Source of the DNA: Gimibacter soli
GTDB lineage: Bacteria; Pseudomonadota; Alphaproteobacteria; Sphingomonadales; Kordiimonadaceae
Direction: 5' to 3'
Length of the DNA: 64,000 nt
Assembly (NCBI RefSeq): GCF_028463845.1
Contig: NZ_CP116805.1
Span: 2,666,001 to 2,730,000, forward strand
Part shown: positions 1 through 64,000 of the stretch, piece by piece
Layout: every line of letters begins with the position of its first letter
Numbering within the stretch: position 1 is the stretch's first letter
The notes under the pieces: model-generated
What the model saw: the letters and a program-made list of their open reading frames with translations, nothing else
Told to the model about the DNA's origin: nothing
Database searches by the model: none
Made by a program: the position numbers and the translations under genes

Positions 1-709
1 GGGCTGTCAGGAACTCGCCCGCCGACCCCGGCCCGAAGCCGTGAACCAGATTGAACACGCCTGCGGGCACGCCTGCATCCTGCATCACTTCAGCAAGCAG
101 TGTGGCGGTGGACGGCGTTTCTTCGGATGGCTTTGCCACAACGCAGTTACTGGTGGCGAGCGCCGGCGCAACCTTCCACGTCAGCAACAGCAGCGGCAGG
201 TTCCACGGCGAGATCACGCCAACAACCCCGTGCGGACGGGCGACGCTGTAATTCAGCGCCCCCCGCCCGTCGGGGGTATCCATTTCAAAGCATTCCTGCC
301 CCGCCACCTTCACCATATCGGCAAAGACACGGAAATTGGCCGCACCGCGCGGAATATCGATCGTGCGCGCCTGATGCTGGGACTTGCCCGTATCGGCGAT
401 CTCTGCCGCAACAAATTCATCGAACCGCGCTTCGATGCCATCTGCGATCCGATGCAGCACCTTGGCGCGCTCGGCAGCAGGCATACGCCCCCACACCTCA
501 CACTGGGCACGCTTGGCAGCCCGGACAGCTGCATCCACAGTCGCAGCATCGGCCTCGCACACACGCGCCACCAGCGAACCGTCAACCGGTGAAACGTTGT
601 CGAAGCGCACGCGACCCTCAACAAAGGCGCCATCCACAAAATTGCGCAGCAAAGGCACAGTGCGGGCCTTGTTCGGGTCGCTTTCGGGGGCTGCTAAAGT
701 GGTATCCAT
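1..709 (-). CDS. Aldehyde dehydrogenase, partial (2-aminomuconic/2-hydroxymuconic semialdehyde type)
   Basis: The gene runs off the left edge, so only the N-terminal ~236 residues are present. They cover the Rossmann-type NAD-binding part, with the SPWNLPLLLLTWK motif whose Asn belongs to the oxyanion hole and the following VAKPSE segment that binds the cofactor. The catalytic Cys and Glu lie outside the window. The sequence resembles hydroxymuconic/aminomuconic semialdehyde dehydrogenases, which oxidise the ring-cleavage aldehyde to a dicarboxylate with NAD. That fits the extradiol dioxygenase genes next door (1824-3559). It is transcribed away from the LysR gene at 860. The ATG at 709 is the only good start; other ALDH subfamilies cannot be excluded from half a protein. 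Confidence 0.85.
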   Translation of the reverse strand, partial: MDTTLAAPESDPNKARTVPLLRNFVDGAFVEGRVRFDNVSPVDGSLVARVCEADAATVDAAVRAAKRAQCEVWGRMPAAERAKVLHRIADGIEARFDEFVAAEIADTGKSQHQARTIDIPRGAANFRVFADMVKVAGQECFEMDTPDGRGALNYSVARPHGVVGVISPWNLPLLLLTWKVAPALATSNCVVAKPSEETPSTATLLAEVMQDAGVPAGVFNLVHGFGPGSAGEFLTA

Positions 710-796
710 AAAGGTCTGCTCTCGTAACCGGTGGAATGCTCGGACAAGAAGCAGCCTAGGCGTGCCACTATATGAAAAATAATATCTCTTTCCGTT

Positions 797-806
797 ATTG
801 ATATAA
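797..806. promoter_or_regulatory. Candidate LysR operator motif 1 (ATTGATATAA)
   Basis: An AT-rich element lies between the divergent aldehyde dehydrogenase (start 709) and LysR gene (start 860). The same or near-same motif recurs at 3748, 10607 and 12697, each in front of a transcription unit of this catabolic module. The partly palindromic shape (TTAT-N4-ATAA at 795-806) is compatible with a LysR site, but binding is inferred. Confidence 0.35.
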
Positions 807-859
807 CAGAATGGGTATAGGCCATGTCACAGTCGCCGGGCAGCCAATAGGAGGCCCGC

Positions 860-1819
860 ATGGCCAAGATTCACGAGAATTTCCTGATCTCGCGACTGAA
901 ACTGAAGCAACTGAAACTGCTGACCGTCGTGGCGCAGGAAGGCAATATCCTGAAGGCGTCGCAGGTGCTGAATATCGCCCAGCCTGCGGCCACCAAAAAC
1001 ATCCGCGAGCTCGAAGAAACGCTGGGCATTCGCCTGTTCGAGCGCTCCTCGCGGGGCGTCGCGCCCACCTCATACGGCGACGTAATGATCAAGCATGCCA
1101 AGCTCATCCTTGCGCAGCTGCGCCACGCAAGCGAGGAACTGACTTCACTTGAGGAAGGCAATTCGGGGCGAATTTTTGTGGGGACCCTGCTGTCGGCATC
1201 GTCTGCCTTGCTGCCGCGCGCTGTCGCCCTCATGAAAGCCGAACGGCCAGGGATCGCGATTACCATCGTCGAAGGCATCAACGACAAGCTGATGCCGAGT
1301 CTGAGGACCGGTGATCTCGATATTGTGCTCGGCCGCCTGCCCTCCTACCGCGAACGTGACGGCCTGACGCAGGAAATCCTCTATACCCATCCGATTTCGA
1401 TCGTGGTGCGCAAGGGCCATCCGCTGGCCGACCGGCCATCCCTGACCCTCAAGGATCTTGCCAATTCCGAATGGATCATGCCGTCGCAGCAGACAACCCT
1501 GCGCCGCCAGATCGTTACAGCCTTCCTGAATGAAGGGCTGGAGCCACCGGCAGACCTTGTGGAATCCGTGTCGATCATGGCGAACCACGCGCTGCTGACC
1601 AACACGGACATGGTGGCCGCCATGCCATTTGAAGTCGCCAACGCTTACCCCGGCCTCGCGCGACTGCCCATCAATCTGGCTTCAGCCGACGGCGAAGTGG
1701 GCGCCACGACACGCGCTGGCGCCGACCTTTCGCCAGCAGCCGCCCATTTCATGGCGGTGCTTCGCAGGGTCGCGGAGGAGATCAAAGCCGAACTCCTTTC
1801 AGAAGTCGGCGCCGCGTGA
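860..1819 (+). CDS. LysR-family transcriptional regulator (copy 1)
   Basis: This 319-residue protein has an N-terminal winged helix-turn-helix at about residues 14-72 and a periplasmic-binding-protein-like effector domain from about residue 95 to the end. The ATG at 860 is preceded by AGGAGG-like bases 8 nt upstream. It is nearly the same protein as the regulator at 3823, clearly more than three quarters identical by eye, and the DNA-binding regions are almost unchanged. It is divergent from the aldehyde dehydrogenase and convergent with the dioxygenase genes, so it probably controls this catabolic module in response to an aromatic intermediate. The effector is unknown. Confidence 0.93.
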   Translation: MAKIHENFLISRLKLKQLKLLTVVAQEGNILKASQVLNIAQPAATKNIRELEETLGIRLFERSSRGVAPTSYGDVMIKHAKLILAQLRHASEELTSLEEGNSGRIFVGTLLSASSALLPRAVALMKAERPGIAITIVEGINDKLMPSLRTGDLDIVLGRLPSYRERDGLTQEILYTHPISIVVRKGHPLADRPSLTLKDLANSEWIMPSQQTTLRRQIVTAFLNEGLEPPADLVESVSIMANHALLTNTDMVAAMPFEVANAYPGLARLPINLASADGEVGATTRAGADLSPAAAHFMAVLRRVAEEIKAELLSEVGAA

Positions 1820-1823
1820 CCCT

Positions 1824-2636
1824 TTATGCGAGCTTGAATTCGATAACAGCCGCGCCGGCGCCGTAGGTTGGCCCGTAGGCCTTCACATCGGCGCCCCGAA
1901 TGTTGCGACAGGTACCCAGTATCCAGGCGATGTGCTTCATGCCCATGTCTGTGCCGGTGCTTGCTGCATAGTCCAATGCAGCCATGCGAAGACCTGCCCC
2001 ATCGGCATCCGTGATCGCAGCCAGAAATTGGCGATTGGCAGCGTCGTCGTCGCTTTTGGCAATATGATCATCGGATAAATCTATGTCGTGATCGATATAG
2101 TTCGAGGAAAGACCGCCGACAGCCAGCACAACAGCACGTTTGCCTTGCGCCAAAACCGCATCTCGCGCGATGGCACCCAGCCCCTCGGTCTTTTCAAAGT
2201 CGTGGTAAAGGTTACAGGCTGCAATCAGGGTCGGAATTTTTGCTTCGGGATCGACAAATCCAGTGGCGACAATGGTGCCTGTATCGATCGGGAAGCCGTC
2301 GTAATCGACACCTTTGGACTTGATGCCCGCAGCGTTGGCGCGTGCGACACACTCGGCGGCAAGCGTAGTATCGGTGCGCAGTCGGAACGGCAGATCACCA
2401 TGATCATGCCATTGTTCATCCACATGCACGCCGGCGATTTCAGCCCGTGCCTGCCAAAGCTGGTCAAGCACCGCGTACCACTGGGTCGAATAGATCAGCA
2501 ACACATCCGGCTTGGTAGCGCGGATGGCGGCGCCAACTTCATTGCAGGCAGCAACAAGCGGCCGCCACGGGGCGTTATCCGGGTGTAAAGTGGGCAGCGG
2601 ATTGCCCGGCAGGAGAAATGCGGAAACAATGGTCAT
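1824..2636 (-). CDS. Extradiol ring-cleavage dioxygenase, LigB/AmnA-like second subunit
   Basis: This 270-residue member of the LigB superfamily directly follows the catalytic subunit gene, 38 bp apart. It resembles the alpha subunit of 2-aminophenol 1,6-dioxygenase, which shares the fold but lacks the iron ligands and supports a hetero-oligomer. The first iron-ligand region reads LPGNPLP instead of the APHPPH of its partner, and the second reads YSTQWY instead of HSPHW, so both ligand histidines are missing. The ATG at 2636 has AAGGAA about 10 nt upstream. A longer reading frame to 2693 would overlap the upstream gene and has no such site. A structural rather than catalytic role is inferred. 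Confidence 0.85.
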   Translation of the reverse strand: MTIVSAFLLPGNPLPTLHPDNAPWRPLVAACNEVGAAIRATKPDVLLIYSTQWYAVLDQLWQARAEIAGVHVDEQWHDHGDLPFRLRTDTTLAAECVARANAAGIKSKGVDYDGFPIDTGTIVATGFVDPEAKIPTLIAACNLYHDFEKTEGLGAIARDAVLAQGKRAVVLAVGGLSSNYIDHDIDLSDDHIAKSDDDAANRQFLAAITDADGAGLRMAALDYAASTGTDMGMKHIAWILGTCRNIRGADVKAYGPTYGAGAAVIEFKLA

Positions 2637-2674
2637 GAAAATCAGTTCCTTGAAGTCGAAGCGGGGGACCAGGT

Positions 2675-3565
<891 letters not shown>

Positions 3566-3747
3566 TTACCTCCCGCGTAAAGATGGGCCTGACCCAAAGG
3601 CTGCCAAACGGTGGCAACACAAGGCTCTTGCTCGGGTCTCGCACATCTGACTTGGGGTGAATAATAAGGATTCCGGTGGCACCTATAGCCGCCGGGCATA
3701 TCCGGGCGGGTTCAATATGCCAGTCGGCTGCGTGCTATGCCGGATTT

Positions 3748-3757
3748 TTATATCATT
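3748..3757. promoter_or_regulatory. Candidate LysR operator motif 2
   Basis: The minus strand reads AATGATATAA, one base different from the motif at 797. It lies in the 263-bp gap between the divergent dioxygenase operon (start 3559) and the second LysR gene (start 3823), where autoregulation and divergent control would be expected. The rest of this gap is AT-rich and holds no further gene that I can see. Confidence 0.3.
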
Positions 3758-3822
3758 GCCTTTTTCTATAGCCGGACGTGTATACTGGGCCGTCGCCTTT
3801 TCGCGGCGGTAAGGAGTGCGTA

Positions 3823-4779
3823 GTGGCCAAGATTCACGAGAACTTTCTGGTCTCGCGGCTGAAGCTGAAACAGCTGAAGCTGCTGACTGTCGTGGCGCAG
3901 GAAGGCAATATCCTGAAGGCGTCGCAGATCCTGAATATTGCCCAGCCCGCCGCGACCAAAAACATCCGCGAGCTGGAAGAGACGCTCGGCATCACCCTGT
4001 TTGACCGAACATCGCGCGGCGTGACACCCACGCCGTACGGCGAGGTCATGATCAAGCATGCGAAGCTTGTCCTCGCCCAGCTCCGCCATGCAAGCGAGGA
4101 ACTGACCTCGCTTGAGGAAGGTACTGCCGGCCGCATATTCGTGGGCACGCTGCTTGCCGCTTCTTCGGCCCTCCTGCCGCGCGCAGTTGCCCTGATGAAG
4201 AAGGAACGACCGGGGGTTGGCGTTACAATTGTTGAAGGCACCAATGACAAGCTGATGCCAAGCCTTCGTACAGGCGATCTCGATATCGTGCTTGGCCGCC
4301 TGCCGGTTTACCGCGAGCGTGAGGGGCTGGCGCAGGAGGTTCTTTACAAGGACCCGATCTCGATTGTCGCGCGCCGGGGCCACCCGCTTGCAGAGCGGCA
4401 ATCGCTGACGCTCAAGGACCTGGCGGACGCCGAATGGATCATGCCCTCGCCGCAAACCACGCTGCGGCGCCAGATCGTGACGGCCTTCCTGAACGAAGGG
4501 CTGGAGCCTCCGGCTGATCTGGTGGAATCGGTATCGATCATGGCGAACCACGCGCTGCTCGTCAGCACCGACATGGTTGCCGCCATGCCGTTTGAAGTGG
4601 CGAATGTTTATCCCGATCTCGTGCGTCTGCCGATCGATATGGCATCGGCAGACGGCGAGGTTGGCGCCACCACACGCGCCGGGGCTGAACTGGCGCCCGC
4701 AGCCGGGCATTTCATGGCTGTGCTGCGCCGGGTTGCGAAAGATATTGCCGCAGAAATGCCGGCAACCGGCAGCCTTTAG
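3823..4779 (+). CDS. LysR-family transcriptional regulator (copy 2)
   Basis: This 318-residue paralogue of the regulator at 860 has the same winged-helix N-terminus and effector domain. The GTG at 3823 is chosen because AAGGAG lies 6 nt upstream and because the protein then begins exactly like copy 1 (xAKIHENF). A longer frame from 3778 also begins with GTG but has no comparable ribosome site. It is divergent from the dioxygenase pair and overlaps the end of the convergent transporter gene by a few bases. Most differences from copy 1 are in the effector domain, so the two could sense different intermediates at similar operators. Confidence 0.92.
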   Translation: MAKIHENFLVSRLKLKQLKLLTVVAQEGNILKASQILNIAQPAATKNIRELEETLGITLFDRTSRGVTPTPYGEVMIKHAKLVLAQLRHASEELTSLEEGTAGRIFVGTLLAASSALLPRAVALMKKERPGVGVTIVEGTNDKLMPSLRTGDLDIVLGRLPVYREREGLAQEVLYKDPISIVARRGHPLAERQSLTLKDLADAEWIMPSPQTTLRRQIVTAFLNEGLEPPADLVESVSIMANHALLVSTDMVAAMPFEVANVYPDLVRLPIDMASADGEVGATTRAGAELAPAAGHFMAVLRRVAKDIAAEMPATGSL

Positions 4780-6146
4780 GCCATCGCCCCGCCGATCAGC
4801 ACTGCCGCCAGCGCAAGCGGCGCCACATAACGCAGGCAGAACCGCCAGAGGCCGAAGGCATAGCCGCTTTCCGCCACACCGAATTCGTCGCGCGTCAGCG
4901 CTTTCGGCAACGCCCAGGCAACGAACAGCGCGATGAAGATGGCACATCCCGGCATCATCAGCGTGGTGACGAGATAATCGAACAGCGCAAAGAAATTCCG
5001 GCCTTCCAGAAGGGGCACCCCGTCAAGTGGATGAAAGCCCGACAGGATGTTGAAGGAAAGCACACACAGGACGCCAAGGCCGAAGCTGATCGCACCCGGC
5101 ACCAGCGCAGCCGTCACCCGCGACCAGCCAAACCGGCCCTGCAGCCACGATACCGGCGCCTCGATCATCGAGATGGAGGACGTAAGCGCCGCGAAGAACA
5201 GCAGGAAGAAAAAGGCGGGTGCGATGAGGCTGCCGCCTGGCATCTGGGCAAAGGCCACGGGCAGAGTCTGGAACACGAGGCCCGGCCCGCTATCAGGCGC
5301 AAGGCCCACGGCAAATACGATAGGGAAAATGGCGATCCCGGCAATCAAGGCAACAGCTGTATCTGCCCCCACGATGAACAGCGACGTGCGGGGGATAGAG
5401 GTATCCCGGTCCACATAGGCGCCGTAAGCCATCAGGTTGGTCATACCGACACCGAGCGAGAAGAAGGCCTGCCCCACCGCGTCCATCACAACCGCACCTG
5501 TGATCTTCGAAAAGTCGGGTTTGAAAAGGAAGGTCATCGCCTTGGCGGCTTCACCGGCAATCAGGGCATAGGCGGCCAGCGACAGAAGGATCAGGAACAG
5601 CGCGGGCATCATGATCTTGACGACCCGTTCGATCCCCTTTTGCACGCCCAGGGCGGAGACGGCGATGGTTGCACCGATGAAGACCGCGAAACAGGCAAAC
5701 AGCCCCGGCGCACTGGCGTTCAATCCATCAAACGCCGCGCTTGCCTCGGCGGCGGTTACCGGGCTCGCGCCCGTCAGTGCCTTTCCGGCATAGGCCAGCG
5801 TCCAGCCGCCGACAACGGAATAGAAGGCAAGCACGATCAGCGAACCAATGCCCCCGACATACCCCATGCCTGCCCATGCAGGCGAAGCCCCGCCCTCCCG
5901 CGCGACAGTCCCGATCGCCTGTGGCGGGCTCAGCCGACCGCGGCGACCAACCATCAGCTCTGCAATCAGTACAGGCAGCGATACAAGGAGAACAGCCCCG
6001 AGATAGACAAAGACAAACGCGCTGCCGCCGCCGGTGCCGACGCTATAGGGGAAGCGCCAGAGGTTGGCGAGCCCCACGGCCGAGCCAACGGCTGCAAGAA
6101 TGAATGTGGCGCGTGAAGACCAGCGCTCGGGGGCCTTGGAGGTCAT
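4776..6146 (-). CDS. Sodium:neurotransmitter (NSS) family symporter
   Basis: This 456-residue polytopic membrane protein has about eleven to twelve hydrophobic segments. The NSS signature GSAVGLANLWRFPY begins near residue 16, where the unwound first helix binds sodium and the amino-acid carboxylate in LeuT. Bacterial members carry tryptophan, tyrosine, leucine or related amino acids. It starts 22 bp after kynureninase on the same strand, which suggests uptake of tryptophan, kynurenine or a derivative. AAAGGA lies about 9 nt before the ATG. The substrate is inferred from context. Confidence 0.9.
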   Translation of the reverse strand: MTSKAPERWSSRATFILAAVGSAVGLANLWRFPYSVGTGGGSAFVFVYLGAVLLVSLPVLIAELMVGRRGRLSPPQAIGTVAREGGASPAWAGMGYVGGIGSLIVLAFYSVVGGWTLAYAGKALTGASPVTAAEASAAFDGLNASAPGLFACFAVFIGATIAVSALGVQKGIERVVKIMMPALFLILLSLAAYALIAGEAAKAMTFLFKPDFSKITGAVVMDAVGQAFFSLGVGMTNLMAYGAYVDRDTSIPRTSLFIVGADTAVALIAGIAIFPIVFAVGLAPDSGPGLVFQTLPVAFAQMPGGSLIAPAFFFLLFFAALTSSISMIEAPVSWLQGRFGWSRVTAALVPGAISFGLGVLCVLSFNILSGFHPLDGVPLLEGRNFFALFDYLVTTLMMPGCAIFIALFVAWALPKALTRDEFGVAESGYAFGLWRFCLRYVAPLALAAVLIGGAMA

Positions 6147-6168
6147 CTTTAGCTTGTCCTTTTCACGG

Positions 6169-7422
6169 TCATGTCACTGCATCGACCGCGCTGTAAACCG
6201 GCTTTTTCCATTCGTCGCTTGCCATGATGCGATAAAGCGTCTCTGCCGCATTCCAGACATCCATATAGCTTGTGTAAAGCGGCGTGAAGCCGAAGCGCAG
6301 AATGTCGGGCGCCCGGAAATCACCAATCACACCATGCGCGATCAGCGCCTTCATGATCGGATAGCCGGTTGCGTGGGTCAGGGCCACCTGGCTGCCGCGT
6401 GCATCGGCGTCACGCGGGGAGGCAAGCCCGAAGCCGAAACTGCCGCACCGCTCGTCCACCAGCCGGATGAAAAGCGAGGTCAGCGCCAGCGACTTCTGCC
6501 GGATCAGGGCCATGTCAGCGCGCGCAAAGATATCCAGCCCGACTTCAGCGACAGCCATGCTGAGGATCGGCTGCGTGCCGGTACGGAACCGCGCGAGGCC
6601 GGGTGCGGGTGCATAGTCACGGGAGAAGGCAAAGGGAGCCTTGTGCCCCCACCAGCCGGTGAGCGGCTGGCGTGCCTCACCCTGATGGCGCCGCGCGACA
6701 AACAGGAACGCCGGGCCACCGGGGCCACCGTTCAGATATTTGTAGCTGCAGCCGACGGCAAAATCAGCCCGTGCGCCGTTCAAATCCACCGGCATCGCCC
6801 CCGCACTATGGCACAGGTCCCAGATGGCAAGCGCACCCGCCTGATGGGCCGCCGCCGTAATCCCCTGCATATCGAGGATGTGGCCGGTTTTATAGTGCAC
6901 GTGCGTCAGGCATACGGCAGCAACATCCTGATCGATCGCGGCAAGGATATCATCCTTTTCCGCAAAGCGGATCTGGTGACCCTGCCCCAGAAATTCGACC
7001 AGCCCCTGCGCCATGTAATTGTCGGTCGGGAAATTGCTGCCTTCCATGACGATGACCTTGCGGTCCGGTCGCAGGGCAAGGGCGGCAGCCAGCACCTTGA
7101 AGACATTGAGGCCGGTCGCATCAGTGACCAGCACTTCGCCCGCACCCGCACCGATCACAGGCGCAAGCTTGTCGCCAAGCCGTTCGGGCAATTCAAACCA
7201 GCCGGCTGTATTCCAGCTTTTGATCAGGTCCGTTGCCCACTCGCGGGACACAACCTCCTGTGCCCGCGCCAGTGCGGCCTTCGGGGCAGCACCCAATGAG
7301 TTACCGTCCAGATAGATCACGCCCTCGGGCAGTGCAAACTCATCCCGAAAGGCACGAAGCGGATCGTCCGCGTCAAGGGCGGCGAAGGCTTCGGCAGTCA
7401 GTGGCAGGGTATCGATCTGCAT
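6169..7422 (-). CDS. kynU: Kynureninase
   Basis: This 417-residue PLP-dependent fold-type I hydrolase cleaves L-kynurenine to anthranilate plus alanine, or 3-hydroxykynurenine to 3-hydroxyanthranilate. PLP-binding features are visible: Asp202 in WDLCHSAG and the Schiff-base lysine Lys228 in SYKYLNGG. The length is typical of the family. The ATG at 7422 is preferred because GAGGAA lies 5 nt upstream; a second ATG at 7434 and a TTG at 7437 are in frame without such a site. It sits 17 bp after the aldehyde dehydrogenase and before the NSS symporter, evidently in one operon. No tryptophan dioxygenase or formamidase is in the window, so the substrate may be imported. Confidence 0.92.
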   Translation of the reverse strand: MQIDTLPLTAEAFAALDADDPLRAFRDEFALPEGVIYLDGNSLGAAPKAALARAQEVVSREWATDLIKSWNTAGWFELPERLGDKLAPVIGAGAGEVLVTDATGLNVFKVLAAALALRPDRKVIVMEGSNFPTDNYMAQGLVEFLGQGHQIRFAEKDDILAAIDQDVAAVCLTHVHYKTGHILDMQGITAAAHQAGALAIWDLCHSAGAMPVDLNGARADFAVGCSYKYLNGGPGGPAFLFVARRHQGEARQPLTGWWGHKAPFAFSRDYAPAPGLARFRTGTQPILSMAVAEVGLDIFARADMALIRQKSLALTSLFIRLVDERCGSFGFGLASPRDADARGSQVALTHATGYPIMKALIAHGVIGDFRAPDILRFGFTPLYTSYMDVWNAAETLYRIMASDEWKKPVYSAVDAVT

Positions 7423-7439
7423 GGGGTTCCTCATCAATG

Positions 7440-8858
7440 TCAGGCCAGCGTGAAGCAGACAACCTTGGTCTGGCTCATTTCTCGCACCGCAAACTTCACG
7501 CCCTCGCGGCCCATGCTGCCTTTTTTGGCACCGCCAAACGGCATCGCATCCAGCCGGTAATCGGTGGACTCGTTGATCATCACGCCGGCAGCCTCAAAGG
7601 CGCGCGCGGCACCGAGCGCACGGTTCACGTCGCGGGTGAAGATGGCAGCATGGATTGTATGGTCAGGCGCGTTTGCAGCCTTCATGGCTTCATCGAATTC
7701 GCCGAAAGGTACCAGCGTGACGACTGGCCCGAAAACCTCCGAGCAGATGACGGAGGCGGCCTTAGGCACATTCTCGAGGACGGTCGGCCACATAACGGAC
7801 CCTTCGCGCTTGCCACCGGCGAGCACACGCCCCCCTTGGGAAACAGCATCCCGGACCCAGGCCTCCACACGGGCAGCTTCGGCCTCACCGATCATCGGGC
7901 CGATATCGGTGCCCGGCAGCATCGGGTCGCCAACCACCAGCGCTTTGGTATGGCGCACCACTGCATCGCGGAAGGCTACGTATGCACCTTCTTCCACAAG
8001 GATGCGCTGCACGCCGATGCAATTTTGCCCGGCCGCCCAGAAGGCGCCTGACACACACGAGGCTGCAGCCGTCTCGATGTCGGCATCCGCCATCACGATA
8101 ACCGGCGAATTGGCACCAAGTTCCATTGCCAGTTTCTTGATCCCCGCCTTTGCGGCGATGCGATTGGCAACAGCGACCCCACCGGTGAAAGAGATCATCG
8201 CCGGCTCCGCCGACGCGACGATCAGGTCACCAAAGTCGCTGCCACGCCCGGTTAGCGCCGCAAGCCCCAAGGGCGGCAAGCCTGCAGCCAGCAGTTTCTT
8301 CACCAGCATCAGCGCAACGATCGGGGCCTGCTCGGCGGGTTTCAGAAGCACCGAATTGCCCGCTGCAATCGCGGGGCCGAGCTTGTGGGCGACCAGATTG
8401 AGGGGGTCGTTGAACGGCGTGATCGCGACGATCAGCCCGAGCGGCTCATAGGCATAAAAACCCTGCCGCGCCTCACCGCCTGCAAAACTGTCGAAGCGGA
8501 TAGTCTCGCCCGTCAGCCGAACCGCCTCCTCAGCGGAAAGGCGCAGCGTGTTGACGCAGCGGCGAACCTCTTTCTCAGCCGCCTTCAGGGGCTTGCCGGT
8601 TTCAGCCACAATCATCGCAGCGAAAGCCGTGGCGTCAGCGGCCACTGCATCAGCGGTACGGTGCAGGATGGCCGACCGTTCACCGCTCGTCAGCGCTTTC
8701 ATTGCAGCCCGGCCAGCCGCAGCACTCGCCAGCGCTTTGGCGGCATCGGCATCGGTCGCGGCACCAACTGTGCCAATCACGGCGCCAGTGAAAGGGTTGA
8801 CGATATCCATCCCGCTGGCCGCATGGTGCCAGCTTCCATCATAATAAAGCGACTGCAT
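7440..8858 (-). CDS. NAD(P)-dependent aldehyde dehydrogenase
   Basis: This complete 472-residue ALDH has the oxyanion-hole Asn in ITPFNDPLN, the catalytic Glu in MELGANSP and the catalytic Cys in GQNCIGVQ. The FNDPLN variant and overall pattern resemble lactaldehyde, phosphonoacetaldehyde and non-phosphorylating glyceraldehyde-phosphate dehydrogenases rather than the partial ALDH at the window start. It follows the thiamine-diphosphate enzyme by 13 bp, so the obvious inference is a 2-oxo acid decarboxylated to an aldehyde and then oxidised here to the acid. The ATG at 8858 avoids a 26-residue Ser/Thr-rich extension that would overlap the upstream gene. Confidence 0.9.
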   Translation of the reverse strand: MQSLYYDGSWHHAASGMDIVNPFTGAVIGTVGAATDADAAKALASAAAGRAAMKALTSGERSAILHRTADAVAADATAFAAMIVAETGKPLKAAEKEVRRCVNTLRLSAEEAVRLTGETIRFDSFAGGEARQGFYAYEPLGLIVAITPFNDPLNLVAHKLGPAIAAGNSVLLKPAEQAPIVALMLVKKLLAAGLPPLGLAALTGRGSDFGDLIVASAEPAMISFTGGVAVANRIAAKAGIKKLAMELGANSPVIVMADADIETAAASCVSGAFWAAGQNCIGVQRILVEEGAYVAFRDAVVRHTKALVVGDPMLPGTDIGPMIGEAEAARVEAWVRDAVSQGGRVLAGGKREGSVMWPTVLENVPKAASVICSEVFGPVVTLVPFGEFDEAMKAANAPDHTIHAAIFTRDVNRALGAARAFEAAGVMINESTDYRLDAMPFGGAKKGSMGREGVKFAVREMSQTKVVCFTLA

Positions 8859-8871
8859 GGCGGCTGTCCGG

Positions 8872-10497
8872 TCAGGGCTTGTCTTTGTGGAGGACGAGGC
8901 TGTCGTATTCGTGGCTACTGACGAGCGCTTCCACAATCACCGGGCCGTCGCCCGCAAAGGCGTCCTTCAGGTGAGCACGGAATTCCTCGGCGCTTACTGC
9001 CGTTTTCACCGGCACGCCAAACAGATTGTCACCACCGATATTGCCCTTGGCCCGGATGGGCGTCCCGTAGATCGGGTTCTGCTTCTTCTGCTGCTTGATG
9101 CGAATGAGCGCGAGGTCGTTATCCGTCAGCACCACAAACACGATCTTCAGATTTTCACGCACGGCCACAGCCAGTTCACCGACGGTCATCAGGAAGCCGC
9201 CATCACCAAGCACCGCACACACCTCGGTGTTCGGGCGGGCAAGTTTGGCGGCAATCGCTGCCGGGATGCCGAAGCCCATGGCGGACCAGCCGTTCGTCAT
9301 GATCTGCAAGCCCGGCTTCGGGGTCGGCCACTTCTGGCCGATAAGGTGCGTATGGGCACCCACATCACAGGTCATGATGCCGTCTTCAGGAAGCTCGTCA
9401 CGCAGCACATCAAGTGCCGCTGTCGGCCCGAAAACATCGGACTGCGGCGACATGCGGCGGAAGATTTCTGCCTTGCGCTCGGCGACGTCCGTCAGGTCCC
9501 ATGCCTTGGCGCTGCCGCCCTGCTCGATCAGGAAATCGACGCTGGCCGCAATATCGCCCGTAACATCGGCGCCGAGCGTATATTTGCTCGTATCCAGATC
9601 GACCGGAACGATATCGATATTCACCACCGGCACATCGGGTATCCAGCCTTCAAGATTGAATTCGACCGGGTCATAGCCAATGGCGACCACCAGATCAGCC
9701 TGCTGGTGCGTTTGGCCGACAACATCGGACAACGCATGGAACAGGATGCCCGCATAGGACGGGTGCGTTTCAGGTACCATGCCCTTCGCCATCGGGGTCA
9801 GCACGACCGGCACATTGAATTTTTCAATCAGTGCAATCACTTCTGCCTGCACGCCCGCCTGCACGGCACCAAGGCCGACAGCCACAACCGGCTTCGCCGA
9901 CGACTTGAAAAGTGCCGTCATGCGGGCAAGGGCTTCCTTGTCAGCCTTGGCCGGGCGTGAGGGCGCCCAGGAAACCGGCTTGCCGTCGCCAGCGGGCTCG
10001 GCGCTCATGCCAACAGGCAAGCCGACGTGGACCGGGCCGGGCCGCCCGTCGAGGGCAACGAGGGCTGCATCGTGCAGGATTTCGGTGACACGGTCAGCTT
10101 CAAGCCGCGTCGTTTTCTTGGTCACAGGGGCAAACAGCGCCTGATGATCGATCCCCATCTGGGTGACGCGCCCCCGCATCGCTGTCGGCATTTCATCCGA
10201 AAAGGCGATCATCGGCGAACGGTCGAGGAGCGCCCCGCCAACACCGGTCGTCAGGTTGGTGGCGCCGGGGCCGAAGGTACCGAAGCAGACGCCGGGCACG
10301 CCGGTGAGCCGCGCAGTCACGTCTGCCATGAAGCTGGCGCCACCTTCATGTGTGGCAAGAATGAAGTCGATGCCATCAACCTTGCGCATGGCTTCCATAT
10401 AATCGACCCAGCCGCCGCTCGGCACGCCGAACACATGGCGTACGCCCATTTCCTTCAGTGTCTGGACCAACTTTTCCGCGACGTTCGTGGCACTCAT
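8872..10497 (-). CDS. Thiamine-diphosphate-dependent enzyme (acetolactate synthase / 2-oxo acid decarboxylase family)
   Basis: This 541-residue protein has the three-domain architecture of the acetolactate synthase and benzoylformate decarboxylase superfamily. The Pyr domain carries the activating Glu in ATHEGGASF near residue 47, and the PP domain carries the GDGG...N thiamine-diphosphate motif near residue 430. Acetolactate synthases use a regulatory subunit and FAD; no small-subunit gene is next to it. Its partner ALDH gene 13 bp downstream suggests 2-oxo acid decarboxylase chemistry within this catabolic operon. GAGGGCGAG lies just before the ATG at 10497. The substrate cannot be assigned. 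Confidence 0.87.
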   Translation of the reverse strand: MSATNVAEKLVQTLKEMGVRHVFGVPSGGWVDYMEAMRKVDGIDFILATHEGGASFMADVTARLTGVPGVCFGTFGPGATNLTTGVGGALLDRSPMIAFSDEMPTAMRGRVTQMGIDHQALFAPVTKKTTRLEADRVTEILHDAALVALDGRPGPVHVGLPVGMSAEPAGDGKPVSWAPSRPAKADKEALARMTALFKSSAKPVVAVGLGAVQAGVQAEVIALIEKFNVPVVLTPMAKGMVPETHPSYAGILFHALSDVVGQTHQQADLVVAIGYDPVEFNLEGWIPDVPVVNIDIVPVDLDTSKYTLGADVTGDIAASVDFLIEQGGSAKAWDLTDVAERKAEIFRRMSPQSDVFGPTAALDVLRDELPEDGIMTCDVGAHTHLIGQKWPTPKPGLQIMTNGWSAMGFGIPAAIAAKLARPNTEVCAVLGDGGFLMTVGELAVAVRENLKIVFVVLTDNDLALIRIKQQKKQNPIYGTPIRAKGNIGGDNLFGVPVKTAVSAEEFRAHLKDAFAGDGPVIVEALVSSHEYDSLVLHKDKP

Positions 10498-10606
10498 GTC
10501 TCGCCCTCTTTGTTCCCATTGCGCCAGCCGGGCAATGTATCCCCGGCGGCAGATATGCCCTGACAATAGGCAGGCGGCCTATGATGAAAAAATAATAAAA
10601 AGCGGG

Positions 10607-10620
10607 TTCGATATAACGAA
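10607..10620. promoter_or_regulatory. Candidate LysR operator motif 3 (TTCGATATAACGAA)
   Basis: An inverted-repeat element with TTCG/CGAA arms around ATATAA lies in the 133-bp gap upstream of the thiamine-diphosphate enzyme operon, just after the end of the MFS gene. It shares GATATAA with the motifs at 797, 3748 and 12697. The surrounding AT-rich bases make it the likely promoter region of the 10497-4776 operon. Confidence 0.35.
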
Positions 10621-10630
10621 GAGAATATAG

Positions 10631-11929
10631 TCAATCGGCAAGGCGACGAACAAGAACGGCTGCCCCCAAGGCAGCAAGCCCCATCAATGCTGATACGACG
10701 GCAAGACCGACCCCCGCATCGAACATAAGCCCCGCCAAGGCAGGTGCCAGTACAGCCCCTCCCCGGCCTACCCCGATCACAAGCCCCGCGCCTGTCGCAC
10801 GTTCGGCGGGCGCAAAAGCGGTACCGATCAGCGCATACAGGAGGCTCATCCCCGCCATCACGAAGAAGCCGGCAAGACAGGCAAGCAGGGTGACAAGCCC
10901 GAGGGGCGGTACAGCCTGTCCGAACAGGGCGATGGAGAATGCCGTTCCGCCGAGTACCGCAACAATGACACGCGCAAGGCCAAACCGCGATGCCAGCATC
11001 CCGGCCAATGCGCCACCCGCAATGCCCGCGAGGTTCGACGCCGATGCCACACCGGCTGCTGTAGCCGGATCGAAGCCGACGTCCGCGACGATTTTCGGCA
11101 GCCAACTGAGGAAGTAGTAGATGCTCATGATATAGAGGAAATAGCCGCCCATCAGGCGCAGTGTTCGCTGGCGCGCAGCGCCGGTCAGGAGGGCACGGAC
11201 GCCAGACTTCGGCGCCCCGCTTTCCGGCACCGGCAAAACGTCAAGCCGCTGCAAGCCGAAACGCCCGAGCACACGATTGATCCGCACAAGCGCATCTTTC
11301 GGCTGGCGTGCCGCCAGATAGTCGGGCGATTCCGGCAGGTAGCGCAGCACAAGCGGCACCAGCAGCAGGGCCATGCCGGCGCCAAACAGGAAAACTGCTC
11401 GCCAGTCATACGCCGCCAGCAACAGCCCGCTTGCCGCACCGCCCAGAAAGCCGCCGACAGGATAACCGATCGTCATCAGGGAAACGGCAACCGGCTTCAT
11501 GCGCAGGTTCGCAAATTCCGCCGCCAGGGGCGTGATGATCCCGACCATACCCCCGATCCCAACCCCGGTGAAAAGACGACATGCCGCAAGGCTGCCAAGG
11601 CCGCCCATAAGGGGCGACAATGCCATTCCAAGCGCCATGACGCCGAGGCACAATAAAACGGCAGGTCGCCGCCCCAGCCTGTCTGCGACCGGCGACAGGA
11701 ACAGGGAGCCGAGCGCCATACCGGCCAGCCCCGAGGAGAGCAGCAAGCCAAGCTCTGTCTTGCCAATCCCCCGCGATGCAGAAATGCCGGGTGCAGCAAA
11801 TGTCATGGCCAGCACATCGAAGCCATCAAGCGCGCTGAGCGCCACTGTCACTGCAATGGCCTGCCACTGCGCGCGGCTCATAGGCCCGTTTGCGATCAGG
11901 TCGCGGGCAGCCAGGTCAGCTCGCGCCAT
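10631..11929 (-). CDS. MFS transporter, aromatic acid:H+ symporter type
   Basis: This 432-residue, twelve-helix major facilitator protein has the DGFDVLAM motif in helix 1, typical of the aromatic acid:H+ symporter family (BenK, PcaK, MhpT), where this Asp is needed for transport. The loop 2-3 motif DRLGRRPAVL is also present. The start codon overlaps the stop of the upstream hydrolase by one base (TGATG), so both are translated from one mRNA. It probably imports an aromatic acid fed into this pathway, as a second uptake route beside the NSS symporter. Confidence 0.9.
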   Translation of the reverse strand: MARADLAARDLIANGPMSRAQWQAIAVTVALSALDGFDVLAMTFAAPGISASRGIGKTELGLLLSSGLAGMALGSLFLSPVADRLGRRPAVLLCLGVMALGMALSPLMGGLGSLAACRLFTGVGIGGMVGIITPLAAEFANLRMKPVAVSLMTIGYPVGGFLGGAASGLLLAAYDWRAVFLFGAGMALLLVPLVLRYLPESPDYLAARQPKDALVRINRVLGRFGLQRLDVLPVPESGAPKSGVRALLTGAARQRTLRLMGGYFLYIMSIYYFLSWLPKIVADVGFDPATAAGVASASNLAGIAGGALAGMLASRFGLARVIVAVLGGTAFSIALFGQAVPPLGLVTLLACLAGFFVMAGMSLLYALIGTAFAPAERATGAGLVIGVGRGGAVLAPALAGLMFDAGVGLAVVSALMGLAALGAAVLVRRLAD

Positions 11930-12636
11930 CAGGCGATGGTGAAATCAAGCGGCTCCAGCCCCTCGATCTCCGCCCGCACCCGATCACCCCGCGCCACCGG
12001 CCCAACCCCGGCCGGGGTTCCGGTGTAGATAAGGTCCCCTGGCAGAAGTGCCATATAGGTTGAAAGCTCGGCGACAATGTCGGCCACAGGCCAGATCATA
12101 TCGGCGACATGTCCCTGCTGCCGCACGTCGCCATTCACTGTAAGCCGCAGGGCTGCCTGCTCAATGCCGGGCACCGCAACGGCAGGCGTGATCGCAGAAA
12201 TCGGCGCCGCCTCATCAAAGGATTTGGACATGTCCCAAGGCCGGCGCTTGGCCTTGGCTTCGGCCTGCATGTCGCGGCGGGTCATATCGACCCCGGTGGC
12301 ATAGCCCGCCACATGCTCCAAAGCCCTGTCCCGCGCGATATCGCGGCCACCCTTGCCGATCACAACAACAAGCTCGATCTCATGCTGCAGATCAGCCGTG
12401 CGCGGCGGATAGGAAAGTGTAGCCGGGCGAACGACAAGGCATGTAGCAGGCTTGATGAAGAAGAAGGGCGGCTCCGGCACTGCATCGCCCATCTCGGCAG
12501 CATGGTCAGCATAATTACGGCCAACGCAAAACACACGCCCGGCAGCAAGATCGCCACCACCAAGGACTGGGATGTCAGGAGAAAAAACGGAAGCTTCGGT
12601 CACGGCACCCTCAAGGCAATATATGATTGCACACAT
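11929..12636 (-). CDS. Fumarylacetoacetate hydrolase (FAH) family protein
   Basis: This 235-residue single-domain FAH-fold enzyme has the metal-site region EIELVVVIG, the GVDMTRRDMQ motif and VGRNYADHAAEMG near the N-terminus, close to fumarylpyruvate hydrolases and FAHD1-like acylpyruvases. The same fold includes 4-oxalocrotonate decarboxylase, the step after aminomuconate deamination in aminophenol meta-cleavage, so hydrolase and decarboxylase are both possible. The ATG at 12636 gives the listed coordinates. A GTG at 12603 with GAGGGTG just before it removes an atypical MCAIIYCLEGA leader and may be the true start. Confidence 0.87.
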   Translation of the reverse strand: MCAIIYCLEGAVTEASVFSPDIPVLGGGDLAAGRVFCVGRNYADHAAEMGDAVPEPPFFFIKPATCLVVRPATLSYPPRTADLQHEIELVVVIGKGGRDIARDRALEHVAGYATGVDMTRRDMQAEAKAKRRPWDMSKSFDEAAPISAITPAVAVPGIEQAALRLTVNGDVRQQGHVADMIWPVADIVAELSTYMALLPGDLIYTGTPAGVGPVARGDRVRAEIEGLEPLDFTIA

Positions 12637-12696
12637 TCTGGGGGCTTGCTGCCATGCAGGGAAATATCGAACGACCTCCGCACTATAACAGCAGCA

Positions 12697-12706
12697 TTAT
12701 ATCAAT
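12697..12706. promoter_or_regulatory. Candidate LysR operator motif 4
   Basis: The minus strand reads ATTGATATAA, identical over ten bases to the motif at 797. It is about 60 bp upstream of the ATG of the FAH-family gene. It lies in the gap shared with the start of the lipid-modification cluster, so it could affect either direction. Confidence 0.33.
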
Positions 12707-12840
12707 GGCGGCCTCTATTCCAACTCGGGTGCATCGCTTGGGCGGCATCTGTCGCCTCGGCCTTTTTATGCACCGGTGATCCGGCTTCCATCCTCCGCCG
12801 TAAAGAAGGGCAATATCTGGCAACCCCTTGTCCCGGAAGG

Positions 12841-14214
12841 ATGACCATAGTGTCGAGCATCTGTCAGCGCAGGATCGCCGTCGTCGGCACCGGCATTTCC
12901 GGCCTTTCCGCCGCATGGCTCTTGCACCGGGACCATGACGTCACCGTTTTCGAGAAAAACGACTATGTCGGCGGGCACAGCCATACCGTTGATATCGACG
13001 TTGACGGACAGCCCGTAGCAGTCGACACGGGCTTCATCGTCTATAATCCGGTCAACTATCCGAACCTCACGGCCCTCTTCGATCAGCTGAGCGTGCCAAC
13101 CCACCCGACAGTCATGTCCTTTGCAGCCTCTGTGGACGACGGAGATTTCGAATATTCAGGCGGCGATGGCTTTGGCCTGTTGGCGCAACCGATCAACCTG
13201 CTGCGACCCCGCTTCTGGTCGATGGTCAGCGGCATCCTGCGCTTTTACCGGAATGCGCCTGCCCTGACCGCGCGCGCCGAGGAAACCGGCTGCACGCTTG
13301 GCGAGCTGCTCGCGGAAGCTGGTTACAGGGGCGCCTTCATCGACGATCACCTCGCCCCCATGGCCGGGGCCATCTGGTCGTCCGATTGCCGGTCCGCGCT
13401 TGAAATGCCGGCTGCTCCGTTCCTGCGCTTCTTCCGCAACCACGGCCTCGTCCAGCTGACCGACCGGCCCGGCTGGCGCAGCGTTGAAGGGGGAAGCCGC
13501 GAATATGTGGAACGCCTCACGGCTGATTTCCGCAGCAAGATCCGGCTTTCCTGCGGCGTGGCGTCACTCACGCGAGAAAAGGGGCAAATCCGTGTCTCCG
13601 GCACGGACGGATCATCCGAACTGTTTGATGATGTTGTTCTGGCTTGCCACAGCGATGAAGCGCGGGCCCTTGCCGCCAGTATTCAAAGCGTCGCCGCGAA
13701 ACCGTTGTCCGCCATGCGGTACTCTGAAAACGAGGTCATTCTGCATGGCGATACCGGCCTGATGCCGAAGCGGCGGGCAGCGTGGTCGGCCTGGAACTTC
13801 CTTGCACGCTCCGGCACCGCTTCAGCGGCGCCCTGCGTGACCTACTGGATGAATGCCCTGCAGCGGCTCGGCACCGATACGCCGGTCCTTGTGACCCTCA
13901 ATCCTGATCGCCCCATCAACGAGGCTGAAGTCCATGGGCGCTACACCTATGCCCATCCGGTTTTCGACAAGGCTGCGCTTGATGCACGCGCCGAGCTTTG
14001 GGCGTTACAGGGTAGAGGCGGCTTGTGGTTTGCGGGTGCCTATCTCGGGGATGGCTTCCACGAGGACGGCATACAGGCTGGCCTCGCCGTTGCCGAAATG
14101 ATCGGCCCGCGCCTGCGCCCGTGGGTACGACCCAATCAGAATGCCCGCATCGGCCTGCCCGACATCATCACTGCCAAACGCCACAGCCCCGAGCCGTTGC
14201 CGGAGCCCGTATGA
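12841..14214 (+). CDS. FAD-dependent amine-oxidase-like flavoprotein (COG2907 type)
   Basis: This 457-residue flavoprotein has an N-terminal dinucleotide-binding motif VVGTGISGLSAAWLL and the following VFEKNDYVGGHS segment, both typical of FAD-containing NAD(P)-binding amine oxidase relatives. Homologues are regularly found with a DUF1365 protein and a cyclopropane-fatty-acid-synthase-like methyltransferase, exactly as here, and are thought to modify membrane acyl chains. It overlaps the next gene by 4 bp (ATGA). GGAAGG abuts the ATG at 12841, so an in-frame GTG at 12850 with better spacing may be used. A long upstream in-frame extension overlaps the divergent gene and is not coding. Confidence 0.88.
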   Translation: MTIVSSICQRRIAVVGTGISGLSAAWLLHRDHDVTVFEKNDYVGGHSHTVDIDVDGQPVAVDTGFIVYNPVNYPNLTALFDQLSVPTHPTVMSFAASVDDGDFEYSGGDGFGLLAQPINLLRPRFWSMVSGILRFYRNAPALTARAEETGCTLGELLAEAGYRGAFIDDHLAPMAGAIWSSDCRSALEMPAAPFLRFFRNHGLVQLTDRPGWRSVEGGSREYVERLTADFRSKIRLSCGVASLTREKGQIRVSGTDGSSELFDDVVLACHSDEARALAASIQSVAAKPLSAMRYSENEVILHGDTGLMPKRRAAWSAWNFLARSGTASAAPCVTYWMNALQRLGTDTPVLVTLNPDRPINEAEVHGRYTYAHPVFDKAALDARAELWALQGRGGLWFAGAYLGDGFHEDGIQAGLAVAEMIGPRLRPWVRPNQNARIGLPDIITAKRHSPEPLPEPV

Positions 14215-15008
14215 TTAACGCTGCTGCCGAGCTTCTAGTCGCGACCGTCTGGCATCGCCGCCACCAGCCGAAGCCGCACGCCTTTCGCTATCCGAGCTTC
14301 TATCTGCTGATGGACCTCGACCGGCTGGATGCACTTGGCAAAATGTCATTCCTCTTTTCGGTCAACCGCTTCAATCTGTTGAGCTTCCACGAAAAAGACC
14401 ATGGCAGCGCGGGTGACGAGTGCTTGCGGGACAGAATCGCCAATCTCCTTGCCAGCCGGTTCGGCGGCTGGCAGGCAGATCGCATCCTGCTGCTGGCCAT
14501 GCCGCGCTGTCTGGGTTTTGCCTTCAACCCGCTCAGTGTTTTCTATGCCTACGATGCGAACGGCCAGCTTGGTGCGATTGTTTACGAAGTCAGCAACACC
14601 TTTGGCGAAAAGCATTCCTATGTTTTCCGCATGGAAGGCAGCACAGGCGAGCCCTCCCCACACAGCTGCAACAAGCGTTTCCACGTCTCGCCCTTCTTTC
14701 CCCTTGATGGCAACTACGAGTTCCGCCAGCGCCACGGGGAAAGCAGCCTGAACCTGCTGATCCGCTATTTCGGCCCGAACGGCGAGCGCCGTTTCGACGC
14801 GGGCGTCAAAGCCGACCGGCGCCACTTCGCCACCAGTGCACTCCTGAAGCAGCTCGTGCGCATGCCGCTTGCGAGCGTCGGGGTTGTCGTCGCCATTCAT
14901 TACGAAGCCCTAAGGCTTTGGCTCAAACGGCTTCGTGTCTTTTCATGGCCGGGCAAATCGCCCGAGCCTGCTTCTTATCATCTTGTCACCAAGGACGGAG
15001 GGATCTGA
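14211..15008 (+). CDS. DUF1365 family protein
   Basis: This 265-residue protein is recognised as DUF1365 from features such as TVWHRRHQPKPHAFRYP at the N-terminus and FGFNPLSVF-like text (here GFAFNPLSVFYAY) followed by EVSNTFGEKHSY. Its biochemical role is not established. It occurs almost always between an amine-oxidase-like flavoprotein and a CFA-like methyltransferase, as here, which implies work on phospholipid acyl chains. It overlaps the preceding gene by 4 bp and the following one by 1 bp, so the three are translationally coupled. Confidence 0.88.
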   Translation: MINAAAELLVATVWHRRHQPKPHAFRYPSFYLLMDLDRLDALGKMSFLFSVNRFNLLSFHEKDHGSAGDECLRDRIANLLASRFGGWQADRILLLAMPRCLGFAFNPLSVFYAYDANGQLGAIVYEVSNTFGEKHSYVFRMEGSTGEPSPHSCNKRFHVSPFFPLDGNYEFRQRHGESSLNLLIRYFGPNGERRFDAGVKADRRHFATSALLKQLVRMPLASVGVVVAIHYEALRLWLKRLRVFSWPGKSPEPASYHLVTKDGGI

Positions 15009-16234
15009 TGGACGGATCAGGCGCTTTCAGGGAGGAGACAATCGTCCGCCCTTCATCTTCAATGCCTTTCATGTCGGTGCTGCGTAAACGCATGGCGCGG
15101 CTGGCTGTTGGCACGCTTGATATCACCTTCCCCGGTGGCGGATTTGAACGCTTCGGCAATCCCGGCACCGGCGCCCCCGGCCTCCACGGCGCGATTGTCC
15201 TTCATAACTGGCGGGCCCTGTCGCGTATGTTACGGTCGGGCGCGGTCGGCCTTGGTGAAGGCTATATGGCCGGTGACTGGGACAGCCCGGACCTCACAGC
15301 CCTTCTCACCCTGCTTGCCGCCAACATGGATCAGGTGGAGCGCAACAGTTTCCTTGGCCGCCTGACCCTGCAGGTGGACCGCCTGCGGCATTTCCTCAAT
15401 CGCAACTCGCGGGAAGGCAGCCGTCGCAACATCGCCTTCCACTATGACCTCGGCAACGACTTCTACCGGCTGTGGCTGGACCGCACCTTCACCTACTCCG
15501 CCGCCCTTTATGACCGGCCGGGCCTGACGCTCGAGGCGGCACAGACCCGTAAATATGCCCGTCTTGCTGAAGCCGTGGGCCTCAAACGCGGCGATCATGT
15601 GCTGGAAATCGGCTGCGGCTGGGGCGGGTTTGCCGAATATGCAGCGGGCACGCTCGGCTGCCGCGTCACCGGGGTCACGCTTTCGCAGGAACAGCTGGTC
15701 CATGCCACCGCGCGCATGAAAGCTGCGGGGCTTGACCATCTTGTTGAGCTGCGCCTGCAGGATTACCGGGATGTGGACGGCAGCTTCGACGCCATTGTCT
15801 CGATCGAGATGCTCGAAGCCGTGGGCGAGGACTGGTGGCCGACCTACTTCAACCGGCTGAAGGCGCGGCTAAAACCCGGCGGCAAGGCGGGTGTGCAAGT
15901 CATCACCATCGATGACGAGCGCTTCGAAGGCTACCGGAACAGCTCCGATTTCATCCAGAAATATATCTTCCCCGGCGGCATGTTGCCTTCCGACAGCATC
16001 GTCCGCAGGCAGGCGGCAAACGCGGGCCTCAGGGTCGACAGCCACCTCGCCTTCGGCCTCGGCTATGCCGACACGCTGGCCGAATGGCACAAGCGTTTTC
16101 TCACGGTGCGGGCTGATGTCATGGAGCTTGGCTACGACGTCCGCTTCCTGCGCATGTGGCGCTTCTATCTCGCCTACTGCGAGGCAGGCTTCCGGCAGGG
16201 CCTGATCGACGTCCGCCAATATGTCTTCGCCTGA
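15008..16234 (+). CDS. Cyclopropane-fatty-acyl-phospholipid synthase-like SAM methyltransferase
   Basis: This 408-residue protein has the CFA synthase architecture: an N-terminal lipid-binding part with NIAFHYDLGNDFYRLWLD, then a SAM-binding Rossmann domain with VLEIGCGWGGFAEYAA near residue 200, the EMLEAVGEDWW motif and a C-terminal helical region. Classical enzymes add a methylene bridge to unsaturated phospholipid acyl chains. Homologues in clusters like this can instead methylate the double bond, as the UfaM step does in furan fatty acid formation. Start and stop overlap both neighbours, placing it in the middle of one operon. Confidence 0.9.
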   Translation: MDGSGAFREETIVRPSSSMPFMSVLRKRMARLAVGTLDITFPGGGFERFGNPGTGAPGLHGAIVLHNWRALSRMLRSGAVGLGEGYMAGDWDSPDLTALLTLLAANMDQVERNSFLGRLTLQVDRLRHFLNRNSREGSRRNIAFHYDLGNDFYRLWLDRTFTYSAALYDRPGLTLEAAQTRKYARLAEAVGLKRGDHVLEIGCGWGGFAEYAAGTLGCRVTGVTLSQEQLVHATARMKAAGLDHLVELRLQDYRDVDGSFDAIVSIEMLEAVGEDWWPTYFNRLKARLKPGGKAGVQVITIDDERFEGYRNSSDFIQKYIFPGGMLPSDSIVRRQAANAGLRVDSHLAFGLGYADTLAEWHKRFLTVRADVMELGYDVRFLRMWRFYLAYCEAGFRQGLIDVRQYVFA

Positions 16235-17486
16235 CAAAAGCCGGGCAAGCCTCACGCTTGCCTATGGCCTGCCGGCACTGATCCTGGCGGTGCCGACCAT
16301 TCCGTTCGCGGTCTATCTGCCCGCATGGTTCGCCAATGACTTGGGGCTCGGCTATCTGGCCGTCGGGACTGCGCTCTTCGCCGCGCGCCTTTTCGATATT
16401 GTCAGCGACCCGATCGCCGGCATTGTAAGCGACCGGATGCCGCTTCTTGGTTACCGGCGCAAAGGCTGGATGGTCGCGGGCGTTGCCGTTGCCGGGGCAG
16501 CACTTTCGATGCTGGCAGGCAGCGGGCCGGGCATGCAGCCTTTCGACCTCTTCTTATGGTCGGCGATCCTCTATATCGGCTGGACCTTCGCGACAGTGCC
16601 CTATCTTGCGATGGGCGCCGATCTCGCCTGCTCGGCGCACGACCGATCCCGCCTTGCCGGTGTGCGCGAGGCCATGTCACTGGCCGGCATGCTGGTCGCC
16701 CTTTCGCTACCCCTGATCGTCGGCGGTGAAGGATCGGTCATTCCGCGTTTACCCGGCCTTCTGTTGCCCGGTGCCCTCCTCTGCATTTTCCTGTTCTGCC
16801 TTTTGGTGCCCGAACCACACGGGTCAGGCACAGCTCCACCTGTTTCAGCTGCCGCATTAAAGCTGGCACTGGCGCACCTGCCCTTCCGCCGCCTTTGCAC
16901 AGGCTGGCTGCTGCTTGCTGCCGCCAACGCCATGCCTGCCGTTCTGTTCCCGGTATTCGTGAGCGATGTACTGAAGGCTGATACAGGCACGCGCGACTGG
17001 CTGATCGTCCTCTATTTCGTGGCCGCCATCCTTTTCGTACCAGCCTGGATCGCTGCGGCACGGCGTTGGGGCAAACAAAGGATCCTTGCAGCTGGGGCCA
17101 CACTCACCTGCCTTGTCTTCCTGTTTGTGCCGCTGATCGGGGAAGGAAACATCCTCGCCTTTGCAATTGTGTGCGGGCTCACCGGCGCCGCACTGGGTGC
17201 CGAGATGGTCTTGCCCCCTTCTATCCTGGCCGACATTGCCCACGAGAGCGGCACGCACATGAAAAGCAATACGGCCTTTCTGTTTGCCCTGTGGAGCATG
17301 ACATCGAAGATCGCGCTCGCCGTGGGTGTCGCCGTCGCCTTTGGCGGCATGGCGTTCGCTGAAAACATCCTCGATCCCGGCAGCCTGCCGCTTGCCACTG
17401 CCATGCTTTATGCCCTCGTTCCGGCGATCCTGAAACTAACGGCAATGCCCTTTCTTCTGGCCACCGGAAAAGCAGCGCCAAACTGA
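16221..17486 (+). CDS. MFS transporter, GPH (glycoside-pentoside-hexuronide) type
   Basis: This 421-residue membrane protein has about twelve hydrophobic helices and the GPH-like features FDIVSDPIAG in helix 2 and GYRRKGWMV in the following loop. The family includes sodium/proton symporters such as MelB, and also lipid carriers such as the lysophospholipid and fatty-acid transporters related to MFSD2A. Because the gene overlaps the acyl-chain methyltransferase by 14 bp, transport of a lipid or acyl product across the inner membrane is a reasonable guess, but sugar transport cannot be ruled out. Confidence 0.86.
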   Translation: MSSPDKSRASLTLAYGLPALILAVPTIPFAVYLPAWFANDLGLGYLAVGTALFAARLFDIVSDPIAGIVSDRMPLLGYRRKGWMVAGVAVAGAALSMLAGSGPGMQPFDLFLWSAILYIGWTFATVPYLAMGADLACSAHDRSRLAGVREAMSLAGMLVALSLPLIVGGEGSVIPRLPGLLLPGALLCIFLFCLLVPEPHGSGTAPPVSAAALKLALAHLPFRRLCTGWLLLAAANAMPAVLFPVFVSDVLKADTGTRDWLIVLYFVAAILFVPAWIAAARRWGKQRILAAGATLTCLVFLFVPLIGEGNILAFAIVCGLTGAALGAEMVLPPSILADIAHESGTHMKSNTAFLFALWSMTSKIALAVGVAVAFGGMAFAENILDPGSLPLATAMLYALVPAILKLTAMPFLLATGKAAPN

Positions 17487-17546
17487 TCCGGTCGGCCCGG
17501 CTGTGCGTACCTAAAACATACCCATCAACAAAGGAGCAATCGGCAG

Positions 17547-18131
17547 ATGCATGCAGTGAAAACCCTAATTTCGCTCTTTCTGCTAACCCTGCTGAGTGCC
17601 TGCGGAACAAACATGAAACCGACTGATTTTGCCAGCATGAAACCCGACCTGAAGCTTGAGGACTATTTCACCGGTCGCACGGTGGCGACAGGTCTTTTCG
17701 AAGACCGGTTCGGCAATGTGCGCAACCAGTTTGTTGTCACGATCGATGGCACCTGGGACGGGCGGACCCTTATCCTGAAGGAAGACTTCGCCTATTCCGA
17801 CGGCACCAGCGAATTCCGCCGGTGGGAAATCGTGAAAGATGGTGAAAACCGTTACAGCGGCATCACCGAGCAGGTCATCGGCCGTGCCGTAGGCGAAACC
17901 TCCGGCAATGCCTTCAACTGGCAATATGACTTCAACCTCAAGGTCGGGGATGACATCTGGAAGGTCAGCTTTGACGACTGGATGTTTCTGCAGCCTGACG
18001 GAACCTTGCTCAACAAGGCGACCGTCAAGCGCTGGGGCTTCAAGATCGGCACCGTCTTCCTGTCCTTCCGCCGCGTCGCCAATGAGGATGCTGCGACCGG
18101 CCCGGCACCGCTTGCCGCAACCGGTTCCTAG
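17547..18131 (+). CDS. DUF3833 lipoprotein
   Basis: This 194-residue protein has a lipoprotein signal peptide with the lipobox LLSAC ending at about residue 19. The mature part matches the DUF3833 pattern (LEDYFTGRTVATGLFEDRFG, then ITEQVIGRAVGETSGNAF), a small lipocalin-like domain. Ribosome-site bases AAGGAG precede the ATG by about 11 nt. It is the last gene of the rightward lipid cluster, and its stop codon overlaps the convergent SDR stop. Its role is unknown; it is usually encoded next to these lipid-modification genes and may bind or carry a modified lipid in the envelope. Confidence 0.87.
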   Translation: MHAVKTLISLFLLTLLSACGTNMKPTDFASMKPDLKLEDYFTGRTVATGLFEDRFGNVRNQFVVTIDGTWDGRTLILKEDFAYSDGTSEFRRWEIVKDGENRYSGITEQVIGRAVGETSGNAFNWQYDFNLKVGDDIWKVSFDDWMFLQPDGTLLNKATVKRWGFKIGTVFLSFRRVANEDAATGPAPLAATGS

Positions 18132-18889
18132 GGAAGAAGGCGGCGTGTCAGGCTGAAGAACAGGCCCTCCGGCAACAGCCGCAGGATTTTCATCAGGAAG
18201 GCAAACCGGCGGGGCGTGGTGATTTCAAATCGCCCGCCCCGCAGCCCTTTGTGGATCGCGCGCGCGGCGGTATCCGCGTCAATCAGGAACGGCATCTCGA
18301 ACTCGTTGCGGTCGGTAAGGGGCGTCTCGATAAAGCCGGGATTGACGAGGCGCAGGTCAATCCCCTCCCGCGCCAGTTCCGGCCGCAGGGCTTCTGCCAT
18401 ATTGATCAGCGCGGCTTTCGACGCCCCGTAGGCCGCCGCCCCCGGCAGGCCCCGATAGCCAGCAAGGGAGGCCACAATAGCGATCTGCCCGCTGCCCCGC
18501 GCCCGCATGAGGGGCAGAAGTGCCGCCAATCCATGCACCACGCCGAAATAGTTGACGTCCATCAGGGACCTATAGTCCTGAACCCTGAAGTCTCCCGCCC
18601 ATGTGGGAATGTGATTGCCCGCGTTGAGGATGACAATATCGGGTAGCATACCGGCCGCCCTCAATGTGTCTGCAAGGGCCTGCATGCCAGCTTCGTCCGT
18701 CACGTCACCTGGCAAGGCGCGGATTTCGCCAAGTGAACCACGCCCGGCTTCGACCACATCGTCCAGAACCTCACGCCGACGGCCGGTGATCACCACGTTG
18801 CAGCCGTCTGCTGTATAAAGGAGGGCTAGCGCCCGACCGATCCCGGTCCCGGCGCCTGTGATCCAGACTGTCTGTGGCGCGCGCGTCAT
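18128..18889 (-). CDS. Short-chain dehydrogenase/reductase (SDR)
   Basis: This 253-residue classical SDR has the nucleotide-binding motif TGAGTGIGRALAL near residue 12, the NAGN motif near residue 90 and the catalytic Ser plus Tyr-x3-Lys (AAYGASKAAL) near residue 155. It overlaps the upstream DUF6134 gene by 4 bp and converges on the DUF3833 gene with overlapping stop codons. SDRs of this type recur in the lipid-modification clusters described for neighbouring genes. Substrate and cofactor preference are unknown; an acyl-chain keto or hydroxyl intermediate is plausible. Confidence 0.9.
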   Translation of the reverse strand: MTRAPQTVWITGAGTGIGRALALLYTADGCNVVITGRRREVLDDVVEAGRGSLGEIRALPGDVTDEAGMQALADTLRAAGMLPDIVILNAGNHIPTWAGDFRVQDYRSLMDVNYFGVVHGLAALLPLMRARGSGQIAIVASLAGYRGLPGAAAYGASKAALINMAEALRPELAREGIDLRLVNPGFIETPLTDRNEFEMPFLIDADTAARAIHKGLRGGRFEITTPRRFAFLMKILRLLPEGLFFSLTRRLLP

Positions 18890-19569
18890 GGCCTGCCTGC
18901 CTGGGTGTCAGCTGAAACAGCGCCTGGCACCTCATCCGTGCGCCGGAACTCGATCTCACTACCACCCTTGTGCCGGAACTGCATGCCAAGCCAATTGCCA
19001 TCGTCGTCATAGGTGGAACGGATATTCAGATCACCCGTGACTGCATATGTCGTGGCCCCGGATTGCCCGGCATCAATGGGCTGGATAGTTACCTTGTTCA
19101 CCTTGCCCGTGATCGTATTGAAAAGCGCAGAAGCCTGCATAGCAGCAGGGTTCCAGTGGTTGGTGGTGGCGAACCTGCCGTGCGAGTTTTCCAGCACACC
19201 AATCTCATCCGCCGTCAGTTCAACCTTGATGTCGGTGCCATTGTCGTCAACCTCGGTCGAAATCTGCTGCAAGCTGTCGCCACACCAGACCTCGCGGGAC
19301 GCATAGTCATACCGGAACACGGTAACGAACAGCAGCTTCACCCGCATTCTGGTACGAACATCGGCGACAAGGCGCCCGCTATCCTCCTGAAGCCGGATGC
19401 TATGTTCACCGATCTTTTTGCCGTTGCGATAAACGTCATAGGAAGCCGGAGAAACAAGATTTTCAGCCGGGCTTGCGACCGCCGGACACTCTGGCTGCGG
19501 CCTCACCGCCTCCCCTGCATCCTCGGGGACAACGGCGGTGCCCATAAGCGCTAAAGCTTCAATTATCAT
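18886..19569 (-). CDS. DUF6134-like secreted protein
   Basis: This 227-residue protein contains the YDVYRNGKKIGEHSI segment and a beta-rich continuation typical of DUF6134, a family of unknown function often encoded near DUF3833 and CFA-like genes. The N-terminal 15 residues are hydrophobic but make a weak signal peptide. The ATG at 19569 is chosen; a TTG at 19575 lies at better distance from AAGGA. It is co-transcribed with the SDR through a 4-bp overlap. The 246-bp gap downstream of the porin and upstream of this gene contains the hairpin at 19780 and no gene that I can see. Confidence 0.7.
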   Translation of the reverse strand: MIIEALALMGTAVVPEDAGEAVRPQPECPAVASPAENLVSPASYDVYRNGKKIGEHSIRLQEDSGRLVADVRTRMRVKLLFVTVFRYDYASREVWCGDSLQQISTEVDDNGTDIKVELTADEIGVLENSHGRFATTNHWNPAAMQASALFNTITGKVNKVTIQPIDAGQSGATTYAVTGDLNIRSTYDDDGNWLGMQFRHKGGSEIEFRRTDEVPGAVSADTQAGRP

Positions 19570-19779
19570 GATCAATCCGTTCCTTAAGGCTGAAGCATCC
19601 TTGATACGTGCCAGGATGCCCCGCTAGATCAGTGGTGATCAGCAACGCACTGCAGGTCGGAGATTTATGCGACGGCTTTGGCCAGGCTGGTGTCAGGGCA
19701 CCAGCCCGATCCAATCGATTAGCCGCCACAAAGTAAATTGTGTCTGGATTGATCCACTGACGAAAACAGGAGGCCAGCG

Positions 19780-19807
19780 CACCCTGAAGGAGAAGCCCTT
19801 CAGGGTG
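19780..19807 (-). terminator. Hairpin after the porin gene
   Basis: A perfect 11-bp stem (CACCCTGAAGG with its complement) and 6-nt loop lies 9 bp past the porin stop codon. It is a good candidate terminator for the leftward nitrate operon. The U-tract on the minus strand is poor, so termination may be weak or the hairpin may protect the mRNA end. Confidence 0.6.
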
Positions 19808-19815
19808 GCTTGAAT

Positions 19816-21036
19816 TCAGAACTTGGCGGAGGCCATGAACCAAAGCTTTGTCGTATCGGTCGCGAAACTGTCGGCATTGTAGAAGGCGGCCTTGGCGGTG
19901 AGTGTCAGATAGCTTGTCACCTGCTTCTCCACCTGAAAATCCCACTCGCTGCCATAGTCAGCGCTGCCAGTGTCAGATTTGAACTTGTGATAAACGGCCA
20001 TGAGCGCCGTGCCCGAAAGCGCGCTGCCCTCGGGCACCTTGTAGGCAAGCGTTGCATAGATATCCTTCAGGCCAGCAGCGGGCGTGGACAGGAACTTGTC
20101 CGCCCAGCCGTTGAATTTGTGAAGGGTGGCAAGCGGCGTCTGGAAGGCGGCACCGCCGTCTGCCCCCAGAAGCTCGTAATCGAGCCCGGCCATCAGCCCC
20201 TTGCCCGAAACGCTTGCGCCCACATGCCAGAAATCGGCGGCATAGTCGGCCGGATTGGCGCCGTGGTCGGATTGCCGTGCATATTCAATCTGGTAGCCAA
20301 GCGAGACGGGATCGGCGAGCTTCGCACTGCCCGCAAACCGGACGCCGAGTGTCTTCGACGACAGGCCCGCCGCCCCCGGCGCATCGAAATCGAGGAGATA
20401 ACCGTAGGCTGTCAGCTTGCCGTAACTCCAGCCCGCATAGCTCGCATTGAAGAGATGCGTGTCGCCGTGCAGGTTGCCGAGCGGATGATCGTTCCCGAAG
20501 ATGCGGTTGACGTTCCAGACATAGGCATAGGTGGCGCTGAGCCCGGCAGCGGGCGTCACGGTCGCAGCCGCGCTATCATAGGTCTGGTCGTTCTGGCGCC
20601 AGCCAACGGTGCCAATGAATCGCTGGTCATCGAAATTGATACCCTGCCGCCCGGCCTTCACCTCGAATGCGTCGGACTTGTAGCTCGCCCATGCCTGATT
20701 GACCTCGGTGCCGGTCGGGTCCGGCACCACGGGATAGGCCGCCTTGCCATTAACGGTGCTGTTATAGGAACTCCCGCCGATGGCCGCCACATTGGTGGCC
20801 TCCAGATAACCGCTGAAACCGTTCACATTGGCGGTCTTGTACCAGAGTTTGGTGAGAAGCGTGGAGGCTGTAGCGTTTTCCGCGAACCCGTCCTGATCCA
20901 CTGTTTCCAGCCGGTAGCGGAGATCAAGCCCCGCGTCGCCTTTGGTGAAAAAGTCAGTGATGTCGTCCGCAAAAGCCGAGGGCGCCTGAGCCGCAATCAT
21001 CACGGTTGCGCCGATATATTTGTGAAATGCCTTCAT
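19816..21036 (-). CDS. Outer-membrane porin, alginate-export-like
   Basis: This 406-residue protein has a signal peptide (MKAFHKYIGATVMI... cut after about AFA, residue 24), repeated amphipathic beta strands and a C-terminal Phe, as expected for an outer-membrane barrel. RYRLETVDQDGF near the mature N-terminus and VKAGRQGINFDDQRFIGTVG are typical of alginate-export/porin-like proteins. It follows nasS in the same direction after 140 bp, so it is likely a nitrate-regulated porin that admits nitrate or another anion to the periplasm. The gap upstream contains a hexaloop hairpin at 21096. Confidence 0.85.
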   Translation of the reverse strand: MKAFHKYIGATVMIAAQAPSAFADDITDFFTKGDAGLDLRYRLETVDQDGFAENATASTLLTKLWYKTANVNGFSGYLEATNVAAIGGSSYNSTVNGKAAYPVVPDPTGTEVNQAWASYKSDAFEVKAGRQGINFDDQRFIGTVGWRQNDQTYDSAAATVTPAAGLSATYAYVWNVNRIFGNDHPLGNLHGDTHLFNASYAGWSYGKLTAYGYLLDFDAPGAAGLSSKTLGVRFAGSAKLADPVSLGYQIEYARQSDHGANPADYAADFWHVGASVSGKGLMAGLDYELLGADGGAAFQTPLATLHKFNGWADKFLSTPAAGLKDIYATLAYKVPEGSALSGTALMAVYHKFKSDTGSADYGSEWDFQVEKQVTSYLTLTAKAAFYNADSFATDTTKLWFMASAKF

Positions 21037-21095
21037 CGAAGGTCTCCCTGCAGAATGTTTCTTTCATGGTTGGACCCGGACACAATTCACCCGTC

Positions 21096-21113
21096 CCGTG
21101 CGGCGCTGCACGG
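21096..21113 (-). promoter_or_regulatory. Possible ANTAR-type hairpin upstream of the porin gene
   Basis: The minus strand folds into a 6-bp stem CCGTGC/GCACGG with loop AGCGCC, which has A at position 1 and G at position 4 as in NasT/NasR target loops. It lies 60 bp before the porin ATG. I do not see a convincing second hairpin or a terminator with a U-tract next to it, so this is weak compared with the two sites in 27.2-27.8 kb. Confidence 0.25.
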
Positions 21114-21176
21114 CCGGGGGTCGTGTTCCCGGGGAGATGCGCGCCGCCATTGACACGCAGGGATAAAGTCAATCGT

Positions 21177-22358
21177 TCAGGCGCCGCGCCGGATCGGGAA
21201 ACGGCGCCAGTAACCTTCCACATCGCCGCCATCGAAGGCGTTGCCATCGAACGGCATGGCCGCCATGCGGCGACCCGCGTTTGTGCGGCTGCCAGCATCC
21301 TGCCGGCCAATGCCGTCCATGATGGTGGTATCGAAAATCGCGCTGACCTCTTCTTCGTGCCCGGCACCGGCCTGCCCCCAGCGCCGCATCTGGGCAAGGA
21401 GCCAGAGGCCTGCTTCGGCATAGGGATAGCCAAGATCAAGCCCACCGAAGGACAGATAATCGGCAACCGGCTGGCGCGTCTCGCCGGGCACCAGCCGGGG
21501 CGCGCACATCAGGCCGCCAAGGATCACCTCGCGGTCGGTATCCAGATAGTCAGGCCCGGCCAGCATGTCGGCCAGTGCATTGCGGTTTGCCGGTTGTGCC
21601 GCCCAGCGCATGGCGGCCACACAGGCGGCCACAAGCCGCGACACTGTCTCGGCATGCCCCGTGGCCCATGACCGCCGCAGTGCCAGCACCTTTTCGGGGC
21701 TGTAGGGATAGAGATCAGCTTTGGTGGCCATGATGCGCCCGATGCCTTCCTCGACTGCCAACTGGCTCCAGGGTTCCCCCACGCAGTAGCCGTCGATCTG
21801 ACCGGCCCGCAGCGCCTCCACCATCTTCGGCGGTGGCACCACGGAAAGTTCCACATCCTGATCGGGATCGACCCCGCCGTGGGCGAGCCAGGCGCGGAGT
21901 TCATAACTGTGGCTTGAATAGGCATGCACGCTGGCCAATCGAAGCGGTGCTTCCCCCGCCGCCCGCCGCGCCTGCACGACAGCGGCAAGCATGGCGGCCG
22001 ACTGGGCGCGGTCGAAAATCACCCTGCCCTTCATCAGGGCCCGGGCTTCCTCATACAGCGCAACCGAGATGGTGATGGCATTGCCACCGCGCCCGAGGAG
22101 AAGCGGCACCATCATTTCGGACCGAAAACCGCCAAGCCCCAGATGCATGGCCAGCGTCAACCCGCCGAGCATATGGGCACATTCAAGCTTCTCGAACGCC
22201 AGCTGGTCGCGTACTGCCGCCCACGACGGCAGGCGCACGGGCTCGATCCTGATGCCTTCTTCAAGGTCAAGGCCCAATTCGCGCGCCACCACAATGGGGG
22301 CGCAGTCGGTGAGCGCGATGAAGCCGGCGCGGATAACGGGGAGGTTGGCTTCAGGCAT
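21177..22358 (-). CDS. nasS: NasS-type nitrate/nitrite sensor (NrtA-like, cytoplasmic)
   Basis: This 393-residue protein is related to the periplasmic nitrate-binding protein NrtA, with shared motifs such as GYCVGEPW and AQMRRWGQ, but has no signal peptide, so it acts in the cytoplasm. In known NasS-NasT systems it binds NasT when nitrate and nitrite are absent and releases it when they are present. Its ATG at 22358 lies 8 bp inside the end of nasT, so the two are translationally coupled and made together. Being last in the nrt operon, before the porin, it is probably part of an autoregulatory loop. Confidence 0.9.
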   Translation of the reverse strand: MPEANLPVIRAGFIALTDCAPIVVARELGLDLEEGIRIEPVRLPSWAAVRDQLAFEKLECAHMLGGLTLAMHLGLGGFRSEMMVPLLLGRGGNAITISVALYEEARALMKGRVIFDRAQSAAMLAAVVQARRAAGEAPLRLASVHAYSSHSYELRAWLAHGGVDPDQDVELSVVPPPKMVEALRAGQIDGYCVGEPWSQLAVEEGIGRIMATKADLYPYSPEKVLALRRSWATGHAETVSRLVAACVAAMRWAAQPANRNALADMLAGPDYLDTDREVILGGLMCAPRLVPGETRQPVADYLSFGGLDLGYPYAEAGLWLLAQMRRWGQAGAGHEEEVSAIFDTTIMDGIGRQDAGSRTNAGRRMAAMPFDGNAFDGGDVEGYWRRFPIRRGA

Positions 22359-22965
22359 GGTGGCGGTCTCCGAGTAAGCCGGCATCCAGCTCAAAGGCCG
22401 TGATGATGCTGTCGGCGATATCGACAATCTTGCGGCTCTGCTGCATGGCGGTGCGGCGCATCATGCTGTAGGCCTCTTCTTCCGTGATGCCGCGATACTG
22501 CATCAGAAGCCCCTTGGCGCGGTTGATGCGCTTGATATCGGCAAGGGCCGTGCGGGCCTCGTCGCGTTCGCGCAATAGCTGACTGAAGCTTTCAAAGCGG
22601 GTCACCGCCACTTCGACAATCGGGCGCACACGGTCCTTCTTCAGGCCGTCAACCACATAGGCGCTGACGCCAGCCTCGACCGCGCGCCTGATGGCGTCGT
22701 CGTCCGACTGGTCAACGAACATGGCAATCGGCTTTTTCACCGAGCGCGACACCTGGAACATGTTTTCCAGCGTGTCGCGGTCGGGGTTCTGCAGGTCGAT
22801 GATGATCACATCGGGTTCGATGGCCACGATACGCTGGTGCAGGTTCGCCGTTGTTCGCAGCGTCACCACATGGGTGTAGCCAGCCTCAACAAGCGCCCCT
22901 TCAAGGAGCGCGGCGCGGGCCGGATCCTCGTCGATCACCAGAATATTGAGGCCGGTTCCTGCCAT
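22351..22965 (-). CDS. nasT: NasT-type response regulator with ANTAR RNA-binding domain
   Basis: This 204-residue protein has a receiver-like domain at about residues 5-125 (NILVIDEDPARAALL) and a C-terminal ANTAR domain at about 140-190 with IKRINRAKGLLMQ and the Ala-x3-Arg-x-Ala core in AYSMMRRTAMQ. ANTAR proteins of the NasT/NasR type bind paired hexaloop hairpins in leader RNA and prevent terminator formation. Matching hairpin-terminator leaders occur in front of nrtA and nirB in this window. It starts immediately after the ATPase stop codon (TAAATG) and overlaps nasS. Confidence 0.93.
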   Translation of the reverse strand: MAGTGLNILVIDEDPARAALLEGALVEAGYTHVVTLRTTANLHQRIVAIEPDVIIIDLQNPDRDTLENMFQVSRSVKKPIAMFVDQSDDDAIRRAVEAGVSAYVVDGLKKDRVRPIVEVAVTRFESFSQLLRERDEARTALADIKRINRAKGLLMQYRGITEEEAYSMMRRTAMQQSRKIVDIADSIITAFELDAGLLGDRHHA

Positions 22966-24675
22966 TTACGCTGCGGTCCTCCGCTTGGGGGTCGGTTTGC
23001 TTTCGGCGTCTGCGGGGTCGCCGTGCTCGTAGGCTTCAAGGAAGGACAAAAGTTCTTCCCTGTATTCATAATATTTCGGATGCCCAACGAGATCACGGCG
23101 GCGGCGCGGCCGGGGGATATCGATCTCCATGATATTGCCGATCTTGGCGTTCGGGCCGTTGCTCATCATCACGCAGCGGTCGGCCAGAAGGATCGCCTCG
23201 TCCACATCATGGGTCACGCAGATGGCGGTCACCTGTGTGCGCGCCCAAACATCCATCAGCACTTCCTGCAAGGCCCAGCGGGTAAGGCTATCCAGCATTC
23301 CGAAAGGCTCATCCAGAAGCAGCAGCTTCGGCGACAGGGCAAAGGCACGGGCGATGCCGACGCGCTGGCGCATGCCGTTCGACATTTCAGCCGCTGGCTT
23401 GTGCATGGCGTCGCCAAGCCCGACGCGGGCGAGATAATATTCGATCACATCGCGCTTCTCGGCCGCCGTCGCGTGCGGATAAACACGGTTGACGCCCAGC
23501 GCCACATTCTGGAAGGCGGTCAGCCACGGCATCAGGCTCGGCGCCTGAAACACCACGGCGCGCTCCGGCCCCGTGGAGATGACCTGACGCCCATCAAGGA
23601 TCACACCGCCGGCGCTGATCGAGGTCAGCCCCGCCGCCATATTGAGGACGGTGGATTTGCCGCAGCCCGAATGGCCAATGAGCGTGATGAACTCGCCCTT
23701 TTTCATCTTCAGGTCAAAGCCATCGACGATGGTGAGCGGTCCTTTCGGCGTGTCATAGACCTTGGAGATTTGCGAAAACTCCACATAGCGATCCACACGC
23801 GGGCTCGCCGCCGCCTCGCGGTATGCTTTCGGTGCCCGGCCGATCTCGATGGGTGCGATGGTCGGCAGGATGCCTTCTGCCGCCTGCCGTGCGGCGTTCG
23901 CACCTTTTTCAGCTTCGATCAGGAAGCTTGTTACATCGGCCCGAAGCTTCACGAAGCCTGCATCATGGTTCATCGCGGACCGCAGGCGCGGGCGCGGGAT
24001 ATCCACCTTGAAGGCAGGCCCCAGCGTGGCTTCCGGCCCCGGTGTCAGCGGGATGATCCGGTCAGCCAGCAGGATCGCCTCGTCCACATCGTTGGTGATC
24101 AGGATCACCGTCTTGCGGTCCTTCGCCCGGATCGCATCCAGCTCGTCCTGCAATTTGGCGCGGGTGAGCGCGTCGAGTGCCGACAGGGGTTCATCCAGCA
24201 ACAGGATTTCCGGATCCATCGCCAGTGCGCGGGCCACCGCCACGCGCTGGCGCATGCCACCCGAAAGCTCGTGGGGTTTGCGGTCGCGGGCATGGGTAAG
24301 GCCGACCATATCGATATAGCGGTCAACCCGCGCCTGCCGGGCCACCTTGTCTTCGGTGCCGAAAAGGCTATCGACCGCCAGCGCGATATTGCCCGCGACC
24401 GTCAGCCACGGCATCAGCGAATAATTCTGGAACACGACGCCCCGGTCAGGGCCGGGGCCGGTGACCGGCGTGCCATTCATCGTGATGCTGCCGCGTTCGG
24501 GCTTCACAAGGCCCGAGATCAGCGAGATGAGAGAGGTTTTGCCCGCGCCCGAAAAGCCGACGATGGCCAGAAATTCGCCTTCCTCGATGGCAAGATTGAT
24601 ATCCCGCAGCACAGGGGTACGCCCCCTGCCCTTGCCGTAGGAAAATGCAACGTCCTTGAGTTCAAGATGTGCCAT
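22966..24675 (-). CDS. Nitrate ABC transporter ATPase, two ATPase domains fused (NrtC/NrtD-like)
   Basis: This 569-residue protein carries two complete ABC ATPase domains in one chain. Domain 1 (about residues 1-255) has Walker A GFSGAGKTS, signature LSGGMRQR and Walker B ILLLDEP. Domain 2 (about 290-550) has Walker A GHSGCGKST, signature MSNGMRQR and Walker B LLLLDEP. Both belong to the nitrate/sulfonate/taurine ATPase group. A single gene therefore supplies both nucleotide-binding subunits, unlike the separate nrtC and nrtD of cyanobacteria. It lacks the binding-protein-like tail of cyanobacterial NrtC. GAGGGGG precedes the ATG at 24675. Confidence 0.92.
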   Translation of the reverse strand: MAHLELKDVAFSYGKGRGRTPVLRDINLAIEEGEFLAIVGFSGAGKTSLISLISGLVKPERGSITMNGTPVTGPGPDRGVVFQNYSLMPWLTVAGNIALAVDSLFGTEDKVARQARVDRYIDMVGLTHARDRKPHELSGGMRQRVAVARALAMDPEILLLDEPLSALDALTRAKLQDELDAIRAKDRKTVILITNDVDEAILLADRIIPLTPGPEATLGPAFKVDIPRPRLRSAMNHDAGFVKLRADVTSFLIEAEKGANAARQAAEGILPTIAPIEIGRAPKAYREAAASPRVDRYVEFSQISKVYDTPKGPLTIVDGFDLKMKKGEFITLIGHSGCGKSTVLNMAAGLTSISAGGVILDGRQVISTGPERAVVFQAPSLMPWLTAFQNVALGVNRVYPHATAAEKRDVIEYYLARVGLGDAMHKPAAEMSNGMRQRVGIARAFALSPKLLLLDEPFGMLDSLTRWALQEVLMDVWARTQVTAICVTHDVDEAILLADRCVMMSNGPNAKIGNIMEIDIPRPRRRRDLVGHPKYYEYREELLSFLEAYEHGDPADAESKPTPKRRTAA

Positions 24676-24686
24676 TTGCCGCCCCC

Positions 24687-25775
24687 TCACCGCTGTGCCC
24701 GGCTGGTGACCAGCGCTTCAAAGGCGAGCATCAGGCGGTCCAGAAGGAAGCCGATGATACCGATGGTGAAAACGGCGACCATGATGCGAGCGAGCGAGCT
24801 TGATGACCCGTTCTGGAATTCGTCCCACACGAATTTGCCAAGGCCCGGATTCTGGGCCAGCATTTCGGCGGCGATCAGCACCATCCAGCCAACCCCCAGC
24901 GAAAGGCGCATGCCGGTGAAGATGAACGGCAGGGCCGAAGGCACGATCAGCTTGCGCACCTGCACGCCGGGCGACAGGCGCAGCACGCGGCCGACATTCA
25001 GGAGGTCCTTGTCGATCGAGGCCACCCCCATCGACGTATTGATCAGCGTCGGCCACAGCGAGCAGAGCGTGACAGTGATGGCAGACGTGAGGAACGCCTT
25101 ATCGAACAGCGGATCGTCGCTCACATAAAGCGCACTGACCACCATTGTGACAATCGGCAGCCAGGCCAGCGGCGACACCGGCTTGAAAATCTGCACCAGC
25201 GGATTGATCGCTGCATTCATCGATGGCGACAGGCCACCGATGATGCCGATGGGAACGGCCACGAGCGTAGCAAGCAGGAAGCCCATGAAAACGGTCTGGA
25301 TGCTTGTCCATATCTGGTCGAAATAAGTCGGCTTGCCGGTATAGGGGTGGATTTTCGGCTCGTAGGACGGGTCTTCCGCAACCCGCGCCTCGTTCCGTGC
25401 GTGCTGGCGTTCGTAGAATGCCTCTGCCTTCTCGCGTTCCGCCTTATGGCTGTCCACAAGCCCGCCGAAGGCTTCGGCTACCTGCGCCGGCCCCGGGATC
25501 GCCCCGAGGCTTGTATCCACCTTCGGCGCCATCTGGGCCCAGAGCCCGAGGAAGAGGATGATCGACGCGAGCGGAATGCCAAGGCCGCGCCACAGGGCTT
25601 TTAGCTGTGCCGAGGGATCCTCGCCGTTCGCCAGCCGCAACATCGGGGTGACCCAGCCGAAGCCGAAGATGGAGATATAACCGTCAATCCGCCCGATCAG
25701 CAGGCCGCGCTGCGCCTGCGCAGCCTTGCGGGCGGCGCGGGCGAGTTCGGGATCGTTCTTCACCGTCGCATTCAT
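24687..25775 (-). CDS. nrtB: Nitrate ABC transporter permease
   Basis: This 362-residue inner-membrane permease has an unusually long cytoplasmic N-terminal part, a first helix at about residues 68-88, a hydrophilic periplasmic stretch near 95-150 and then five or so helices forming the BPD-type permease domain (GFLLATLVAVPIGIIGG, then FKPVSPLAWLPI). It fits the nitrate/bicarbonate NrtB/CmpB group. Its ATG lies 1 bp past the nrtA stop and its stop is 11 bp before the ATPase, so nrtA-nrtB-ATPase form one transporter operon. Confidence 0.92.
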   Translation of the reverse strand: MNATVKNDPELARAARKAAQAQRGLLIGRIDGYISIFGFGWVTPMLRLANGEDPSAQLKALWRGLGIPLASIILFLGLWAQMAPKVDTSLGAIPGPAQVAEAFGGLVDSHKAEREKAEAFYERQHARNEARVAEDPSYEPKIHPYTGKPTYFDQIWTSIQTVFMGFLLATLVAVPIGIIGGLSPSMNAAINPLVQIFKPVSPLAWLPIVTMVVSALYVSDDPLFDKAFLTSAITVTLCSLWPTLINTSMGVASIDKDLLNVGRVLRLSPGVQVRKLIVPSALPFIFTGMRLSLGVGWMVLIAAEMLAQNPGLGKFVWDEFQNGSSSSLARIMVAVFTIGIIGFLLDRLMLAFEALVTSRAQR

Positions 25776-25776
25776 G

Positions 25777-27180
25777 TCAGTTGCCTCCCGCTTGCGCAGG
25801 GGCCACGTCGTCCTTCAGGCCGATACTGAATTTGCGCAGATAAGCCGTCGGCGTTTTGCCGTTGAAGGCGATGCCATCGATGAAATGGGTTTGCGGTGCG
25901 CGGTAGCCATCCGTGTCCCACGGGAAATCCTCTTCCCGTGCCTTGCCTTCCTGCACGAGAAGCCGTGCAGCTTTCAGGTAAATTTCAGGCTGATAGACCT
26001 TGCGGGCGACCTCGTCATACCAGGCATCCGGTTTCGCTTCGCCGATCTGCCCCCAGCGGCGCATCTGGGTGAGATACCAGACAGCGTCGGAATAATAGGG
26101 ATAGGTAGCAAAATAGCGGAAGAAGACGTTGAAATCGGGCACATCGCGCTTGTCGCCCTTTTCATATTCAAACGTCCCGGTCATCGAATTGGCGATCACG
26201 GCGGCGTCCGCCCCCACGTAAGCGGGCTTTGCCAGCATTTTCACCGCTTCCTGCCGGTTGGCATTGCCGTTCGCGTCCAGCCACATGGCCGCGCGGATCA
26301 GCGCCTTGACGACAGCGAGATGCGTGTTCGGATATTTCTTCGCCCATTCGGCTGAAACACCGAACACCTTTTCCGGGTTGTTCTTCCAGATTTCATAATC
26401 GGTGACGACCGGCACACCGACGCCCTTGAACACCGCCTGCTGGTTCCAGGGCTCGCCAACGCAATAGCCGAAGATGGTGCCCGCCTCCATCGTCGCCGGC
26501 ATTTGCGGCGGCGGGGTCACGGACAGCAGCACTTCGGCGTCCGTCGTGCCTGTCACATCACCCGTCGTATAATAGCCCGGATGGATGCCGCCAGCAGCGA
26601 GCCAGTAGCGCAGTTCATAATTGTGGGTCGAAACGGGGAAGACCATGCCCATCTTGAAAGGCTTGCCTTCGGCCCGGTACTGCTGAACCACCGGCTTCAG
26701 ATAATCCGCCTTGATCGGATGCACGGGCTTGCCATCCGCGCCCATGGGTACATGTTTTTTCATCGCTGCCCAGACCTCGTTCGACACGGTGATGCCGTTG
26801 CCATTGAGGTCCATCGAAAAGGCGGTGACGATATCAGCCTTGGTGCCAAAGCCGATGGTGGCGCCAAGCGGCTGGCCCGCCAGCATGTGAGCACCATCCA
26901 GCTCGCCCGAGATCACCCGGTCCAGGAGCACTTTCCAGTTGGCCTGCGCCTCAAGCGTCACATAAAGCCCCTCGTCTTCAAAATAGCCAAGCTCATAGGC
27001 CACCGCGAGGGGGGCCATGTCGGTCAGCTTGATGAAACCGAGGGTCAGGGTTTCCTTCTCCGGCCAGAGATTGTCGGCCGCGGCCGGCAGCCCGAAGCCG
27101 CAAACAAGGGCCGCGAGCGCCGCAACGCGGCGGCATGTGCCGGCAATTCGTTTGCTGATGTCAGTCGTCTTTCCTTGCAT
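25777..27180 (-). CDS. nrtA: Nitrate-binding periplasmic protein
   Basis: This 467-residue NrtA/CmpA-family binding protein has an N-terminal signal peptide ending near residue 36 (GLPAAADN). It carries the family features [40 protein letters not shown] and LTQMRRWGQ. It should capture nitrate or nitrite in the periplasm and deliver it to NrtB. GGAGGA lies about 5 nt before the ATG. Upstream on the same strand are a sigma-54 promoter, hexaloop hairpins and a terminator, so expression should need both nitrogen limitation and nitrate. Confidence 0.93.
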
Positions 27181-27241
27181 CCTATCCTCCGAAAGCCTTG
27201 TCTCTGCCTCGAATGATCGATGCGTCGATCAGTCGAAGGCC

Positions 27242-27289
27242 AAAAGCCGCTGCCTTCATGCGGACGAACCCGTCCAGAAGCTTGCAGCG
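27242..27289 (-). terminator. Leader terminator of the nrtA operon (attenuator)
   Basis: On the minus strand a stem of CGCTGC/GCAGCG extends into CTTC/GAAG past a small bulge and encloses a GGAC/GTCC hairpin. It is followed by CTTTTG. It lies between the hexaloop hairpins at 27299-27340 and the nrtA start at 27180. The short U-tract makes it a moderate terminator. Its position matches the attenuators that NasT-type proteins overcome. Confidence 0.6.
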
Positions 27290-27298
27290 ATGTCTTTC

Positions 27299-27340
27299 GA
27301 CCCTCCGTTGGATCGGAAACCTGGTGCGCCTTCATCGGCG
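27299..27340 (-). promoter_or_regulatory. NasT-responsive hairpin pair in the nrtA leader
   Basis: The minus-strand leader can form two small hairpins. The first (27340-27327) is CGCC-GATGAA-GGCG with a 6-nt loop. The second (27314-27299) is GATCC-AACGGA-GGGTC, a 5-bp stem with one G-U pair and a hexaloop with A1 and G4, the ANTAR target signature. The second hairpin is almost the same as the one at 27751 in the nirB leader (loop AACGGC). The first loop has G4 but not A1, so it is a looser fit. Both lie between the predicted start near 27347 and the attenuator. Confidence 0.7.
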
Positions 27341-27357
27341 ACCGACAGGGGATAACG

Positions 27358-27374
27358 AGCAAAGCGCGTGCCAA
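27358..27374 (-). promoter_or_regulatory. Sigma-54 promoter of the nrtA operon
   Basis: The minus strand reads TTGGCACG-CGCT-TTGCT, a full match to the sigma-54 consensus YTGGCACG-N4-TTGCW, with the invariant GG and GC twelve bases apart. It predicts transcription starting near 27347, about 165 nt before nrtA. This implies activation by an enhancer-binding protein such as NtrC. I could not identify a clear NtrC site. Confidence 0.85.
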
Positions 27375-27426
27375 GGGAACACGCCGCAGCAGCGCCGGGG
27401 CACGCTTGGCGTCAGGGGCTACCTGC

Positions 27427-27452
27427 AAAAACCGCAGGCCCCTGCGGGTTTT
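27427..27452 (-). terminator. Intrinsic terminator upstream of the nrtA promoter
   Basis: A stem CCGCAG/CTGCGG with 4-nt loop is flanked by A5 on one side and GTTTT on the other. On the minus strand it ends in TTTTTG, and it can also work weakly on the plus strand. It sits 50 bp upstream of the nrtA sigma-54 promoter, so it probably insulates the promoter from stray transcription rather than acting in the leader. Confidence 0.55.
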
Positions 27453-27580
27453 CTTGCTGCATAGCAACACAAAAATTGTTTCAATCGCCTCAGGAAGATG
27501 GGCCCACCATCCGGAATCAGCACTATTCCCGGCCGCCTTTCATGCTGCGGCGCATCTAATTTATTGACTATTTTTTGTTC

Positions 27581-27601
27581 ATTGATTATTTTTTAATCAA
27601 T
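27581..27601. repeat. AT-rich inverted repeat between the nitrate operons
   Basis: Arms ATTGATTA/TAATCAAT surround five T residues inside a strongly AT-rich stretch (about 27557-27601). It lies between the two divergent sigma-54 promoters, where DNA bending or an upstream activator site would be expected. It does not match the IHF or NtrC consensus well, so its role is unassigned. Confidence 0.4.
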
Positions 27602-27613
27602 TCAGTCGGCATT

Positions 27614-27641
27614 TGCAGCCACCATCACACGATGGCCTGCA
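27614..27641. repeat. Imperfect inverted repeat upstream of the nirB promoter
   Basis: TGCAG and CCTGCA flank a 5-bp stem CCATC/GATGG with loop ACAC. It begins about 87 bp upstream of the nirB sigma-54 promoter, in the range where an enhancer-binding protein could bind. It is not a good NtrC consensus match. Confidence 0.3.
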
Positions 27642-27700
27642 GGCCGGCAGATGGCAGGATCACAGGGCTTCCGCGCCAATATGCCCCCTCGGGCCCGGCG

Positions 27701-27716
27701 TGGCATGCTCCTTGCT
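27701..27716 (+). promoter_or_regulatory. Sigma-54 promoter of the nirB operon
   Basis: TGGCATG-CTCC-TTGCT matches the sigma-54 consensus with GG and GC twelve bases apart. It predicts transcription from about 27727, some 150 nt upstream of nirB. The start is 6 nt before the first leader hairpin, consistent with a functional leader RNA. Confidence 0.85.
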
Positions 27717-27732
27717 GATCCTTCCCTTCACA

Positions 27733-27766
27733 GGCACCCGATTTGCCACCGACCCAACGGCGGGTC
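27733..27766 (+). promoter_or_regulatory. NasT-responsive hairpin pair in the nirB leader
   Basis: Two adjacent hairpins start at about +7 of the predicted transcript. Hairpin 1 (27733-27747) is GGCA/TGCC with a 7-nt loop. Hairpin 2 (27751-27766) is GACCC-AACGGC-GGGTC, a perfect 5-bp stem with a hexaloop having A1 and G4, the signature recognised by ANTAR antiterminators. The match of hairpin 2 to the nrtA leader hairpin (27299-27314) argues for a shared regulator, presumably NasT encoded at 22351. The loop of hairpin 1 is one base longer than the usual six. Confidence 0.75.
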
Positions 27767-27776
27767 ATTTCAGGAT

Positions 27777-27826
27777 AACGACGTCCAGGGCCACAGCCAT
27801 CAGGCTGGCGGGCGGATGTCGTTTTT
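27777..27826 (+). terminator. Leader terminator of the nirB operon (attenuator)
   Basis: A 10-bp stem AACGACGTCC/GGATGTCGTT (one G-U pair) encloses a GCC/GGC and AGCC/GGCT hairpin and is followed directly by a run of five T. It begins 10 nt after the hexaloop hairpin and ends 53 nt before nirB. Transcription should stop here unless NasT binds the upstream hairpins. Confidence 0.85.
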
Positions 27827-27878
27827 CACCTCCCCCTCCTTCCACCGGCACCCCTGGACCAGCCAAGTGGAAGCGACC

Positions 27879-30326
27879 ATGACAAAGTCCAAGAAACCCA
27901 GACTGGTGATTGTCGGCAACGGCATGGCCGGCATTCGCACGCTCGAGGAGCTGTTGAAGCGCGCGCCGGATACCTACGATGTCACGGTGTTCGGGCAGGA
28001 GCCGCGCCTCAATTATAACCGCATCATGCTGTCTCCCATCCTCGCGGGCGAAAAAGCCTATCAGGATATCATCCTCAACGACTGGGACTGGTACGAAGCC
28101 AATAATATCCGCCTGCATGCGGGTGACCCGGTCATCGGGATCGACCAGAAGCGCGGGTTCGTCTTCTCCGCTGCCGGACGCAAGGTGGCTTACGACAAGC
28201 TATTACTCGCCACCGGCTCGGAGCCCATCGTCATTCCCGTGCCCGGCCACAAAAAGAACGGCGTCATCACCTTCCGCGACATGAAGGACGTGGAAACGAT
28301 GATCGACGGCGCCGGGCGCCTGCAACATGCTGTGGTAATCGGCGGCGGGCTGCTGGGCCTTGAGGCGGCTTACGGCCTCTCCACGCTCGGCATGAAGGTC
28401 ACCGTGCTGCATCTGGCCCCGCACCTGATGGAACGCCAGCTGGATACCGCAGCCGGCACACTGCTGAAGCAGGAACTGGAACGCCGCGGGCTCGATATCA
28501 TCCTTGAAGCCGATACCGCCGAAATCACCGGCGACGACCGCGTTGAAGGCGTGCGACTGAAGGATGGCCGCAGCTTCCCGGCCGATCTTGTGGTGATGGC
28601 AGTGGGTATCCGCCCCAACACATGGCTTGCGCGTTCGCACGGGCTCGCCACCGGGCGCGGCATCCTGGTGGACGATCACATGATCACCTCCAACCCCGAC
28701 ATTCTGGCGATCGGCGAATGCGTCGAGCATCGCGGCCTATGCTACGGCCTCGTCGCTCCCATATGGGATATGGCGCGGGCCGCTGCCGACACGCTCGCCG
28801 GGTCAGACGGCAAGGGTTATCAGGGCTCGGCCATCTCTACAAAGCTCAAGGTCACCGGGGTCGATCTTTTCTCGGGCGGTGATTTCTCGGGCGGCAAGGG
28901 CACCGAGGATATCGTGTTCCGCGATGCCGCCCGCGGCGTTTACAAGCGGCTTGTGGTGAAGGAAAACCAGCTGATCGGCGCCGTCCTTTACGGCGATACG
29001 GGCGACGGCCCCTGGTATTTCCAGATGATCAAGGACGGCACCGACATCACCCCCTTGCGCGGCACCATGGCCTTTGGCCAGGGCTTCGAGGAGGGGGCGC
29101 TTTCCGACCCTTTTAAGGCGGTCGCGGATCTGCCGGCAGATGCCGAGATCTGCGGCTGCAACGGCGTCTGCAAGGGCACCATCCAGACGGCGATCACCGA
29201 AGGCGGCCTCACCTCGCTTGCCGAGGTTCGCGCCCACACCAAGGCCTCGTCTTCCTGCGGGTCCTGCACCGGGCTTGTCGAAAAACTGATCGGCTTCACG
29301 CTGGGTGATGGCTATGTGGCCGACAGCGGGCCGAAGCCCCTTTGCGGCTGCACCTCGCTCGATCACGGCGAAGTCCGCCGGCTGATCGTCGCCAAAGGCA
29401 TCAAGGATATCCCGAGCGTGTTTCAGGCACTGGAATGGCGCACGCCGGATGGCTGCCATACCTGCCGCCCTGCCGTGAACTATTATCTCCTCTGTGCCTG
29501 GCCCGGCGAATATCAGGACGACGCCCGCGCCCGCTTCATCAATGAACGCGTCCACGCCAACATCCAGAAGGATGGCACCTATTCCGTGGTGCCGCGCATG
29601 TGGGGCGGCGTCACATCCGCGAAGGAACTTCGGGCCATCGCCGATGTGGTGGACAAGTTCAATATCCCGACCGTGAAGGTGACAGGCGGCCAGCGGATTG
29701 ACCTTCTTGGCATCAAGAAGGACGACCTGACCGCCGTCTGGGCTGATCTGGGCGCTGCAGGGATGGTTTCGGGTCATGCCTATGGCAAGTCGCTGCGCAC
29801 GGTGAAAACCTGCGTGGGGACCGACTGGTGCCGCTTCGGCACGCAGGACAGCACCGGGCTCGGCGTGAAGCTTGAACATGCCACCTGGGGCAGCTGGATG
29901 CCCCACAAGTTCAAGATGGCGGTTTCGGGCTGCCCCCGCAACTGCGCCGAAGCCACGATCAAGGATTTCGGCATCGTCTGTGTGGACAGCGGCTACGAGC
30001 TGCATGTCGGCGGCAACGGAGGCATCCATGTGCGCGCCACCGATCTTCTCTGCAAGGTTACAACGGAAGAAGAAGCCATCGAATATTGCATGGCCTTCAT
30101 CCAGATGTACCGCGAGGAAGCCTGGTATCTGGAACGCACCGCCCCCTGGATCGAGCGGGTGGGGATCGACCATATCCGCGACCGACTCACCAGCGACTCC
30201 GAGGTGCGCATCAAGCTGCGCGATCGTTTCCTCCTGAGCCAGAAGGATGCGCAGGATGACCCGTGGGCGGCGCGCGCCAAGGGCGTTGACGCCCATGAAT
30301 ATCAACTTCTTGCGACGATTGGATGA
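27879..30326 (+). CDS. nirB: Assimilatory nitrite reductase, large subunit
   Basis: This 815-residue NirB reduces nitrite to ammonium with NAD(P)H. It has an N-terminal FAD/NAD module (VIVGNGMAGIRTLEELL; GGGLLGLEAAYGLS near residue 155). Two BFD-like [2Fe-2S] regions follow (CGCNGVCKGTI...SSCGSCTG near 425-465, and a second Cys cluster CGCTS...CHTCRP near 488-530). The C-terminal sirohaem/[4Fe-4S] half has TCVGTDWCRFGT and SGCPRNCAEA supplying the four Cys. GGAAG lies 5 nt before the ATG at 27879. An in-frame upstream extension to 27651 covers the leader hairpins and is not coding. It is followed 4 bp later by nirD. Confidence 0.96.
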   Translation: MTKSKKPRLVIVGNGMAGIRTLEELLKRAPDTYDVTVFGQEPRLNYNRIMLSPILAGEKAYQDIILNDWDWYEANNIRLHAGDPVIGIDQKRGFVFSAAGRKVAYDKLLLATGSEPIVIPVPGHKKNGVITFRDMKDVETMIDGAGRLQHAVVIGGGLLGLEAAYGLSTLGMKVTVLHLAPHLMERQLDTAAGTLLKQELERRGLDIILEADTAEITGDDRVEGVRLKDGRSFPADLVVMAVGIRPNTWLARSHGLATGRGILVDDHMITSNPDILAIGECVEHRGLCYGLVAPIWDMARAAADTLAGSDGKGYQGSAISTKLKVTGVDLFSGGDFSGGKGTEDIVFRDAARGVYKRLVVKENQLIGAVLYGDTGDGPWYFQMIKDGTDITPLRGTMAFGQGFEEGALSDPFKAVADLPADAEICGCNGVCKGTIQTAITEGGLTSLAEVRAHTKASSSCGSCTGLVEKLIGFTLGDGYVADSGPKPLCGCTSLDHGEVRRLIVAKGIKDIPSVFQALEWRTPDGCHTCRPAVNYYLLCAWPGEYQDDARARFINERVHANIQKDGTYSVVPRMWGGVTSAKELRAIADVVDKFNIPTVKVTGGQRIDLLGIKKDDLTAVWADLGAAGMVSGHAYGKSLRTVKTCVGTDWCRFGTQDSTGLGVKLEHATWGSWMPHKFKMAVSGCPRNCAEATIKDFGIVCVDSGYELHVGGNGGIHVRATDLLCKVTTEEEAIEYCMAFIQMYREEAWYLERTAPWIERVGIDHIRDRLTSDSEVRIKLRDRFLLSQKDAQDDPWAARAKGVDAHEYQLLATIG

Positions 30327-30330
30327 GCCG

Positions 30331-30681
30331 ATGGTTAAAGCATCCACCTTCACCCTTGTCGGCCAGCGGGACGATATTCCCCGCCTCGGATCGCGCCGCG
30401 TGCGCACCCCGGCGGGCGAGATCGCCCTTTTCCGCACCAGCGACGACAAGGTCTTCGCACTGAGGAACGAATGCCCGCACAAGAAGGGCCCCTTGTCCGA
30501 AGGCATCGTGCACGGGCACAGCGTTACCTGCCCCTTGCACAACTGGGTGATCAGCCTGGAGACAGGCGAGGCACAGGGCGCCGACACGGGCTGCACGGGC
30601 AAGCTTGCCGTCGAGGTGCGCGACGACGGCTCGATCTATCTGGCCATTCCTTCGGGCATGGCCGAGGCGGCGGTGGCATGA
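30331..30681 (+). CDS. nirD: Nitrite reductase small subunit, Rieske-type
   Basis: This 116-residue NirD has a Rieske [2Fe-2S] fold. Both ligand pairs are present, CPH (NECPHKKGPL) and CPLH (VTCPLHNW), so the cluster should be functional; some enterobacterial NirD proteins lack these ligands. It supports electron transfer in the NirBD complex. The ATG at 30331 lies 4 bp past the nirB stop. The last 4 bp overlap the nitrate reductase start (ATGA), giving tight coupling. Confidence 0.93.
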   Translation: MVKASTFTLVGQRDDIPRLGSRRVRTPAGEIALFRTSDDKVFALRNECPHKKGPLSEGIVHGHSVTCPLHNWVISLETGEAQGADTGCTGKLAVEVRDDGSIYLAIPSGMAEAAVA

Positions 30682-33293
30682 CAATCACAAGGACCACATG
30701 CGCCTACTGCGGGGTGGGATGCGGAATCATCGCCACCGAGATGGAAGGAGGGGTCCGGATCGAAGGCGACCCGTCTCACCCCGCCAACCGCGGCCGCCTG
30801 TGTTCCAAGGGACTGGCCCTCGGCCAGACGCTCGATCATGCTTCCCGCCTTGCCTTTCCGACCATCGATGGCGTGCGCGTTTCGTGGGATACCGCAACCC
30901 GCGCCGTCGCAGACCGGCTCACCACCGTTATCAACGAGCACGGCCCCGATGCGGTTGCCTTCTATGTTTCCGGCCAGTTGCTGACCGAAGACTATTATGT
31001 CGCCAACAAGCTGATGAAGGGCTTCATCGGCAGCGCCAATATCGACACAAACTCGCGCCTGTGCATGGCTTCAACCGTGGCGGGCCACACCCGTGCCTTC
31101 GGCGGCGATATCGTGCCCGGCGACTATGCCGACCTTGAAGAAGCCGATCTTGTGGTGCTTGTGGGCTCCAACCTCGCCTGGTGCCACCCGGTACTGTTCC
31201 AGCGCCTGCGAGCGGCCCGGGAGGCACGCGGTACAAGGGTGGTGGTGATCGATCCGCGCCGCACCGAAAGCTGCGATATCGCTGATCTCCATATCCCCGT
31301 GATGCCGGACGGCGACGTGCTGCTGTTCAACGGCCTGCTCGCCCATCTGGACGCCTGCGGCACCGCCCCTGCCGCCTTCACAGGCCATCATGTGGATGGC
31401 TATGCCGGTGCGGTCGCGGCCGCCCGCAGTGAAGCGCCAGCACTGGCCGCTGCCATCGCTACGCGCGGCATCGAGGCCGAGGTCGCAGCCTTCTACCGGC
31501 TGTTTGCGGCCACCGAAAAGGTGGTGACCGTCTTTTCCCAAGGCGTCAATCAGGCGCACAATGGCACCGACCGGGTGAATGCCATCATCAATTGCCATCT
31601 GGCGACCGGCCGTATCGGGCGACCCGGCATGGGGCCTTTTTCGGTGACCGGCCAGCCGAACGCGATGGGCGGGCGCGAGGTCGGCGGACTTGCCAGCATG
31701 CTTGCCGCCCATATGGGCTTTTCGGATCATGAATGCGATCTCGTGCAGGGCTTCTGGCAATCGCCCGCCATTCCCCGCGCGGCAGGCCTTCGCGCTGTCG
31801 ACATGTTCGATGCCGTCCATGACGGGCGTATCAAGGCGATCTGGATCATGGCGACCAACCCGGCGGTCAGCCTGCCGCAGGCCGCGAAGGTCCGCGAGGC
31901 ACTGGCCCGTTGCCCCACTGTAATCGTATCCGACTGCGTGAAGGATACAGACACACAGGCTTTCGCCCATATCCGCCTGCCCGCCACGGGCTGGAGCGAA
32001 AAGGACGGCACGGTCACCAATTCCGACCGCACGATCTCCCGCCAGCGTGCGTTCCGGGCCCCTTATGCCGAGGCACGGCCCGACTGGCAGATCATCTGCG
32101 ATGTGGCCACTGCTATGGGGCATGGTGCAGCCTTCGCCTATGAAAGCCCCGCTGACATTTTCCGCGAACATGCCGCCCTCAGCGCGCACCGCAACGAAGG
32201 CAGCCGCGCTTTCGATATTGGCGCGCTGGCCAACATAGGCGCCGCCGACTACAACACCCTCGCACCAACCAAATGGCCGCAGCGAGCGGGGGAGCGCAGT
32301 CAGACGCGGCTTTTCGGCAATGGCGCCTTCTTCACGCCGGACGCACGAGCCCGGATGGTCGCCCTTGATCACCGCCCCTCGCCTGCCGTCCCCTCGCCTG
32401 ATTATCCGCTTCTCCTGAACACCGGGCGCTACCGGGACCAGTGGCACACCATGACCCGCACCGGCCTCGCCCCCAGCCTGACCGGGCACAGGCCCGAGCC
32501 GCTGCTGGACGTTTCCCCCACGGATGCACGGTCGCACGGGCTCGCTGACAAAGGCTTTGCCACCGTCGCCAGCCCGCGCGGCCGTGTCGTCGTTCGTGTG
32601 CGGGTCACGGATGACCAGAAGCCCGGCGAGCTGTTCCTGCCCATGCACTGGTCCGAAACCCATGCGAGCGCTGCCCTTGTTGGCACGCTGATCGCGCCAG
32701 AGGTCGATCCCCTTTCCAAGCAGCCCGCCTTCAAGTCCACGGCGGTCTCCCTTGCCCCCGCCGCCATGTCATGGCGGGGGCTTCTTCTTTCCCGCTCGGA
32801 AATTGAAATCCAGATGCCCTACTGGACCCGGACCCAGCTGAAGCATGCGACGCTCACCCGCATAGCCGGCTACAGCGAGGCCGACTTCGCCGCGCTTCGC
32901 GCACGCCTTGAACAGGTCACCGGGGACACTGCCAGCATTGAAGACGGCACCGGCCTGCGGTTGGCCGGCTTTGAGAAGGGGCAACTCGCCTTCATCCTTT
33001 TCGCGGGCGAAAGCCTTGCCGGGATCGACCTCGGCTGGGCGGACAGCCAGTTTGAGGCTGCAAGCCTTGAGGATAGCGCTCGCCGCCAACTGCTCGCCGG
33101 CCGCAGCCCCGGCGCCGTGCGGGACACGGGCCCGGTCGTCTGCTCCTGCTTTCAGGTCGGCCAAAACACGATCCGCGATGCCATCTGCAAGGGCCGCCTG
33201 ACCAGTACCGACGGCGTTCGCGACGCCACCGGGGCCGGTGGCAATTGCGGCTCCTGCATCCCTGAAATCAAAGCCCTCATCGCCCGGGAGTAA
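30678..33293 (+). CDS. nasA: Assimilatory nitrate reductase catalytic subunit (molybdopterin, BFD tail)
   Basis: This 871-residue molybdenum enzyme reduces nitrate to nitrite in the cytoplasm. The N-terminal [4Fe-4S] ligands are Cys8, Cys11, Cys15 and Cys42 (CAYCGVGC; GRLCSKG). The bis-MGD catalytic domain follows, with NSRLCMAST supplying the likely Mo-ligand Cys near residue 138, and then the molybdopterin dinucleotide-binding domain at about 590-700. The last 60 residues form a BFD-like [2Fe-2S] domain (CSCFQVGQ...GNCGSC), typical of NasA/NasC types that take electrons from a flavoprotein or ferredoxin. No separate diaphorase gene is in the operon. Confidence 0.95.
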   Translation: MTITRTTCAYCGVGCGIIATEMEGGVRIEGDPSHPANRGRLCSKGLALGQTLDHASRLAFPTIDGVRVSWDTATRAVADRLTTVINEHGPDAVAFYVSGQLLTEDYYVANKLMKGFIGSANIDTNSRLCMASTVAGHTRAFGGDIVPGDYADLEEADLVVLVGSNLAWCHPVLFQRLRAAREARGTRVVVIDPRRTESCDIADLHIPVMPDGDVLLFNGLLAHLDACGTAPAAFTGHHVDGYAGAVAAARSEAPALAAAIATRGIEAEVAAFYRLFAATEKVVTVFSQGVNQAHNGTDRVNAIINCHLATGRIGRPGMGPFSVTGQPNAMGGREVGGLASMLAAHMGFSDHECDLVQGFWQSPAIPRAAGLRAVDMFDAVHDGRIKAIWIMATNPAVSLPQAAKVREALARCPTVIVSDCVKDTDTQAFAHIRLPATGWSEKDGTVTNSDRTISRQRAFRAPYAEARPDWQIICDVATAMGHGAAFAYESPADIFREHAALSAHRNEGSRAFDIGALANIGAADYNTLAPTKWPQRAGERSQTRLFGNGAFFTPDARARMVALDHRPSPAVPSPDYPLLLNTGRYRDQWHTMTRTGLAPSLTGHRPEPLLDVSPTDARSHGLADKGFATVASPRGRVVVRVRVTDDQKPGELFLPMHWSETHASAALVGTLIAPEVDPLSKQPAFKSTAVSLAPAAMSWRGLLLSRSEIEIQMPYWTRTQLKHATLTRIAGYSEADFAALRARLEQVTGDTASIEDGTGLRLAGFEKGQLAFILFAGESLAGIDLGWADSQFEAASLEDSARRQLLAGRSPGAVRDTGPVVCSCFQVGQNTIRDAICKGRLTSTDGVRDATGAGGNCGSCIPEIKALIARE

Positions 33294-33300
33294 AGCCCCA

Positions 33301-34707
33301 ATGCAGCCTGAAACCCTGTTTCCGATCAGCCTTGACCTCCGTGGCCGCACCTGCCTGATGCTGGGCGGCGGCCCGATTGCCGCCACCAAGGCAAAGCCGC
33401 TCCTCGACGCTGGTGCCACGCTGCGCCTTGTGGCTGACCACCTTTGCCCCGATATGGCGGCGCTGATCAAAGATCACCCCATTGAGCACGCAGGTGCCTT
33501 GCTGGATGACCCGCATCTCGACGGCATCACGCTTGCCATCGATAGCGGCGAGATGCCGGCCTTTGCCGATGACCTGCGCCGGATGACACTGGCGCGGGGT
33601 ATCCTCCTGAATGCCGTCGATGCGCCCGCCCGGTGCGATTTCCAGATGCCCGCCGTGGTACGGCGTGGCCCCGTTCAGGTTGCGATTTCCACAGGCGGTG
33701 CCGCCCCGACACTCGCCCGGAACCTTCGCCAAGCCATCGAGCGCCTGTTGCCGCATGATATTACCCACCGCGTGCGCCGCGCTGCCGCCATCCGCGTCGA
33801 GGTGAAGGAGAAACTGCCCCCCGCTGCCCAGCGCCGCCTGTGGGACCGGATGTTCGACCTTGGCCGGCTGACAGACACAGAAGCAGATATGCCGGACCAC
33901 CTGACCGAGGCAGAAATCGAGGCAGCACAAGGCGACGGCATCCCCGGCGAGGTCTGGCTCGTGGGCGCGGGTGCGGGCAGCGCCGACATGATCACCCTCA
34001 AGGGCCTGAAAGCGCTCGAAAGCGCTGACGTGGTGCTGCATGACGCATTGATCGACCCCGCACTGCTGCTGCACGCCCGGCGCGATGCCCGGCTCATCCC
34101 GGTTGGCAAACGCTGCGGCAAACGCTCGGCCAGCCAGGAATTCATCAACCGCACGCTCACCAACCTTGCGGCACGTGGCCAACGGGTGGTGCGCCTGAAA
34201 TGCGGCGATCCCTTCATCTTCGGACGCGGCGGCGAGGAACTGGACCATTTGCAGGCAGCGGGCATCCGTACCCATATCGTGCCCGGCGTGACGGCTGCAT
34301 CCGTAGCCGCTGCCGACTGCGGCATCGCGCTCACCCACCGTGGCATCTCCCGCCGCCTGACGCTGATGACAGCCAGCACCAATGAAGGCCTCGCCGAAGA
34401 CCAGCCAGACTGGCAGGCGCTGCTGAACGGCGGCACGGTCGCGCTTTATATGGCGCGGAACAAGATCGGCAGCCTGATGGAAGCCATGATCGCGAGCGGT
34501 GTTCCCGCAGCCCTGCCCGTCATGATCATCGCCAATGCCGGACGCACCGAACGCCAGCAATGGCAAGGAACAATCGGCAGCATGCGCGCGGCGCCCGCCA
34601 CGCTTGCCGAGGACGCCCCCACCCTGATCATTGTCGGCGCTTCTGCCACCGCTCGCCTCGCCGAGCTGCATGAACCCTTGGCGGAACGGACAGCGGCCAA
34701 TGTTTGA
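33301..34707 (+). CDS. cysG: Sirohaem synthase (CysG, three activities)
   Basis: This 468-residue CysG makes sirohaem for NirB. Residues 1-~205 form the precorrin-2 dehydrogenase/ferrochelatase part (MLGGGPIAATKAKPLLDAGA). Residues ~218-460 form uroporphyrinogen-III C-methyltransferase (VWLVGAGAGSADMITLKGL; LKCGDPFIFGRGGEE; VPGVTAASVAAADCGIALTHR). The full fused architecture is retained. It starts 7 bp after nasA and overlaps the molybdenum cofactor gene by 8 bp, so cofactor supply is tied to reductase synthesis. Confidence 0.95.
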   Translation: MQPETLFPISLDLRGRTCLMLGGGPIAATKAKPLLDAGATLRLVADHLCPDMAALIKDHPIEHAGALLDDPHLDGITLAIDSGEMPAFADDLRRMTLARGILLNAVDAPARCDFQMPAVVRRGPVQVAISTGGAAPTLARNLRQAIERLLPHDITHRVRRAAAIRVEVKEKLPPAAQRRLWDRMFDLGRLTDTEADMPDHLTEAEIEAAQGDGIPGEVWLVGAGAGSADMITLKGLKALESADVVLHDALIDPALLLHARRDARLIPVGKRCGKRSASQEFINRTLTNLAARGQRVVRLKCGDPFIFGRGGEELDHLQAAGIRTHIVPGVTAASVAAADCGIALTHRGISRRLTLMTASTNEGLAEDQPDWQALLNGGTVALYMARNKIGSLMEAMIASGVPAALPVMIIANAGRTERQQWQGTIGSMRAAPATLAEDAPTLIIVGASATARLAELHEPLAERTAANV

Positions 34708-36532
34708 TCTGCTCTCCAATAGCGCAGACGTTCCGGTGGTCATCCTTGCAGGTGGCCAGTCGCGGCGCATGCGCGGGCCCGACAAGGCCGAAGTGCGCCT
34801 GGGCCGGGATCGAATGATCGACCTGATCATCAATCGCCTGCGCCCGCAGGCCAGCCGCCTCCTCGTCTCTGGCCCGCACGATTACGGGACCGGCCTTACG
34901 GTGATTACTGACATGCCAGACATGCCACCGGGCCCGGTCGGCGGCATTCACTCGATTGCTGCATGGCTCGCCGCCAATGCCCCTTCGGTCGCCGGCTTCA
35001 TCACCACACCTGTCGATGGCCCTTGCGTTCCGGAAGATCTGGTCTGCAAGCTCAGCGCCAGCGGCGATGCGGCCTTTGGCCTTGATGAAACCGGCGACCA
35101 TCCGACATTCGCCTATTGGTCCGTCCCTCGCCTGATGGCACTGCGAATGCAAGCGCCCGTCTCGCGCGCATCCTCGCTGCGTGCCCTTCTCGCCGCGATT
35201 GATGCCACCCCGGTCGCGTGGCCGGGGGCGGGACAATTCCTCAATATCAACACGCCGGAAGAACTGGCAGCTGCGCAAACGCTGCATGCGGGCAATAGTT
35301 CCTCCTGCACCCGCGCGACCATCTCCTATAGCGAGGCACTCGCGGTCCTTCACGCAAAGACCCGGCCTCTGAAGCCGGTCTACGCTTCCCTGAAGACGGT
35401 GGCAGGGCATGTGCTTGCCGCTGATGTCATGGCGGAGGCCCCAGCCCCTGCGTTCGACAATGCTGCCATGGATGGATTTGCACTCCGGGCGGCAGACACT
35501 GACCTTGCCACCCCTGCAACGCCCGCCCGGCTCGAAATCATCGGCACTTCGGCGGCCGGCGATGAAGGCAAAGCCGAAGCCATCGGTCAAAATCAGGCCG
35601 TCGCCATCATGACCGGCGCGCCGGTCCCTTTGGGCACCACCAGTGTCATCCCGATCGAAGCGACAAGAACAGAGGGCAGCACCGTGCTGATTGAAACGCC
35701 CTTCCCCAGCGGAAAGAACATTCGCCGAAAGGGCACAGATTTCAACGCTGGAGACCGGCTTGTTCCGAAAGGCACGTTCGTCACCCCGTCAGCTCTGCCG
35801 GCCCTTGCCGCCTCCGGGCAGGCGCGTTTTGCGGTCTATCCCAAACCGCGCGCCTTTTGGATTTCCAGCGGCAATGAACTGGTGGACGACCCTGCGGAGG
35901 CTCTGGCACCCGGCCAGATTTACAACAGCTCCGGCCCGTTTGGTGAAGCGGCACTGCACGAAGCCGGCGCCACATGCACGGGTCGCATAACCATCAGGGA
36001 TGACGCCGATACCCTGATAGCGGCCCTTTCCTCTCCGGCCGCACGTCAAAGCGATCTGGTGATCTCGACAGGCGCCGTATCTGCCGGACGGTTCGATTTT
36101 GTGCGCACGGCGCTGGAGGCCATCGGGGCAACGATCCACTTTCACGGCGTCCGCATCAGGCCCGGCAAGCCTGTCCTGTTCGCACAACTGGCAGACGGCC
36201 GGTATTTCGCCGGGCTGCCCGGCAACCCTTCGGCGACGACCGCCACCTTCCGCCTGTTCGTCAATCCGCTGATCCGCGCCCTGACGGGCCTCCCCGCTGA
36301 ACGCCCCTTCAAGGCAAGACTGACATCCGAGGCAAATATCCGCCCAAACCTGACTTTCATGATGAAAGCACATCTGGAGACCAGCCAGACCGGGCAACTT
36401 GAAGTCAAAGCACTGGACGGCCAGCAATCCTACAAAGTCGCCAACATGATCGACCAGAATGCCTGGATCCTGCATGTGGAAGGCGCAGCCCTGCCGGAAC
36501 CGGGCACAATGGTTGATTGCCTGTGGCGTTGA
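34700..36532 (+). CDS. MobA-MoeA fusion (molybdenum cofactor guanylyltransferase + molybdenum insertion)
   Basis: This 610-residue protein joins two cofactor enzymes. Residues ~10-195 are MobA-like, with VVILAGGQSRRMRGPDKA, the TPVDGPCVP metal-site region and FLNINTPEEL, and would attach GMP to molybdopterin. Residues ~215-610 are a full MoeA, with PAFDNAAMDGFALRAAD, the IMTGAPVP region, STGAVSAGRFDF and LPGNPSATTATF, and would insert molybdate. Together they convert molybdopterin to Mo-MGD for the nitrate reductase two genes upstream. The frame is continuous with no stop or shift at the junction (~residues 196-214). The ATG overlaps cysG by 8 bp. Confidence 0.93.
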   Translation: MFDLLSNSADVPVVILAGGQSRRMRGPDKAEVRLGRDRMIDLIINRLRPQASRLLVSGPHDYGTGLTVITDMPDMPPGPVGGIHSIAAWLAANAPSVAGFITTPVDGPCVPEDLVCKLSASGDAAFGLDETGDHPTFAYWSVPRLMALRMQAPVSRASSLRALLAAIDATPVAWPGAGQFLNINTPEELAAAQTLHAGNSSSCTRATISYSEALAVLHAKTRPLKPVYASLKTVAGHVLAADVMAEAPAPAFDNAAMDGFALRAADTDLATPATPARLEIIGTSAAGDEGKAEAIGQNQAVAIMTGAPVPLGTTSVIPIEATRTEGSTVLIETPFPSGKNIRRKGTDFNAGDRLVPKGTFVTPSALPALAASGQARFAVYPKPRAFWISSGNELVDDPAEALAPGQIYNSSGPFGEAALHEAGATCTGRITIRDDADTLIAALSSPAARQSDLVISTGAVSAGRFDFVRTALEAIGATIHFHGVRIRPGKPVLFAQLADGRYFAGLPGNPSATTATFRLFVNPLIRALTGLPAERPFKARLTSEANIRPNLTFMMKAHLETSQTGQLEVKALDGQQSYKVANMIDQNAWILHVEGAALPEPGTMVDCLWR

Positions 36533-36568
36533 CAGCGGTGCCGCGAGAGTCTCGCCCTACAATCGCAA

Positions 36569-36697
36569 ATAATTCAATAACTTAAGATCGTTATCGCCCG
36601 CTACCGGCACCAGAGACTTGCTCCGATCAAAAAGTTACAAGCACTTGGCGCTAATCTGACGCACCATTTTATTGATCCGGGAACATCTGTTTTTGTG
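36569..36697 (+). repeat. Direct repeat copy A (~130 bp, imperfect)
   Basis: This segment aligns in the same orientation with 45681-45811, with long shared blocks such as CCGGCACCAGAGACTT and AGCACTTGGCGC and about three quarters identity over the last 97 bases. It occupies most of the 299-bp gene-free gap 36533-36831 after the nitrate operon. I see no gene, terminator or clear promoter in the rest of that gap. The two copies bracket the 36.8-45.5 kb segment. Confidence 0.7.
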
Positions 36698-36831
36698 CGC
36701 CGATTGCCCATCCCCCCCGAAATCGGAAGCCCCCACCCGCCAAACATGGTTAATTCGAGTAAATAAATCTAATTCGCTGGCTCTTTCGTGGTCATGTATA
36801 TCTTTCGATATAGCGGCGTGGGGGCGTCACC

Positions 36832-37818
36832 ATGACAATCGGACTGAATTTGCGGACTGCAGGTGCGGCGCTGATGGCCGACCTGTTGATGGCCTTTCCG
36901 ACACAAGCACAGGATTTCGCCCTGCTACCGCCTGAAAAGGTGACCACCTTCCTTGGCATCGACCTGCCCCTGCAGCCCGGCGAACGGCTCGTGCCAACTG
37001 CAGACGGCGACTGCTCGGTCGTCGTGTTTGCCCCAACGCCGGACCGGTACGAGCGACACCGCGCCTATTGGGAGGCACACAACTGGCTCGGCGCCTGCCG
37101 GTTCGGCCTAGCCCATGGCCCCGGCTATGCCTCACGAAAGACCGATGAGGCCACACGGGGTTATACGATGCTGTATGGAATCTCGATTGCGACACCACTT
37201 GAATCGGAAACGCGAAACTGGCCCAGTGGTGGTACATATATCATGCAGACGGAGGCCTATTACAGTTCTCCAGCCCTTCATGACCTCTCGGAGGCTCGGT
37301 ATTATATCATTCATGGTCAGTATTCTGACCTGCCGACCAAGGACTTCAAAAAATTTGAGACGAGCTGGAGCGACGTCGGCACTTTCCAAAAGATCAGCTA
37401 TGACGGACAAGGCAACGAGTTTTTGGTCACAATCCAAAGCATGAACGTAGCCGACCAGTGCGAGACCCACCGTGGGGCGAAGAATCTCTATTCAACAGAA
37501 GTCAGAAAGGCCTGCAAGGCCAAGTCCGCGGGCAAATACATTCTTGTCAGGCGCGAAGGATACCGGACCAGCCCAACGGCCTCTCATCAGATCATCACGG
37601 TCAAGGCATGTCCTTACAAGACCAAGGGCGACTATTATCAGGATTGCGGCCTGGTCCTTCGCGACGTCCTTGGCACAGAGGCCGCTCAGGTCGAAAGCGC
37701 CGTTTCCACAGATAACGCGCATCGCGCCGCCGCTGCGCAGGCAGTGCTCGCACGCTACGCACCGCTTGAGCAGGCGCTTGAAAATCGTATCCGCCGTTCC
37801 GGGAACATTGCACCATGA
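36832..37818 (+). CDS. Secreted protein of unknown function (paired with the next gene)
   Basis: This 328-residue protein is not recognised. A hydrophobic N-terminus with an AQA-like cleavage site near residue 26 (PTQAQD) points to export. Seven or more Cys residues after the signal (CSVV, ACRF, QCETH, KACKAK, ACPYK, DCGL) suggest disulfides in the periplasm. It ends in a helical Ala-rich tail. It overlaps the next gene by 4 bp, and both are Cys-bearing exported proteins, so they likely act together. GGGGG lies just before the ATG. No transport, catalytic or binding motif was seen. Confidence 0.75.
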   Translation: MTIGLNLRTAGAALMADLLMAFPTQAQDFALLPPEKVTTFLGIDLPLQPGERLVPTADGDCSVVVFAPTPDRYERHRAYWEAHNWLGACRFGLAHGPGYASRKTDEATRGYTMLYGISIATPLESETRNWPSGGTYIMQTEAYYSSPALHDLSEARYYIIHGQYSDLPTKDFKKFETSWSDVGTFQKISYDGQGNEFLVTIQSMNVADQCETHRGAKNLYSTEVRKACKAKSAGKYILVRREGYRTSPTASHQIITVKACPYKTKGDYYQDCGLVLRDVLGTEAAQVESAVSTDNAHRAAAAQAVLARYAPLEQALENRIRRSGNIAP

Positions 37819-39506
37819 CACGCATCCTGTCCGTACCGGCAAAGCTTCGTCTTGGCCTGATTGCCGGCATGATAGCCCTTGGCTCGGCGCCTTTAGCGGC
37901 GCAGGAGGCCGGATATGACGCCAATTGCGACCCGCGCAATTATACGGACGAGGAACTGACCCAGCAGGAGCTGTGCAAGGCGCATATCGGCTGCAACCTT
38001 ACCATCAAGTTTGCGCAGTCCGCCTGCAAGGTGAAGGGCTTCTTCAACAATCTGGGCGGCCTGCTCGGCGGTCGCAGCAAACCCGACAATATCGATGTGT
38101 TCGAGGCCCTCAATCAGACCGAAGTCCCGCAAACACCGGGCGTCAAGCAGGTCAATGCCAAAGCAAAGGCAAACTATGCGCAGGCTCGCCAGCCCGCCTA
38201 CGACCGCACGAATGCAGCCCAGATAGATTACCAGCAGCAGCCTGATGGCACCCTTTCCGCAGACGGCAAGCCTCGAAGCACCCTGTTCCGGTTTCAGGAC
38301 AACAAGGCTGTGGGATTATTGGAAGCCACCACCATCGAAGACCCGTCTGTTAAGGCCATCAGTTACGGGGTCATGATCAGCAAGTATGGCGATATACGGG
38401 CTGGCCTCAAGCCCAACGGCACTTCCATCAAGGATGACGGCGCCTTCCGCGCACCGGATGGCACCTGGATTGGCGGCACGCTGACCCACGAAGGCAAACT
38501 TTTTGGGCCAGGATACAAGCTCACGCCGGACGGCACGGGCCAGCCACCGGTTCTGGAAGGCAGATTCGAAAATGACGTTCCCGTTGGCATGATGCTGGCC
38601 ACCTGGCCTGATTTCAGCTCGCGGAAGGAATTGTGGCAAGACGGCAAGATGGTCGCCGCCGGACCGAAAGTCGCCAAAGGGCAAATCCCGACCAACCCGC
38701 AAGCACCTGCGCAGCCGCAACTTGCTTCGAGCAGCACGGGCACGAATACTGGCAATGGCGGAGCCGCGACAGCGGCTTCTCTACCGGCCTCAGGCTCGCC
38801 CGGCAAGATGCACGCTGTGACCCTTGTAGACCGCTGGGCCGGCGCCTGGGAAAACACATCCCTTCTGCAAGTACCGGAATCCGCCTACGATCAAACGGTC
38901 GCCAACATGAAATCCTTTTGCCAGTCCAATGACTGCAGCGCGACCATGGCCTCACCCCAGCGGGTATTCGCCTACAATGTCGGCAATATCGTGAACCCCT
39001 TCAGAATCTCGGGGGAGCCCGGCCAGCAGTTGCCACAGTGCAAATACACCCCGCAGGGCGGCTATTCGCTCCCCTACCTGCCGGGCTCGAGGGGCATGAT
39101 TGCGTCCGCCGGCGTGCCGGGGGAGAAGACATGTGCGTTTCTCCTTTTGGCCGCCATCCACGAATGGATGGAAAACAATGTGGGTGGCCAGCGCGGTGCT
39201 GGGTCGCTTGCCAGTTCAGCGCCTGTCATGCCCGGCACGGCGACAGGGCAATGCAATGCCGACATGCAGGCCTATCTCGCTTCCGCAAAGCAGATCAGGG
39301 CCAATGTTTCGCCGATGGACCTTATCAAAAGCTTGCAGGTCTCTCTGTATCTCGACCTCAACCTCTACCGGATATCGACCACTTCCTGCAAAGGCACGTC
39401 TTACGAGGAAAGCGCCGGCATGTATCTTCAGACAGCTGGCCAGTCACTGAAGACCTGCCAGATGATGACGTCAACGCAAGGGGTTTGCGTCCCCAAAATC
39501 CCATGA
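37815..39506 (+). CDS. Secreted Cys-rich protein of unknown function
   Basis: This 563-residue protein is not recognised. A signal peptide ends near residue 30 (PLAAQEA). The next part has a Cys cluster (NCDPRN, ELCKAHIGCN, SACKVKG) at ~38-72. A beta-rich middle (~150-290) has repeated G-x2-DG/PDG turns that resemble MORN-like repeats (APDGTWIGGTLTHEGKLFG). A low-complexity Pro/Gln/Ser/Thr linker follows at ~290-335, then a C-terminal domain with more Cys (SFCQSNDC, QLPQCK, KTCAFLL, TTSCKG, KTCQMM). It is translationally coupled to the preceding gene and upstream of the copper genes, though no link to copper is evident from motifs. Confidence 0.75.
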   Translation: MTRILSVPAKLRLGLIAGMIALGSAPLAAQEAGYDANCDPRNYTDEELTQQELCKAHIGCNLTIKFAQSACKVKGFFNNLGGLLGGRSKPDNIDVFEALNQTEVPQTPGVKQVNAKAKANYAQARQPAYDRTNAAQIDYQQQPDGTLSADGKPRSTLFRFQDNKAVGLLEATTIEDPSVKAISYGVMISKYGDIRAGLKPNGTSIKDDGAFRAPDGTWIGGTLTHEGKLFGPGYKLTPDGTGQPPVLEGRFENDVPVGMMLATWPDFSSRKELWQDGKMVAAGPKVAKGQIPTNPQAPAQPQLASSSTGTNTGNGGAATAASLPASGSPGKMHAVTLVDRWAGAWENTSLLQVPESAYDQTVANMKSFCQSNDCSATMASPQRVFAYNVGNIVNPFRISGEPGQQLPQCKYTPQGGYSLPYLPGSRGMIASAGVPGEKTCAFLLLAAIHEWMENNVGGQRGAGSLASSAPVMPGTATGQCNADMQAYLASAKQIRANVSPMDLIKSLQVSLYLDLNLYRISTTSCKGTSYEESAGMYLQTAGQSLKTCQMMTSTQGVCVPKIP

Positions 39507-39707
39507 TGGCGGCCGCTGACGGCACCTTATCCTTATTGATGTCAATCCATCACATGGGAAGATGCGCAGCTTTTGGAAATGGGCCAAAGCGACGGATTGT
39601 CACAAGATTGAGATGAGCGTCTCCCGCACATGACAGGTGATTTATTTCTTGGTAATCCCTCTGTGCAACGTTAGGACATCAGCACCAAGACCCAAGGGAA
39701 TGTCGAG

Positions 39708-40103
39708 ATGCGGGTGATATCGCCCCGAAAAGGAATGCTGAGCTTGCTGTCGGCCATACTGATGGCCGTGCATCTGGCATGTCTTTGCCTCGTGACGAGT
39801 TCCGCCCACCACAATAGCGTGTCGCCGCAAGTCGAGATGAGCCATCACGGGCATGTCTCTGCCACAGTAGGTGATGCCGCGCCGTCCTTTGGTGAACATT
39901 GCGATTCATGCCCGGATCAGGATCTGACCCGCTCGACGAGCGTGACGGAAATCAAGCTATTCCAGACAAGTGAACCCTTCCTCCCTGCCGAGACCTGGAC
40001 ACCCGAAAAGAAAGTCAGCAAATCCATCTGGCAAACCTACCGGTCGTTGGCTCGACCTCCAACCCCAAGTCCTGTTATCCTGAAAGTCAGACTTCGGAAT
40101 TGA
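39708..40103 (+). CDS. Small membrane/periplasmic Cys-His protein upstream of copA
   Basis: This 131-residue protein has one hydrophobic helix (about residues 10-32) followed by a His/Met-bearing stretch (SSAHHNS; MSHHGHVS) and a CDSCPD motif near residue 66. Small proteins of this kind, including DUF2946-like ones, often precede copper genes and may bind Cu(I). AAGGGA lies about 9 nt before the ATG at 39708. The copA start follows after 74 bp on the same strand. The function is inferred from composition and neighbours only. Confidence 0.7.
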   Translation: MRVISPRKGMLSLLSAILMAVHLACLCLVTSSAHHNSVSPQVEMSHHGHVSATVGDAAPSFGEHCDSCPDQDLTRSTSVTEIKLFQTSEPFLPAETWTPEKKVSKSIWQTYRSLARPPTPSPVILKVRLRN

Positions 40104-40177
40104 GATGCCGTCTGCCCCCTGACGCAGTCAGTGGGCCCACGCCGGTATCCATCCAACCAGTCGCAACAGGAACAGTC

Positions 40178-42094
40178 ATGATCAACAGACGACATTTTCT
40201 CATCGGGGCCAGTCAGGTCGGCCTCATGACCGCGCTCGGCGCCAGCTTGCCCGCTTGGGCGCGCAGCAGCGCAGACGGCAACATGGGCATCACCACGCTC
40301 GAAGGCCGCGATTTCAATCTCACCATCGACCGCTTCCCGGTCACGATTGACGGCCGCCGTGGCAGGGCTGTCGGCGTCAACGGCACCCTGCCCGCGCCCC
40401 TTCTCCGTTTCCGCGAAGGCGAGGATGTAACCCTTCGTGTCACCAACCGCCTGAAAGAAGACACGTCAATCCACTGGCACGGCCTTCTGCTGCCGTTCGA
40501 GATGGACGGCGTGCCGGGCGTGACCTTCGATGGGATCAAGCCGGGCGAGACCTTCACCTATCATTTCCCGGTCCGCCAGAGCGGTACCTACTGGTATCAT
40601 TCGCATTCCGGCCTGCAGGAGCAGGACGGCCTTTACGGCCCGCTCGTGATCGACCCCGCAGGCGCCGACCCCGTAGCGTATGACCGTGAATATGTGCTGG
40701 TGCTTTCCGACTGGACGTTCGAGGGCGGCGACCGCGTATTCGCAAAGCTCAAAAAGGTCAGCGACACCTACAATATGGGCCAGCGCACCCTCGGCGACTT
40801 CTTCCGGGATGTTTCTGACAATGGCCTCGACGCCACGCTCCGCGACCGTCGCGAGTGGGGCGAAATGCGCATGTCGCCGCGCGACATTTCAGACACCAGT
40901 GCCATGACCTACGAGTTCCTGATCAATGGCCACACGACAGGCGACAACTGGAACGGCGTCTTCAAAGCGGGTGAAAAAGTGCGCCTGCGCATCATCAATG
41001 CCTCGGCCATGACCATTTTCAACGTGCGGATGCCCGATCTGCCGATGACCGTCGTTGCCGCCGACGGGCTGAATGTCCAGCCACTTGAGACCGACGAATT
41101 CCAGATGGGCGTCGCCGAAACCTATGATGTGATCATCGAGCCGAAGGAAGACCGCGCCTATGCCTTCGTGGCGGAATCAATTGACCGGTCCGGTCAGGCT
41201 GTCGCCACATTTGGACCGCGCCCAGGCATGCGGGCAGAAGCTCCTGCTCTCCGCAAAATCCCGACGCTCACCATGAAAGACATGGGCATGGACCACGGCG
41301 CCATGGGGCATGGCAACATGGGCGGCATGGATCATTCGACCATGGATCATTCCCAGATGAACCATGCCACAATGGATCATGGGCAAATGGACCATTCGAC
41401 AATGGACCATTCAAAGATGGGGCATGCGCAGCCGGATGAAGGGCAGATGGACCATGCCGCCATGGGGCATGCACCTGCCGCCAAACCCTTGAAGACCGGA
41501 CCGGGGGTCGACAATATCGCCACCATGCCGGTCAGCAGGCTTCATGAGCCTGGCCTCGGCCTTGAAGATGTCCCGCACCGCACCTTGCGCTACTCGCAAC
41601 TGCGCAGCCTTGATCCCATTCCTGATCGGCGACAGCCGGAACGAGAACTGGACCTGCACCTGACCGGCAATATGGAACGCTATATGTGGTCCTTCGACGG
41701 GATCAAATATACCGAGGTGAAAGGGCCGATCATCTTTAAGGAAGGGGAACGCCTGCGGCTGCACCTGACCAACGACACGATGATGAGCCACCCGATCCAC
41801 CTGCACGGCATGTTCTTTGAACTCAATAACGAGGGCGGCGACCATCGCCCCCGCAAGCATACCGTGATCGTGAAGCCGGGCGAGAAGCTGTCGTTCGACG
41901 TCACTGCCGACGCCCTCGGCAACTGGGCTTTCCACTGCCACCTGCTGTATCACATGCATGCCGGCATGATGCGGGTTGTGCAGGTACAGCCGCGAAATCC
42001 GGGCGAAGTCGACCACTCCACGATGGATCATTCAAAGATGGACCATTCGAAAATGGGCCATAACAACATGAACCACGGGGAGCACAACCAATGA
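40178..42094 (+). CDS. copA: Copper resistance multicopper oxidase
   Basis: This 638-residue multicopper oxidase of the CopA/PcoA type has a twin-arginine signal (NRRHFLIGASQVG), so it is exported folded to the periplasm. The four copper-ligand motifs are present: HWHG (~118), YWYHSHSG (~156), HPIHLHG (~545) and HCHLLYHMHAGMM near residue 590, covering type 1, 2 and 3 sites. It oxidises Cu(I) or sequesters copper. A Met/His-rich insertion at ~369-431 and a similar tail contain repeated MDHS units that bind copper in homologues. AGGAA precedes the ATG by 6 nt. It overlaps copB by 4 bp. Confidence 0.95.
   Translation: MINRRHFLIGASQVGLMTALGASLPAWARSSADGNMGITTLEGRDFNLTIDRFPVTIDGRRGRAVGVNGTLPAPLLRFREGEDVTLRVTNRLKEDTSIHWHGLLLPFEMDGVPGVTFDGIKPGETFTYHFPVRQSGTYWYHSHSGLQEQDGLYGPLVIDPAGADPVAYDREYVLVLSDWTFEGGDRVFAKLKKVSDTYNMGQRTLGDFFRDVSDNGLDATLRDRREWGEMRMSPRDISDTSAMTYEFLINGHTTGDNWNGVFKAGEKVRLRIINASAMTIFNVRMPDLPMTVVAADGLNVQPLETDEFQMGVAETYDVIIEPKEDRAYAFVAESIDRSGQAVATFGPRPGMRAEAPALRKIPTLTMKDMGMDHGAMGHGNMGGMDHSTMDHSQMNHATMDHGQMDHSTMDHSKMGHAQPDEGQMDHAAMGHAPAAKPLKTGPGVDNIATMPVSRLHEPGLGLEDVPHRTLRYSQLRSLDPIPDRRQPERELDLHLTGNMERYMWSFDGIKYTEVKGPIIFKEGERLRLHLTNDTMMSHPIHLHGMFFELNNEGGDHRPRKHTVIVKPGEKLSFDVTADALGNWAFHCHLLYHMHAGMMRVVQVQPRNPGEVDHSTMDHSKMDHSKMGHNNMNHGEHNQ
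41282..41472 (+). repeat. Tandem Met-Asp-His repeat region inside copA
   Basis: The DNA repeats a degenerate 12-15-bp unit encoding MDHS/MGH-type motifs about a dozen times, and a shorter run of the same unit recurs at 42013-42087. The number of units may vary between strains through slippage. The protein segment is a likely copper-binding loop. Confidence 0.85.
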
Positions 42095-42867
42095 GCCTGA
42101 AACATCTTCTGGTCGTCGGGCTCGGCGCCCTCTCCGCCTCGGCAGCGGCACAAGACCATAGCAACCACGGCACGCATACTCCGGCCACGGCTGATACGCC
42201 TTACCAGATGCAGGGCAGCGGCGCCGGGCATCATGATCCCATGTTCCTGTTCCTGCAGGCCGACCGGCTGGAAACGCAGTTCCATGACGGCGAAGAAACA
42301 CTCGTCTGGGATACGAACGCCTGGTACGGCGGCGACCTCAACAAACTGTGGATCAAATCTGAAGGGGAACTCAGCCTTTCAGGCGGCGAGTTTGAAGAAG
42401 CCGAGGTGCAGGCCCTGTGGTCCCATGCGATCTCGACCTATTTCGACCTCCAAACGGGGCTCCGCTATGACATCGCAGGCAAGGACCGCGTGCACGCGGC
42501 CTTCGGTGTCATGGGGCTGGCCCCCTACTGGTTCGAGGTCGATGCCATGGCGTATGTCAGCGACAAGGGCGACATCACGGCAACGGTGGAGCTTGAATAC
42601 GAACTGCTTCTGACCCAGCGCCTGATCCTACAGCCGCGGGCCGAGCTCGCCTTTTCGGCGCAGCATGTGCCCGATGCTGGCCTTGGCAAAGGACTGACAG
42701 GGCTCGATACCGGCATCCGGCTTCGCTATGAAATCATCCGCGAGTTTGCCCCCTATGTCGGCATCGAGTGGCAGAAGCGCTTCGGAGCAACCGCCGACAT
42801 GATGCGGCGGGACGGGGAAGACCCGAACCGGATGGTCCTTGTGGCAGGCATCCGCGCCTGGTTCTAA
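42091..42867 (+). CDS. copB: Copper resistance outer-membrane protein
   Basis: This 258-residue CopB/PcoB family protein has a signal peptide (cleavage near SAAAQD, residue 21), a short His-rich stretch (HSNHGTH) and a beta-barrel domain with LQADRLETQF, WDTNAWYGGDLNKLWIKSEG and a C-terminal ...RAWF typical of outer-membrane barrels. It works with CopA, probably in copper binding or export at the outer membrane. Many CopB proteins carry longer MDH repeats; here those sit in CopA. It is followed by a strong terminator. Confidence 0.94.
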   Translation: MSLKHLLVVGLGALSASAAAQDHSNHGTHTPATADTPYQMQGSGAGHHDPMFLFLQADRLETQFHDGEETLVWDTNAWYGGDLNKLWIKSEGELSLSGGEFEEAEVQALWSHAISTYFDLQTGLRYDIAGKDRVHAAFGVMGLAPYWFEVDAMAYVSDKGDITATVELEYELLLTQRLILQPRAELAFSAQHVPDAGLGKGLTGLDTGIRLRYEIIREFAPYVGIEWQKRFGATADMMRRDGEDPNRMVLVAGIRAWF

Positions 42868-42886
42868 GCTTCTCCCAAGAAAACAG

Positions 42887-42920
42887 AAGGGCGCTGCGAC
42901 CCGGGTCGCAGCGCCCTTTT
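42887..42920. terminator. Bidirectional terminator between copB and the reductase gene
   Basis: A perfect 16-bp inverted repeat (arms AAGGGCGCTGCGACCC and its complement, no spacer) is flanked by A- and T-rich ends. It lies between the convergent genes ending at 42867 and 42944 and should stop transcription from both sides. Confidence 0.9.
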
Positions 42921-42943
42921 GCATGGACTGCCGGACGTCTGTG

Positions 42944-44797
42944 TTAACTGCCGAAGTCGTCGAAGGCGATCCGATCCTCGCGAACCCCAAGCTGGGCCAG
43001 CATCGCAATGCAAGCTTCTAGCATGAGCGGCGGACCACACAGATAGAAGTCGCACGACGCAATATCTGGATGTGTCGCTAGATGGTCCCTGAGGGCGACC
43101 TCATGGATCAGGCCCCTTGCACCGCTCCAGCTTGGCCCTACGGATTCGGAAAGGGCAACTGTCCAGCGGAAATTGGCATGTGCCTTGGCAAACGCGTCGA
43201 ACTGGGCCTGGTAGGGAATATCGGTCTCGGTACGTGCCCCGTACCAAAGAGAGAGTGGTGCAGTGTCACCCCGATTGACGAGCGCATCGATGATCATCGA
43301 GCGCAAGGGAGCGATACCAGCGCCGCCGCCGATAAAGACCTTCTCCCGGCCGCCTTCCTTGAGGCCGAAGTCACCAAACGGACCGCGCAAGGCGAGCCGG
43401 TCGCCGGGAGCAAGCTGGCACATGTAGGCAGACCCGGCGCCGAGGGGAGCCACCTCGCCCCCCGCTTTGGGCGTAGCGAGACGAACATTCAGGAGGAAAT
43501 CTCCCTCTGTCTCACCCGGCGCATTGGCGAGTGAATAGGTCCGGTGCAACGGTGCTTTCAACCGAATATCGTTGCTTGCCTCGCTATAGCCCCAAGCTGT
43601 CCTGAGTTCCGCCGGCACACCGGCGTCATCCCTGTTCAGGCTATAGGAAGGAATCGTAACCTGCATATAGGACCCCGCCCTGAAATCGAGGGCGCCACCT
43701 GCGATCGGGCGCAGGCGAATTTCGCGGATCGTCGGGGTCAGAAATGTCGCGGAAACAACCTCCGCTTCAAAATCACGGGCCTCGAGCAAATGATCGGGCA
43801 ACTTCAGTCGTGCATCACGGCTGACAAAATGTTGGCACGCGAGCCGGTAGCCGGCCTGCAGTTCGCTTGCCGGTATCTGCCGGAAATCGGCAGGCGTGGC
43901 CACGGGGGCATCGTCCATCTGGATACGACACAGACCACAACTGCCACCCCCCCCACAGGAGGAGGGCAAGTGCAGATCCGACGTGGCAAGAGCATCAAAG
44001 ACGGTAATCCGACCACGCGCAGTGACGATCCTTTCCCCGCCGCTCTTGTCCCACAAGGTCAGGTTACGGGTGCGCTTACGTTGACTCGCTGCCGAGACAA
44101 GGTTGAAGTCACCCCGTTTAAAACCCTCCCCAATCATTACAAGCCCAGAAAGCACCAGCCAGAAGACAATCCAGCTGCTGCCGATCACCAGGATATTGTT
44201 GAAACTCTCCCGGTTTTCGTAATCCATGATATGGAGCATCCAGAAGATATCGAACACCCGCCAGGTATCGTTCCGCCGTTCCCAGATATCGCCGGTTTCG
44301 GCCGAGACATAGAAGCTGCTTGCCCCTTCGTCATCGAAATCAACGCGCCACGCAGGACCCTTGCGCTTGCGCGTCTCCATGGTTGGCGCTTCTATCGCCG
44401 TGACAGAGGACACTGTACCCTCCCCCGCATAATCGCTGATAGCGATCGTCTTTGCAGCATCTGCATCCACAACCACATCCTGCCCGGTCGAGGCATCAAT
44501 CATCCGTGTGCCGTTTTCGGCCCTGATTGCGAAAACAGACTTATGAAGGAAAGTCCTGAGGCTGATGTCCTTTAAGGCCCCTGCTTTTTCATCTTGTGTC
44601 AGGAATGCCATCGGATCGACGGGATTGCTTTCACGCATCACAGCATGATCCATATGGCCTTCGTGACGGCTGAGAGCGTGACCGCTCACCGTCTCGTGGT
44701 CGAACCATCCCATCATGAAGCCAGAGAGCATCCAGAGGAAAAGTTGCAAGCCAAGCAACAGGCCGATCCATTTGTGAAGGGCGCGCATGAGGGTCAT
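42944..44797 (-). CDS. PepSY membrane domain fused to NqrF-like [2Fe-2S]/FAD/NAD reductase
   Basis: This 617-residue protein combines three parts. The N-terminal half (~1-225) is a PepSY-type membrane anchor with helices near 8-30 and 203-223 and a periplasmic PepSY region containing a His-rich stretch. A plant-type ferredoxin domain (~245-335) has Cys281, Cys287, Cys290 and Cys321. A ferredoxin-NADP-reductase-like module (~340-617) has RTYSLAN for FAD, GGGAGIAPLRSM for NAD(P) and YLCGPP. The last two parts resemble NqrF. It could carry electrons from cytoplasmic NADH across the membrane to reduce periplasmic metal. It overlaps the next PepSY gene by 4 bp. Confidence 0.88.
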   Translation of the reverse strand: MTLMRALHKWIGLLLGLQLFLWMLSGFMMGWFDHETVSGHALSRHEGHMDHAVMRESNPVDPMAFLTQDEKAGALKDISLRTFLHKSVFAIRAENGTRMIDASTGQDVVVDADAAKTIAISDYAGEGTVSSVTAIEAPTMETRKRKGPAWRVDFDDEGASSFYVSAETGDIWERRNDTWRVFDIFWMLHIMDYENRESFNNILVIGSSWIVFWLVLSGLVMIGEGFKRGDFNLVSAASQRKRTRNLTLWDKSGGERIVTARGRITVFDALATSDLHLPSSCGGGGSCGLCRIQMDDAPVATPADFRQIPASELQAGYRLACQHFVSRDARLKLPDHLLEARDFEAEVVSATFLTPTIREIRLRPIAGGALDFRAGSYMQVTIPSYSLNRDDAGVPAELRTAWGYSEASNDIRLKAPLHRTYSLANAPGETEGDFLLNVRLATPKAGGEVAPLGAGSAYMCQLAPGDRLALRGPFGDFGLKEGGREKVFIGGGAGIAPLRSMIIDALVNRGDTAPLSLWYGARTETDIPYQAQFDAFAKAHANFRWTVALSESVGPSWSGARGLIHEVALRDHLATHPDIASCDFYLCGPPLMLEACIAMLAQLGVREDRIAFDDFGS

Positions 44798-45516
44798 TTG
44801 GCACCCCCTTCCACAGAAGCCGATTTTTTGCGATTGAAGCTGTAGAACAGCAGGCAGAGGCCCGCCAACGAGGTCAATGTCCCAAGAAGGGCCGCGAGGC
44901 GCAGCAGATTGTTGTTGATGTCGTCACGCGTTTCATAATCCATGATGTGGAACATCCACACAAAATCGAACCAGCGCCAATAGCGGTGCCGCTTGACCAC
45001 AAGTCGACCATCTGATGGCGAAATATAGAAACGGGTTTCTCCTGCGTCATCGAAGCTCACCTGCCACATGGGCAAGCGGTTCGCCTGAATTTCCGTCGAA
45101 CGGTCACTATTGCTGTCGATTAGCGCCACCGAACTGATCTCGCCATCGAGAGCATAATGATAGGAAGCGACAGCCCGCGCCCCGGCTTCCGAGATCGGTG
45201 ACAGGATGGTACCCGTACCTGCATCAAGGAGAATGGCGCCTTCAGCGAGATCAACACGATAAACTGGTTTGCCAAGCCACGACCTTAGGTGAATCGAGCG
45301 GGCTTCCGGGTAACGCGCAGAAATTTCCGGCATGAAGACCTTCACGGCGTCCTGTGCGACGGGTTCATCCAGCCGTGTGACAAGATGATCACCATGGATG
45401 AAATCCAGATTCACGGTGACCATATAGATTCCGCTGATCAGCCACAGGAGTGCCTGGACCCCGATAATCAGCGACAGCCACTTGTGCCATCGGCGGACTA
45501 GAAACGAAAAACGCAT
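44794..45516 (-). CDS. PepSY domain membrane protein
   Basis: This 240-residue protein has two membrane helices (~15-35 and ~205-228) flanking a periplasmic PepSY region. Features such as FVWMFHIMDYETRDDINNNLLR parallel the same segment of the adjacent reductase (FWMLHIMDYENRESFNNILV), so the two likely arose by duplication and may form one membrane complex. AAGGAAAG precedes the ATG at 45516 and the stop overlaps the reductase start. PepSY membrane proteins are linked to iron and copper reduction or to flavin reductase systems; the role here is inferred. Confidence 0.87.
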   Translation of the reverse strand: MRFSFLVRRWHKWLSLIIGVQALLWLISGIYMVTVNLDFIHGDHLVTRLDEPVAQDAVKVFMPEISARYPEARSIHLRSWLGKPVYRVDLAEGAILLDAGTGTILSPISEAGARAVASYHYALDGEISSVALIDSNSDRSTEIQANRLPMWQVSFDDAGETRFYISPSDGRLVVKRHRYWRWFDFVWMFHIMDYETRDDINNNLLRLAALLGTLTSLAGLCLLFYSFNRKKSASVEGGAK

Positions 45517-45844
45517 CGAGACTTTCCTTATCCGGAACGTTGATCCATTCGATATGGACTGACCTCTGGACGGGATCTATTCCTACACCGCCGTTAGGCT
45601 CACACGCACGATTGATCGATCCAAACCGGAAAATTGCGAAGAAAATTAGGCAATTGGGCCGCAAAAATCAAAAATAATATAATAAAATCAGTAATTTAAA
45701 ATAATCGACACCCTCTGCCGGCACCAGAGACTTATTCAGATCAATTAGTTACGAGCACTTGGCGCAAGTTTGGCGCACAATCTTATTGCTCTCGCATCTA
45801 GTGTTTTCATGGTCTAATCGACCCAATTGTCCAAGAGTACCAAC
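45517..45844. other. Gene-free gap upstream of the PepSY pair
   Basis: The right part holds direct-repeat copy B (45681-45811). The left 150 bp should contain the promoter for the leftward PepSY genes and is moderately AT-rich, with no recognisable Fur or copper-regulator box. No coding region longer than a few dozen codons with a ribosome site was seen. Confidence 0.5.
45681..45811 (+). repeat. Direct repeat copy B (~130 bp, imperfect)
   Basis: This aligns with 36569-36697 in the same orientation. The copy is preceded by a very AT-rich run and ends 34 bp before the stop of the sulfotransferase gene. It therefore lies at the boundary of the copper/PepSY segment and the polysaccharide locus. 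Confidence 0.7.
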
Positions 45845-46765
45845 CTAAGCTGCATCTATTCGATCTCGCAAATCGGCCAGCCAGTCTGCGAGATCAAGCC
45901 CGGTGCTTTCTTGCACAAGCGTCAGATCGTCAATCATCGCACCTAGCACCGAAACCGGTATATTCGCAGCCTTCGCGTCCGGTTGGCCTTCAATGCTTCT
46001 CTCGTTCAACCTGTCGATTTTCTTGAAAACCCACCACTTCACCCGCGTCGGGACAAGCCGCATCACAGCTCTTCGCAAAGCCGATTTTCCCCCGGGCGCA
46101 TAAAGAACATCCCGCAAGACCCTGCTGCGCGGTGCGCTGGCTGTGTTGGCACGCAGAGACGCCTGCCCGCTCGTCCGATGTGGATTCGTACCGATGAAAG
46201 AACATATCCGGTCATATCCGCTCGAACTGAGCGTGTCTGACCGGAGGAACAGAAACTCCCCGTCCGGAAAAGCATCCCGAAATCGCTGTATCTGCGGGTG
46301 GTAGAGGCTGCGTGACGCATAGCTCCAGTTGTCATGCGCGAACAAAGCGTTATCGCCAGCCAACCTGCCTGCCTCTTCGCTCAGGGCCGTGTGAAAATCC
46401 GACGTTTCATACCCTCGGCGTTGGCTCATAAGAAAATGAGAATAGGCCCTGTCGACCGGATGGCGCAGGATGAAAACGAATTTTCGCACACTGCTGCCCG
46501 CCCGAATGGCACTGGCGGCCTCGGGCCAATACATATATTCGGGGTCGATTTCACCGACCAAATGCGTGGCTGCCGACTGATTGAACTGGCCGAGATACCA
46601 ATCGCGTCCAAGTGTTGCCCGCTCTGCATGGCTGAAAAAATGCGTTTCCTTGATCTTCGGCAATGCAATATCCGGGTGTGCGCTCAGCATTTCGTGAAGC
46701 GCCGTCGTCCCGGCTTTCTGGGCACCGACCACAAGGAAATCGAGCCTGATCGGACCTTTCCTCAT
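45845..46765 (-). CDS. Sulfotransferase (PAPS-dependent)
   Basis: This 306-residue cytosolic-type sulfotransferase has the 5'-phosphosulfate loop VGAQKAGTTALHEML at residues 12-26 and the 3'-phosphate motif FILRHPVDRAYSHFLM near residue 97. It should transfer sulfate from PAPS to a sugar hydroxyl. As the last gene of the leftward polysaccharide operon, overlapping the upstream glycosyltransferase by 4 bp, it suggests that the polymer is sulfated. The similarity is to heparan/Nod-type sulfotransferases; the exact acceptor is unknown. Confidence 0.9.
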   Translation of the reverse strand: MRKGPIRLDFLVVGAQKAGTTALHEMLSAHPDIALPKIKETHFFSHAERATLGRDWYLGQFNQSAATHLVGEIDPEYMYWPEAASAIRAGSSVRKFVFILRHPVDRAYSHFLMSQRRGYETSDFHTALSEEAGRLAGDNALFAHDNWSYASRSLYHPQIQRFRDAFPDGEFLFLRSDTLSSSGYDRICSFIGTNPHRTSGQASLRANTASAPRSRVLRDVLYAPGGKSALRRAVMRLVPTRVKWWVFKKIDRLNERSIEGQPDAKAANIPVSVLGAMIDDLTLVQESTGLDLADWLADLRDRIDAA

Positions 46766-47601
46766 ACACCGCGCCTTTCAGCCAAGGCCTGTGCCAGATA
46801 GTCGGCCCGGACCGCAAGGCTTGGCCGCAAGCGCGCCAGAACCCGCATCGTGGCAAGACGACGATGTGGCAGGTCGGGCTTTCCGATAATCTCGCTATAG
46901 AGGATGAGACTGCGGGCTTCTTCCCTGAGCATGAAGTCGACCGAAGGATTGCTGGCGCCGCCTTCGTGCAGGATTTTCACATCCCGACAGAAGCGCGGTC
47001 GCCCGAACTTTTCGTTCAGGCGGCGGCTCAATTCGACTTCTTCATAATAAAGGAAAAACCGTTCATCGAAGCCGCCGACGGCCTCAAATGCTGAACGGCA
47101 GACCACGAGCAGGGAACCCACCGGATAGGCAAAACGCAGCAGCGGCGCGCACCGGTGCATCCAGCGGTGCGGCCGCGCAAGATCGGTCAGCAGTGTTCTG
47201 TATTCAGGCCTCAGGTCAAACGTGTTCACGCCGCGCTCGCGGGATATCTGCAAGGCGGTTCCCCAGCGATTGCCGGCGAATGATTGCACGAGGGGGACAA
47301 GCGAGGTCTGGAAGAGGACGTCAGGATTGATGAAGGCGATCGTTTCGCCATTCGCCAGTGCCACGCCTTCGTTACAGCCGGCCCCGAATCCGTGATTCTC
47401 CGTCATTTTCACGGTCACGGCGAACCCGGCCTGCCGCAGCGTCGCAGCATGCTCTTGGGTGCTGATGTCCCCCGAGTTTTCAATGAAGATGAACTCGAAG
47501 TCGCCTTTGCCTGCCAGCGAGGCGTGACACTCTAGGAACGAGGCGACATACCCGCCAAGCCGGGACGCTGAATTATGGCAAACGGTCACGATGGAAATCA
47601 T
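46762..47601 (-). CDS. Glycosyltransferase family 2
   Basis: This 279-residue GT-A fold enzyme has the N-terminal SIVTVCHNSA nucleotide-binding start, an ENHGFGAGCNEG segment and the NPDV metal-binding variant near residue 98, a pattern typical of rhamnosyltransferase-like GT2 proteins such as WbbL. It should add one sugar to the lipid-linked repeat unit on the cytoplasmic face. The ATG at 47601 overlaps the upstream GT4 gene by 4 bp; a 20-residue upstream extension is unlikely. Confidence 0.92.
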   Translation of the reverse strand: MISIVTVCHNSASRLGGYVASFLECHASLAGKGDFEFIFIENSGDISTQEHAATLRQAGFAVTVKMTENHGFGAGCNEGVALANGETIAFINPDVLFQTSLVPLVQSFAGNRWGTALQISRERGVNTFDLRPEYRTLLTDLARPHRWMHRCAPLLRFAYPVGSLLVVCRSAFEAVGGFDERFFLYYEEVELSRRLNEKFGRPRFCRDVKILHEGGASNPSVDFMLREEARSLILYSEIIGKPDLPHRRLATMRVLARLRPSLAVRADYLAQALAERRGV

Positions 47602-48728
47602 GATCGCCGTCCCGTCAGCGAAAGGATCATGTCTGCATAGGCCCCGGCCGCGGCATCCCACGAATAGTCGGCCCCTATCCGGGCTCGCTTTGCTACCGCT
47701 TCAGCACGCAACCCTCTAATATTTTCGGAAGCGGAACGAACTGCCGCGAGAAAAGCCTGATTGTCGTCTGCGGGGAATGTGTGCCCCGCGAACTTGCCCC
47801 TGAAATCGGCAAGGGCACCGCCATCGGAGACAACCGCCGGAAGCCCCGCGGCCACAGCCTCGATGACCGGAATGCCAAACCCTTCAGCTTCCGACGGGAA
47901 CAGGAGGAGATCGCTGCTGGCATAAACGGCAGCGAGATCAGCTGACGACAGGCCGGCGCGAATATCAACCTTCAGCCCTACGGAGCGAGCGCGGGCGACC
48001 TCTGTGTGCAACTGCGCGGCATACTCCCCGACGCCACTGCCAATGATCGTGTATTCGCTATCGATCCCGGCACCCGCGAGCATCTGCTGCGCCTGTATCC
48101 CCCATTCGTGACGCTTGCGCTGCTCCAGCCGTGACACAGACAGAAGCCTTAAGGGCCCTGCGCTGGCCCTTTCCTGCCTCGGGATTTGCAGGAACACCGG
48201 GTCAACGGCATTCGCGATAATGGCGATGCTATCCGCCGGAACCCCGAAATGGTGTTCGATGCGCCCGGCTGAATAACGCGACACAGTGGCGACACGCGTT
48301 GAATGCCGTGCCGACCAGCCAAAAAGCAAGCGGCGCAGCGTGCGGTAACCCCATGAAAAGCTGTTCGGGAAATCAAGGAACAGAACATCATGGATGACAC
48401 TGATGGTCGGGCAAGGCGCTGCGAACGGCCTTACATACTGGCTGAGAACAACATCAGCCCCGGTCCGGCGAAGCGCCCGCGGGATATCAACCAAATTTCG
48501 CCATAAAAACCCGGTGCGGATCGGAACATATTCAAATGGCACCGTCAGGAACCGGCAGATATTGTCTGCACTTTCAGCGGCACAAACGAGCCGCAGCTTT
48601 ATATCCGGCACCTTTGCGGCCATTGCGCCCGGCAACGCATTCAGGATGCCGGCGAGATAGGTTGTCGTCCCCTGCCATCCGGCATCGAACGTATGACAAT
48701 CCACAAAGACAGTGACGGCCCTGCTCAT
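47598..48728 (-). CDS. Glycosyltransferase family 4
   Basis: This 376-residue GT-B fold enzyme has an N-terminal acceptor domain (VFVDCHTFDAGWQGTTTYL) and a C-terminal donor domain with LLSVSRLEQRKRH and the E-x7-E motif region SEAEGFGIPVIEA near residue 295. It transfers a nucleotide-sugar-derived residue during repeat-unit assembly. It overlaps genes on both sides by 4 bp, so it lies in one tight operon with the polymerase-like protein and the GT2. Confidence 0.92.
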   Translation of the reverse strand: MSRAVTVFVDCHTFDAGWQGTTTYLAGILNALPGAMAAKVPDIKLRLVCAAESADNICRFLTVPFEYVPIRTGFLWRNLVDIPRALRRTGADVVLSQYVRPFAAPCPTISVIHDVLFLDFPNSFSWGYRTLRRLLFGWSARHSTRVATVSRYSAGRIEHHFGVPADSIAIIANAVDPVFLQIPRQERASAGPLRLLSVSRLEQRKRHEWGIQAQQMLAGAGIDSEYTIIGSGVGEYAAQLHTEVARARSVGLKVDIRAGLSSADLAAVYASSDLLLFPSEAEGFGIPVIEAVAAGLPAVVSDGGALADFRGKFAGHTFPADDNQAFLAAVRSASENIRGLRAEAVAKRARIGADYSWDAAAGAYADMILSLTGRRS

Positions 48729-49993
48729 CGACGCCCTGCTCCGGGCTCCACACCGCCGGCAACAGGCCCTTCGTTTTGAGCCTCAGCCGTCGCCATCGCT
48801 GCCCGCCGGCTGGCGGCGCGGGCAACCAGCATCATCCGGATCAGCGCCCCGGAACTCCAGCCCCACACCAGCAGCACGCCATCAAGGCTTTCCCGGTTCA
48901 ACGGGCCGGAAATCAGTACGGTGGTGATCAGCAGCGTGACTGCGGAGGCGCGCGCAAGCTGCGAGAGAACATAGTCGTGGCCCGTTTGCGTCAGATAGGG
49001 CAGACGGAAGGGATAGATCATGAAAACAATGATCGCGACGACGCCGACAATCCCGGTTTTCACGAGCAACGTAAAATAGGCATTGTGGATGAAGGGTAGC
49101 GACCGGACATCCTCTGAATCGCCGTAAGCCACAGAATTGCCAAGGTCGATTGCCGTTCCGAAGCCCATCCCGAAAATCTGCTCCGGCAACGATCCTGATA
49201 TCCAGGTCTGGTAAGCCCGGTAGGCTTCGAACCCGCGCCAGTTGGCATACATCCGCAGCCGGTCGTCGCCGGTTTCAAACGTGATTTCATTGAGGGCATT
49301 CTGGATTTTGCCCAGGAAGGTGATGTTTGCGAAATCATACTGTGGCAGCAACGGCACCACGAGGAACATGAGAATGCCAAGCGCCAGTGTCGTCATCAGG
49401 AAGCGCGACTGTGTATGCAGCACATGGTTCACGGCCAGATAAGACACGAAGAGGATCAGCACACCGGTGCGCGAGCCGCTGAGGACGATCATCACGACAA
49501 CAAGGATCAACAGGGACATCCTGACCACCTGCTCGAGGATACCCCTGCCCTGATAATAGCGCCAAATGAAGGGGGTCAGCAGAACCGCGACGTAGGAAAG
49601 GTGCCGCGCCGTCTCGATGTTCCGGTCAAGGACCGCCAGAAACACATTGACGGCAGAGAGCACGAGGGCAACACGGGTGAATTGCCTGAGCCAGTTGCGG
49701 TCCACCGCCAACAGAAGCCCGAGCAAGAGGCCGACAAAGGCCACCAGCATGACTTTTGAAACATACCAGACGTCCTTGAGAACATCATAGGATGCAGGGC
49801 CCCAGTCAGCGAACAGAAAGCCCGACAACGCAAGCAGCGCAAGCGGCGCGAGTGGTCGGAATGCCGGGACCGGCAGCTTTCCACCCCGCAGGAGAAAGAG
49901 CCCGACAGCAACCACAATCAGCACAGGGAAATAGTAGGCGCTCGGAAACAAGCCGATAATCAGCAACAGCCCGGGCAGAAGCAGGCGGCTCAT
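48725..49993 (-). CDS. O-antigen ligase/polymerase-like membrane protein (Wzy/WaaL family)
   Basis: This 422-residue polytopic protein has about ten to twelve helices, a SGSRTG motif in the central region and a large periplasmic loop with GMGFG and HNAYFTLLVKTG. These mark the Wzy_C/O-antigen ligase superfamily. It may be the Wzy polymerase for the repeat units exported by the Wzx at 50687. The ATG at 49993 overlaps the upstream acetyltransferase stop; an apparent N-terminal extension to 50167 is antisense-like basic sequence. A second member of this superfamily is at 61469. Confidence 0.88.
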   Translation of the reverse strand: MSRLLLPGLLLIIGLFPSAYYFPVLIVVAVGLFLLRGGKLPVPAFRPLAPLALLALSGFLFADWGPASYDVLKDVWYVSKVMLVAFVGLLLGLLLAVDRNWLRQFTRVALVLSAVNVFLAVLDRNIETARHLSYVAVLLTPFIWRYYQGRGILEQVVRMSLLILVVVMIVLSGSRTGVLILFVSYLAVNHVLHTQSRFLMTTLALGILMFLVVPLLPQYDFANITFLGKIQNALNEITFETGDDRLRMYANWRGFEAYRAYQTWISGSLPEQIFGMGFGTAIDLGNSVAYGDSEDVRSLPFIHNAYFTLLVKTGIVGVVAIIVFMIYPFRLPYLTQTGHDYVLSQLARASAVTLLITTVLISGPLNRESLDGVLLVWGWSSGALIRMMLVARAASRRAAMATAEAQNEGPVAGGVEPGAGRR

Positions 49994-50631
49994 ACGGGGG
50001 CCCCTTCGTCGGACGCATCCCTCTGCCGCAAGAAGCGCGCAGGGATGCCCACGTAAATACAGTTCGCGTCTGTCTGGGCACCGGCAAGAACCGTGTTGGC
50101 GCCAAGGACAGTACCGTCGCCAAGGTCGGAGCCGTCCAAGAGGGTCGATTTGGCCCCAAGCCAGCAATCGTTGCCGATACGGATCCCGCGTCCCCGGATC
50201 GCCTGTGCTCGCACAGGTCGGTCGGTCGCAAGGCCGTGTTCTTCAGGGTGGACCGACACATAAGGGCCGGCAATCACATTTGCCCCTATCACAAGGCCAA
50301 AGCCGCCACCGATATTGCAATAGGGCCCAAAGGTGACATTCTCGCCAATCTCCACGTTCGGGCAGGTGAACGTGGAGCTTCCGGATGCGCGGAAGATGCT
50401 GAAATCCCCAAGCGAAAACCCGGACCGGATCGTCCCCTTTGCCGTATAGCGCAGGTCAAGCTTTGCGAAGTCGCCGACCTTCACAATGCCCTGCAGCTTC
50501 ACTTTCCGGTCAATCCAGATGCGCGCGCCCCGGCCCTTCAGGATGATGGCATCGAACCGCAGATGCAGTATCTGCCAGATCAGCCCCCGGACAAGCATGG
50601 CGATATGTTCTGGCCTGACCCGGCGTTTCAT
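49990..50631 (-). CDS. Hexapeptide-repeat acyltransferase (WcaF/LbH type)
   Basis: This ~213-residue protein shows left-handed beta-helix hexapeptide repeats (IGENVTFGPYCNIGGG, IGNDCWLGAKSTLLDG, then GTVLGANTVLAG) and a proline-bearing end VGIPARFLR, typical of sugar O-acetyltransferases. It probably acetylates a sugar of the repeat unit. The start is uncertain. The ATG at 50631 has AAGGGGG 8 nt upstream, whereas the ATG at 50670 gives 13 more residues but lacks a ribosome site. It lies between the flippase and the polymerase-like gene. Confidence 0.88.
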   Translation of the reverse strand: MKRRVRPEHIAMLVRGLIWQILHLRFDAIILKGRGARIWIDRKVKLQGIVKVGDFAKLDLRYTAKGTIRSGFSLGDFSIFRASGSSTFTCPNVEIGENVTFGPYCNIGGGFGLVIGANVIAGPYVSVHPEEHGLATDRPVRAQAIRGRGIRIGNDCWLGAKSTLLDGSDLGDGTVLGANTVLAGAQTDANCIYVGIPARFLRQRDASDEGAPV

Positions 50632-50686
50632 TTGTGGCGCCCCCTTCGGGCCTGCAGCCCGACCTGCCATTCATCATATTTCGCCA

Positions 50687-51940
50687 TCAGATCACCCCCG
50701 GCAGAAAACCAAGATTCCGCCGCACGGCCAAAACAACAAGAAGCTTTGTCATGACCAGCCCGATCGCGATACCGACGGCGGCGCCGTCTGCGCCGAAAAG
50801 TACCGCAAGTACGGTAACCGACACCATCATTATGGATAAGCCGGTCGCCTGTGCCGTGACACCGCGCCGCTCATGCCCCGTCATCATCAGGATAAGCGCC
50901 GGCGAGCCGAAGGCGACACCAAGCAGCTGCCCCACGCTCAGGAACACCAGCGGCAAATAGCCACCTTCAACATAATTGTCCCCGAAGGTCAGCCCGATCA
51001 GGGGCTTGCCAAGGGAAATGAGTATAAGGGCAACGGGCAGCGCCAGTGCAAGTGTCAGCCGTGCCGACTGCCGCGACAGCGCCTGAAGCGCCGGGCGCCC
51101 TGCCCGGTTGGCTTCAACGATCCGCGGACCGATGATGGCATTCATGATCATCAGGGGAAAGGCTACCAGCAGCGCGCCCCGCTCGGCCACCCGCAAATAG
51201 GCAACGTGTTCATCATTGCCAAGGAAGCCAAGAAGCAGCGTGGCGAACTGGGTGCTGAGGGTGGTCATGCCGCTGATCAGCGCGAATGACAGCAGGGCCG
51301 GCCCCCAGGCTTGCAGGTGCGCCCCGCCCGGCAATAAGGGTCGCACAGGGAATTTCGAGACCTGTATGACGAGCCACAATCCGGCAAGGCCGACAAACAG
51401 ATAGGCCAGCAGATTGAACCGCAGCATGATGCCTGCTTCGGCAACTGCCCCTTGCAACAGCCAAAGTGCCGCAACGATCAGGATCGGCGGCACGGCAAGT
51501 TGCCGGATGGCCTCTGCCAGGGCCGGGCGCCCAGCCCCTTTCAGGACCCCTTCCCCCACAGCCATCAGGCTCAGGGCCGGAACCATCAGTGCAGCCATCG
51601 TCAGCAATGCCGAGCGCCCCGGCATAACATATGCCCCGAAGGCGAGCACCCCGAGGATCACCACCAGCGACGCCACCCCCACCCACGCTAGCGACGTGGT
51701 CAGGACCCGTTGAAAGGCCGGCGTGTCTTCGGCCAGCAGGCTTGTCGAGACTTCCCGTGTCAGAAGAAGGGGCAGACCGCCTGAAACCGGCACGGCCAGA
51801 AAGGTCGCCGCTGCGATCGCAAAGCTATATTGCCCGAATTCTTCCACGGGCAACCACCGGGCCAGCACGATATTGACGATGAGCGCAAGCGGCACGCCAA
51901 TCACATACACAGCCGAAACGGATGCCAGCGATTTCATCAT
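50687..51940 (-). CDS. Polysaccharide flippase (Wzx-like)
   Basis: This 417-residue membrane protein has about twelve to fourteen helices and matches the MATE-like MVF/PST flippase pattern (N-terminal VLARWLPVEEFGQYSFA). It would flip undecaprenyl-linked repeat units to the periplasm. Two adjacent ATG codons (51940, 51937) are possible starts; the longer frame from 51979 begins with TTG inside the upstream gene. Together with a Wzy-like protein, a Wzc kinase and a Wza-like channel, it completes the Wzx/Wzy pathway. Confidence 0.9.
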   Translation of the reverse strand: MMKSLASVSAVYVIGVPLALIVNIVLARWLPVEEFGQYSFAIAAATFLAVPVSGGLPLLLTREVSTSLLAEDTPAFQRVLTTSLAWVGVASLVVILGVLAFGAYVMPGRSALLTMAALMVPALSLMAVGEGVLKGAGRPALAEAIRQLAVPPILIVAALWLLQGAVAEAGIMLRFNLLAYLFVGLAGLWLVIQVSKFPVRPLLPGGAHLQAWGPALLSFALISGMTTLSTQFATLLLGFLGNDEHVAYLRVAERGALLVAFPLMIMNAIIGPRIVEANRAGRPALQALSRQSARLTLALALPVALILISLGKPLIGLTFGDNYVEGGYLPLVFLSVGQLLGVAFGSPALILMMTGHERRGVTAQATGLSIMMVSVTVLAVLFGADGAAVGIAIGLVMTKLLVVLAVRRNLGFLPGVI

Positions 51941-51971
51941 GGGAATTGCCCGCCCGCCCGCCGCACGCCGA

Positions 51972-52736
51972 TCATGCAATGATCCAGCGTTCGGTGCCCA
52001 TCAGGCCAACCGCGCTTAACTTGCCCGTGGCGAAGGCGCCCGTATCGACCGCAATCCGTCCGGCTTCCATCGTGACTTCATTGACGCCCGTATGGCCATG
52101 CACGACGCACAGGTCAAAACCGTGATCGCCTTGCGTGAAGGCGTCGCGGATCATCAGCTTGTCGGAGACTTTCTGGTCTTCAAGCGGCACACCGGGGCGC
52201 AGGCCCGCATGGACGAAATAATAATCGCCCAACCGGAATTCGAGCTGCAAGCTGAGAAGAAAGTCGGCATGTGACTTGGGGATAGCGGCCTTCAGTGCCT
52301 TTGCCGTATCCGCCAGCACTGCATCTGGCACTTCAACCGGCACCGGCACCCCATAGCTTTGGCACGCTGCCCTGCCCCCCACGGCAAACCAGCGCGGGCC
52401 TGTTGCGGGGTCACGCAGGAAATCAAACAGCATCAGTTCGTGATTGCCAACAAGAGGGACAAGCTTCAGCTTCGGGTGGCTGTATGCCGCGAAAAAATCA
52501 ATCACTTCACGGGACTGGAAGCCGCGATCAATATAATCCCCAAGCGGGATAAGATAGGCTTCCTTCACCCCCTCGGCATAGTCGAGATCGGCTTCGATCT
52601 TGGCGATCAGCGGCAGCAGGAGATCCAGCCGCCCATGAATGTCTCCGATTGCATAGGCAATCACACCATCAGGCAAGGCCCAGTCACGCGGCGGTACGGT
52701 TTTCTTCCGGCTTAAACGACCCCAGAAGGTTTTCAT
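51972..52736 (-). CDS. Serine/threonine (PPP-family) metallophosphatase
   Basis: This 254-residue calcineurin-like phosphoesterase has the three hallmark motifs GDIHGR (~31), GDYIDRG (~66) and GNHE (~97), followed by HAGL and HGHTG, giving a dinuclear metal site as in lambda phosphatase and PrpA/B. It sits in the polysaccharide operon between the flippase and a secreted protein. No low-molecular-weight Wzb-type tyrosine phosphatase is present, so this enzyme may dephosphorylate the Wzc kinase. That link is inference. Confidence 0.9.
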   Translation of the reverse strand: MKTFWGRLSRKKTVPPRDWALPDGVIAYAIGDIHGRLDLLLPLIAKIEADLDYAEGVKEAYLIPLGDYIDRGFQSREVIDFFAAYSHPKLKLVPLVGNHELMLFDFLRDPATGPRWFAVGGRAACQSYGVPVPVEVPDAVLADTAKALKAAIPKSHADFLLSLQLEFRLGDYYFVHAGLRPGVPLEDQKVSDKLMIRDAFTQGDHGFDLCVVHGHTGVNEVTMEAGRIAVDTGAFATGKLSAVGLMGTERWIIA

Positions 52737-52827
52737 GCGGGCTCCCCAACGGCCTGTCGATCAGTTGCTGAAACCTTTGTAAGGCTTCATATGCCCAACC
52801 GCAATCGGCTGCACTGCAGCCTTCAGA

Positions 52828-52854
52828 TGAAAAACCCCGGCACAAACCGGGGTT
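52828..52854 (-). terminator. Intrinsic terminator after the secreted Ala/Gln-rich protein
   Basis: On the minus strand an 8-bp stem AACCCCGG/CCGGGGTT with loop TTTGTG is followed by TTT. It lies 30 bp past the stop at 52885 and should end transcription before the phosphatase gene. Confidence 0.8.
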
Positions 52855-52884
52855 CACATGACTTTCACGATCTCGAATGGCAGG

Positions 52885-53544
52885 TCAGGTCGGCGAACCG
52901 CTCTGATCAGGATTGGGCTCGACAATTACCGGCACTTCCGGCGTGACGGGCTGCGGCACCACTCGAACAACTGTAGTTGTGTTCTGTTGCGTCGCTTGCT
53001 GCGTATTCTGTGCAGTTTGCACAGTCTGCGTATTGCTGCCACCACCGACGTTCGCATTCATATACGCCATCTGCAATGGGCCATTGTTAATCGAAGCAAC
53101 AAAAGACTGGATATTTGCCGAACTGGCCGGATCGGTTGCCGTCATTGCATAGGCGGCGTTGGCGGCAGCTTCCCCCACGGCATCTACAAGCGTATTGTCC
53201 GCCGCAGCCACCGCCGGATTGTTAGCAAGCGTAAGAGCCACATTGATCAGCGCTGCTGAACTCTGCGTATCCGAGGACGCAAGGCTTTGCCCCATGGCCG
53301 CGATGCTTTTCGCAACCTTCGCAACCATCGCCCCTTTGCCCTGCGCGAGCTTGATGCCAACCAGTTGCTGGATCCCGGCGGTGTTACCCGCTTGGGCAAG
53401 CGCAATGATCTGAGCCTGCAACTGCCGCTCTTCCATGCTTTCGGAAACGGCTTGTGCGACCGCTGCAGGTGTTACCACGGGCAGCGCACCAAGGGAGGCA
53501 ACCGCGCAGCCGAACGCGACAGCGATAGAATAGGTACGTTTCAT
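52885..53544 (-). CDS. Secreted Ala/Gln/Thr-rich protein of unknown function
   Basis: This 219-residue protein has a clear signal peptide (cleavage near AVAQAV, residue 30), a helical Ala-rich middle (residues ~40-150) and a low-complexity Gln/Thr/Val/Pro tail (QTAQNTQQATQQNTTT). It is not recognised. Strong codon use and its own terminator downstream suggest a separate transcript within the polysaccharide locus. The tail composition resembles surface-exposed linkers. A role in polymer anchoring or envelope assembly is only a guess. Confidence 0.75.
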   Translation of the reverse strand: MKRTYSIAVAFGCAVASLGALPVVTPAAVAQAVSESMEERQLQAQIIALAQAGNTAGIQQLVGIKLAQGKGAMVAKVAKSIAAMGQSLASSDTQSSAALINVALTLANNPAVAAADNTLVDAVGEAAANAAYAMTATDPASSANIQSFVASINNGPLQMAYMNANVGGGSNTQTVQTAQNTQQATQQNTTTVVRVVPQPVTPEVPVIVEPNPDQSGSPT

Positions 53545-53675
53545 GACTTTCCTCCCGACAGGGTGCTCAAACCAGCTTATAAAGTGTCGATATCAGTTTT
53601 ATGCCAGAATCCGTTAAGCATCAATATCTTAAAACTGCGAGCTTCCTACCGCATAACATTCCTTGCGCGAATGTC

Positions 53676-54458
53676 CTATTCTCGCACGAATTCCTTCAGA
53701 AATGCCGTTTGGGCTTTCGGATCGTGCCCAAGCAGGAAGGAAACCCAGTCAAGCCGCTCCATTCTGACAGCATACAGCCTGAGAGTATCATTGTGCGCAT
53801 GATAGAGCCGCATCGTCTGTTGCCTCAGAAGATCAAGATCAGCCGGGGTCAGGGACGGCAGCAGGACGCGCCCCAATTCAAGCCGAGGCACCATCAGATC
53901 GTACGCCAGCGGGCCTGTCAGCAACGAGCTGCGCAGCGCGTCAACCGCCTTGCCCTCCTGCCCCAGCAGGACCGACCGGGCAACCGCCAGCCTCATCCAG
54001 CCATAGGAATATAAGGGCCGGAGGGCGAGACCGGCCTCAAGTTCGTTCGCCGCTTCTGACGCAATGATACGACGGGTCACCGGGTCTTCCTCGCGGGCAA
54101 GTTCAGCAACATAAAGCGCACCCAGATTCAGGTGTGGCTCTGCGAGCGGCGCCCAATCAAGGGCCGCCCGGCTGGCTTCGACAAGGATTGTGCGTTCATC
54201 GGGCGACAGCATCTCGCCCCTGTTGACCATTTCGATATAGGGCTGCGCAGTCGCAAGGTTCAGGTGCGCCAGCAATCGGGGAGCGGTGGCCGCAAGCGCC
54301 CATAAGGAAAGCCCGATACCGGCGACGAAGAGAACCAAACCGGTTCGCCCTGTCGGCCTTCCAGCGTTCTGGCGGAGCTTTTTACGGTGCGGGGAAGCTA
54401 CGTGAGTCCGCGTTTCGCCGTCCGGGTCAATTTGTGTAGTAGGCTTTATACTTGCCAT
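53676..54458 (-). CDS. Membrane-anchored helical-repeat protein of the polysaccharide operon
   Basis: This 260-residue protein has a basic N-terminal cytoplasmic part, one transmembrane helix (~residues 41-62) and a periplasmic helical region with TPR-like patterning (PLAEPHLNLGALYVAELA; ELEAGLALRPLYSYGWMRLAVAR). It begins 32 bp inside the end of the Wzc-like kinase gene, so the two are translated together. Similar small proteins accompany Wzc in alphaproteobacterial exopolysaccharide clusters and may help in assembly. No specific function was recognised. Confidence 0.78.
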   Translation of the reverse strand: MASIKPTTQIDPDGETRTHVASPHRKKLRQNAGRPTGRTGLVLFVAGIGLSLWALAATAPRLLAHLNLATAQPYIEMVNRGEMLSPDERTILVEASRAALDWAPLAEPHLNLGALYVAELAREEDPVTRRIIASEAANELEAGLALRPLYSYGWMRLAVARSVLLGQEGKAVDALRSSLLTGPLAYDLMVPRLELGRVLLPSLTPADLDLLRQQTMRLYHAHNDTLRLYAVRMERLDWVSFLLGHDPKAQTAFLKEFVRE

Positions 54459-56667
54459 AATAATGCCCGTACTCGCCGTAGCCGTAGCCCACGTGCTTTT
54501 TCACATTGACCTGCGAAATCACCGCTCCCGCCACATCGACCCCGGTATCGGACAGCTGCGACAGACCGGTACGGACCGACTCTTTCGCTGTCTTGTCCCA
54601 ACGGACAACATAAACGGTTTTATCGACAAGCTTGCTCGTCAGGATCACATCCGAAACGGCAAGCACAGGTGGTGTGTCGATGATGATAAGGTCAAACGTC
54701 TGACGTGCCGCCGTGATAAACTGCTGCAGTTTTTCATCCACAAGATACCGCTGCGGTTCGGGCGTATGGCCGCCCGCGATAAGATAGCACCCCGACTTCT
54801 CGTCGCGCGCAATTGCGTCCTTGATAGAAAGATTTTGCTGCAAACAGTCCAGAAGCGTCGGGCTTGCCGCGATTTCCGGCACACGGCGTTGAAGCGTCGG
54901 CCGGCGCAGATCGGCCTCGATCAGAAGGATTTTGCTGCCCGATTTCGCGAGGAGGCGTGCAAGGCAAAGGGCGAAGGTCGACTTGCCTTCGCCTGACACG
55001 GACGACGTTACCTGGATAACCTTGGGGGCGAGACTGCGATCTTGCGAGAACATCAGGGTCGCAAACACATTCCGATGCGCTTCGGCAAAGGATGAGGTGC
55101 TTTTGTCCAGGATATATTGTTCCGGCTGGCTCTGGTTGCGGCCGAAAAGGTGCGGAATGAGGCCAAGGCCCTTGATATTCACATCATCCGTCAGCTGCTC
55201 GAGCGTATGGTAGCCGTTTTCAAGCGTCTCCAGCAGGAATGCGATACCGATACCGGTCGCAATAGACCCGAAGAAGACAACCAGAAGCGTCAGCCCCTTG
55301 CGCGGGAAGGATGCTTCCGTAGGCGCGGTCGCGACAGACAGGATGCGGGCATCCGCTTGCTGCAGGTCTTCCTGGTTGCTGGTTTCGCGGAACCGGGTCA
55401 GGAAGGTCTCAAGAAGAACGCGGCTTGCCTCCGCTTCCCGTTCCATCTCGCGCAGTTGCACGAAGGCGCGGTTCGCCTCGACATTCTCGCTCTTCAGGCC
55501 ATTGAGGCTATCTTCAAGGGTGCGTACTTTTGCCCGGGCAATCCTCACTTCGCCCTCGAGGCTCGACACGATCTTGCGCATCTCGAGCCTGACTTTCGTC
55601 TGGAGGTCCGCGAGTTCGGCTTCAACCTTGATCATGTTCGGGTGCTTCGGGCCATATCGCGTTGCCAGTTCGGCGCGGCGACGCAGCACTTCGCTTTCCT
55701 GCTGTTTCAGGCTCTGGATCAGCGGACTCGTCAGTACCTCGGCAAGAGTTTCTTCAGAGGCGATACTGTTCCGCGCAAGTTTATCGAGCTGCTGGAAGCG
55801 TGCCTCGGCCCGGGCAAGCTCTGTCCGTGCGGTGATCAGGCTTGAGTTCACCTCAGACAATTGCTGTTCATTCACAAGCCCTTGGCCGTGTGTCTGAAAG
55901 AGCTGGTTTTCTTCGCGGAACCGCTGAACTGCCAGTTCGGAGACCCGCACCTTCTCGCGCAGGGTGCTGATGCGTTCATTCAGCCAGTTGCTGGCCCGCG
56001 AAGTTGCTTCGTATTTATATTCCAGCTGGTCGGTCAAATAGAGTTCGGCGAGCGTATTTGCCAGCAGCGCAGCCTTTTCGGGATCGTGCGACTTTACGGT
56101 CACCGCGATCGAGTATGAACGCGCCGGATTGTGTACGCCCAGGGCTTCGATGACATTGTTGACCACCAGATTATAGTCCTGCGCGGCGGCGGCCTCAGCG
56201 GACAACGTCTGTTCATCGCCGAGGATCATGCGTTTCCATTTTTCCGGCACCCAGTTCACCGGGTTTAATGGGTCTTCCTCGCGAAGTTCAAAGTTGAATT
56301 CCGGATCCTTTGTCAGGTCCAGCTTGTCGACCAGCTTGCCGACCAGACGCCGGGACCTGAGGACGTCAATTTCCGTGGTGATCGCGGCAACGTCAGTGCC
56401 AAGCCCGGTCAAAACCGCATCCATATTGACGATATTGTTCTTGCGAGACTCGATCGCCATCAGCGTGGAGGCGGAATAGACTGGCCGCAGCTGGAAGAGA
56501 ATGATCAGCGTCGCGATGCAAAGCAGCGCCACCGTATTGATGATGACATATCGCCGGCGCCACAACAGGCGGCCGAACGCTCGCAGGTCAAACCCCAACT
56601 CCGGTGCGTCGCCCTGGATCGGATCGATTACAGATTGCTGTGACGCCGTGGGCCTGACGATATTCAT
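54427..56667 (-). CDS. wzc: Wzc-type polysaccharide co-polymerase and tyrosine autokinase
   Basis: This 746-residue protein starts with a Wzz chain-length domain (first helix at ~40-58), a long periplasmic coiled coil (~220-430) and a second helix (~475-495). It ends in a BY-kinase domain with Walker A SSVSGEGKST, Walker A' IEADLRRP and Walker B LIIIDTPP. The C-terminus is a Tyr cluster (YGYGEYGHYYGKYKAYY), the autophosphorylation sites. It controls polymer length and drives export with the Wza-like channel upstream at 56732. Confidence 0.93.
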   Translation of the reverse strand: MNIVRPTASQQSVIDPIQGDAPELGFDLRAFGRLLWRRRYVIINTVALLCIATLIILFQLRPVYSASTLMAIESRKNNIVNMDAVLTGLGTDVAAITTEIDVLRSRRLVGKLVDKLDLTKDPEFNFELREEDPLNPVNWVPEKWKRMILGDEQTLSAEAAAAQDYNLVVNNVIEALGVHNPARSYSIAVTVKSHDPEKAALLANTLAELYLTDQLEYKYEATSRASNWLNERISTLREKVRVSELAVQRFREENQLFQTHGQGLVNEQQLSEVNSSLITARTELARAEARFQQLDKLARNSIASEETLAEVLTSPLIQSLKQQESEVLRRRAELATRYGPKHPNMIKVEAELADLQTKVRLEMRKIVSSLEGEVRIARAKVRTLEDSLNGLKSENVEANRAFVQLREMEREAEASRVLLETFLTRFRETSNQEDLQQADARILSVATAPTEASFPRKGLTLLVVFFGSIATGIGIAFLLETLENGYHTLEQLTDDVNIKGLGLIPHLFGRNQSQPEQYILDKSTSSFAEAHRNVFATLMFSQDRSLAPKVIQVTSSVSGEGKSTFALCLARLLAKSGSKILLIEADLRRPTLQRRVPEIAASPTLLDCLQQNLSIKDAIARDEKSGCYLIAGGHTPEPQRYLVDEKLQQFITAARQTFDLIIIDTPPVLAVSDVILTSKLVDKTVYVVRWDKTAKESVRTGLSQLSDTGVDVAGAVISQVNVKKHVGYGYGEYGHYYGKYKAYYTN

Positions 56668-56731
56668 CTAACTCGTTCCTGATAGAGCGGATAACGCATG
56701 GTTCGGGTTCTTGTCGACCAACGGCATCGGG

Positions 56732-57304
56732 TCAAAACAGTCTCTGAGGGATGCGAATTATATCCCCCGGCAAAACCTTTGCCGTGATCGCCGACTGCAA
56801 TTTGATTTCCTTGTCGCCATCCTTGCGGGTGACTTCAATTTTCCTTTCCTGGGCGCGCGGTGTAAACCCGCCGGCAAGCGCCACGGCATTCAGTATGGTC
56901 ATGCCATTCACATAATCATAGCTGCCCGGCTGCTTGACTTCCCCAAGGATGTAGAAGGGGCGATAGTTCATGATCTCGAGGCTGACCTGTGGATTGATCA
57001 GGAACCCGTTGGCCAGCTTGTCGCCGACCTGGCGTTCAACTTCCGTCACGGTCAAGCCGCTGACTTTCAGCGTACCGATAAGCGGCAGGCTGATCTGTCC
57101 GGCCCCGTCCACCTCGAATTCACCCGAAAGGTCCTGCTCGTTATAGACAAGAACCCGGACCTTGTCGCCGGCACCAAGGCGATACTCGATATTGTCCTGA
57201 TCCCGCGTTTCCTGGGCGGAGAGGGGCGCAGCCTGTGCGACGGCAATAACTCCCAAAAAACTGATAGCCAGAAGGATCGCGAGGGACTTTAGCTGACGCA
57301 ACAA
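56732..57304 (-). CDS. Wza-like polysaccharide export protein
   Basis: This ~190-residue protein has a signal peptide (residues ~1-26), a Poly_export domain beginning EYRLGAGDKVRVLVY and one SLBB domain (FYILGEVKQPGSYDYVNGM). It is shorter than E. coli Wza, with a single SLBB repeat, as in many alphaproteobacterial export proteins. No ATG fits. A TTG at 57304 (another at 57301) lies 6 nt after AAAGGAG and is chosen. The signal peptide lacks a lipobox Cys, so it may not be lipidated. It precedes the Wzc-like kinase. Confidence 0.87.
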   Translation of the reverse strand: MLRQLKSLAILLAISFLGVIAVAQAAPLSAQETRDQDNIEYRLGAGDKVRVLVYNEQDLSGEFEVDGAGQISLPLIGTLKVSGLTVTEVERQVGDKLANGFLINPQVSLEIMNYRPFYILGEVKQPGSYDYVNGMTILNAVALAGGFTPRAQERKIEVTRKDGDKEIKLQSAITAKVLPGDIIRIPQRLF

Positions 57305-57380
57305 ACCGGACTCCTTTAGGTCGCAAGATGCAAAGCGGGCGAGATAATCAAATCTCGCCCGCCCCGACGTAGTCAAACGA

Positions 57381-58661
57381 TTACCACTGCAGCTTCAAGC
57401 TTGCCATGATCTTGTTCCGCGAGAATTCACCACGGCCGACTTCGTTGCTCTTGTCGCTATAGTCATAGCGGAGTTTGAGGCGGAGGTTCCTGTTGATAAG
57501 ATACTCCCCGGCAAGGCCGAAACCAAGCACATCGTCCTCGCGAACGGTGCCGATGAATTCCTGCCGCGCATAGCTTGCGATGCCCGAAAGGATCAGGTTT
57601 TCCATCAGCTCATGCTCGATTGTGAAGTCGACGCCGGTGTTGAGGATACCTGCCACGGGCACGAAGGCGCCAAGTGCATTCTCATCCGATACCGATGTCT
57701 CGACCACATCCTGCGAGACACCAAGCTTCATTGAGGTGAGCTCGGTCGGGCTCCACTCGATGGCCGCACCATAAGTGAACTTGCCGACATCCTTCAGCAC
57801 GCTCGAATCGTAATCATGGTTCAAATAGCCAGCGTAAACATCGATGCTGGTTGTGCCGGTGATATCAAGCACACCACCGACCACGAGGCGATAGCCATTC
57901 CCGTCACGCAGCGGGCCGCCGTCTTCCTGCGAGTTGTCGTATTCCACCTTGTTACGAGAACCGAGGACATAGGCTTCGGTGCTGTCGCCGATTTCATACC
58001 CGAGACGCAGGCCGACATTGTAGCGCTTGCGGTCGCGATCGTCGTTGTTGTTGATGCCACCACCGACGAGGTCCGCATCCTTGAAATTTCTCCGCGTGTA
58101 GTCAGCGAAGAGCTTCATGGACAGCAGCGAAAGGTCCCGCGTGAATGCGACGTTCGCCTTGAACATATTGTACTCGGTCGGATCGGCGACAGCCCCGAGG
58201 CTGTCCGGCGAACCGCGATCCTCGTGCAGCTTCGAATAATCGACCCCTGCGTCGAAGTATGTACCTTCCATGACTTCAAGCGTGCCGTAGGAAGTGAGGG
58301 TGTAATCCTCGTAATCTTCGCGGGAATTCTGGTCGTAATAGCCAAGGTCAGCGCTTGCGATGACAGCGAAACTGTTGTTGTTCCAGTTGGAGTACAGCCC
58401 GACTTCGGGTTTCACATTGAAGATTGTGTCATCAACCTTGCCGGTGTCCGTCGCATAAATATTGTCGTCGATCGTCACGCCGCCGACCGCGCTCGGCATC
58501 AGGTAGAAGCTACCGACACTGAGACCGAGTGCATCATAATCCTGCCGCGGCTTCTTCGAGACCTGCACGACGGACGATTCCGCAAAAGCAGGGGCCGAAA
58601 TGGCGCCGGCAAGCACGGTGGATGCCAGCATGCCGCAAAGCGTATACTTGAAAGACTTCAT
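57381..58661 (-). CDS. Outer-membrane beta-barrel protein of the exopolysaccharide operon
   Basis: This 426-residue protein has a signal peptide (cleavage near AFAES, residue 28), many alternating beta strands with Asp/Asn/Tyr-rich turns and a C-terminal aromatic residue (SLKLQW), as expected for an outer-membrane barrel. Barrels of this type are frequently first genes in Wza/Wzc-type clusters and may form the outer-membrane part of polymer secretion. AGGTC-type bases and an AT-rich stretch precede the ATG. It is the first gene of the leftward operon. Confidence 0.85.
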   Translation of the reverse strand: MKSFKYTLCGMLASTVLAGAISAPAFAESSVVQVSKKPRQDYDALGLSVGSFYLMPSAVGGVTIDDNIYATDTGKVDDTIFNVKPEVGLYSNWNNNSFAVIASADLGYYDQNSREDYEDYTLTSYGTLEVMEGTYFDAGVDYSKLHEDRGSPDSLGAVADPTEYNMFKANVAFTRDLSLLSMKLFADYTRRNFKDADLVGGGINNNDDRDRKRYNVGLRLGYEIGDSTEAYVLGSRNKVEYDNSQEDGGPLRDGNGYRLVVGGVLDITGTTSIDVYAGYLNHDYDSSVLKDVGKFTYGAAIEWSPTELTSMKLGVSQDVVETSVSDENALGAFVPVAGILNTGVDFTIEHELMENLILSGIASYARQEFIGTVREDDVLGFGLAGEYLINRNLRLKLRYDYSDKSNEVGRGEFSRNKIMASLKLQW

Positions 58662-58762
58662 AATCAGACCTCACTTTTATACATGAAGGCGAAACAAACA
58701 ATAGTTGCCCATGACTTGATGGTATGAATTCGGTGCCGTCATCACAACCTCCCCCGGGCCGG

Positions 58763-58802
58763 GGCATTTCGCCCATAAGACTTTGTACTTTCGGCATTTC
58801 GC
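58763..58802 (-). promoter_or_regulatory. Direct repeats GCGAAATGCC, 30 bp apart, upstream of the exopolysaccharide operon
   Basis: The decamer GCGAAATGCC occurs twice on the minus strand (58763-58772 and 58793-58802), starting exactly 30 bp apart, about three helical turns. The pair lies 100-140 bp before the barrel gene ATG. This phasing suggests a dimeric regulator binding on one DNA face; the regulator is unknown. Confidence 0.45.
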
Positions 58803-58927
58803 GGGAACCTTATGCTACCGCCCGGCCACGCTCAATCGAAAAAATGCCCCCTGAAACAACCGCCGGGCGTGACACCTGACCCGTCGCTGGCGCACATTAA
58901 TTCGTCCACGGGCCAACGGTACATTTG

Positions 58928-58956
58928 TTCCGTAGAATACGGAAGCAATTGATTGC
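58928..58956. repeat. Two adjacent inverted repeats downstream of the GT4 gene
   Basis: TTCCGTA-GAA-TACGGAA is followed directly by GCAAT-TG-ATTGC. No T-run follows on the minus strand, so a terminator role is doubtful; an operator or RNA-end hairpin is possible. Confidence 0.4.
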
Positions 58957-59039
58957 AAAGAGCCACTGGCGTTCGTCATTTAAAATTGCAGACTGGCAGC
59001 AATGCCACAGAGACCCGACGACGCTCGGACCAACCTCCT

Positions 59040-60122
59040 TCAGAGGCGGAACAGATCGAAATAGGCTTTTCCCACGAGGTTCCAGCGATAGCGTCGCTCC
59101 GCGATTTCCTTCATCGCGCTTCCAACCGCGTTCCCATCCCCCGCACCGAGGCCCCGGGCCAGCAGGGCCAAGTCGTTGGCACTCCTGAAGAAAAGCGCTT
59201 TCTCTTCCGTTGTGTGCCGGTTGAACACACAGTCGAAGGCGAGGACCGGAATCCCGAAATGCATCATTTCAACCAGTGAAGGATTTGTCCCCCCCGCCGA
59301 ATGGCCATGCAGATAAATCACCGCACGGTCACGGATCGCCCGCAGCGCGCCGGGCTCGTAGACCGGGTCCAATAACGAAATGTCGGGGTTGTCTGCATAG
59401 GCAGCTTTTAGCCTGCGGCCATAACCGCTTCGGTCCCAGTTGCCAACGAAAACAAGAGGCATACCGAGACCGGCCCCTGCTTCCAGGATCATCTCCACAT
59501 TGTTTTCGGGCTCTATTCTGCAAATCGCGAGCGCATATCGCGCTGGCAGGTCCTGGCAATTTTCCACGTGGGGCGTTGCCGAAACAGCATGATCACCACC
59601 GTAAGGGATCGTCACGCAAGGGACGCCGTATCGCGCCTGAACATATTCAGCAACCGCCTGATTGTCGGCGACTATCACATCCGAAAAGCGCACAGCGGCC
59701 CATTCCGAGGCTTTAAGCACTGCACGCGCCAGAGGGTTCCACTTGTCGCGGCGCCACTCGATGCCATCAATGTTCGTAACGATGCAGGGGCGCCCGAGCA
59801 CCTTCCCTGCAATTCGAACTAAGGGCAAAATCAAAGCGCCGGAAACACCCAGAAGGAGAATGTGACTGCAGCCCCGCATCAGGGCATCGAGCATTGACCA
59901 TGCATCATAGACCATGCTGGATGGGCCATTTGCCCCCAGAGGAACGAACCGGCGACGCGCGCCCCTGAAACAGGGCGCCCGGTCTTCAAACGCGGGCGCA
60001 GAGCAGTAGACTGTAATCCCGGCTCCGCCCTCCGCCCGTTCGGCATAGGTCACCAGATTTTCGGCGAGGGTTTCAAAGCCACCATAGCTGCCCGGCACCC
60101 CGACCGTGCCTATGATGGCCAC
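59040..60122 (-). CDS. Glycosyltransferase family 4 (DUF1972/EpsD-like)
   Basis: This ~360-residue GT-B glycosyltransferase has the DUF1972-type N-terminus AIIGTVGVPGSYGGFETLAE, a VTNIDGIEWRRDKW motif and a donor domain with ICRIEPENNVEMILEA and HSAGGTNPSLVEMM. It belongs to a rhamnosyl/glucosyltransferase group common in polymer clusters and likely adds an early sugar. The start is uncertain. A GTG at 60122 gives the usual family length, while an ATG at 60221 adds 33 residues including a poly-Lys run and has no ribosome site. It is divergent from the WecA-like gene. Confidence 0.88.
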   Translation of the reverse strand: MAIIGTVGVPGSYGGFETLAENLVTYAERAEGGAGITVYCSAPAFEDRAPCFRGARRRFVPLGANGPSSMVYDAWSMLDALMRGCSHILLLGVSGALILPLVRIAGKVLGRPCIVTNIDGIEWRRDKWNPLARAVLKASEWAAVRFSDVIVADNQAVAEYVQARYGVPCVTIPYGGDHAVSATPHVENCQDLPARYALAICRIEPENNVEMILEAGAGLGMPLVFVGNWDRSGYGRRLKAAYADNPDISLLDPVYEPGALRAIRDRAVIYLHGHSAGGTNPSLVEMMHFGIPVLAFDCVFNRHTTEEKALFFRSANDLALLARGLGAGDGNAVGSAMKEIAERRYRWNLVGKAYFDLFRL

Positions 60123-60335
60123 ATGGAACGCGGGCTGGATGCCTTCTTTTTTCTTTTTCTTCGATTTTTGAGACAATCGTCGCCAGCCCCCGCATCCCCG
60201 CTTGCATTCGCCGTACCGCATCGCCCAACCGAGCAGACGGTGCTGGACGACACCCGATCAACCCCATATATTCTGCTGAACCGTCTCAGACAATCTCGTT
60301 CCAAACGTGTTGGACACTCAGCGGGCAGTACATCC

Positions 60336-61358
60336 ATGAGCCTTATCATTGCCTACCTTGGCATACTGACGGTCCTCGTTATAGCCCTGAACGCCCGGTT
60401 CCTGGGCGAGGCCCTCGGTGTCATGGATGACCCGGAGCAAGAAAAACACAAGCGGCATACTATCTCCACGCCACTGATCGGTTCATTACTCGTCGGGTCA
60501 ATCGCCGTCACCATCGTCATAAATCAGATGGTCTTTGAGCTGAGTGATCGCTGGGGGGGCGTGAGCACCTGTGTCCTTCTTGTCGCAGCCTTGGGCTTTC
60601 TGGATGATCGCCACAATCTCAAATGGCAACTCAGGCTCGCCCTTATTGTGGCCATCTGCGGCCTGCTCGTTTGGCTGGTGCCGGAAATCCGGTTAACCAG
60701 CCTCCACTGGTCTTTCGGCGAGACAACCGTTCTCAGTCGCTGGGTCGGCGCCCTCCTGACAGTCGCCTGCCTTGCCACCCTCGTTGTTTCGTTCAACATG
60801 ATGGATGGATATAATGGCGGCGTGATCGGGATCAGCCTTATCCTGGTTCTTGTCATGGCGCTGCTGTCCGTCAGCCCGCACCGGCAGGCGATCTGCCTGT
60901 TCCTCGCCTCGGCCCTTGGCATCATGTTCTTTTACAATATGAAGGGTAAATTCTTCCTTGGAGACGGCGGCGCCTATGCGCTTGGCCTTCTGGTGGGTTC
61001 ACTTGCGCTGATGACTTATAATCTTGGCAGTGCAACCGTGCCCGTTTATGCGGATACCGTGGGAATTTGGCTGATGTTGCCGGCTGTTGACTGCCTGCGC
61101 GTTACGCTCGGTCGCAAGCTCCGGAAGCAGAGCCCTTTCAGTGCCAACCGTGACCATCTGCATCATATCCTCCTCGATCGTTTCGATGCCGGGACCACTC
61201 TGGCAATCATAATGTCGATTGTCGGGGCAACTGTCAGCTTGTCGCTCTTCACGGCGTCCTACAGCTTCATCCTGTTCGTGGCCTGTTTCTGCCTTTACTT
61301 CTTCATCCTGCCCATCATCGACAGCACTTTCCCTGCCAAAGCAGAAAACCCCTTGTAG
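60336..61358 (+). CDS. Undecaprenyl-phosphate sugar-1-phosphate transferase (WecA/MraY family)
   Basis: This 340-residue polytopic enzyme has the family motifs DDRHNLKW, NMMDGYNGG and FLGDGGAYALG, plus HLHH near residue 275 as in WecA. It would start repeat-unit synthesis by moving a sugar phosphate, often GlcNAc or a related HexNAc, to undecaprenyl phosphate. The ATG at 60336 starts directly before the first helix; the in-frame extension back to 60123 overlaps the divergent gene and is unlikely. It is followed by a ligase-like gene on the same strand. Confidence 0.92.
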   Translation: MSLIIAYLGILTVLVIALNARFLGEALGVMDDPEQEKHKRHTISTPLIGSLLVGSIAVTIVINQMVFELSDRWGGVSTCVLLVAALGFLDDRHNLKWQLRLALIVAICGLLVWLVPEIRLTSLHWSFGETTVLSRWVGALLTVACLATLVVSFNMMDGYNGGVIGISLILVLVMALLSVSPHRQAICLFLASALGIMFFYNMKGKFFLGDGGAYALGLLVGSLALMTYNLGSATVPVYADTVGIWLMLPAVDCLRVTLGRKLRKQSPFSANRDHLHHILLDRFDAGTTLAIIMSIVGATVSLSLFTASYSFILFVACFCLYFFILPIIDSTFPAKAENPL

Positions 61359-61468
61359 GAACCGGCATCCCGACGAACCCTTTTGGTTCCACTGGCCGAA
61401 CCGCCGTCCGCTGCTGTAGGAATTGGTGGTGAGTTCGGCATCACTCGAGGAGCCCAGAGCAAAACTCC

Positions 61469-62863
61469 GTGCATAAATTCCTGATCTATTTTCTGATTTC
61501 CTTTTCGCCCCTTCCATTTGCGAGCGCCCGCCCGGCGTGGCAATTGTTATGGACCGGGCTCATGTTGCTCGCTTCGATTGCCTTTTTCGCAGAGCGCATC
61601 TGGCGGAAGCGCTGGCTTTTCCCTGGCACGCATCTGCGCTCGATCCCGAAGGTTCCCCTTGTTTGCTTCGGGGTCGTCACCCTGTGGGCATTCCTTCAGC
61701 CCCTGAGCCTAGGCATTGCCTCCGGCCAGTATCCTTTTGATTCCACGATTGCGTTTGCGGAAACTGCGGGCACGCCAACGTCAATTGCGGTCAATACGGA
61801 AGCTGCCTTTTTCGGCGCCCTGCAGCTCTTGTCACATCTTGCGCTTTTCGTGCTTGTCTTCGCTTATGCACGCAGCCCCGAGGCTGTGAGCCGGCTGATA
61901 CGTTTCATCGCCATCACAACGACCTGTTATGCAGCATACGGATTCATCACCTATATTTCCGGTAACGAGAAGGTGCTGTGGTTCGACAAATGGGCGAGCC
62001 TCGACAGCCTGACCTCCACCTTCGTCAACCGAAACAATTACGCAACCTATGCCGGGATTGGCATCATCTGCTGCCTTGTCTGGAGCGCGGACATCCTGAT
62101 GCCTGATAAGGCAAAGGCGCTGAACCGCAAGGAACGTGTGGGCCAGACCATCAACCTCATCCTCGGCAAAGGCTGGATTCTCGGGCTGATGCTGTTTGTA
62201 TCCTTCTCGGCGCTCATGCTCACCAACTCGCGGCTTGGAACAGCGGCGAGCATACTTGCGATACTGCTATTCCTGACGACAGCCTTTGCCCGGCATAGTC
62301 GCCCCGGCTTTCGCAAGCTGGCAATCTTCGGAAGCGCGCTCATGGCAACGCTGTACTTCGGCTACAATCTGAGCGGCGACATGCTGCAAAAGCGCCTTCT
62401 GGCTGACCCGCTTGAGGATGCTCGCTTTGAAATCTATCCCGGCGTCATCGACGCCATCGGACAGCGCCCGCTCACCGGCTACGGATTGGGCAGCTTTGCC
62501 GATGTCTTCCAGATGATCCGGTCGCCCGAATTGCCGGATCGGGTGAATTTCGACCAGGCGCATAGCGACTATCTGGAAATGGCTTTCAGCCTCGGCATTC
62601 CGGCATCGCTGATTGCGCTCATCGGCTTCATCTTTTGCCTCATCCCGCCGCTCAGGACACTGACGGCAAGTGATCGGCTTTTCCATACGAAACTCGGGAT
62701 TCTCGCCGCCTCGTTCCTGGTTGCCGTGCATGCGACACTCGATTTCCCGCTCACAATTCCGGCGATATCATATATCCTGACCTGCCTTCTTGCGCTCGGT
62801 GTCAGCTCTGGGACGTTCAAACCGGGCGCCTCCCGCAAGTCCCCGCATCCGCCCAGCCGATAA
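61469..62863 (+). CDS. O-antigen ligase/polymerase-like membrane protein (second copy)
   Basis: This 464-residue polytopic protein has about a dozen helices, a TNSRLGT motif and a periplasmic loop with LTGYGLGSF and QAHSDYLEMAF, the HxDYLE variant of the ligase motif. It belongs to the same superfamily as the protein at 48725 but is closer to WaaL/O-antigen ligases linked with EPS loci. One of the two may polymerise and the other may attach or extend a different polymer. The GTG at 61469 is the first usable start; GAGGAG is rather far upstream, so a later start is possible. Confidence 0.87.
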   Translation: MHKFLIYFLISFSPLPFASARPAWQLLWTGLMLLASIAFFAERIWRKRWLFPGTHLRSIPKVPLVCFGVVTLWAFLQPLSLGIASGQYPFDSTIAFAETAGTPTSIAVNTEAAFFGALQLLSHLALFVLVFAYARSPEAVSRLIRFIAITTTCYAAYGFITYISGNEKVLWFDKWASLDSLTSTFVNRNNYATYAGIGIICCLVWSADILMPDKAKALNRKERVGQTINLILGKGWILGLMLFVSFSALMLTNSRLGTAASILAILLFLTTAFARHSRPGFRKLAIFGSALMATLYFGYNLSGDMLQKRLLADPLEDARFEIYPGVIDAIGQRPLTGYGLGSFADVFQMIRSPELPDRVNFDQAHSDYLEMAFSLGIPASLIALIGFIFCLIPPLRTLTASDRLFHTKLGILAASFLVAVHATLDFPLTIPAISYILTCLLALGVSSGTFKPGASRKSPHPPSR

Positions 62864-62998
62864 CCGAAGCCTTTCAAAGGCAAATCCGGCGCACCTGACC
62901 AATGGCAAGGTGCTATTCTGAACCCGAAATCGACATGAACTCCCGCATGGGGACGGACAGAGGCAATCCCATCCGCCCCTTTCACTTCGCGAGATGCC

Positions 62999-64000
62999 TT
63001 ACTTGCGCTTGCCGACCTGCTGCCAGTTGCCGGGATTGAGGACAATCGTGTCACTCTCTGCCGGGAAATGGATGGTCAACGGATACCGCCCGGGCACCGT
63101 ATAATCGCCACCCGCTGCAGCCTGTAATTCCACCGCTTCTTCATGCCCGATGCCATAAACCGGGCGCTTGCCAACCGCGCGTGCAAACAGTTTGCCGTCT
63201 TTCGCGGTGACCTCAAGGCTCGCGAAACGGCTGAACTCGTAGGCGCCTGTGGCGTTATCCTGCGCCGCCTTCTGTAACTTGCTCCCTTTCGCGAGGATGG
63301 CCGCCTTCGGCTGTTCAGGTACTGACGCGAGGATCGCATCCCACATCACTTCCGAAGCCATCACGCCAAGATCAGGCGAGCCATAGGGCGCCCCCTCCAC
63401 TTCGGCGGTGGAGACCGCATAAAGCACATCACCATCGAACTGGGTGGCGAAGGGCTGGATGCCCCGGCCCATCGACGTATGCACCTGCACGGCCAGACGC
63501 TTCAGTTCCGGCGGGGTCAGTTTCTGGTTGGTCACGATCAGGCTGATCGTCGTGTTTTTGGCGCTGGCGGTTTCAGCGTCCCCGCCAGTCCAGCCTTCCT
63601 TGCGGCTTTCTGGGAAATCCTGCATCAGCTCCGCCGTCTTCAGGTCTTTCGGCCAGCCTTTCGCCTTGTAACAGGCGGCAATCTTGCCATCGCGGTCGGT
63701 GATCACGCCGTAAGGATTGGCAACAACAAAGGCCGCGATCTTGAGGTCGCCCACCTGCTTGAAGGCACCGCCCTGCCCTGAAAAGGCATTGCAGCCAAAG
63801 AAGCCGCCACTTTTGGCAAACCGCCCGGCGCCCCGTGCACCAAGGGGGAATGCCCCCGGCTTTGCGGCGCGGAACGCAGCCTGCGCCAGCCGTTTGTCGG
63901 GATAGATTTCATTGAGACGCCGCGAGCCGAAATCGAAAATGATCGATCCCACCGACATAGCAATATTGGGCTCCATGGAGAAAGCGTCACCATCGCGGAT
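62999..64000 (-). CDS. P1-family peptidase (DmpA/BapA-like), partial
   Basis: The gene runs off the right edge, so the N-terminus is missing; 333 residues are present. Family features are SIIFDFGSRR, a Gly-rich CNAFSGQGGAFKQ stretch, VVANPYG and the NTTI segment, where autocleavage normally creates the N-terminal Ser/Thr nucleophile (here Thr). FDGDVLYAVSTAEV closes the family core. P1 peptidases release N-terminal residues or cleave beta-peptides and amides. About 95 residues after the usual end form an extra domain of beta-rich character. The reading frame stays open through the window end. Confidence 0.85.
   Translation of the reverse strand: MRDGDAFSMEPNIAMSVGSIIFDFGSRRLNEIYPDKRLAQAAFRAAKPGAFPLGARGAGRFAKSGGFFGCNAFSGQGGAFKQVGDLKIAAFVVANPYGVITDRDGKIAACYKAKGWPKDLKTAELMQDFPESRKEGWTGGDAETASAKNTTISLIVTNQKLTPPELKRLAVQVHTSMGRGIQPFATQFDGDVLYAVSTAEVEGAPYGSPDLGVMASEVMWDAILASVPEQPKAAILAKGSKLQKAAQDNATGAYEFSRFASLEVTAKDGKLFARAVGKRPVYGIGHEEAVELQAAAGGDYTVPGRYPLTIHFPAESDTIVLNPGNWQQVGKRK

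Follow-up and report, generated by a model that had tools for sequence, protein, structure and literature searches.

The window analysed is the whole stretch of 64,000 nucleotides of Gimibacter soli DNA, corresponding to positions 2,666,001–2,730,000 of a single 3.59-Mb contig. The gap between nrtA (minus strand) and nirB (plus strand) is probably the divergent control region for nitrate assimilation, with the control regions of two operons placed back-to-back (Table 1). On the minus strand the gene order is nrtA, nrtB, the gene for an NrtCD-type double ATPase, nasT and nasS. NasT combines a receiver-like domain with the only ANTAR domain found genome-wide, and lies beside the NrtA-like sensor NasS (35–98% identity to relatives that adjoin NasT elsewhere); both proteins, which the initial annotation had assigned to one of the two operons, are encoded in the minus operon. 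NasT of Pseudokordiimonas caeni LB-31 (L032; same genus) is 100% identical over 204 aa. Because nasT begins right after the end of the nrtCD-type gene, nasTS almost certainly forms the end of the nrtA operon; a sigma-70 scan of 22900–23500 returned no internal minus-strand promoter for nasT. On the plus strand the start of nirB was placed at the ATG at 27880, which is preceded by GGAAG; nirB is followed by nasA, a siroheme synthase gene and then a MoeA/MobA fusion.

Table 1. Features of the nrtA–nirB region (window coordinates)
Feature	Position	Strand	Details
Gap between nrtA and nirB	27181-27879		
NasS nitrate-sensor homologue	21177..22427	-	Pfam NMT1_2; true start probably within ORF
NasT	22351..22965	-	Pfam Response_reg (receiver-like) and ANTAR
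NrtCD-type double ATPase	22966-24690	-	Pfam ABC_tran x2
NrtB permease	24687-25775	-	Pfam BPD_transp_1
NrtA-type periplasmic nitrate-binding protein	25777..27180	-	Pfam NMT1_2; first gene of operon
Predicted long hairpin, about 90 nt	27226..27315	-	contains both P1 arms
Anti-P1 segment	27226..27241	-	GGCCTTCGACTGATCG
Weak terminator-like core	27242..27290	-	TCGCTGC...GCAGCGG then CTTTT
Degenerate P2	27285..27292	-	C[ATCGCT]G
P1	27298..27315	-	cgatcc[AACGGA]gggtcg
P0 of nrtA transcript	27323..27343	-	GGTCGCC-GATGAA-GGCGCACC
Sigma-54 promoter, nrtABC-nasTS	27358..27374	-	TTGGCACGCGCTTTGCT; TGGCACGCGCTTTGCT at 27373-27358
Sigma-54 promoter (-24/-12), nirB-nasA	27701..27716	+	TGGCATGCTCCTTGCT
P0 of nirB transcript	27733..27747	+	GGCA-CCCGATT-TGCC
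P1	27751..27766	+	gaccc[AACGGC]gggtc
P2	27773..27786	+	ggat[AACGAC]gtcc
Intrinsic terminator	27777..27826	+	AACGACGTCC...GGATGTCGTTTTT
nirB-type nitrite reductase	27880..30326	+	Pfam NIR_SIR, Pyr_redox_2, Fer2_BFD; first gene of operon
nasA	30471-33293	+	downstream of nirB

Both operons are preceded by a sigma-54 promoter with GG at -24, GC at -12 and proper spacing, and RpoN is encoded in the genome; the near-perfect sigma-54 elements noted initially, one per strand, were borne out in position and orientation. The pattern TGGCAYGN4TTGCW has five matches in 3.59 Mb and the reversed control has four, so single matches mean little. Two of the five lie in the gap, each pointing toward its own operon, and real weight attaches to a pair of correctly oriented matches within 700 bp whose place is conserved in four species. 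Both sites are kept in four Kordiimonadaceae loci. Sigma-54 promoters have also been predicted upstream of nasT genes (PMC12316311). The gap was scanned with three consensus patterns for classical and Paracoccus-type NtrC sites, none of which matched above chance. As no classical NtrC dyad is recognisable, the nitrogen input is drawn from established sigma-54 biology; nitrogen control of both operons is plausible, and the proposed need for nitrogen limitation is backed by the encoded RpoN and NtrC equivalog and not by an NtrC site. Two further elements lie between the promoters. An AT-rich tandem 18-bp repeat midway between them (27560–27597; TTBATTGAYTATTTTTTR twice) is unique in the genome, is conserved in four species and is possibly an activator or IHF site. 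At 27427–27452, an inverted repeat rich in GC, with A- and T-runs at its flanks, is scored as a terminator on both strands, and is poorly kept in the relatives M2405 and HXMU1428-12.

Downstream of each promoter lies a P1 hairpin with an A1/G4 hexaloop, and the two, on near-identical stems, form an 18-nt inverted repeat (89%). Hairpins of P1 quality number two in the gap against 0.03 expected, and none of 300 shuffles contained two; the gap motifs are real beyond chance, and the observation of such hexaloops on both strands in the initial annotation stands. The 18-nt repeat would also be produced by a local inverted duplication without regulatory meaning. This is very improbable, since the likeness stops at the hairpin, both P1 hairpins are conserved in relatives, which already contradicts a mere duplication, and in rhizobial clusters NasT leaders occur separately, ahead of nrtA and again after nrtABC. 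The limits of the likeness and the separate rhizobial leaders point instead to shared recognition as the source of the P1 similarity.

Each transcript is also predicted to begin with a 5'-terminal hairpin, P0. In the nirB transcript it was obtained in the MFE fold and is not an ANTAR hexaloop; in the nrtA transcript its stem persists in M2405 and HXMU1428-12 despite base changes. A hairpin beginning only a few bases from where transcription is expected to start is common to most comparable alphaproteobacterial nas leaders; in the rhizobial set P0 usually precedes P1 by about 9 nt, and loops include TTCG, GCAA, CTCGC and ATCGTC. That P0 might generally serve as the first ANTAR hairpin was considered and rejected, its loop being in most cases a tetra- or pentaloop such as TTCG or GCAA. 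The noncanonical 'first hairpins', on account of which the initial annotation had suggested a variant ANTAR target, are most likely P0 of each transcript, with the ANTAR pair downstream, so that this reason falls away; the variant itself survives for the minus leader on other grounds (a degenerate P2) and is dropped for the plus leader, which is canonical.

In kind the plus leader is unremarkable; it belongs to the known two-hairpin class. RNA from about 27727 folds as P0, P1 and then a long terminator ending in five U (MFE -40.4, z -3.57; z -5.7 in a second folding analysis). The hexaloop hairpin and the terminator at 27777–27826 had both been recognised before and both stand; overlooked was P2, a second A1/G4 hexaloop hairpin with a stem of at least 3 bp and a linker of 6 nt from P1, within the usual range of about 5–12 nt. 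P2 overlaps the 5' arm of the terminator, so that the two folds exclude each other, and it is this second hairpin, so placed, that makes the leader canonical. Dual A1/G4 hairpins with stems of 4 bp or more occur three times on the two strands of the 64 kb, one instance being the nirB leader, and the P1–P2 pair also precedes nirB in P. caeni, M2405, HXMU1428-12, four Thalassospira and Tistlia.

A hold-out covariance model (R2) made from 16 leaders, among which this species and P. caeni were not represented but the nirB leaders of two relatives from the same family still were, gave the nirB leader 33.1 bits (E 4.3e-6 in the window, 2.4e-4 genome-wide). This was its only significant match in the 3.59-Mb genome (next best 19.8 bits); the nrtA leader was not significant to the two-hairpin model (14.6–17.1 bits, genome-wide E 6.3), so that comparison with an ANTAR model came out positive for the plus leader and negative for the minus leader. 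An Rfam gathering search of the whole window matched no family. The other covariance model matches in the genome, being below significance, were discarded as further NasT targets. In P. caeni two stronger extra matches, checked by ORF lists only, were treated as chance because one is contained in a 470-aa ORF and the other likewise falls within long ORFs that overlap. Sequence, conservation and the hold-out model strongly support the nirB leader as a canonical two-hairpin ANTAR attenuator and NasT target, in line with the NasT antitermination of nirB–nasA from a sigma-54 promoter that had been put forward; for a group that has received little study, this leader is a well-supported addition to the NasT targets.

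Once nitrate has dissociated NasS–NasT, the freed NasT binds the nasA leader, nitrate or nitrite being the releasing signal (PMC3795266), and a two-hairpin model describes ANTAR antitermination (PMC3369931). The model that we consider quite probable is a sigma-54 start of each operon combined with a canonical NasT attenuator at nirB and a leakier variant at nrtA. Each operon would start from its own promoter, presumably under nitrogen limitation. In the absence of nitrate NasS would hold NasT and the plus terminator would form; in its presence free NasT would bind P1 and P2 as the nirB leader emerges and would stabilise P2, which would prevent the terminator and let RNA polymerase read through to nirB–nasA.

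The minus leader is plausibly a variant of an ANTAR leader. The pattern GATCCAAYGRNGGGTC was found once each in four of the 398 genomes of the order and was absent from the other 394; all four matches are nrtA leaders of Kordiimonadaceae. P1 matches its plus-strand counterpart in quality and, stem and loop together, is the longest invariant leader block in the four species, although the sequence around it has diverged. In the four-species alignment P2 is reduced to an A1/G4 loop with a closing C–G pair and lacks a 3-bp stem (A.C and G.A mismatches past the closing pair; at most 2 bp in relatives, which have C[ACCGCT]G and C[ACGACT]G at this position). The closing C–G and A1 are present in 4/4 species and G4 in 3/4, and R2 does not score the element as a canonical P2; EutV contacts 3 bp of the P2 stem (PMC8934654). 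The terminator-like element, a 7-bp core followed by CUUUUGG, overlaps the P2 loop and is not reported by a simple terminator scan. Its U-tract, with four U here, is extended in HXMU1428-12 but lacking in M2405, and is thus kept in 3/4 species. The expected intrinsic terminator ahead of each first gene is therefore present on the plus strand and weak on the minus strand, and of the mirrored arrangement described for the two strands the order of elements holds, the quality of P2 and terminator does not.

Given the degenerate P2 and the uncertain terminator, NasT control of nrtABC–nasTS, and hence feedback on nasTS, is only probable. The initial annotation had both operons requiring nitrate, with NasT feeding back on its own operon; this fits nirB–nasA, and on the minus side it fits the conserved promoter and P1 but not P2 or the terminator. 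The same defects, together with the sub-threshold covariance score, would be expected if only nirB–nasA were under NasT attenuation and the nrtA leader had decayed to constitutive read-through under sigma-54 alone. We regard this as rather unlikely, as decay is hard to reconcile with the invariance of P1 in four otherwise diverged leaders and with the retention of A1, the closing pair and, in three species, G4 of P2. In the preferred model, with a leaky but functional leader, NasT most likely also promotes read-through at nrtA under leakier control, and would probably act on P1, helped by the P2 remnant; binding of NasR to a single hairpin is known and is about twelvefold weaker (PMC7496416). 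Leakiness would provide basal NasS/NasT and transporter, with positive feedback once nitrate is present; since the loop cannot start without basal NasT, a leakier leader ahead of nasTS would be a sensible arrangement. A nasTS pair behind an atypical leader would thus link leader strength to positive feedback.

The anti-P1 segment is complementary to both P1 arms, and in four species both arms are predicted to enter a long hairpin (z-scores -4.6, -3.8, -5.7 and -4.6), which is also the RNAalifold consensus (CGAUC paired with GAUCG, GRGGGUC with GGCYUYC). In stepwise folding the minus P1 is present while the terminator core is made and is zero at RNA lengths of 78–82 nt from the P1 start, just past the U-tract; in HXMU1428-12 it also dips earlier, at 46–58 nt. 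Of 42 other NasT leaders, two had a P1 of zero at 130 nt and a further three had values below 0.5. These folds are suggestive of a P1 that is dissolved just after the terminator is passed. P1 sequestration was not kept as a strong claim, being weakened by the shuffle control, in which 16–27% of shuffled downstream sequences also lost the minus P1. As, in addition, the basal helices of the long hairpin contain one pair only with a clear two-sided change, and two of the four species are near-identical (about three independent sequences), the sequestering hairpin is offered as a hypothesis.

If P1 is absorbed into the long hairpin once sequence past the terminator core has been transcribed, the NasT site of the nrtA leader would be transient. 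A tentative and on balance doubtful extension is a one-shot site, in which P1 would recruit NasT during the read-through decision and then dissolve as 27241–27226 emerges. Finished mRNAs of the NasT-encoding operon would then no longer hold NasT, and the architecture would be P1-competing, distinct from the known P2-competing one. The long hairpin may alternatively act post-transcriptionally, the switch between it and P1 serving mRNA stability (for example through RNase III cleavage) or NasT sequestration and not termination. M2405, which retains the long hairpin although its U-tract is lost, would fit such a role, as would a P1 dissolved on the full-length RNA. We nevertheless consider it improbable, and more so than a decayed leader: the pattern comes from four sequences only, the frequent loss of P1 in shuffled controls weakens it, three of the four species keep the U-tract, and the hairpin ends about 45 nt before the nrtA start codon, leaving the ribosome-binding site uncovered.

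As in the Paracoccus denitrificans nasABGHC system (PMC3795266, PMC5424462), there is a receiver-like/ANTAR protein NasT, a NasS sensor and hairpins before the structural nas genes, with nitrogen limitation and nitrate presumably acting here, too, at two levels. In P. denitrificans, however, nasTS is a separate upstream unit under NtrC, whereas here it is the tail of the nrtABC operon, which carries its own NasT-type leader. The nirB leader resembles those of the EutV and NasR antiterminators (PMC3369931, PMC7496416, PMC3369936) in its A1/G4 hexaloops in P1 and P2, short linker and P2–terminator overlap; the nrtA leader differs from them in that P2 is reduced to loop and closing pair, and in that the predicted competition with a downstream hairpin involves P1 as well as P2. 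A single NasT with paired leaders, of which the first is canonical and the second combines a broken P2 with a conserved P1, would offer a natural way of testing whether two hairpins are really required by ANTAR proteins, which the EutV–RNA structure left open. AmiR of the Pseudomonas aeruginosa amiECBRS operon (PMC3369936) is likewise an ANTAR antiterminator encoded with its ligand-binding partner in the operon whose leader it reads; there the signal is an amide and one operon is controlled, whereas here the signal would be nitrate, and a second, divergent operon would be under the control of NasT as well.

In the nas clusters of rhizobia (Mesorhizobium, Devosia and others) nrtA is likewise preceded by a sigma-54 promoter, P0, P1, P2 and a terminator, and at several loci a further leader of this kind follows nrtABC, so that the mirror arrangement is less special than it looks. 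The rhizobial leaders differ in that they are arranged in tandem on one strand, with nasTS ahead of the first, and in that those detected have a canonical P2. Other loci showed further arrangements. The nrtA leader of a Roseibium MAG (L099:9967-10025) has three consecutive A1/G4 hexaloop hairpins before the terminator and is a possible triple ANTAR site. NasT homologues with 68% identity (L116:3887-4489 and L117:4030-4641) lie near DsbD-like genes, in L116 also near a COX1-type oxidase; no NasS or nas genes were found around them within the surrounding 16 kb, and they are possibly orphan NasT proteins. At L115:1440-5928 NasST adjoins cytochrome bd oxidase genes, and no nas structural genes were found on the contig. 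In a groundwater proteobacterium (L087:1-9703), nrtABC, nirB, nasA, nasT and nasS lie in a row on one strand, which may be another case of nasTS inside its own regulon.
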